Source of the DNA: a virus
Length of the DNA: 22,100 bases
IMG/VR virus record: IMGVR_UViG_3300050014_000683
Span: 1 to 22,100 of that record
Reading direction: 5' to 3' (one strand)
In this document: positions 1 through 22,100 of the stretch, piece after piece
Position numbering within the stretch: position 1 is the stretch's first letter
Layout of the letters: the number at the start of each line of letters is the position of its first letter
Notes under the pieces: model-generated
Databases searched by the model: none
What the model saw: the letters and a program-made list of their open reading frames with translations, nothing else
What the model was told of the DNA's origin: nothing
Program-made: the position numbers and the translations under genes

Positions 1-204
1 GTATTCATGATCTAAAGATTGATATATAATTTCCCAAGAAAATTTTTCTAGGCCATATTTTCTTATGGCTCGATATAAAACATTATCTTTAACACCAACT
101 CTAGCGGCATTTATATGTTCCTTTTTCCTTCTATTAAAATTATTTGTGAAACCAATATAACAATGGTTATTTTCGATTTGAGTTATTTTATAAATGTAAT
201 TCAT
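1..204 (-). CDS. GIY-YIG endonuclease, N-terminal part (cut by window edge)
   Basis: The minus-strand frame starts with ATG at 204 and is still open at base 1 (68 codons seen). The start reads MNYIYKI, and HCYIGFTNN follows at residues 14-22, giving the two halves of the GIY-YIG nuclease motif (Y3-I4-Y5 and Y16-I17-G18). R25 or R26 and E29-H30 lie where family members have a catalytic Arg and a conserved helix. These domains occur in free-standing phage homing endonucleases such as T4 Seg proteins. The gene lies directly downstream of the gp48-like gene with a 10-bp gap, a typical site for an intergenic homing gene. The rest, including any DNA-binding domain, is outside the window. Confidence 0.85.
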   Translation of the reverse strand, partial: MNYIYKITQIENNHCYIGFTNNFNRRKKEHINAARVGVKDNVLYRAIRKYGLEKFSWEIIYQSLDHEY

Positions 205-214
205 AAACTTAATT

Positions 215-1246
215 TTAGAAGCCAGATAAAATTCTGGCTCGGGTTATGATTTCCAATTCCTTGAATTGTAAAGACATATTAGTTTCTACACCCATTCCAA
301 TAATAGCACCCGGCCTAAAAGAACTCCAACCACCACTTCCAGTGTAAGTAACTGTCACATTAGTACAGGCACAAGTAGAAATTTTATTAATGAAGGTATT
401 TACTTGACCAGCACTCCAAAATTCAATATCAAATTCTGCCGGATAAAGATAATATCTTGCGTCATCAGTACCATGTTTTACTTCTGGAGCGGAATAGAAT
501 TTGAAAGCTTTAATGATATTACTAACATTCATTGCTTCCTGTTGAGATCTAGGAGTAAATTTAAAATCAAATTGAAATTCTCTAAATCCTATACCACGGA
601 ATAACATTTCCATATGGGGATTTCTAAGTGCCCGGGCACCAAATGATACCGCAGATTCAACATCAACATCAACTCCACCAAAAGTTTGTGCGAAATCTTT
701 CGCATCGGCCGCTAAACTGGAAGCAATACCAATACCCATTTCTTTTAATGCGCGTGATATACTAGTGTCTTGACCTGTTAAAGCTTTGACTACTCCACCA
801 AAGGCGCCGAATTCTTGTACATCCCATGATGTTTGGTAAGTTGTTTGCACATTTGGCGGAACATACATGGCAATAACAGTACTTACTCTATTAGTTTGTT
901 GTCCTGTAAAATTGGTTACATTACCATTTGAGTTTGTTCCGCTAAAGGCAGTAGCATTTGTTGCCGTGGCAGCATTTACAGGAACCACACCTAAATTATT
1001 AGGTTGTACCGGTCCTACAAAACCAGTTGAAATTGGATTACTAGGTGAAGGATTAGTTGTATATTGTGTATGCTTATTTTCATTGATATAGAAAATAATC
1101 ATATGGTTTTCACCTGGGTCCGTAGTTAAATCTATAGGATAGACGAAACTAGCAACATTATATCCATTTTGTTCTAAAACCTGTAAAGGGTTAGAAAAAG
1201 TTTGGGGAGAAGTAAGATCTTCGTTTTGTGGAAATACCATTGGCAT
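215..1246 (-). CDS. 48: Baseplate tail tube cap protein, gp48-like
   Basis: 343 residues, near the T4 gp48 length (about 364). The C-terminal half has the family pattern: NPHMEMLFRGIGFREFQF near residue 210, then FKFTPRSQQEA, then IIKAFKFYSAPE, and near the end a stretch that includes YPAEFDIEFW and FINKISTCACTNVTV. In T4, gp48 caps the baseplate hub and nucleates the tail tube. The N-terminal half is low-complexity, rich in Asn, Thr and Gly. It is transcribed divergently from the tail block that starts at 1269, with only 22 bp between start codons. A gp54-type assignment is less likely because the 244-residue product at 2461 fits gp54/gp19 better. Recognition is by motif memory, not alignment. 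Confidence 0.75.
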   Translation of the reverse strand: MPMVFPQNEDLTSPQTFSNPLQVLEQNGYNVASFVYPIDLTTDPGENHMIIFYINENKHTQYTTNPSPSNPISTGFVGPVQPNNLGVVPVNAATATNATAFSGTNSNGNVTNFTGQQTNRVSTVIAMYVPPNVQTTYQTSWDVQEFGAFGGVVKALTGQDTSISRALKEMGIGIASSLAADAKDFAQTFGGVDVDVESAVSFGARALRNPHMEMLFRGIGFREFQFDFKFTPRSQQEAMNVSNIIKAFKFYSAPEVKHGTDDARYYLYPAEFDIEFWSAGQVNTFINKISTCACTNVTVTYTGSGGWSSFRPGAIIGMGVETNMSLQFKELEIITRARILSGF

Positions 1247-1252
1247 ATTGTT

Positions 1253-1267
1253 CTAAATAGTATTTAG
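1253..1267. promoter_or_regulatory. Palindromic CTAAATA-G-TATTTAG between divergent tail genes
   Basis: A perfect 15-base palindrome fills most of the 22-bp space between the divergent starts at 1246 and 1269. Each strand reads TAAATA, the core of the T4 late promoter (TATAAATA), and a second CTAAATA occurs at 1725-1731 before the next gene. It could act as a two-way late promoter, but it lies so close to both start codons that leaders would be almost absent. It could equally be an operator. Confidence 0.35.
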
Positions 1268-1268
1268 T

Positions 1269-1724
1269 ATGGCTTATTCCGGCTTGTATACCTTATTGAA
1301 ACCTGAAAAATATGTGGGGAATACTGTAAATGGTAAGATAAAATATTTATCACTTTGGGAACGAAATTGTATGAAAGTTTTTGATATGAATCCTAGTGTT
1401 ATAAAATGGTGTGCCCCAACAGGAAATAAAGGGATTAAAATTCCATATATGTCTCCCATTGATAATAAGCCTCACAATTATGTACCTGATTTTTTAATCC
1501 GAGCTAAGACTAATGATGGATCAGAAAAGAAATATTTAATAGAAATTAAACCTAGTTCTCAATGTGAACCTCCTAAACTATCTAAGAGTGGAAGGAAAAC
1601 AAAAGGTTATAAAAATGCTTTAGCTACATACGCTGTTAATAAAGCTAAATGGTATTTTGCGGAACAATGGTGCCAAAAAACTGGTTATGAATTTAAAATC
1701 ATGACCGAGCGGGAATGTCTCTAA
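1269..1724 (+). CDS. 4: Head completion protein, gp4-like, TnsA-type nuclease fold
   Basis: 151 residues, matching T4 gp4 (about 150). The family pattern is visible: LSLWERNCMKVFDMNPSV near residues 27-44, IPYMSPIDNKPHNYVPDF near 58-75, and YLIEIKP near 89-95. E31, D74 and E92-x-K94 form a restriction-endonuclease-like (TnsA/Tn7 endonuclease) active site. In T4, gp4 finishes the DNA-filled head before tail joining. It is the first plus-strand gene of the tail block, and a GTG-started gene begins 12 bp after its stop. The start is ATG 23 bp from the divergent gp48-like gene. Confidence 0.85.
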   Translation: MAYSGLYTLLKPEKYVGNTVNGKIKYLSLWERNCMKVFDMNPSVIKWCAPTGNKGIKIPYMSPIDNKPHNYVPDFLIRAKTNDGSEKKYLIEIKPSSQCEPPKLSKSGRKTKGYKNALATYAVNKAKWYFAEQWCQKTGYEFKIMTERECL

Positions 1725-1736
1725 CTAAATATATTT

Positions 1737-2459
1737 GTGCCTAATATTTTAGATAAAGTAAGAGCCAAATTAAAGTCTCAACCGGTAGCAAAATCCGTTG
1801 AGGAATCTATAAATTGGTATAGAAATCAAATACGTAAATTAAGTGGTTACGGAGATGACCCCCATTTTTCTAGAGGATCGGGATTACGTAATGAAATGCT
1901 TAAAGATTCCTCTAGATCTAGATCTAATTACATTCCCGGTTCCATGTACTTATTTGTTTATGATCCAAAATGGAAAAAGAAATTACCTTACTATGACAAA
2001 TTTCCATTAGTGTTCTTTATAGGTCCTAGTGTTGATGGAACTTGGATGGGAATTAACTTTCACTATTTGAATTATCGACAAAGACTTTTATTATTTAATG
2101 AATTAGCCACACTAGCAAATAATAAATTAACTAATCCAAAAACCAAATTAATTTTAGCATATAAGATGCTTAAAAGTTTGGCAAGATTTAGAGCATTCAA
2201 ACCATGCTTTCATAAATATTTACCTAACCATATAATGAGCCGAGTAATTAAAATAGATGCTCCGGATTGGGAAACTGCATTATTTTTACCAGTAGAAAAT
2301 TTCTCTAAGAAGTCTAAGACGTTCGTATGGCGAGATTCTGAAGCTATTATAGCAGGTACTCAAAAAGGACCTTCAAATAATGGTTTACCAAAAGGAACTC
2401 CTACAACTTCAACATCAACCAAAGTAGTCAACCAAAACGGGTTACCACATAAAAATTAA
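1737..2459 (+). CDS. Conserved phage protein of unknown function, probably virion-associated
   Basis: 240 residues starting with GTG. The centre holds a segment I associate with T4-like marine phages: MYLFVYDPKWKKKLPYYDKF near residues 70-89, then PLVFFIGPSVDGTWMGINFHY. The C-terminal 40 residues are low-complexity (Thr, Ser, Asn, Gln). No catalytic motif or membrane segment is seen. T4 has gene 53 after gene 4, but this sequence does not look like gp53. Its place between head completion and tail tube genes suggests a structural or assembly role, which is inference. The stop is one base before the next ATG, so the two are probably translationally coupled. Confidence 0.6.
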   Translation: MPNILDKVRAKLKSQPVAKSVEESINWYRNQIRKLSGYGDDPHFSRGSGLRNEMLKDSSRSRSNYIPGSMYLFVYDPKWKKKLPYYDKFPLVFFIGPSVDGTWMGINFHYLNYRQRLLLFNELATLANNKLTNPKTKLILAYKMLKSLARFRAFKPCFHKYLPNHIMSRVIKIDAPDWETALFLPVENFSKKSKTFVWRDSEAIIAGTQKGPSNNGLPKGTPTTSTSTKVVNQNGLPHKN

Positions 2460-2460
2460 A

Positions 2461-3195
2461 ATGGCCATTCAAGATTTCATTTCTCAAATCACCAAATCTG
2501 GTGGAATTGCACGTCCTAACAGATATGCTGTTTACATTGATCCTCCTAGGATTGTTAGGGCTGTAGATTTTAATTCACAAACTAATCTCAGTGTAGCAAA
2601 TCAATTGGCTCAACAAAACCAAGTAAGTGAACAATCTTTAGGAGTAGTTCCTGATTACTTTTTTGATATGGGACTAGCATCGTTGAATATGCCAAATAGA
2701 CTGACATTTATGTGTCAAGAGGCTGAATTACCAGGTAAGAGTTTTAATGCTAGTGATATCAGAACATATGGTTCTTTCTTTCAAATGCCATTTGTGGATG
2801 TTTATGCTAATATTACATTGACATTTATTGTAGGACGCGATATGGCAGAACGTGATTTTTTTGATGCGTGGTCATATACAATACAAGATCCAGAAACATC
2901 AGACTTTAATTATGTAAATGAATACGGAACAACAATTGATATTTACCAATTAGATGAATTTGATACTATGGATAATTCACGATTTAATTATGCCTGTCGA
3001 TTGTACCAGGCGTGGCCGATCACGATAGGACAAATGAAATTAGCATATAGTGAACAGAATAGTTATCATGTATTACCGATTACATTCACTTATCGTAAAT
3101 GGGTTAATTTTAAAATTAATTCAAATACACCAACATCAATTACACCAACATTAGGAACACCAACAGGATTTAATACAACGATTACACCTCAATAA
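2461..3195 (+). CDS. Tail tube fold protein, gp54/gp19-like
   Basis: 244 residues. It starts with a tube-protein-like N-terminus (GGIARPNRYAVYIDPPR, residues 14-30) and has the gp19/gp54 fold signature: LTFMCQEAELPGKSF, a PFVDVYANITLTFIVGRDM strand near 115-133, and YACRLYQAWPITIG with LPITFTYRKWVNF near the end. T4 gp19 forms the tail tube, and the related gp54 starts tube growth on the baseplate. Its position next to the gp26-like chaperone and its length (between gp19, 163, and gp54, 320) favour a gp54-like baseplate role, but a main tube protein cannot be excluded. There is no clear ribosome binding site. The ATG is one base after the previous stop. Confidence 0.7.
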   Translation: MAIQDFISQITKSGGIARPNRYAVYIDPPRIVRAVDFNSQTNLSVANQLAQQNQVSEQSLGVVPDYFFDMGLASLNMPNRLTFMCQEAELPGKSFNASDIRTYGSFFQMPFVDVYANITLTFIVGRDMAERDFFDAWSYTIQDPETSDFNYVNEYGTTIDIYQLDEFDTMDNSRFNYACRLYQAWPITIGQMKLAYSEQNSYHVLPITFTYRKWVNFKINSNTPTSITPTLGTPTGFNTTITPQ

Positions 3196-3203
3196 AGAAG
3201 ATT

Positions 3204-3989
3204 ATGGAACTACCAAAACTTACATTACCAAAATATGAATTAACATTACCGTCAACTGGAGAGAAAATACTTTTTCGACCATTTACGGTAAAAGAAGAAG
3301 AATTACTTTTGATTGCCATAGATGATGACGATGATGCCCAAATTAGAGCATTACATCAAGTATTAGATAATTGTCTTTTACCTGATATTAAAGGAAAGAA
3401 ACTGGATGTAACTAAATTGGCTGTATTTGATTTAGATTATATTTGGTTAAAAATTAGAAGTAAATCTGTGGAAGAAATTATTGCTCTGCCATTTGAATGC
3501 CAAAAACAATTACCTGAGTCTGAATGGAAACCAGATAAGGAAGGTGTAATGAAAACAATATGTGGCACCATTGTTAATATAGCTATTAATTTGGATCAAA
3601 TAGAAGTAAAGAAAAATCCAGAAAATAATCCTAAAATAGAATTACAGGATTCAATTGGTATTGTATTAAAATATCCCACTTTTGATACATTGCAGAAGTT
3701 ATCAAAGATACCTGCGGAAAAAGATGATTTTAGTGCCTCAATAGAAGTTATTATAGAATGTATTGATATGATCTATGATGGTAAAAATGGTAAAACATAT
3801 GAAAAGGAATATTTAGAAAAAGAACAATTGAAGGAATTTTTAGAAAATCTTTCTCAACTTCAATTTGAAAAGGTTATGAAATTTTTTGATACTTTACCAG
3901 TTCTAAGACATAATATTCATTTCAAATGTCCTAAGTGCAAGCACGAAGCAGATGTTATAGTAGAAGGAACAAAAAGTTTTTTAGCGTAG
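3204..3989 (+). CDS. 26: Baseplate hub assembly chaperone, gp26-like
   Basis: 261 residues with the T4 gp26/gp51 family N-terminus (LPKYELTLPSTGEKILFRPF, residues 8-27, then VKEEELLLIAI) and a short C-terminal zinc-knuckle-like FKCPKCKHEADVIVEG before the stop. In T4, gp26 and gp51 help assemble the central hub and do not stay in the virion. The acidic run DDDDDAQ at residues 38-44 and the long middle part make it longer than T4 gp26 (about 208). The last codons contain T-TTT-TTA at 3977-3983, a -1 slippery site followed by a hairpin, so a fraction of ribosomes should make a longer product ending at 4171. Confidence 0.75.
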   Translation: MELPKLTLPKYELTLPSTGEKILFRPFTVKEEELLLIAIDDDDDAQIRALHQVLDNCLLPDIKGKKLDVTKLAVFDLDYIWLKIRSKSVEEIIALPFECQKQLPESEWKPDKEGVMKTICGTIVNIAINLDQIEVKKNPENNPKIELQDSIGIVLKYPTFDTLQKLSKIPAEKDDFSASIEVIIECIDMIYDGKNGKTYEKEYLEKEQLKEFLENLSQLQFEKVMKFFDTLPVLRHNIHFKCPKCKHEADVIVEGTKSFLA

Positions 3990-4005
3990 GACTCAGGCAT
4001 GAGTC
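3977..4005 (+). other. Programmed -1 ribosomal frameshift signal
   Basis: T_TTT_TTA at 3977-3983 is in the correct register of the gp26-like frame (codons TTT 3978, TTA 3981). The 0-frame stop TAG follows at 3987. A hairpin GACTCA-GGCA-TGAGTC (3990-4005, 6-bp perfect stem, 4-base loop) starts 6 bases after the heptamer, the usual spacing. Slipping back one base enters the open frame that ends at 4171. The heptamer is the same as the HIV-1 gag-pol slip site. Confidence 0.8.
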
Positions 4006-4171
4006 TCTTGGTAATATGATGCTCACTAACCATGCCTTAATGCTACATTACCATTATTCATTATCTGAATTAGAAAATATGTTACCGTGGCAACGTAAAA
4101 TTTATGTTGAATTGGTTGCGAAATTTGTTAAGGAAGAAAACGAAAGACAGGAAAAACAACATGTCCGATAA
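3983..4171 (+). CDS. Frameshift extension of the gp26-like chaperone (gp51-like tail)
   Basis: The -1 frame runs from the slip site to TAA at 4169-4171 and adds 62 residues, giving a fusion of about 322. The added part contains LHYHYSLSELENMLPWQRKI and a charged helix, a pattern I associate with the C-terminal extensions of phage tail assembly chaperones. No good ribosome binding site precedes the internal ATGs (4018, 4021), so frameshifting is the likeliest way it is translated. Two nested products from one gene parallel lambda gpG/gpGT. The next gene starts inside its last codons. Confidence 0.7.
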   Translation, partial: SVGLRHESLGNMMLTNHALMLHYHYSLSELENMLPWQRKIYVELVAKFVKEENERQEKQHVR

Positions 4172-4385
4172 TGTAACGCTAACTCAGGTACCTAATTGTC
4201 CTAATTGGTTCTATAAAGCAATAGATACTTTTTCTTTATCAGGTGCAATTATATTAATGTTTTTTTCTTTGACCGCATTTGGTATTGTAATTAATAATGA
4301 AAAGGTATGGCAGAATTTTGGCACAGCATTAACCACGTTCGTAAGTGGAAAGAAAATAGGGCAATCAGAATCATCAGGAAAATAA
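4161..4385 (+). CDS. Small single-span membrane protein
   Basis: 74 residues if it starts at ATG 4161, which has AGGAA 8 to 12 bases upstream and overlaps the chaperone extension by 11 bases. Upstream in-frame ATGs would enter the coding region of the chaperone and lack a binding site. One hydrophobic helix (SGAIILMFFSLTAFGIVI, about residues 28-45) is flanked by polar ends, and the C-terminus is KKIGQSESSGK. Its place just before a lysozyme-containing tail protein would suit a holin-like or virion membrane role, but the sequence does not prove this. Confidence 0.6.
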   Translation: MSDNVTLTQVPNCPNWFYKAIDTFSLSGAIILMFFSLTAFGIVINNEKVWQNFGTALTTFVSGKKIGQSESSGK

Positions 4386-4389
4386 TTAA

Positions 4390-7155
4390 ATGCCAGATAA
4401 TTTCACCGATCCAAAAAATATTGATAAGAATATCAATATCTTAACAGAACGCATTAAAAAAGCTCTTTCAGGATTAGATAAGTCTGTCTATGTTTTGCAG
4501 GAGAAAATGCGGGCCATTAGAGATATGTCCAAAGTGGAAGGTGAAACTGGAGCTAATAAGGCAGCCGATTTCTTAGGACAACGCTTAGATGATATTTCCA
4601 GAAATATAAAAGAAGCCTCAGTTTCTCAATTGAGAAATAATAAAATAAGATTAGAATCTCTTAAAGGCATGGCTTTAGATACTTTAGGAAATTCTAAACA
4701 AGGTGAGGGTGTTTATAAGCAATATGAATTATTAGTTTCTAAGTTAAACGAAGAAATTCAAATTCGCAAACGTATGGCGTTTCGTGTTGGTGATTTCATG
4801 AAACGTAATGGTATTGACGCTATTAGTATCACTGCGGCATTAACTACTAGAAATCCAATTATAGGTTTAGGTATAAAATATTTATTAGAAAAAAGAAAAG
4901 CTTCTAAGGAAGAAGATGCCCAACAAAAAAGAAATGGTATTCTGGATCATTTAGAATATATTAAATTTTTACGTAATCAAAAAGAACGGAGAAATAGATC
5001 AGATAATGATGGAGTTGAAGGTTCAGAACGTAAGAGAAAAAAGAAAACTGAAAAAGAACCAAAAAAGGATAAAAAACAAAAGAGAAATAGATGGGAAAAA
5101 GATGAACCTACTATTTTAGATGCCGAATTTGAAGACCTACCGGGTAATGGTTATGGAAAAGCAGAACCGACTCCGGAATCTGAAGCATCTAAACCTCCAT
5201 TTTATATGCCTCCGGCAACATCGACTCCGGAATCTGAAGCATCTAAACCTCCATTTTATATGCCTCCGGCAACATCGACTCCGGAATCTGAAGCATCTAA
5301 ACCTCCATTTTATATGCCTCCGGCAACATCGACTCCGGAATCTGAAGCATCTAAACCTCCATTTTATATGCCTCCGGCAACATCGACTCCGGAATCTGAA
5401 GCATCTAAACCTACTCCGGAATCTGAAGCGCCTCGTTTATTATTAGGACCAGGAAAATTTAGAAACCGCGATGAAAAAGGCCGTTTTGCCAAAGGTGTAG
5501 TTGAAGGTAATTACGTACCTAAACAAGCTGGTGTAGAAGCTAATGCACCTCAATTAGTGTTAATTAATGGCACATTAAATAAAATACAAACTGATTTAGA
5601 AGACTTCCATAAAGAAGACAAACAATTATCTGATGCTCAATTGGATGAAATAGAAGAAAATCGTATTAAAAATGCCGGCGGTCCCAAATTATTAGGAATG
5701 GGAAATAAAGATTCTGGTGGTAATAAAGAATTAATGAAAAAAGGTGATAGTGGGTTAGCAATAGGATCATTACTTTCAAAAGCACAAGGATTAATAACAG
5801 CGGCGCCTGGGGCACTTGCTAAAGGTGGTGGTGCTTTAATAGAAGGTGTTGATGCCATGGCAGGCACATTAGGAACTATGGGAGCCGGTCTTGGCACAGC
5901 GGCTATAGCTGGAGCAGCTACAATAGCAAGTTATAAAATTGCCCAAAAGGCTTCAAAAGGACTTTTAGGATTATTTGGTATTGACCCGGATCAAGATAAG
6001 AATTTAGAAATTGAGGCTTTACGAGATAATAATATTGTAATTGATGATCCTTGGTGGCTTCCAGAACCAATTTGGAATTCTAGAGTATTAAAGGCGGATG
6101 AAGCTTTACAAAATAAACTTGGTGTTGATTGGAAAAAGAAATGGTTAAAACAAAAACATCATGATATTTTCAAAAAAGCTTATCCAAATGAAAAAGATGA
6201 AATTCCAAAAACATCTTTAGATATATCAAATGAAAAATCACAAACCTTACCGGATGAATCTATACCAGCATCTACAGATATAACACCACCAGGTTCTTGG
6301 GATAAACGAAATCTGAGAGTACCGGCACAAGTTCCTGGTGCAGCAATAGCTCCACCTATATTAGCCAATAATGCATCGGGTGATAATCCACCAACGAGAC
6401 CACAAATTTCACATGATTCCATTATTCCACCACAAGTAACACAAGCACCTAAATTAGTTACTTCTTCTAAGATGACTTTAAGTGAGGCTGGTTTAAGTAA
6501 ATTAAAAAAGAATGAAGGATTAAGAAAGAAAGCTTATCCTGATGCCGGTCACATGTCTATTGGTTACGGTCATCAAATTAAACCTGGTGAAAATTATACT
6601 GAGATAGATGAAAAAACTGCAACTGATTTATTACGTCAAGATGTTTCATCTGCCGAAGCGGCAGTTAATTCCGTAGTTAAAGTACCAATCTCTCAGGAGA
6701 TGTTTGATGCATTAACTGATTTTACCTATAATACCGGATGGCAAGGTAATAAAAGGCCAATTGATAATATTGCTGCAACTTTAAATTCTGGTGATTATAA
6801 AGGTGCCGGTAATAGAATGAAATTGTATAATAAATCTCGAAATGCTGGCAAATTAGAAGTTAACCCAAGTTTAAATACTCGCCGCAATGATGAAGATATG
6901 GCTTTTAATAATTCTGATGTTGCTTTATCTCCAAAACAACCACCAACTCAAGGTAAAAGTATATTAGATGGAAATAAACAAATTGAGGATTCTAAAGCAG
7001 CAAATAGTGCCAATAATTCAGGAACAGGAAATACAATTGTTGCACCAACAAATAATACACAAATTAGTAATTCCATTATCGCACAACAACATGATCCGCG
7101 AAATACTGATAATACCTATAAAGATGCACGTTATAGAGACAGTTTCGCAAGTTAA
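4390..7155 (+). CDS. Tape-measure-like tail protein with C-terminal GH24 lysozyme domain
   Basis: 921 residues. Order: an N-terminal charged helical part (1-240) rich in Lys and Glu; a proline-rich tandem repeat (261-348); a coiled-coil-like segment around NGTLNKIQTDLEDFHKEDKQ; a Gly/Ala-rich hydrophobic stretch (about 460-532); a linker; a T4-lysozyme-type domain (about 695-838); and an Asn/Gln-rich tail. In the lysozyme domain E709 and D718 match T4 E11 and D20, while S723 replaces T26 in SIGYGH. It follows the tail chaperone as tape measure genes do, and its hydrophobic segment also fits a tape measure. Unlike T4 gp5 it has no visible OB or beta-helix parts. The lysozyme could open the peptidoglycan during DNA entry. 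Confidence 0.7.
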   Translation: MPDNFTDPKNIDKNINILTERIKKALSGLDKSVYVLQEKMRAIRDMSKVEGETGANKAADFLGQRLDDISRNIKEASVSQLRNNKIRLESLKGMALDTLGNSKQGEGVYKQYELLVSKLNEEIQIRKRMAFRVGDFMKRNGIDAISITAALTTRNPIIGLGIKYLLEKRKASKEEDAQQKRNGILDHLEYIKFLRNQKERRNRSDNDGVEGSERKRKKKTEKEPKKDKKQKRNRWEKDEPTILDAEFEDLPGNGYGKAEPTPESEASKPPFYMPPATSTPESEASKPPFYMPPATSTPESEASKPPFYMPPATSTPESEASKPPFYMPPATSTPESEASKPTPESEAPRLLLGPGKFRNRDEKGRFAKGVVEGNYVPKQAGVEANAPQLVLINGTLNKIQTDLEDFHKEDKQLSDAQLDEIEENRIKNAGGPKLLGMGNKDSGGNKELMKKGDSGLAIGSLLSKAQGLITAAPGALAKGGGALIEGVDAMAGTLGTMGAGLGTAAIAGAATIASYKIAQKASKGLLGLFGIDPDQDKNLEIEALRDNNIVIDDPWWLPEPIWNSRVLKADEALQNKLGVDWKKKWLKQKHHDIFKKAYPNEKDEIPKTSLDISNEKSQTLPDESIPASTDITPPGSWDKRNLRVPAQVPGAAIAPPILANNASGDNPPTRPQISHDSIIPPQVTQAPKLVTSSKMTLSEAGLSKLKKNEGLRKKAYPDAGHMSIGYGHQIKPGENYTEIDEKTATDLLRQDVSSAEAAVNSVVKVPISQEMFDALTDFTYNTGWQGNKRPIDNIAATLNSGDYKGAGNRMKLYNKSRNAGKLEVNPSLNTRRNDEDMAFNNSDVALSPKQPPTQGKSILDGNKQIEDSKAANSANNSGTGNTIVAPTNNTQISNSIIAQQHDPRNTDNTYKDARYRDSFAS
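5170..5433 (+). repeat. 54-bp in-frame tandem repeat in the tape-measure-like gene
   Basis: Four perfect copies of a 54-bp unit (5170-5223, 5224-5277, 5278-5331, 5332-5385) encode TPESEASKPPFYMPPATS. A 27-bp partial copy (5386-5412) and a diverged 21-bp start of another (5413-5433) follow. Complete identity including third codon positions points to recent expansion. The peptide is Pro/Ser/Glu-rich and probably a flexible spacer. Confidence 0.95.
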
Positions 7156-7217
7156 AGCTTATTTAAAACTATGGCCAGTGAAGCTACGGCTTGCTACAGT
7201 CAATCGGTAGCATAAAA

Positions 7218-7254
7218 ACGTTAAATAGTACGTTAAAATCATTAAAACGTTAAA
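7218..7254. repeat. Three ACGTTAAA direct repeats
   Basis: ACGTTAAA occurs at 7218-7225, 7230-7237 and 7247-7254 in the space between the convergent tail and gene 32 blocks, and a small hairpin TGCTAC/GTAGCA (7192-7212) lies just before them. Function unknown; a protein-binding site is possible. Confidence 0.5.
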
Positions 7255-7275
7255 AAACGAAACGATCAAATAAAA

Positions 7276-7307
7276 ATAGGGTACCAGAAATAAATCCGGT
7301 ACCCTAT
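7276..7307. terminator. Bidirectional terminator between convergent blocks
   Basis: A perfect 10-bp stem (ATAGGGTACC, 7276-7285, with GGTACCCTAT, 7298-7307) has a 12-base loop. It lies between the end of the plus-strand tail block (7155) and the end of minus-strand gene 32 (7340). On the minus strand the stem is followed by TTTTTA, a good U-tract for gene 32. The plus side has a weak T-run. Confidence 0.75.
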
Positions 7308-7339
7308 GATGTAATTACTACTTTATGATTAATATAAAA

Positions 7340-8042
7340 TTAATCTTGTTCTAACAACTTATCATACATATCCAAATTGTCATCAACTGGAACATCTTCA
7401 GTTGGTTGAGTTTTAGCTTCCTTTTTTGCAGTAGCTTTTGGCTTTCTAACTGGTTCGTCCCAAGGTGGTGTAGACTCAGAAGTTTCCTTTGTTGCCTTAG
7501 ATTTCTTCTGAACCGGTTCTACAGACTTTGGTTTATCAGTTTCAGGAAAAAGTTCATCAGCTTTCTTTTGGACTTTACCTTTTACTCCACTTACCACATC
7601 ATTAAATTTCTTTTCTAAATCCTCATATGATTTAAAGCGAGTTTCTTCTACAAATGGCTGAAGTTTGTACAACTGTTTATAGAGTTTTTCGATTTCGGAA
7701 TCATCACCTTTAAATAATGGAGATTGGACTCTAAATTTGCTATCATCGTAATTACGATAACCCTTGACTTTAGCAATTTCTAAATTGAAATCAGCACCAT
7801 CCCAGAAATCGAATACATTGATAGCGGGATCATCCTCTTGTTTTGGTCTTAAAGCTGATTTAATTTTCTCAAAAATCTTTTGGCCAAATTGATAAAGAAA
7901 TACTTTTCCTTCATTTTCAGGTACATCCTTATCTTTTAATACCAAAATATTGGAAATATAAACAAGCTTACGTTTACGCTTGCTGACAATATCCTTATTA
8001 TCTTGAATGTCGGTTTTCCATAGAACCGTGTTTGCTTTACAA
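7340..8042 (-). CDS. 32: Single-stranded DNA-binding protein gp32, exon 2
   Basis: Second exon, read from 8042. It begins with the last base of a Val codon, then the zinc ligand Cys, and continues as KANTVLWKTDIQDNKDIV, KRKRKLVYISNILVLKD and [20 protein letters not shown]. This matches the T4 gp32 core ([26 protein letters not shown]). FDFWDGADFNLEI and KGYRNYDDSKF follow. The C-terminal 70 residues are Lys/Pro/Glu-rich and end in an acidic tail (VDDNLDMYDKLLEQD), which in T4 gp32 contacts replication partners. Joined to exon 1 it gives 326 residues against 301 in T4. The ATG at 7945 lies inside the conserved core and is not a real start. Confidence 0.9.
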
Positions 8043-8451
8043 CTCTAATGTTGCGATTAAACCGTTTCCGTTTAATCTCTCATACTTTAATATGAGGACT
8101 GACTATATCACCATCCTAATTCTAGGATGCTCTGCGTTTCGAGAATACTATTCTTTACTGGCCTAGGGCCATAGTCGATGAACCTTCCTCTATTTTAGAG
8201 GCTTGGCTGCTGATTAACCAATCTAAATAATTTTTAAAACCATCAAGTACGTTTTTACAAACCTTGTCTGAATAAGTTCTTCCAAACTTAACAAACACAA
8301 AATTATATCCAGAACTTTTTGTAGCTTGTTCCTTTAATTAGTAGTTATAACACTAACATTAATTTTCCTTTGTGGTAATTTAGCTCTAAGGTTTTTCCAG
8401 CAATTAACAGAGTTTTCTAAAGGAATTACTTCCTTAAGCCGCTAGTAAATA
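8043..8451 (-). ncRNA. Self-splicing group I intron (IA-like) in gene 32
   Basis: 409 nt with every core element. P1 pairs exon CCGU with internal guide GCGG, with U-G at the 5' splice site. P2 is AAGGAA/TTCCTT and P3 is CTCTG/CAGAG. P: AATTGCTGGAAA (8405-8394). Q: AATCAGCAGCCAAG (8215-8202). R: GTTCATCGACTA (8183-8172). S: GATATAGTC (8109-8101). P4 (GCTG/CAGC) and P7 (GACTA/TAGTC) form. There are hairpins for P6, P7.1 (TGGCC/GGCCA), P8 (CATCCTA/TAGGATG) and P9 (CTCATA/TATGAG). The intron ends in G (8043). Splicing joins the CCCCGT end of exon 1 to TTGTAAAGC and restores the gp32 reading frame. About 170 nt fill the P5 loop. Confidence 0.93.
8155..8441 (-). pseudogene. Decayed open reading frame inside the intron
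   Basis: In frame with exon 1, just after the intron stop TAG, 35 sense codons (8441-8337) read as plausible protein (RLKEVIPLENSVNCWKNLRA, then KLPQRKINVSVITTN) before TAA. The -1 frame then continues for 60 codons (8337-8158), including SGYNFVFVKFGRTYSDK and NVLDGFKNYLDWL. A single-base change would join them. It may be the remnant of an intron-encoded protein, but no LAGLIDADG, GIY-YIG or HNH motif remains. Parts overlap the catalytic core, so coding may be coincidental there. Confidence 0.35.
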
Positions 8452-8729
8452 ACGGGGCAATCTCGGCCTAATGTGGTGGGGCATAATTCGATAAAATAAC
8501 TTCCATCAATATCAAAATTATGTTCGTGATATGAAACCCAAGGTAATTCTTCACCATCACATGCTGGTAAGAATCTAATTCTATTAGAACCGTTTCCGGC
8601 CTTATCTACTTGTGGCTTCCAGAAACGTGAATCTTTATAAGACTTTCGGGTTCCTTCTGCAATTTCTTCTACTTTTTTATTTATTTTTGTTAAGTCTGGT
8701 CTTGTTTTTTTATAGGATGCGAATGGCAC
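8452..8729 (-). CDS. 32: Single-stranded DNA-binding protein gp32, exon 1
   Basis: First exon, 278 nt, from a GTG start (read as PFASYKKTRPDLTKIN) to the second base of Val93. It holds the OB-fold start (RFWKPQVDKAGNGSNRIRFL) and the zinc-binding ligands H70, C83 and C91. The fourth ligand, C94, is the second codon of exon 2. H70-x12-C83 has the same spacing as T4 H64-C77. gp32 coats single-stranded DNA at the fork and binds the gp59 loader and polymerase. AAGGAAAA lies about 11 bases before the GTG. Without splicing, translation would stop at TAG 8442-8444 after 95 residues, cutting the zinc motif. Confidence 0.9.
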
Positions 8730-8804
8730 TGTATTTTATGTTTTCCTTATTTAGAATATTTATCTTATTTCACAGGAAACTCATAATATAGGTACTGCTA
8801 AGAT

Positions 8805-8840
8805 TATTTATATTATATCAAATTTACTTACTGGTGTCAA
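8805..8840 (-). promoter_or_regulatory. Gene 32 promoters: consensus sigma70-like plus overlapping late TATAAATA
   Basis: TTGACA (8840-8835), a 17-base spacer and TATAAT (8817-8812) make a perfect consensus promoter. TATAAATA (8812-8805), the T4 late consensus, begins at the last base of the -10. It lies at the 3' end of the preceding small gene, leaving a leader of about 75 bases before the GTG. Early and late expression would both suit a gp32 gene. Confidence 0.8.
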
Positions 8841-9021
8841 GTGAATTTTGATATTTTAATTTTGATATTTCGTTATATGCTTTTTTTAATTCTTGTTTTA
8901 ATCCAGCAATTTCAATTTCCAAACAGCCTCTATGAGCTATTTCATCATTGGCTTTTTGGATTGCTAGGTTTGCTTTCTCACAAACCGCGTTATAGTTTTG
9001 GATAAGATCCTCATGTAGCAT
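8824..9021 (-). CDS. Small coiled-coil protein between genes 59 and 32
   Basis: 65 residues, almost entirely helical and charged, with heptad-like spacing (IEIAGLKQELKKAYNEISKL). The start ATG overlaps the last 11 bases of gene 59, and the gene 32 promoter begins inside its last codons. In T4, gene 59 lies directly before gene 32, so this is an extra gene at that junction. Function not recognised. Confidence 0.6.
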   Translation of the reverse strand: MLHEDLIQNYNAVCEKANLAIQKANDEIAHRGCLEIEIAGLKQELKKAYNEISKLKYQNSLDTSK

Positions 9022-9631
9022 GTTGATATTCCGTTTCTAATATATTTCTAAGAAGAGATTTACATTTTCCTCTATCAATATTTATGAACGGTGAGTATTT
9101 GGAAACCTTCAACCAAAATGTATTCCAGATAATATCATCCAAATGTTTATTGAAATATGGACTGAAATTTAATATGGAATCAAAGATGATAAATGTTTCT
9201 AAACTTATGACTTTTTGTAAAGCCATCTTTACAATAATTGGATGGTCTGAATTGTTTATTCGGAAAATGTCATTGAATTTATATTCCTTGGATAGCATCC
9301 AAGATAACATTTCATGGCACTCTTCTGAAAAGAAATAGGAGAGACTTTCAATTTTCTTTTGCCACTGGCTATAAATGTCTTCTGCGGTTTCATCTAAAAA
9401 ATCACCAATCCAAAGATCTGGATTATCTACAAAATTTGCAACAAACAAATCAATAAGTTTTGCTTTGGAATATTTGTTGCAAATTTTGTAGAAGAAGGAA
9501 CGATCTTCCCGTGACTCAAAAGACGATATGGTTACTTTAGTCTTACCTTTAAACCTAAAGAAATCATATTGTTTTTTGGTAAAATGTGTTTTTACAGCTA
9601 CATAAATTTCATAAGCTTCAAAGGCAGTCAT
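9011..9631 (-). CDS. 59: DNA helicase loader gp59-like
   Basis: 206 residues (T4 gp59: 217). Matches remembered from T4: an N-terminal AYEIYVAVKTHFTKKQYDFF (T4 VYKLYLMIKQHMNGKYDVI), RSFFYKICNKYSKAKLIDLF, VANFVDNPDLWIGDF (T4 ISNLVANQDAWIGDI) and VISLETFIIFDSILNF (T4 IISFETFILLDSFLNI), plus NIDRGKCKSLL near the end. In T4 it loads the gp41 helicase on gp32-coated fork DNA. It precedes gene 32 as in T4, with one small gene between. Its ATG overlaps the preceding stop, so it is in an operon with the genes upstream. Confidence 0.88.
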   Translation of the reverse strand: MTAFEAYEIYVAVKTHFTKKQYDFFRFKGKTKVTISSFESREDRSFFYKICNKYSKAKLIDLFVANFVDNPDLWIGDFLDETAEDIYSQWQKKIESLSYFFSEECHEMLSWMLSKEYKFNDIFRINNSDHPIIVKMALQKVISLETFIIFDSILNFSPYFNKHLDDIIWNTFWLKVSKYSPFINIDRGKCKSLLRNILETEYQHAT

Positions 9632-9828
9632 TATTCATAATCAACCGTATTGAAATCAGGAGAATCAAATTGTAACTTAACTTTTAGGAAATCATCAGGA
9701 ACATAATCTGTAGTGATTTCTAGGTCTAAAAGCTTATAGTTTTCTCCTAAATTATATGTAAACTCTACCAAATAATGTTGGAGTTCATCAATTTCTTCCG
9801 AGGTTTCTGTTTCAAATTTAATAATCAT
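9631..9828 (-). CDS. Small acidic protein, paralogue of the upstream gene
   Basis: 65 residues. It starts MIIKFETETSEEIDELQHYL and resembles the 65-residue product directly upstream (MIIK, acidic EEIDE near residues 10-15, a DLEITTDY segment and a KVKLQFD strand). The two genes are probably a tandem duplication. No motif is recognised. The stop shares a base with the gene 59 start, and AAGGATATTTTT before the ATG supplies a binding site. Confidence 0.65.
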   Translation of the reverse strand: MIIKFETETSEEIDELQHYLVEFTYNLGENYKLLDLEITTDYVPDDFLKVKLQFDSPDFNTVDYE

Positions 9829-9839
9829 AAAAATATCCT

Positions 9840-10037
9840 TTAAATTATAACATCAAATGCATTTGTGTTATCAAGTTCCAAAGTAATATATAAATACTTT
9901 CCTTCATCATAATCAGTATTTACAGTTTTAATCCTAGAACAAGGTAACAATTTACCGATTGCATGTGTAATTACAGCAATTACTTGAGGAACTTCATCAA
10001 TTTCTTCTTCAATTTGTGTATCTATCTTAATAATCAT
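9840..10037 (-). CDS. Small acidic protein, paralogue of the downstream gene
   Basis: 65 residues, MIIKIDTQIEEEIDEVPQVI at the start, alignable end to end with the next gene (same length, EEIDE, NTDYDEGKYLYITLELD against TTDYVPDDFLKVKLQFD). The ATG overlaps the end of gene 33 by 4 bases. Function unknown. The pair sits between genes 33 and 59, which are adjacent in T4. Confidence 0.65.
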   Translation of the reverse strand: MIIKIDTQIEEEIDEVPQVIAVITHAIGKLLPCSRIKTVNTDYDEGKYLYITLELDNTNAFDVII

Positions 10038-10279
10038 AATCTATATTTCCTTTCTGTTGCTGCTACTTCAATTTTATCCTTCATTGTCGGTGAAATTAAT
10101 TTTTTGATATCATTATAATCAATTTCAAATCTTTCACATAATTGGGTTGCCGCTTCCAAATAATCAACCTTTTGTTCTTTTACCAGTTTTTCAATTTCTA
10201 ATGAGAACTTGGAAGCGGTCATATCATATAAAGGATGGTCGATGAATAAACGATAAAAATCTTTTTCTACCTTTTTCAT
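10034..10279 (-). CDS. 33: Late promoter transcription co-activator gp33-like
   Basis: 81 residues (T4 gp33: 112). The core SLEIEKLVKEQKVDYLEAAT (about residues 26-45), followed by an IDYNDIKKLISPTMKDKIE segment, matches T4 gp33 EKMVEEFGMSYLEATTAF and FIPSGIIEKIQ. T4 gp33 links RNA polymerase to the sliding clamp and enables late transcription with gp55. The C-terminal hydrophobic clamp-binding tail of T4 gp33 (LDFLL) is not evident here, where the protein ends ATERKYRL. The position upstream of gene 59 matches the T4 order 33-59-32. Confidence 0.75.
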   Translation of the reverse strand: MKKVEKDFYRLFIDHPLYDMTASKFSLEIEKLVKEQKVDYLEAATQLCERFEIDYNDIKKLISPTMKDKIEVAATERKYRL

Positions 10280-10281
10280 TT

Positions 10282-10674
10282 TTATCCCCAGGATCTATGC
10301 GCTTCTTCTACTGTTTCCACACCATCATATTCATCAATAATAAAGTCAACACCATCTGGTATTTCAACAATTTTTAAATTGGAAAATGGTGTATTAGCTT
10401 TATCTCCTAATAATTGAACCACCTTAATTAGAATAGGACAGGCACGTTCCTTATCGTAATCGTAGTGGTGAGATTGAATTACTTTTTTATTTCGGTAAGC
10501 AACACCATATATTCTAGAATGTTCTTGCCTGTTCGTTTCATTATCATCTTTTCCAAAATACTCATTGGCAGGCATTTCTGAGGTATGAGGACAACCAAGT
10601 TTTAGTAGTTTCTCTTGTGCTTTGATACTTAAACTAAAACCACCATAACATTTGTTTATTACAATCTTTTGCAT
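10282..10674 (-). CDS. Conserved phage protein of unknown function
   Basis: 130 residues, beginning MQKIVINKCYGGFSLS and ending with KIVEIPDGVDFIIDEYDG and EEAHRSWG. These end motifs are familiar from uncharacterised proteins of many phages, where a residue-numbering or regulatory role has never been shown to my knowledge. The middle has HSRIYGVAYRNKKVIQS and a run ending CPILIKVVQLLGDKA. It starts an operon with gene 33 (2-bp gap) and has its own promoter at 10703-10731. Confidence 0.65.
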   Translation of the reverse strand: MQKIVINKCYGGFSLSIKAQEKLLKLGCPHTSEMPANEYFGKDDNETNRQEHSRIYGVAYRNKKVIQSHHYDYDKERACPILIKVVQLLGDKANTPFSNLKIVEIPDGVDFIIDEYDGVETVEEAHRSWG

Positions 10675-10702
10675 ATATTTTCATTTCTCTTATTCATATA
10701 AC

Positions 10703-10731
10703 ATTATAGCACAAATAAACTACAATGTAAA
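10703..10731 (-). promoter_or_regulatory. Sigma70-like promoter for the 10282-10674 gene
   Basis: TTTACA (10731-10726), a 17-base spacer, and TATAAT (10708-10703). The predicted start is about 22 bases before the ATG at 10674. It overlaps the last codons of the cell-wall hydrolase gene and would drive the block from that gene through genes 33 and 59. Confidence 0.65.
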
Positions 10732-11175
10732 GAAAATATGATCTTGAATTCTCACCGTTCTTTTGTATTTCCATTCAGGATTCACGAACCGAGAATGGAA
10801 AAATAATGCATTTCCGGTGTTATCTTTGTAATACGAAGGATTCAGATACATTGAAGTTGCTAAGTTTACTACCTTATTGTATGTTTCCTTATACAGGATT
10901 TTAGTCTCTATCCATCTAAATTGACGTTTGCCGGCAATAGTCTGATTGACTACATGACAGACATCCAAGTTATATTTTTTACTTCTATTAAAAATAACGA
11001 ACGCAACAGCCTGTTGACCTTGCAGCCTTTGGTTGCCAGATTCGTGATAAATGGCAGAGGCTAAACAATTAATTTGTTCAATTCCTATACTTTGTTTTGG
11101 TAATGAAGGAGCTAAACAAATGGTAATATTTAGACAGAGTAGAGAAACTAAAATTAATTTCTTTAGTATTCTCAT
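10720..11175 (-). CDS. Secreted cell-wall hydrolase, SleB/CwlJ family
   Basis: 151 residues. A Lys-rich start and a hydrophobic core (LILVSLLCLNITICLA, residues 7-22) make an N-terminal export signal or signal anchor. Then comes the family pattern INCLASAIYHESGNQ (residues 35-49, catalytic Glu45 in YHESGN), QGQQAVAFVIFNRS, DVCHVVNQ, QFRWI and a final WKYKRTVRIQDHIFF. SleB/CwlJ-type enzymes cleave peptidoglycan, and phage members act as endolysins. With an export signal it could reach the periplasm without a holin pore. The gene is alone, downstream of the tmRNA terminator. Confidence 0.8.
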   Translation of the reverse strand: MRILKKLILVSLLCLNITICLAPSLPKQSIGIEQINCLASAIYHESGNQRLQGQQAVAFVIFNRSKKYNLDVCHVVNQTIAGKRQFRWIETKILYKETYNKVVNLATSMYLNPSYYKDNTGNALFFHSRFVNPEWKYKRTVRIQDHIFFTL

Positions 11176-11197
11176 ATTATTATATAGTATTTAAACG

Positions 11198-11236
11198 CCT
11201 CGGAGAATAATAAAGTTGTATCTATTTTCTCCGAGG
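11198..11236 (-). terminator. Terminator of the tmRNA gene
   Basis: A perfect 10-bp stem (CCTCGGAGAA with TTCTCCGAGG, 11236-11227 and 11207-11198 in transcript order) has a 19-base loop. It starts 4 bases after the last tmRNA pseudoknot helix and is followed by CGTTTAAAT. The stem strength fits an intrinsic terminator although the U-tract is short. Confidence 0.7.
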
Positions 11237-11239
11237 AAA

Positions 11240-11555
11240 CGGACAGTTTCACTCTTCAGTATTTGTAATACTGTGTCCTCTTAAGAGATTAAAATTTAAT
11301 TGGTGGTTTTGGGGAACCAGGATAACCACCAACCCGGATGGAGCACTAGGCTGCCATGGCGAAATATTCTTCGTCTTTTTTTGTTTTCTTCTGTTTAGCG
11401 TGAGTAGTTCACGAGTATGTACCCTACCCTGATGTTTGTGGATCAATCCGTTACGCACCCATAATTTAAAACTATTAAGTGAAGTGGTGGATGCGAGGAG
11501 AGTCGAACTCCTGTCTCCTCCAAAATCCAAATAAGGATCAACACATACCATACCG
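11240..11555 (-). ncRNA. ssrA: Circularly permuted two-piece tmRNA
   Basis: In transcript order. The acceptor piece has T-arm AGGAG-TTCGACT-CTCCT, then CGCATCC (11495-11489), A, and encoded CCA (11487-11485). A 24-base spacer follows (11484-11461). The coding piece starts GGGTGCG (11460). GGGTGCG pairs with CGCATCC over 7 bp with G3-U, the alanine identity pair. Tag frame 11399-11346: AKQKKTKKDEEYFAMAA then TAG. Downstream lie a 9-bp stem TTGGTGGTT/AACCACCAA with GGG/CCC crossing, and a clear pseudoknot (CTCTT/AAGAG crossing GGACA/TGTCC, with inner hairpin CAGTATT/AATACTG). tmRNA rescues stalled ribosomes with SmpB and tags products for proteolysis. No SmpB gene is in the window, so host SmpB is presumably used. 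Exact mature ends are uncertain. Confidence 0.93.
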
Positions 11556-11561
11556 TTATGA

Positions 11562-11590
11562 ACAATAAAATTACTTGTCCATTATGTCAA
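11562..11590 (-). promoter_or_regulatory. tmRNA promoter
   Basis: TTGACA (11590-11585), a 17-base spacer and TATTGT (11567-11562, 4 of 6 matches to TATAAT). Transcription would start near 11555, about 60 bases before the T-arm, a suitable length for the acceptor piece of a permuted tmRNA. It follows directly after the phosphoesterase gene. Confidence 0.65.
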
Positions 11591-11610
11591 AGACCATTGC
11601 AAAACATCTT

Positions 11611-12129
11611 TTAATCATGAAAGACCGGAACATCTTTTAATCTATTTATAATTTCATTAACACTATAAGGATAAAAGTTGTTTGTATCTACACCTACATC
11701 CATACTTCTATCCCAATTAGGTAACGCACCATGGCAATGACCGAACAAATGATACGCACCATGTCCTTTATGATTCCAACTCCTTATAGGATAATGGAAT
11801 AACTCAAAGAAATCTTTATCTATCTTAATTGTCTTTCTTTCACCCATCCAAACAATCTTTGGATGTTTCAAGAGTTGTTTTTTATCATGATTACCTAAAA
11901 TCAAATGCACTTGGATATTAGGCATCCTATCAAGCCAATTCTTTACAGGGAATGCAGTATGACAAACATCACCTAAATGATATAAAGTATCTCCTGGCTT
12001 TAATACTTCATTAAACCTCGAAATGATACCTTCATTCATATGCTCATGGTCTTTAAATGGTCTTTTGCTATATTTCAGAATATTGCAATGTCCAAAATGT
12101 GTATCCGCTGTAAACCAAATGTTTGGCAT
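11611..12129 (-). CDS. Calcineurin-like metallophosphoesterase
   Basis: 172 residues with the full metal-binding series in order: WFTADTHFGH (residues 5-14), LYHLGDVCH, HLILGNHDKK, FELFHYPIRSW and YHLFGHCHG. It is the small single-domain phosphoesterase common in phages; the substrate is not predictable (phosphodiester or nucleotide phosphate). It starts 3 bases after the stop of the small gene at 12133, with which it forms an operon. A 14-bp direct repeat (GATTAAAAGATGTT in transcript sense) spans its last codons and lies again just downstream. Confidence 0.85.
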   Translation of the reverse strand: MPNIWFTADTHFGHCNILKYSKRPFKDHEHMNEGIISRFNEVLKPGDTLYHLGDVCHTAFPVKNWLDRMPNIQVHLILGNHDKKQLLKHPKIVWMGERKTIKIDKDFFELFHYPIRSWNHKGHGAYHLFGHCHGALPNWDRSMDVGVDTNNFYPYSVNEIINRLKDVPVFHD

Positions 12130-12132
12130 ATT

Positions 12133-12324
12133 TTAATCTAAATAACCCGCACTAACAATTACATCCAATGCGGCATCGTAATTATTACTTTTTAATAATT
12201 GTTTTGTATAACGTCTTAATTTTCTAACAGTATTTCTCATTTTAGCTTTGCCATATTCGGAATTATGCATTCCGAAATAACAAGAGCGACAACCACATAA
12301 AATTACCGTATTTCTTTTTGCCAT
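12133..12324 (-). CDS. Small Cys/Arg-rich phage protein
   Basis: 63 residues with CGCRSCYFGM (residues 10-19; Cys at 10, 12 and 15) and a basic helix KAKMRNTVRKLRRYTKQLLK (residues 26-45). It resembles short uncharacterised proteins of T4-like phages with a Cys cluster and a basic segment, perhaps nucleic-acid binding. ATAGGAG precedes the ATG by 6 bases. An untranslated leader of about 200 bases with strong structure and a 5-codon reading frame precedes it. Confidence 0.65.
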   Translation of the reverse strand: MAKRNTVILCGCRSCYFGMHNSEYGKAKMRNTVRKLRRYTKQLLKSNNYDAALDVIVSAGYLD

Positions 12325-12338
12325 ATGTTTCTCCTATC

Positions 12339-12356
12339 TTAATAGAATACTGTCAT
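12339..12356 (-). CDS. Possible leader peptide MTVFY
   Basis: A five-codon frame (ATG 12356, TAA 12339) has an ideal binding site AGGAGG 6 bases upstream (12368-12363). It sits between the structured leader and the real start at 12324. It could couple translation to the small gene or regulate it, but so short a frame could be chance. Confidence 0.3.
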   Translation of the reverse strand: MTVFY

Positions 12357-12375
12357 ATAGCACCTCCTATTATAT

Positions 12376-12549
12376 TGGCTGTTTGGTATGGACGTAGCTG
12401 TCCTAAGACCCACCATATTCTACGGCTCTACTGCCGTTGTCCTATCACTTTAGACGACCAAACAAATTCAGTTAAGATAAGGTGTTGCTGCCCTAAAGCC
12501 TTCTTATCATTTCAGTCCCTTGCGATCAGGCTCCACATTACTATTTATG
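12376..12549 (-). ncRNA. Structured untranslated leader with a three-way junction
   Basis: Transcript-sense CATAAATA (12549-12542), a late-type promoter core, is followed by an untranslated stretch rich in pairing. There is a stem GATAAG/CTTATC (12508-12503, 12481-12476). A three-way junction is closed by TGTTTGG/CCAAACA (12464-12458, 12386-12380) with arms ACGGC/GCCGT (12437-12422) and TATGG/CCATA (12417-12387). GGYYTTAGGRCAGC occurs at 12500-12487 and 12410-12397 (GGC..GC against GGT..AC, a compensatory change), and TAGGACAAC at 12444-12436. I recognise no known riboswitch. It may be a cis-regulatory leader of the 12324 gene or a stable small RNA. Confidence 0.45.
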
Positions 12550-12570
12550 TTATTAACCGAATATCCTTCA

Positions 12571-12641
12571 AAATAATGGTTCCAGGTTGTTAATCTGGAT
12601 CTACCTCAGAGACATGAGGGTAACCTACACTTAGTCGAAAC
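12571..12641 (-). other. tRNA-like 71-nt fold, possibly a decayed tRNA
   Basis: Just after tRNA-Pro the transcript can form a 7-bp closing stem (AGTGGTT with AACCATT), with arms CCTCA/TGAGG and TCCAG/CTGGA and total length near 71. It lacks a TTCRA T-loop and a proper D-arm, so it is not a functional tRNA by eye. It may be a degenerate tRNA or a small stable RNA. Confidence 0.25.
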
Positions 12642-12649
12642 CACTAATG

Positions 12650-12724
12650 TCAGGGAAGAAGGATTTGAACCTTCGACTTCTCCGCCCCAAACGGAGCGCT
12701 CTAGCCAAACTGAGCTACTCCCTG
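12650..12724 (-). tRNA. tRNA-Pro (UGG)
   Basis: 75 nt without encoded CCA. Acceptor CAGGGAG/TTCCCTG (7 bp with one G-U, beginning C1-G72 as bacterial proline tRNAs do). D-arm GCTC..GAGC. Anticodon arm CTCCG-TTTGGGG-CGGAG with TGG at 12689-12687. T-arm GAAGG-TTCAAAT-CCTTC. Discriminator A at 12650. It reads CCA codons, which are frequent in this AT-rich genome. Confidence 0.95.
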
Positions 12725-12730
12725 TAACTC

Positions 12731-12877
12731 TTATTTCTCGTAAAATTCTTCAATAATTCCAACTACTTCAGACGCAATCAATATTATCCCAATGTAATAA
12801 AAATGATAAGCCAAAAAACAATAACCAATAAGCCGAATGAAACTTTTAATAAAACTAATTTTCTTATGATCTGACAT
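12731..12877 (-). CDS. Small membrane protein, leaderless candidate
   Basis: 48 residues: MSDHKKISFIKSFIRLIGYC at the start, then a hydrophobic segment FLAYHFYYIGIILIASEVVGI and an acidic end (EEFYEK). One membrane helix with a basic N-terminal side. A consensus promoter (TTGACA-N17-TATACT) ends 6 bases before the ATG, so the mRNA would begin at or near the A of ATG. There is no ribosome binding site, consistent with a leaderless transcript. Function unknown. The tRNA-Pro gene lies 6 bases downstream and may be co-transcribed. Confidence 0.6.
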   Translation of the reverse strand: MSDHKKISFIKSFIRLIGYCFLAYHFYYIGIILIASEVVGIIEEFYEK

Positions 12878-12883
12878 ATTTAA

Positions 12884-12912
12884 AGTATAACAATTTTATT
12901 GTGGAATGTCAA
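12884..12912 (-). promoter_or_regulatory. Promoter TTGACA-N17-TATACT (leaderless type)
   Basis: TTGACA (12912-12907), a 17-base spacer and TATACT (12889-12884), then TTAAAT and ATG. The same order, including TTGACATTCC at the start and TATACTTTAAATATG at the end, occurs before the hexapeptide-repeat gene at 20769. It lies over the end of the SprT-like gene. Confidence 0.75.
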
Positions 12913-13303
12913 GAAATTTCTTATGATATTTTTCTTGAAGTGGAATACCATGTTCTTTTAATTTTTGTTTCCAAGAAAAGAAATCTTTACCATGAGAACA
13001 TTTACCTTTTAGAATCCATTCCCAGGCATGTATCATTTCATGTACTAAAATAATAATAAAATGTTTGAAGTTATCGAATTTTGGATTAATCTGCAATTCA
13101 ATACAGCGTTCTTGGTTTTTATTTTTAACCCTAGGAACACATGCCGCAAATTGACCACGATATTCTTTTATTTCTATATTATAAAATGTCGGGATCACAC
13201 CATCAAAAACGGATTCATTTAAGATACCGCACCATTTTCGGATTTCTTTGATGGTTGGACGAAATTCACCTGGTTCATGGATTTTGTCCAAGATAGGTAA
13301 CAC
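12896..13303 (-). CDS. SprT-like zinc metallopeptidase
   Basis: 135 residues, GTG start with GGAG 6 bases upstream (AAGGAGTTGGC). Zincin motif HEMIH at residues 88-92 in LVHEMIHAWEW, with a third ligand candidate H104 in SHGKDF and ELQINPKF before it, the order seen in SprT/Spartan proteases. Spartan cleaves proteins crosslinked to DNA. Short SprT domains without a DNA-binding tail are common in T4-like phages, with role unproven. CATAAATA (13343-13336) about 33 bases upstream may be its late promoter. Confidence 0.8.
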   Translation of the reverse strand: MLPILDKIHEPGEFRPTIKEIRKWCGILNESVFDGVIPTFYNIEIKEYRGQFAACVPRVKNKNQERCIELQINPKFDNFKHFIIILVHEMIHAWEWILKGKCSHGKDFFSWKQKLKEHGIPLQEKYHKKFLDIPQ

Positions 13304-13335
13304 GCCAACTCCTTGATATTAATTAGATTCATTAA

Positions 13336-13343
13336 TATTTATG
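13336..13343 (-). promoter_or_regulatory. Late-type promoter core CATAAATA
   Basis: CATAAATA in the transcript sense, 33 bases before the GTG start at 13303, fits the NATAAATA late promoter pattern of T4-like phages. AT-rich sequence makes chance matches possible. Confidence 0.4.
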
Positions 13344-13345
13344 TT

Positions 13346-13450
13346 TCAGATTACATGCACCGTTAAAATATGTTTTATTATTTCCCAAAATCCTTTGAGT
13401 AAGACATAATTATTATCACGTACTAAACAGGTCTTACAATAACGTTCCAT
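13346..13450 (-). CDS. Small ORF of 34 residues with a CxxC motif
   Basis: MERYCKTCLVRDNNYVLLKG at the start, ending in TVHVI. AGAGGTAAT directly before the ATG is a good binding site, and the ATG lies 2 bases past the stop of the gene before it, consistent with coupling. One CxxC. Too short to assign; real-gene status rests on the binding site and position. Confidence 0.45.
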   Translation of the reverse strand: MERYCKTCLVRDNNYVLLKGFWEIIKHILTVHVI

Positions 13451-13451
13451 A

Positions 13452-13898
13452 TTACCTCTTTGGTGGGAATAAGGTTTCTCTTACTAACTTTTCAGTGAGT
13501 AAAGGAATTTCTAAATCATGTTTAAGAATTTGTCCTACTACCTTAGCTTCTGAAGGATGAACACTTTCTAAAATTTGGATTAAAATATTACGTTTCTTTT
13601 CTAGTGGAATTTTCTTAGAATCCAGTAGAGTATAGAACCGTCTCATTTCATAAAATAAACTTGAAGGACTAATACCTACCGGTCCAACATCAGGTTTAAA
13701 TGCCGGTAATTCCTTAATAGTAAAATCATCTGTTGCACCCTCAGGGCGAAACACATACTGAAACATCAACTTTAACGCTGGTGATTGGTTTTTCCACAGT
13801 ACTTGTTTTACTTCATCTTCCGTTTTACATGCACGGATTTCATCTAATATTTCTGGTATAATCTTTATACTCATTAATTCCTCGATTGTTTTTGACAC
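13452..13898 (-). CDS. DUF6433-like conserved phage protein
   Basis: 148 residues. An N-terminal helical part (NQSPALKLMFQYVF, residues 37-50), then LPAFKPDVGPVGISPSSLFY and a C-terminal ILIQILESVHPSEAKVVGQI with LVRETLFP at the end. I associate this pattern (Tx(P)-APxGxSPSSL, LLExIHPxEA) with the DUF6433 family of T4-like phages, of unknown function. It overlaps no neighbour and follows rnh with a 9-base gap, so the two are probably co-transcribed. Confidence 0.7.
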   Translation of the reverse strand: MSKTIEELMSIKIIPEILDEIRACKTEDEVKQVLWKNQSPALKLMFQYVFRPEGATDDFTIKELPAFKPDVGPVGISPSSLFYEMRRFYTLLDSKKIPLEKKRNILIQILESVHPSEAKVVGQILKHDLEIPLLTEKLVRETLFPPKR

Positions 13899-13907
13899 TT
13901 TAAATTC

Positions 13908-14840
13908 CTAAAACTCCCCAAGATGTTGGGCTAATTTATCCAACTTGAATTTTACAAAATAATCCCATAGATGCTTTCTAGTTTCTGTATACGGTTTTTC
14001 CCATTCAGTTATAATAGCATTCTGTAATTCTTTAGGTATATATTCCAAATCAATTAGGTTTTGATTTCTCTTATAGCCCCGCAACATTTTAAGGTCACAA
14101 AAGGTTTCCGGTTTACTTTCTTTTACCCATCTAACAAGATTCTTTTTAGCAATAGGAGTTTGCCGTATTCCTTTCACCAAACAATCATCAGCCGAGCAAA
14201 AATTCGGAATACCATCCCCAAAATCTCCCACCATAATTTGTTCTCTTAGTTGTTCTATAGGATTATCAGGCACAATAAAATGTTTTTGTATTGGAGAAAA
14301 TTGTTCAATATTAGGATACTTTTGTAACTGTTGGAAATCTTTATCCCCTGATAAAATCAAAATCTTTTCTGCGGTATGTTCTCTTTTAGCAATTACACCA
14401 ATCAAATCATCAGCTTCAGCCAATGGAACATTAATTACACGATAAGGAGAATAGACATCCAATTCATCGCGGAGTTTATTCAATGAATCAAAGATAACGT
14501 TCCAATTTAAACCAGAAGTTTCTCTATTCTTTTTTCTTCCTGCTTTGTAGTAAGGGAAAACATCTTTACGCCAATAATGGTTATTATCACAACAAATAAT
14601 CAGACTACCATATTTTTCTCCGAATTTCATATGATACATTCGGAGGCTATTGAGAACCATATGGCGAATTAAATCTTCATTTATTTCCGTTGCTGCTACA
14701 GGTTGTCCTGGTGTAGGTGAAACTGTAATACCTTTTTTGTCAGGTAAACTAACATTTTTTACCGGCTCGTAATTTTTGGAACCAAGATTAACAAATAAAT
14801 TGGAAATCATAATCTGGTTTAAATCTATTAATATACTCAT
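13908..14840 (-). CDS. rnh: RNase H, T4 Rnh-like 5' nuclease
   Basis: 310 residues (T4 RNase H: 305), in the FEN/5'-exonuclease family. Acidic metal-site clusters in order: D6 in ILIDLNQ; CCDNNHYWRKDVFPYYKAGR; LAEADDLIGVIA; ILSGDKDFQQL; and VGDFGDGIPNF. The Lys/Arg-rich stretch in the second is the arch region. In T4 it removes RNA primers and some adjacent DNA from lagging strands together with gp32. The T4 order rnh-33-59-32 is only loosely kept here. TGATATAAT (14857-14850 covers its -10) lies just before the start. Confidence 0.88.
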   Translation of the reverse strand: MSILIDLNQIMISNLFVNLGSKNYEPVKNVSLPDKKGITVSPTPGQPVAATEINEDLIRHMVLNSLRMYHMKFGEKYGSLIICCDNNHYWRKDVFPYYKAGRKKNRETSGLNWNVIFDSLNKLRDELDVYSPYRVINVPLAEADDLIGVIAKREHTAEKILILSGDKDFQQLQKYPNIEQFSPIQKHFIVPDNPIEQLREQIMVGDFGDGIPNFCSADDCLVKGIRQTPIAKKNLVRWVKESKPETFCDLKMLRGYKRNQNLIDLEYIPKELQNAIITEWEKPYTETRKHLWDYFVKFKLDKLAQHLGEF

Positions 14841-14849
14841 TCTGTTTTC

Positions 14850-14879
14850 ATTATATCATATTTCAATATGTAATTACAA
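14850..14879 (-). promoter_or_regulatory. Possible extended -10 promoter for rnh
   Basis: TGATATAAT with its -10 at 14855-14850, and a weak -35 TTGTAA (14879-14874) 18 bases upstream. The predicted start is only a few bases before the rnh ATG (14840), so if real the mRNA would be almost leaderless. Confidence 0.35.
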
Positions 14880-14939
14880 GCTACAGTTTTAAATGTACTC
14901 ACATTACGCATTAGAGACTCTATAACGCATCATTTCGTA

Positions 14940-15362
14940 TCAGATAAGCTTAGATGCACTTCTTTTATATTTAAAAATAATTGACTTTGAATCAAGGTCA
15001 TTATCTGTTATCACATTAGCAGGTAGATATTCGTACATCGGGTATAAATGCTTCTGATTTATTAATAAGTTAATAACATCTTGTCTCAATTGTCCTTCAA
15101 CAGGATAGACAATGACTCTAGGAAATTCTAGATCACATGCGGCACAACTCATTAAAGATGCTAAATCTTCCGCAGTATCAGTAGGAAGAGGTTCAATTAT
15201 CTCTTTTCTTTCCCGTACTAGTTTTTCATAAACTTCCGAAGGATCACTTATTGTTGGTCCATTATTTTGCCAAGAATAAACTCCCGTAGGTTTAATAGAT
15301 ATCAACCGTCCTTTATAGGACTTCTTAAATAGTTTACGAAATAGATTTTTCAGGAATTTCAT
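14940..15362 (-). CDS. Hypothetical protein
   Basis: 140 residues. The N-terminus is strongly basic and amphipathic (MKFLKNLFRKLFKKSYKGRL), followed by a globular part with MSCAACDLEFPRVIVYPVEG and LLINQKHLYPMYEYLP. No family recognised. It overlaps the end of the upstream gene by 29 bases, and TATAAATA (15387-15380) 17 bases before its ATG is a candidate late promoter. Confidence 0.6.
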   Translation of the reverse strand: MKFLKNLFRKLFKKSYKGRLISIKPTGVYSWQNNGPTISDPSEVYEKLVRERKEIIEPLPTDTAEDLASLMSCAACDLEFPRVIVYPVEGQLRQDVINLLINQKHLYPMYEYLPANVITDNDLDSKSIIFKYKRSASKLI

Positions 15363-15558
15363 TTTGTGCCGTATGATTATATTTATAATATAACCAGAAA
15401 TCTTTGGACTCTTTTTTCAAAGCTTCCTGATTTTGTTTCTCAGGATCAATTTTCAGATATACAATGTTACCATTATCATGAGGCAACATTCTTGCACGTA
15501 TAATACCCATTGCGATAGCTTCTGGAGTAAGTTCTAAATCTTTACTAGAATCAGGCAT
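15334..15558 (-). CDS. Hypothetical protein
   Basis: 74 residues when started at ATG 15558 (MPDSSKDLELTPEAIAMGII). A TTG two codons upstream is a poorer choice because the ATG shares TAATG with the stop of the interrupted zinc-finger gene. Helical N-terminus, VYLKIDPEKQ in the middle and a polar C-terminus. Not recognised. Confidence 0.55.
   Translation of the reverse strand: MPDSSKDLELTPEAIAMGIIRARMLPHDNGNIVYLKIDPEKQNQEALKKESKDFWLYYKYNHTAQNEIPEKSIS
15380..15387 (-). promoter_or_regulatory. Late promoter core TATAAATA
   Basis: Exact T4 late consensus in the transcript sense, 17 bases before the ATG at 15362 and inside the upstream reading frame. Confidence 0.45.
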
Positions 15559-15707
15559 TACCAATTATCTTCCTCTTCATCAAATGCGAGATAATCCCTA
15601 CCAGGCAAAATATCTTCCATGTAGTCCTCAGGATAATAAATGATATTCCAATCATCTTCATTCCAATCAGTTTCAAAATCACATATAGGGCAATAAAAAT
15701 CATCACC

Positions 15708-15715
15708 TAAAAATT
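15708..15715. repeat. Target-site duplication, left copy (TAAAAATT)
   Basis: The 8-bp direct repeat directly outside the left inverted repeat. An identical copy flanks the right end at 16231-16238. Confidence 0.9.
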
Positions 15716-16230
15716 GGGAATTATATACATGACTACCTCGCTTGAACTCGTTGAGTCAGAGATTCCCAGTCCCAAAGCGATAGCGCCCCCCTGGCTGGTA
15801 TCGGCTCGCAATGCTGCACGTCGGCCAGTAACCACGCCCATCGGCCCGGCGAGTAGTCTCCAAAGCCACGTTCCTTGTCGTCCAGGTAAAAATCCGCACA
15901 CCCCGCGAGGTAGTCAACTTCGATAAGCCGGTTGTTTTGAAGTTCTCGCGTTGGAATGCAGGCTATGAGACGGCACGTTGCAATGACCATTCCGAGTGGT
16001 AAAGGCCCCGGACCTAGTTCCCGTGCAAACTCGGGCTCGTTGCACGTGTCTTTGGCCCATTTCGGGAAGCTTTTCGCTGCGTGGATCGCAAGCGTCCCCC
16101 GATAGGGAGTACGCCAACCTCGCGTTTCGATCTTCTTCGCGCCTATCGCAACCAGAGTTGCCCATGGCTGTGTCAAAGTCAGCGCTTTCATCACGATTCG
16201 ACCTCCGGGGTAGTCATGTATATAATTCCC
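15716..16230. mobile_element. 515-bp transposon-like element with 22-bp inverted repeats and an ASCH gene
   Basis: Perfect 22-bp terminal inverted repeats (15716-15737 and 16209-16230; each starts GGGAATTATA at the outer end and finishes GACTACC inward) are flanked by the 8-bp duplication TAAAAATT. The interior is GC-rich, unlike the AT-rich genome around it, so it came from another genome. No transposase is encoded; the only gene is an ASCH-domain protein. It looks like a non-autonomous element mobilised in trans. An 8-bp AT-rich duplication is seen in several IS families (for example IS1595, ISL3, IS66), but the ends do not let me choose one. Confidence 0.9.
15733..16191 (-). CDS. ASCH-domain protein carried by the mobile element
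   Basis: 152 residues from ATG 16191, which has GGAGG 10 bases upstream. The ASCH pattern is clear: KALTLTQPWATLVAIGAKKI (residues 2-21), ETRGWRTPYRGTLAIHAAK, then GMVIATCRLIACIP and a final GRWAWLLADVQHCEPIPARG. ASCH domains have a PUA-like RNA-binding fold; members include nucleases and amidohydrolases acting on modified nucleosides, so the function here is open. The TAG stop lies inside the left inverted repeat. The in-frame ATG at 16272 belongs to the disrupted host gene and should not be taken as the start. Confidence 0.85.
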   Translation of the reverse strand: MKALTLTQPWATLVAIGAKKIETRGWRTPYRGTLAIHAAKSFPKWAKDTCNEPEFARELGPGPLPLGMVIATCRLIACIPTRELQNNRLIEVDYLAGCADFYLDDKERGFGDYSPGRWAWLLADVQHCEPIPARGALSLWDWESLTQRVQAR

Positions 16231-16238
16231 TAAAAATT
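16231..16238. repeat. Target-site duplication, right copy (TAAAAATT)
   Basis: Identical to 15708-15715 and directly outside the right inverted repeat. It lies in the Glu-Phe-Leu codons of the interrupted gene. Confidence 0.9.
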
Positions 16239-16277
16239 CACCACATTCACAATATCTGTTTTGCTCACTCATTTATT

Positions 16278-16577
16278 TTACCTTCTTTTATAAGGACAAT
16301 CCTCATTCTCTTTCTCTTGGTTTTCATAATGTGAAAAACTAAAATAATCTCCTAAAGAATTTATCGCATTATCAACCTTTGCTTCAGCCCATCGGCGCCA
16401 ATCAGTATAATGATATTTAGGAAATTCTTTAGAATAATGGTCGATCATATAAAAAATCCAAGAATTTCTTACAGAGTCGCTAGATTCACTTTCAACATGT
16501 TCATGATAACCTGGTCCATACATAGAAGCATCCTCAATATTTTTGGCTGGTTTCCTAATTGTAATTGTAGTTTTCAT
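16278..16577 (-). CDS. Hypothetical protein
   Basis: 99 residues, MKTTITIRKPAKNIEDAS at the start, an aromatic-rich middle (SWIFYMIDHYSKEFPKYHY, then TDWRRWAEAKV) and a charged end (EDCPYKRR). Not recognised. Its ATG overlaps the end of the 391-residue gene by 4 bases and its stop is 5 bases before the interrupted zinc-finger gene, so it is part of an operon. Confidence 0.6.
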   Translation of the reverse strand: MKTTITIRKPAKNIEDASMYGPGYHEHVESESSDSVRNSWIFYMIDHYSKEFPKYHYTDWRRWAEAKVDNAINSLGDYFSFSHYENQEKENEDCPYKRR

Positions 16578-17749
16578 TTTACCGCCTTTAGAAGTAATAC
16601 AGTATCACCAATATGTCCCTTTAATGGTGCTTCCTTTGCTCTGATACCACTTAGCAAGTGTCTCAATGCAACTTTACCAGAACTAATTACTTCTGGAATA
16701 ATTTCATTAGGTTTTCTAATCTTTTTACAAAGACTAGTTTTCTCATTGAAATTATCAATTGATTTCCGAGTTACAGTTAATCCTTTATCACTAGCAGCAT
16801 TAAATACACCAAGTTTACGTGTTTTGGTATTGAATACCCAAAGTTGTTGAGCACCAAAAATATCTTCAGGATCAATGGATGCTAGTTTCAATTCAGTATC
16901 AGATTTCTGATATGAAAAGAATTTAAGCAACTGTGCCGGAGTTTTATGTTTCTTCCTACGTGGTTTTCTTTCTTTCTTTCGGACAGTTTGTAATAAAGCT
17001 TCTGAAGGAGAACCAGTAAGCCAATCATAAACCTTTTTGATAATTGACTTTTTATGATTATAACCTTCTGAAATCGAACCATCCAACACTTGTTCCAATT
17101 CAACTATCATTGGTGAAAAATATTCATGAACTTTCAATTTTTGGTTTGCAGTAACACCAAGTTTCAATACAGTATCCGCCATACAGTTATCAGGAAACTT
17201 TTTATGATCTATAAAACCAAAATCATCCAACATACCATCAACAACACCAATACATTCGGTTACTTTTGAATCTCTCGGAAGAACCTTTTTCATTTCAAAA
17301 AGGTCATCAGTGGAAACTACATTTGATTCTTTAGCCAAACGCCGTATCATAGTTTCGAGGCGGTCGATATATGTTTGGGGAATATCCCATTTACGAAGTA
17401 CCATGCGGGCTACGGCCGCCCAGGCATGTAATTCACCACACACAAAGGAGTCAATTGGAACATGTTTGATTTTGGGTGCCAACTCAGGAAAGAATTTTTC
17501 GGTGTATTCGATGAGGAAATCCTTCTTATTTTTTTCTTCACACATGGCATTGTACCAATTAAATGCCATTCCCATAGCACTCTTAAAAGCACAATTTTTT
17601 TCTACTTCAGTGAGCAAGGGATTCAATCGTGGTGCTTCTGGTTCAAATCCCCAAAATACTGCAAGAGAATTTTTTAAAGCCTTTTTTGAAATCTGTTCAC
17701 CATCTTTGGGAATTTCAATACGCTGTTTCTTTGGACGGCCTCTGGGCAT
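16574..17749 (-). CDS. Conserved phage protein with N-terminal AT-hook-like motif
   Basis: 391 residues. It opens with MPRGRPKKQRIE, an AT-hook (core GRP flanked by basic residues) expected to bind the minor groove of AT-rich DNA. A mostly helical part follows, then a basic linker (RKKERKPRRKKHKTPAQLL, about residues 260-280), then a C-terminal domain with LWVFNTKTRKLGVFNA and KVALRHLLSG. I believe similar proteins occur in other marine T4-like phages, without assigned function. A DNA- or RNA-binding role is inferred from the basic motifs. Driven by the promoter at 17788-17816. Confidence 0.65.
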   Translation of the reverse strand: MPRGRPKKQRIEIPKDGEQISKKALKNSLAVFWGFEPEAPRLNPLLTEVEKNCAFKSAMGMAFNWYNAMCEEKNKKDFLIEYTEKFFPELAPKIKHVPIDSFVCGELHAWAAVARMVLRKWDIPQTYIDRLETMIRRLAKESNVVSTDDLFEMKKVLPRDSKVTECIGVVDGMLDDFGFIDHKKFPDNCMADTVLKLGVTANQKLKVHEYFSPMIVELEQVLDGSISEGYNHKKSIIKKVYDWLTGSPSEALLQTVRKKERKPRRKKHKTPAQLLKFFSYQKSDTELKLASIDPEDIFGAQQLWVFNTKTRKLGVFNAASDKGLTVTRKSIDNFNEKTSLCKKIRKPNEIIPEVISSGKVALRHLLSGIRAKEAPLKGHIGDTVLLLKAVK

Positions 17750-17787
17750 AGATTGTTTTCTCTGTTGTGATTTGAAAGTACATTTTA

Positions 17788-17816
17788 AGTATAGATGATT
17801 TTTTAAGATATGTCAA
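17788..17816 (-). promoter_or_regulatory. Promoter TTGACA-N17-TATACT for the AT-hook gene
   Basis: TTGACA (17816-17811), a 17-base spacer and TATACT (17793-17788). The leader to ATG 17749 is about 33 bases and contains CAGAG near the start codon. It shares both hexamers and the spacing with the promoters at 12884 and 20776. Confidence 0.75.
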
Positions 17817-17828
17817 GAGGTCAAAGTA

Positions 17829-17836
17829 CATAAATA
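17829..17836 (+). promoter_or_regulatory. Late-type promoter core CATAAATA
   Basis: CATAAATA on the plus strand, 34 bases before the TTG start at 17871, in the divergent space between the AT-hook gene and the FmdB-PhoH pair. It fits the NATAAATA late pattern. Confidence 0.45.
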
Positions 17837-17870
17837 ATTATGTAATTTAAATTATTAATTGGAGTTCCAT

Positions 17871-18224
17871 TTGCCTTATTACGAATACCTTTGTTCAAAT
17901 TGTGAGTCAATATTTGAAACAAAATTACCCATGACGGACTATTTACTTCCGGAAACGTTACCTTGCCCGGATTGTAATCAGAGCAATTCCATACATATCT
18001 TTTTGAGTTCTCCTCCGGCTTTAGGAGATCCCATTAGATTAGGAATTACAAAACCGGATAGTGCTTTCGTACATGGTGTATTAGAACGTATGGAAAATAG
18101 TGTTCCTGATGGCGGGGTTTGTAAAGATTCTTCAGGACATATTAAATTCGGACAAGATGGAAAACCAAAAAAGAAATATGTAAACTTCTCTAAAGCTAGA
18201 TATTCTCCAGGTAGAACAATATAA
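17871..18224 (+). CDS. FmdB-like zinc-ribbon protein
   Basis: 117 residues from TTG 17871, chosen because GGAG lies 6 bases upstream and the product then starts MPYYEYLCSNCE, the normal FmdB-family N-terminus. Upstream TTG 17859 lacks this support. Zinc ligands are C8, C11, C32 and C35. The rest is not part of the usual short FmdB domain: LGDPIRLGITKPDSAFVHGV, VCKDSSGHIKFGQDGKPKKK and a basic end. FmdB was named as a regulator of formamidase; phage members are uncharacterised and may modulate transcription. It is followed by phoH after 50 bases. Confidence 0.75.
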   Translation: MPYYEYLCSNCESIFETKLPMTDYLLPETLPCPDCNQSNSIHIFLSSPPALGDPIRLGITKPDSAFVHGVLERMENSVPDGGVCKDSSGHIKFGQDGKPKKKYVNFSKARYSPGRTI

Positions 18225-18274
18225 TTAGAACTTTGTGCTTTGTTATTCAAAATTTCCCACATAAAGGAAAAAGA

Positions 18275-18970
18275 ATGTCAAAGAAGAAACAAGTCGGACC
18301 TGATAAATCTTTCTCATTAAAAGCAATTGAACCCAAAACACCAAATCAAAAAGATACATTAGAAGCATTTGAAGATAATTATAATATGATATTACACGGT
18401 GTTGCAGGAACTGGAAAGACGTTTTTATCATTATGGTTAGGATTGAATGAAGTATTTCAGAGGAGATATTCAAAGGTAATTATTTTACGTAGTGTTGTAC
18501 CTTCTAGAGATATGGGCTTTTTACCTGGTTCTGCTGGTGAAAAGATGGCGGTATATGAAATACCTTACCAGAAGATATGTTCCGAATTATTGGGACGTGG
18601 TGATGCCTATGAGATTTTGAAACAAAAAGGATTTATAGAATTTATAACTACATCACATATCAGAGGTACAACTTTAAATAATGCTGTTGTTATTGTGGAT
18701 GAAATCCAGAATCTGACATTTGAGGAAAATAGTTCTGTATTAACTCGTATAGGTGATAACTGCCGAGTAATTTTATGCGGAGATATAGATCAAACTGATT
18801 TATATCGCAATAAATATGATTCTAGTGGTATAATGGAAATTTTAAATATTTTAGAATTAATGCCAAGTGTTTATTTTATTGAATTTACTGTGGATGATAT
18901 TGTGCGTAGTGGTTTTGTTAAAGAATTTTTAATAGCAAAACAACAATTAAATTTAAATAAAACTGTATAA
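18275..18970 (+). CDS. phoH: PhoH-like ATPase
   Basis: 231 residues from ATG 18275, which has AAGGA 8 bases upstream; the earlier in-frame ATG at 18233 lacks a binding site. Walker A HGVAGTGKTF (residues 41-50), VIILRSVVPSRDMGFLPGSA, SHIRGTTLNNAVVIVDEIQN containing Walker B, and a GDIDQTDL sensor segment. This is the short single-domain PhoH widespread in marine phages and named from the E. coli phosphate-starvation gene. The function is unsettled (RNA-related ATPase or helicase-like). Co-oriented with the FmdB-like gene. Confidence 0.9.
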   Translation: MSKKKQVGPDKSFSLKAIEPKTPNQKDTLEAFEDNYNMILHGVAGTGKTFLSLWLGLNEVFQRRYSKVIILRSVVPSRDMGFLPGSAGEKMAVYEIPYQKICSELLGRGDAYEILKQKGFIEFITTSHIRGTTLNNAVVIVDEIQNLTFEENSSVLTRIGDNCRVILCGDIDQTDLYRNKYDSSGIMEILNILELMPSVYFIEFTVDDIVRSGFVKEFLIAKQQLNLNKTV

Positions 18971-18981
18971 AATAAAAAATT

Positions 18982-19001
18982 AGGGGACTTTTTAGTCCCC
19001 T
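18982..19001. terminator. Bidirectional terminator after phoH
   Basis: A perfect 8-bp stem AGGGGACT/AGTCCCCT with TTTT loop. On the minus strand it is followed by AATTTTTTATTTTA, a U-rich tract serving the gene ending at 19012. On the plus strand it ends phoH transcription, followed by TCTTG. Confidence 0.85.
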
Positions 19002-19011
19002 CTTGAAAATA

Positions 19012-19278
19012 CTATAGGTTGAGATTAATAAAAGTTAAATTAGTTAAACGATTACTCCAAAAACAACGCCATCCTTGGGATACAAAATCATAGTAATGAA
19101 TCAAATCACCATCTTGAGGATGGGTATTTTCGGATTTCTTATTCTTAGGATGGAATTCTTTAGGAATTAAATCCAAATTTAGAGTACCAAATGCCACTCT
19201 AGTTTCTTCATCAAGCTTTTTGTAACTTAAGGAGCATTCACCAAGATGTAAAGCCTTCTTAATTTCTTCAGTTGACAT
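19012..19278 (-). CDS. SH3-barrel-type small protein
   Basis: 88 residues from ATG 19278 (MSTEEIKKALHLGECSLSYK), with AAAGGAAAA about 9 bases upstream; a start at 19323 would lie within the kinase gene and is unlikely. The pattern EEIKKAL, CSLSYKKLDEETRVAFGTLN and a closing DFVSQGWRCFWSNRLTNL resembles the small phage SH3-beta-barrel proteins (DUF2693-like) that end in V.D...GWRSFR. Function unknown. It follows the kinase-phosphatase gene with a 19-base gap. Confidence 0.65.
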   Translation of the reverse strand: MSTEEIKKALHLGECSLSYKKLDEETRVAFGTLNLDLIPKEFHPKNKKSENTHPQDGDLIHYYDFVSQGWRCFWSNRLTNLTFINLNL

Positions 19279-19297
19279 ATTAAATTTTCCTTTATCC

Positions 19298-20257
19298 TCA
19301 GAATTCACGCCCATCACCAACATTAAATACAGGAAGTCCTAAAGACCGCCACATCCTACACACTTTGGGTCTATCATCAATTACCACAAATACATTATAT
19401 TTACCTCTAATATGTTCGTCAAAAATTTCTTCCTTTATAATTTCATCAGAACGCAGGTCTCCAGTTTTACGCATTTCTAATTTAAAATAATCTCCAACAT
19501 GGAATCCACATTTATCAGAAAGAAATCGTAAAGTAGGAGTTTTATGTTTATCCATTCTTCCGGAAAAGAAATGAATTTTAGAAATTAAAGGATTTCCAAT
19601 ACCTTCGGAAAAGCAATGCTGTATCTCTGATATGTCATGATAAGTTTGCAATAAGTACAATACATGGTTATTTGGTGTATCGAGTACATCACACATAGAA
19701 GCATCATAAGGATTTCTGTTACCAATATTTGCTAATGTGCCATCTAAATCGCAAATAATAGTCCAGGGAAGATTAAGATCAACAGGATATGGTGTTGGGT
19801 CTTTAATTAAGCCACCTTCTTTAGCCATCCTCATAATAACAGATTCACCTACAGAATCTTTGCCTCTACCCATATCACGGAGAATACATGTTCCGATATC
19901 AACATGTCGGAAATCTTTAATAATGATATCAACTTGCCAATTTTGATTGATATAGGTTTTTAAAGATTCCAGAGTCGTTGGATTCAAATGGGTATTATCA
20001 ATAATAATATCATATCCTGAACACAAAGCAGCTTGAATCCTTTCCTTACGAGTCTTCCGTACTTGATCTTCCAACTTATGTGACCATTTAAAATTTTCAC
20101 CAAATAATTCTTTACGTATATCATCATTATTAATCCTAATAATTACGTTATCCGTATAATTATCTATGAAGTCTTTAGCCCAAGTAGTTTTCCCACTACC
20201 CGGTAGTCCGATAGTAATATAAACTCTTTGCATTCGTTCCATAATAGAATTTACCAT
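19298..20257 (-). CDS. pseT: Polynucleotide 5'-kinase / 3'-phosphatase, PseT-like
   Basis: 319 residues (T4 PseT: 301). Kinase domain: P-loop TIGLPGSGKTTWA at residues 15-27, RINNDDIR, and IIIDNTHLNP. HAD phosphatase domain: DLDGTLA at 170-176 (D170 and D172 catalytic), HFFSGR, and VFVVIDDRPKVCRMWRSLGL, ending FNVGDGREF. In T4 it repairs tRNA ends cut by host nucleases, together with RNA ligase; no ligase is in this window. Translation may instead start at the ATG at 20233 (MQRVYITIG), which has GGAAC a few bases upstream and fits the T4 start better. The annotated start overlaps the upstream gene by 7 bases. Confidence 0.9.
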   Translation of the reverse strand: MVNSIMERMQRVYITIGLPGSGKTTWAKDFIDNYTDNVIIRINNDDIRKELFGENFKWSHKLEDQVRKTRKERIQAALCSGYDIIIDNTHLNPTTLESLKTYINQNWQVDIIIKDFRHVDIGTCILRDMGRGKDSVGESVIMRMAKEGGLIKDPTPYPVDLNLPWTIICDLDGTLANIGNRNPYDASMCDVLDTPNNHVLYLLQTYHDISEIQHCFSEGIGNPLISKIHFFSGRMDKHKTPTLRFLSDKCGFHVGDYFKLEMRKTGDLRSDEIIKEEIFDEHIRGKYNVFVVIDDRPKVCRMWRSLGLPVFNVGDGREF

Positions 20258-20769
20258 TTCTTTTTGATGATAAAGTCAATCGCATCACGATATATACTCC
20301 AAGGATTACACTCCGGATGGTTTTTGAGTTCATCCGGATCCTCAGATCGCATCCAGTACTCAAAGTCATGGATTACACAACCAACTCCAATTTCAGTTGG
20401 AGAATATTGGTATACTGTATATGGATTGCATTGAATTTGAATTGGTGTTTTATCTAGAGTTACTCCAGATGCTAATTGAGTCCGTGGTATTAGAGAGACT
20501 CTATTACCTAAATGTACATCATCACCTAAAGTGACATCATTACCTAAAGTGACTCCATGACCTAAAGTGACACCATAACCTAAGTGGACATCATTACCTA
20601 AACGGGCACCAATACCTAAACAGGTACTATCACCTAAAATTACCCAATTACCTAAAATGACTCCAGTACCTAAATGTACATCATTACCTAAATGGACAAA
20701 ATTACCAGTAGGTAATTTACGCCATCCGAAGTCATCTGGTTGAATTGCATAAATTTCTTGTGTTGTCAT
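20251..20769 (-). CDS. Hexapeptide-repeat left-handed beta-helix protein
   Basis: 172 residues. Residues 22-93 are twelve consecutive hexapeptides of the form G-x-x-V-x-L (for example GNDVHL, GTGVIL, GYGVTL, GDDVHL), which fold as a left-handed beta-helix of about four turns. The C-terminal part (PYTVYQYSPTEIGVGCVIHD, then WMRSEDPDELKNHPECNPWS) is separate. Hexapeptide helices occur in acyltransferases, but the catalytic His setting is not evident. A trimeric structural role is possible. Transcribed from a consensus promoter whose -10 is 6 bases from the ATG, so leaderless. Confidence 0.75.
   Translation of the reverse strand: MTTQEIYAIQPDDFGWRKLPTGNFVHLGNDVHLGTGVILGNWVILGDSTCLGIGARLGNDVHLGYGVTLGHGVTLGNDVTLGDDVHLGNRVSLIPRTQLASGVTLDKTPIQIQCNPYTVYQYSPTEIGVGCVIHDFEYWMRSEDPDELKNHPECNPWSIYRDAIDFIIKKKW
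20491..20706 (-). repeat. Twelve 18-bp repeats encoding hexapeptides
   Basis: Twelve 18-bp units (72 codons) encode the hexapeptides; on the plus strand each contains CCTAAA or a near variant, and ACATCATTA recurs. The units are near-identical rather than exact, so the array has diverged after duplication. Confidence 0.85.
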
Positions 20770-20775
20770 ATTTAA

Positions 20776-20804
20776 AGTATATCAAAAATAAAAAGGAATG
20801 TCAA
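20776..20804 (-). promoter_or_regulatory. Promoter TTGACA-N17-TATACT (leaderless type)
   Basis: TTGACA (20804-20799), a 17-base spacer and TATACT (20781-20776), then TTAAAT and ATG at 20769. The first ten bases (TTGACATTCC) and last fifteen (TATACTTTAAATATG) are identical to the promoter at 12884-12912. Confidence 0.75.
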
Positions 20805-21076
20805 TTAATAGTTACTTTTGGAACTTCTGGAATCTTATCGTGTACCTGGTTATCAACAGCTTCCATTAAACGCTGGCGCACAGCTTCCACAATATATAGA
20901 GTAAATGCGGCATGTTCACAATAACCACTGAAATCTTTCCCAATTTGTTCAGCAGTCTCCTTGATAAGCTTTAATGCATCCGCGCCACCACGGTCATAAG
21001 CCTCGTTGCATCGCGTTACAATTTCCTTCTGTTGTGCTTCCGTCAATCTATTTACTTTATTGAGAATAGTCGCCAT
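20801..21076 (-). CDS. Hypothetical protein
   Basis: 91 residues, helical and charged: NRLTEAQQKEIVTRCNEAYD near the start, then CEHAAFTLYIVEAVRQRLME. No family recognised. Its ATG overlaps the end of the upstream gene by 20 bases, and the next promoter begins in its last codons. Confidence 0.6.
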   Translation of the reverse strand: MATILNKVNRLTEAQQKEIVTRCNEAYDRGGADALKLIKETAEQIGKDFSGYCEHAAFTLYIVEAVRQRLMEAVDNQVHDKIPEVPKVTIN

Positions 21077-21365
21077 ATGTTTCGCATCCTTTAAATTTCA
21101 CACCGTTATAATTATAACCGACAAATTTTGCTTCATGATCGTAACGTCTTTTCTTTTTATTATCTTCTAATTCAGTTAGCTTTGTTGTTTCATCCTGAAT
21201 TAAAGGACATAATTTTGGAATGCCGAGAATGTCAACATAAATGGTTTGAGGTAATACAGCCTTACACTTATGATATTCCCCACCATGGGAATCGTATTCA
21301 AAGAAAGGGCAGTGACCACAATCATTGATTTGTATGGTTTTATTTTGTAGCGGTATGAGTCTCAT
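21057..21365 (-). CDS. Hypothetical Cys-rich protein
   Basis: 102 residues with CGHC at 16-19 and single Cys at 34 and 53 (CKAVLPQ, KLCPLI), a likely zinc site or small Cys cluster. The C-terminus is charged (EDNKKKRRYDHEAKF). The start overlaps the upstream stop by 4 bases. It resembles many small zinc-binding phage proteins of unknown role. Confidence 0.6.
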   Translation of the reverse strand: MRLIPLQNKTIQINDCGHCPFFEYDSHGGEYHKCKAVLPQTIYVDILGIPKLCPLIQDETTKLTELEDNKKKRRYDHEAKFVGYNYNGVKFKGCETYGDYSQ

Positions 21366-21577
21366 GCTTGTTCAATTCGTTCAATCATACTAGAAGGGAA
21401 ATATACCTGATACATATCACTAATCTTAGGAGGTTCATTACCAGGACGAACCCTATTAATGGTGATACCCGTATCCATAATCACCTTACAAGCATCTTGA
21501 AATGTCTTTGCTGGTCCTTCTACAGGAAAACCATCATGGTTTTTACCTTGATTTCTAACGATTACATTAACTTTCAT
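21362..21577 (-). CDS. Hypothetical protein
   Basis: 71 residues, MKVNVIVRNQGKNHDGFPVE at the start, then FQDACKVIMDTGITINRVRP. Compact alpha-beta composition, not recognised. AAGGAAA precedes the ATG by 3 to 5 bases. Confidence 0.6.
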   Translation of the reverse strand: MKVNVIVRNQGKNHDGFPVEGPAKTFQDACKVIMDTGITINRVRPGNEPPKISDMYQVYFPSSMIERIEQA

Positions 21578-21616
21578 ATTTTCCTTGCATAAAAATGTTT
21601 TAAATTATTTGAACTC

Positions 21617-22100
21617 TTAAATACCAAATTTTTCTTTATACTGTTTCCGGACATCCTTTAGTTTACTCCAATATTTCCAAGGTTGTATGATAAACTCAGA
21701 AGCTTGTCCGCATTCATTTGCTATAAGGATAACACCCTGTTCTATTTTATAACCGGTTCTTTCATAATAGGAATATGCGTAAAACGATACCTGTAAAAAA
21801 TAATCAGTTATCCATTCTATTTTTTTGGTTCTTTTAGATCCCTTAAAATCAATAACGGATAATTTACCATCATACTCAGCTATACAATCGCATCTTCCAC
21901 CTATACGGAATTTATCGGAATATAATGTTTGTTCCTGACAATGTATATTATTAATTTTGCGTAAATATGGTGTAAGATCTTCTATCAGCATCCTAATTAA
22001 TAGTGGATGTCCTTCTAATGGTTTATTATTCAAAAGATCTTCACATGCCAAATGTAATGCAGAACCTCTATCTTTTCCCCAATTAGATTCAAAATTTGCA
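21617..22100 (-). CDS. Cas4/RecB-like PD-(D/E)XK nuclease, C-terminal part (cut by window edge)
   Basis: The frame is open to base 22100; the ATG at 22051 is internal, because the upstream codons read NWGKDRGSALHLACED, the G-x-x-L-H motif of Cas4/RecB-type nucleases. Catalytic residues follow: GGRCDCIAEYDGKLSVIDFKG (Asp at the second Cys-flanked position, then D-F-K), then TDYFLQVSFYAYSYYERTG with the Gln and Tyr of motif QhxxY. Such nucleases process DNA ends in phage recombination or host DNA breakdown. No iron-sulfur Cys set is seen in this part. Start and N-terminal domain are outside the window. Confidence 0.8.
   Translation of the reverse strand, partial: ANFESNWGKDRGSALHLACEDLLNNKPLEGHPLLIRMLIEDLTPYLRKINNIHCQEQTLYSDKFRIGGRCDCIAEYDGKLSVIDFKGSKRTKKIEWITDYFLQVSFYAYSYYERTGYKIEQGVILIANECGQASEFIIQPWKYWSKLKDVRKQYKEKFGI

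Follow-up and report, generated by a model that had tools for sequence, protein, structure and literature searches.

The window, by which we mean the whole 22,100-base stretch analysed (a virus record, IMGVR_UViG_3300050014_000683), is part of a T4-like phage, and the PHROGs assigned in it include tail tube, DNA end protector, baseplate tail tube cap, exonuclease, PhoH and polynucleotide kinase. At one locus a short segment with transposon-like borders carries an ASCH-domain gene and divides a small zinc-ribbon gene. The features of this locus are as follows.

15558..15715, minus strand: 3' part of the interrupted zinc-ribbon gene, with CxxC
15708..15715, no strand: 8-bp target-site duplication TAAAAATT, left copy
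15716..16230, no strand: 515-bp non-autonomous IS1595-type cassette, delimited by ends, duplication and GC
15716..15737, plus strand: left terminal inverted repeat GGGAATTATATACATGACTACC, holding the cargo stop TAG in the minus-strand sense
15733..16191, minus strand: ASCH-domain cargo gene, 152 aa from ATG, with stop TAG at 15735-15733 in the left repeat
15733..16272, minus strand: 179-codon read-through ORF, from the start of the interrupted gene across the right repeat and on, in the same frame, into ASCH
16202..16206, minus strand: GGAGG ribosome-binding site, just inside the right repeat and 10 bases upstream of the ATG
16209..16230, minus strand: right terminal inverted repeat, matching the left one at 22/22 bp
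16231..16238, no strand: 8-bp target-site duplication TAAAAATT, right copy
16239..16272, minus strand: 5' part of the interrupted zinc-ribbon gene, with CxC

A preliminary description of this DNA had claimed a 515-bp insertion with perfect 22-bp inverted repeats, an 8-bp duplication and a shift in GC content, and all of these were confirmed with exact coordinates. The repeats match at 22/22 bp, and at 24/25 when extended to 25 bp. Allowing up to three mismatches, the 22-mer occurred at 2 sites in the 22.1-kb window and at 0 in 100 dinucleotide shuffles. The GC content is 0.555 (55.5%) in the cassette versus 0.333 in the rest of the window. As had been stated, the cassette encodes no transposase, and none was seen in the rest of the 22.1-kb record, which may itself be a fragment. 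The ASCH gene is the sole gene of the cassette and has the same orientation as the flanking ORFs. Its start, binding site and stop, described earlier as intact, were each located as ATG (16191-16189, with an alternative GTG one codon upstream at 16194-16192), GGAGG and TAG. Each repeat (15716-15737 and 16209-16230) also contains TATAAT in outward orientation, resembling the -10 box of a promoter, together with an ATG that faces outward; these might influence genes downstream.

Excision of the cassette with one copy of the duplication rejoins MSEQNRYCECGEF and LGDDFYCPICDFETD... into a 63-codon ORF with the zinc-ribbon pattern CxC...CxxC, which the insertion divides. A twin IMG/VR contig (L012) carries the same ASCH cassette with an exact 8-bp duplication and is 100% identical across the cassette region; it is not independent proof against an assembly error because the reads may be common to both contigs. 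The check for an empty site in related phages that the preliminary description had proposed found none. The neighbouring 391-aa protein led to two distant relatives (27% identity), neither with cassette ends; the joined zinc-ribbon protein recovered the twin contig only, or no match. Among 50,697 phage records there was no DNA-level match to the region. Two repetitive regions were observed elsewhere in the window. A tandem repeat of TPESEASKPPFYMPPATS units at 5120-5446 lies in a 921-aa protein whose C-terminal part is endolysin-like, and the twin contig aligns to it in several registers. At 20251-20769, a 172-aa protein with regular hexapeptide-like repeats (LGNDVHLGTGVILGN...) is probably a beta-helix.

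The cargo protein matched the Pfam ASCH family at E = 3.2e-4, slightly above the curated cut-off, and contains the superfamily motif G-x-K-x-x-[ETS]-x-R as GAKKIETR. A moderate-confidence model (mean pLDDT 64) has the PUA-like fold of the superfamily and matched the TRIP4 ASCH domain in Foldseek at E = 2e-8. By sequence and predicted fold, the nearest solved relatives are the ASC-1/TRIP4 ASCH domains, some structures of which include double-stranded DNA; the GxKxxExR motif is common to both, but the cargo protein is otherwise distant, with 20-23% identity to TRIP4 in the fold comparison. We also considered an amidohydrolase role of the YqfB type, for which the catalytic residues are Lys21, Thr24 and Glu74 (PMC9599836). 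The position equivalent to Thr24 is Glu23 in the cargo protein and is invariant across 19 aligned sequences. As read from this alignment, YqfB chemistry is unlikely because the invariant Glu sits where the nucleophile Thr is needed, and nucleic-acid binding is favoured for the same reason. The gene is probably a nucleic-acid-binding accessory gene, and a search of a defence-gene library with it gave no match. ASCH in phages corresponds to phrog_3193, and viral homologues with 35-56% identity look like ordinary phage genes. A vertically inherited ASCH gene accompanied by the same repeats would have spoken against mobility; none of 20 viral homologues outside the twin contig had the cassette repeats around it.

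The preliminary description had proposed that the same ends might be found around other cargo or beside a transposase, and both were found. The exact 22-bp end is present in 12 other IMG/VR contigs, and exact ends enclose at least four other single genes besides ASCH. Exact 8-bp duplications flank a 434-bp cassette with a DUF3307 gene (L001/L004), a 454-bp cassette with a DUF6527-like gene whose match falls just below the Pfam cut-off (L003), an 810-bp cassette with a gene that, by our reading of its sequence and without a Pfam match, appears PAPS-reductase-like (L006+L009), and a 688-bp cassette with a phrog_12600 gene and a single change in one end (L010). In another contig (L013), which stops so that only one end is visible, the exact 22-bp end adjoins an open frame for an IS1595 transposase, along with a small basic ORF and one intervening ORF. 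An IS1595 transposase element with close ends on both sides was present in L197. One degenerate form of the end was found in 50 viral stretches and another in 35; a third subgroup occurred in at least 120. The first of these forms occurred in 46 stretches within 257 Gb of cellular genomes, mostly as single ends but also as a 170-bp miniature family in an Oligoflexia bin, and only one of the 46 (L070) had the exact 22-mer.

The transposase of one such element (L017) matched the Pfam families DDE_Tnp_IS1595 (PF12762, 1.4e-41) and Zn_ribbon_IS1595 (PF12760, 5.9e-10). The target duplication of the IS1595 family is 8 bp (PMC5704250, PMC12561309), and with its DDE domain, zinc ribbon and 8-bp duplications the mobilising group is a member of this family. 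Two conserved transposase peptides retrieved 579 viral stretches from IMG/VR, 544 of which encode a relative, and ends with an exact 8-bp duplication bound 46 of the best 79 transposase loci. No close transposase was present among the 50,697 phage records, the best having 36% identity. Autonomous elements consist of the transposase, often a basic ORF of about 45 aa near one end, and at least one passenger gene. The basic ORF has the consensus P-x-ELD-x-I-x-D-x-VL-x-Y-x-P followed by a Lys/Arg tail, matches no Pfam family, occurs at L183:3924-4061 and in about 20 other autonomous elements, and is a possible transposition accessory protein. Between L030+L032 and L051, the transposase half is 91% identical and the opposite 150 bp 93%, while the passenger between them differs.

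We tested whether the family is confined to viruses, and this idea had to be softened. The transposase clade is also present in bacterial contigs, including one from Acidobacteriota in which a copy lies beside haem and respiratory-chain genes. A strong transposase match was present in two of 396 Acidobacteriota genomes, one of which had been chosen as a known carrier, and a further genome had a cassette. A search of 398 genomes of another phylum, run with no positive control, gave 0 transposase matches.

Among the viral loci collected, 123 distinct elements with this end or close variants of it had an exact 8-bp duplication. A full transposase and passenger were present in 62 (1.42-2.93 kb), 51 were without any transposase (183-1371 bp), 7 had transposase fragments, 2 had TnpB and one was of 46 bp. 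These proportions are not population frequencies, as the search itself selected for these ends or for this transposase. The duplications are 80% A+T and comprise many different 8-mers. In 77 end pairs, which include some cellular elements and duplicate contigs, the flanking 8-mers were exact in 51 and had at most one mismatch in 57, whereas ends paired from different elements reached this level in 15/3192 cross-pairs. GC content ranged from 0.45 to 0.63 across cassettes and from 0.34 to 0.70 in their flanks. The ASCH cassette has the largest positive GC offset from its flanks among the cassettes compared, which agrees with its having come recently from a source of higher GC.

Cargo was also compared between elements. 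The C5-methyltransferase gene of a cassette (L046) and the passenger of an autonomous element (L157) have 87-91% nucleotide identity over the main aligned parts and lie in different phages beside different duplications (AAAACTAG and CTTTCATT); thus one gene occurs both with and without a transposase. Related N4/N6-methyltransferase cassettes (L042 and L127) likewise have different duplications. In L045, a 267-bp element interrupts a TnpB frame that relatives keep continuous, which is equivalent to an empty site. Two elements (L126 and L003) are inserted into, or adjoin, the end of another element. Portal, terminase, head and replication proteins are encoded in the flanks of elements. Recurring cargo includes Dam, N4/N6 and C5 DNA methyltransferases, SspD/PAPS-like proteins, TnpB and a RyR-domain protein, with many phage protein families of unknown type in addition. 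In about half of 30 cargo genes examined the stop codon lies inside the repeat (a TAG 17 bp from the end, or a TAA 5 bp from it); an ATG at repeat position 14 is the start of four of the 30. The repeat shuts two of the three inward frames, so by its geometry it could terminate a captured gene that lacks its own stop.

Several arrangements around related ends were recorded separately. TnpB (IS605 OrfB/Cas12f-like) is the only gene between related ends in five viral stretches (L016, L033, L132, L133 and L327) and three cellular ones (L062, L067 and L087), with an exact 8-bp duplication in L132, L327 and the cellular L087. At L280:469-1964 two different cassettes are adjacent, and the 8-mer CTATATTG stands on either side of the pair as well as between its members; this pair is either a tandem array or the result of serial insertion at one site. 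A 46-bp unit at L005:1669-1714 consists of two facing ends with the 8-bp duplication AAGCGCTT, itself palindromic. It may be a minimal empty element or a mere hairpin, because it also forms a simple hairpin. Miniature elements of 170 bp, 99-100% identical, low in GC and with a related end (L054, L060, L061, L072, L088 and L097), occupy several positions within a single Oligoflexia genome bin.

Passenger genes are known in IS1595 elements of bacteria. The mobilisable tISCpe8 of Clostridium perfringens, which carries lincomycin resistance, and MTnSag1/tISSag10 of Streptococcus agalactiae have 25-bp inverted repeats, 8-bp direct repeats and a passenger gene (PMC5704250). The phage family resembles them in its DDE IS1595 transposase, inverted repeats, 8-bp repeats and passenger, but differs in its phage accessory cargo, its conserved basic ORF of about 45 aa and its many transposase-less single-gene derivatives. 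The qnrD and qnrS2 mobile insertion cassettes are described as having insertion-sequence-type ends around a non-transposase gene and no transposase (PMC3913671, PMC5444012). The ASCH cassette has this same organisation, and its ends match those of autonomous elements (exactly at the one end visible in L013, closely at both ends in L197). Mobile insertion cassettes are presumed to be mobilised in trans. The qnr cassettes are found on bacterial plasmids with resistance genes, whereas the phage family has IS1595-type ends, dozens of cargo types and repeats that often supply start or stop codons. MITEs are likewise short and transposase-less with terminal repeats and target duplications, and the 170-bp Oligoflexia family has a related end, but the phage cassettes encode one intact gene. 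We rejected a MITE for the ASCH element, as its intact 152-aa gene conflicts with the lack of coding capacity of such elements.

We consider it highly probable that the ASCH cassette is a mobile insertion cassette with IS1595-family ends, mobilised in trans by a transposase that an autonomous relative encodes. The shared ends, other cargo and transposase-bearing relative strongly support the non-autonomous mobile cargo unit suggested in the preliminary description. One phage-type gene lies between two short IS1595-family ends from which the transposase gene would have been lost. An autonomous relative that has the same ends, and that resides in the host, in a prophage or in a co-infecting phage, would supply the enzyme; the nearest helper with identical 22-bp ends is the element of L013, cut by the contig end. 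The ends of roughly 22 bp would be recognised by the enzyme, which would transpose the unit to an AT-rich site and duplicate 8 bp. The cargo, which would be expressed, almost fills the space between the repeats, with its ribosome-binding site just inside one and its stop in the other. By this route the cassette would have landed in the small zinc-ribbon gene of the T4-like phage, co-oriented with the flanking genes. Against this reading stand the failure to find an empty-site relative of the phage, the lack of a helper transposase in the 22.1-kb record, the truncation of L013 and the occurrence of the clade outside phages.

It is improbable that the ASCH cassette is instead a dead remnant, meaning a transposon with an internal deletion that arrived a single time, can no longer be mobilised and has retained its ASCH gene by chance. 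The lack of a nearby transposase and the many decayed or single-ended relatives are in keeping with such a remnant, but its ends are perfect and its duplication exact, its ORF is intact with a ribosome-binding site, exact ends recur in the 12 other contigs, several of which have a different cargo that is intact, and the large GC mismatch with the phage fits a recent arrival. We judge it very unlikely that the cassette is a site-specific recombination unit, integron-like or a tyrosine/serine-recombinase module, rather than a DDE transposon: although single-gene units with short flanking repeats and the one tandem pair with a common CTATATTG would suit such a module, the related ends flank DDE IS1595 transposases and the duplications are many different AT-rich 8-mers, not a fixed att site. 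Integron gene cassettes are mobile single-gene units with exchangeable cargo. The phage cassettes differ from them in their DDE ends and variable 8-bp duplications, neither an integrase nor a fixed recombination site was seen at them, and assignment as integron cassettes was rejected. A chimera made in assembly from a GC-rich segment and a T4-like phage contig was named earlier as a possible refutation and is equally unlikely, since the exact duplication and restored zinc-ribbon ORF at the junctions are not expected of a chimera and a matching family of elements exists, despite the abrupt GC shift and an identical twin contig possibly built from related reads.

As a mobile insertion cassette, the ASCH element belongs to what is apparently an undescribed, large family of tiny phage transposons. 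Cassettes derived from insertion sequences and insertion sequences with passengers are known; the scale and form seen here in phages appear new. We found no description of phage-borne IS1595 cassettes in the openly licensed literature, which does not prove that none exists. Insertion sequences are described as rare in phages, and transposases as very rare in virulent phages (PMC8136500). The elements of the family are most likely mobile insertion cassettes for which an IS1595-family transposase that is common in phages acts in trans. On balance we favour the view that phages share a large, active system in which IS1595-type helpers, each with a transposase, the basic micro-protein of about 45 aa and a swappable gene, operate with transposase-less single-gene cassettes whose ends serve as translation signals. 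Such a system would shuttle accessory genes, among them those for DNA methyltransferases and SspD-like proteins, between unrelated, partly virulent phages, much as integrons move resistance genes between bacteria. The mosaicism of phages has mostly been attributed to recombination. A family present at hundreds of viral-contig loci offers a concrete and testable route of gene exchange between structurally unrelated phages, and searching between its ends provides a means of discovering new genes for anti-restriction or for the modification of nucleic acids.
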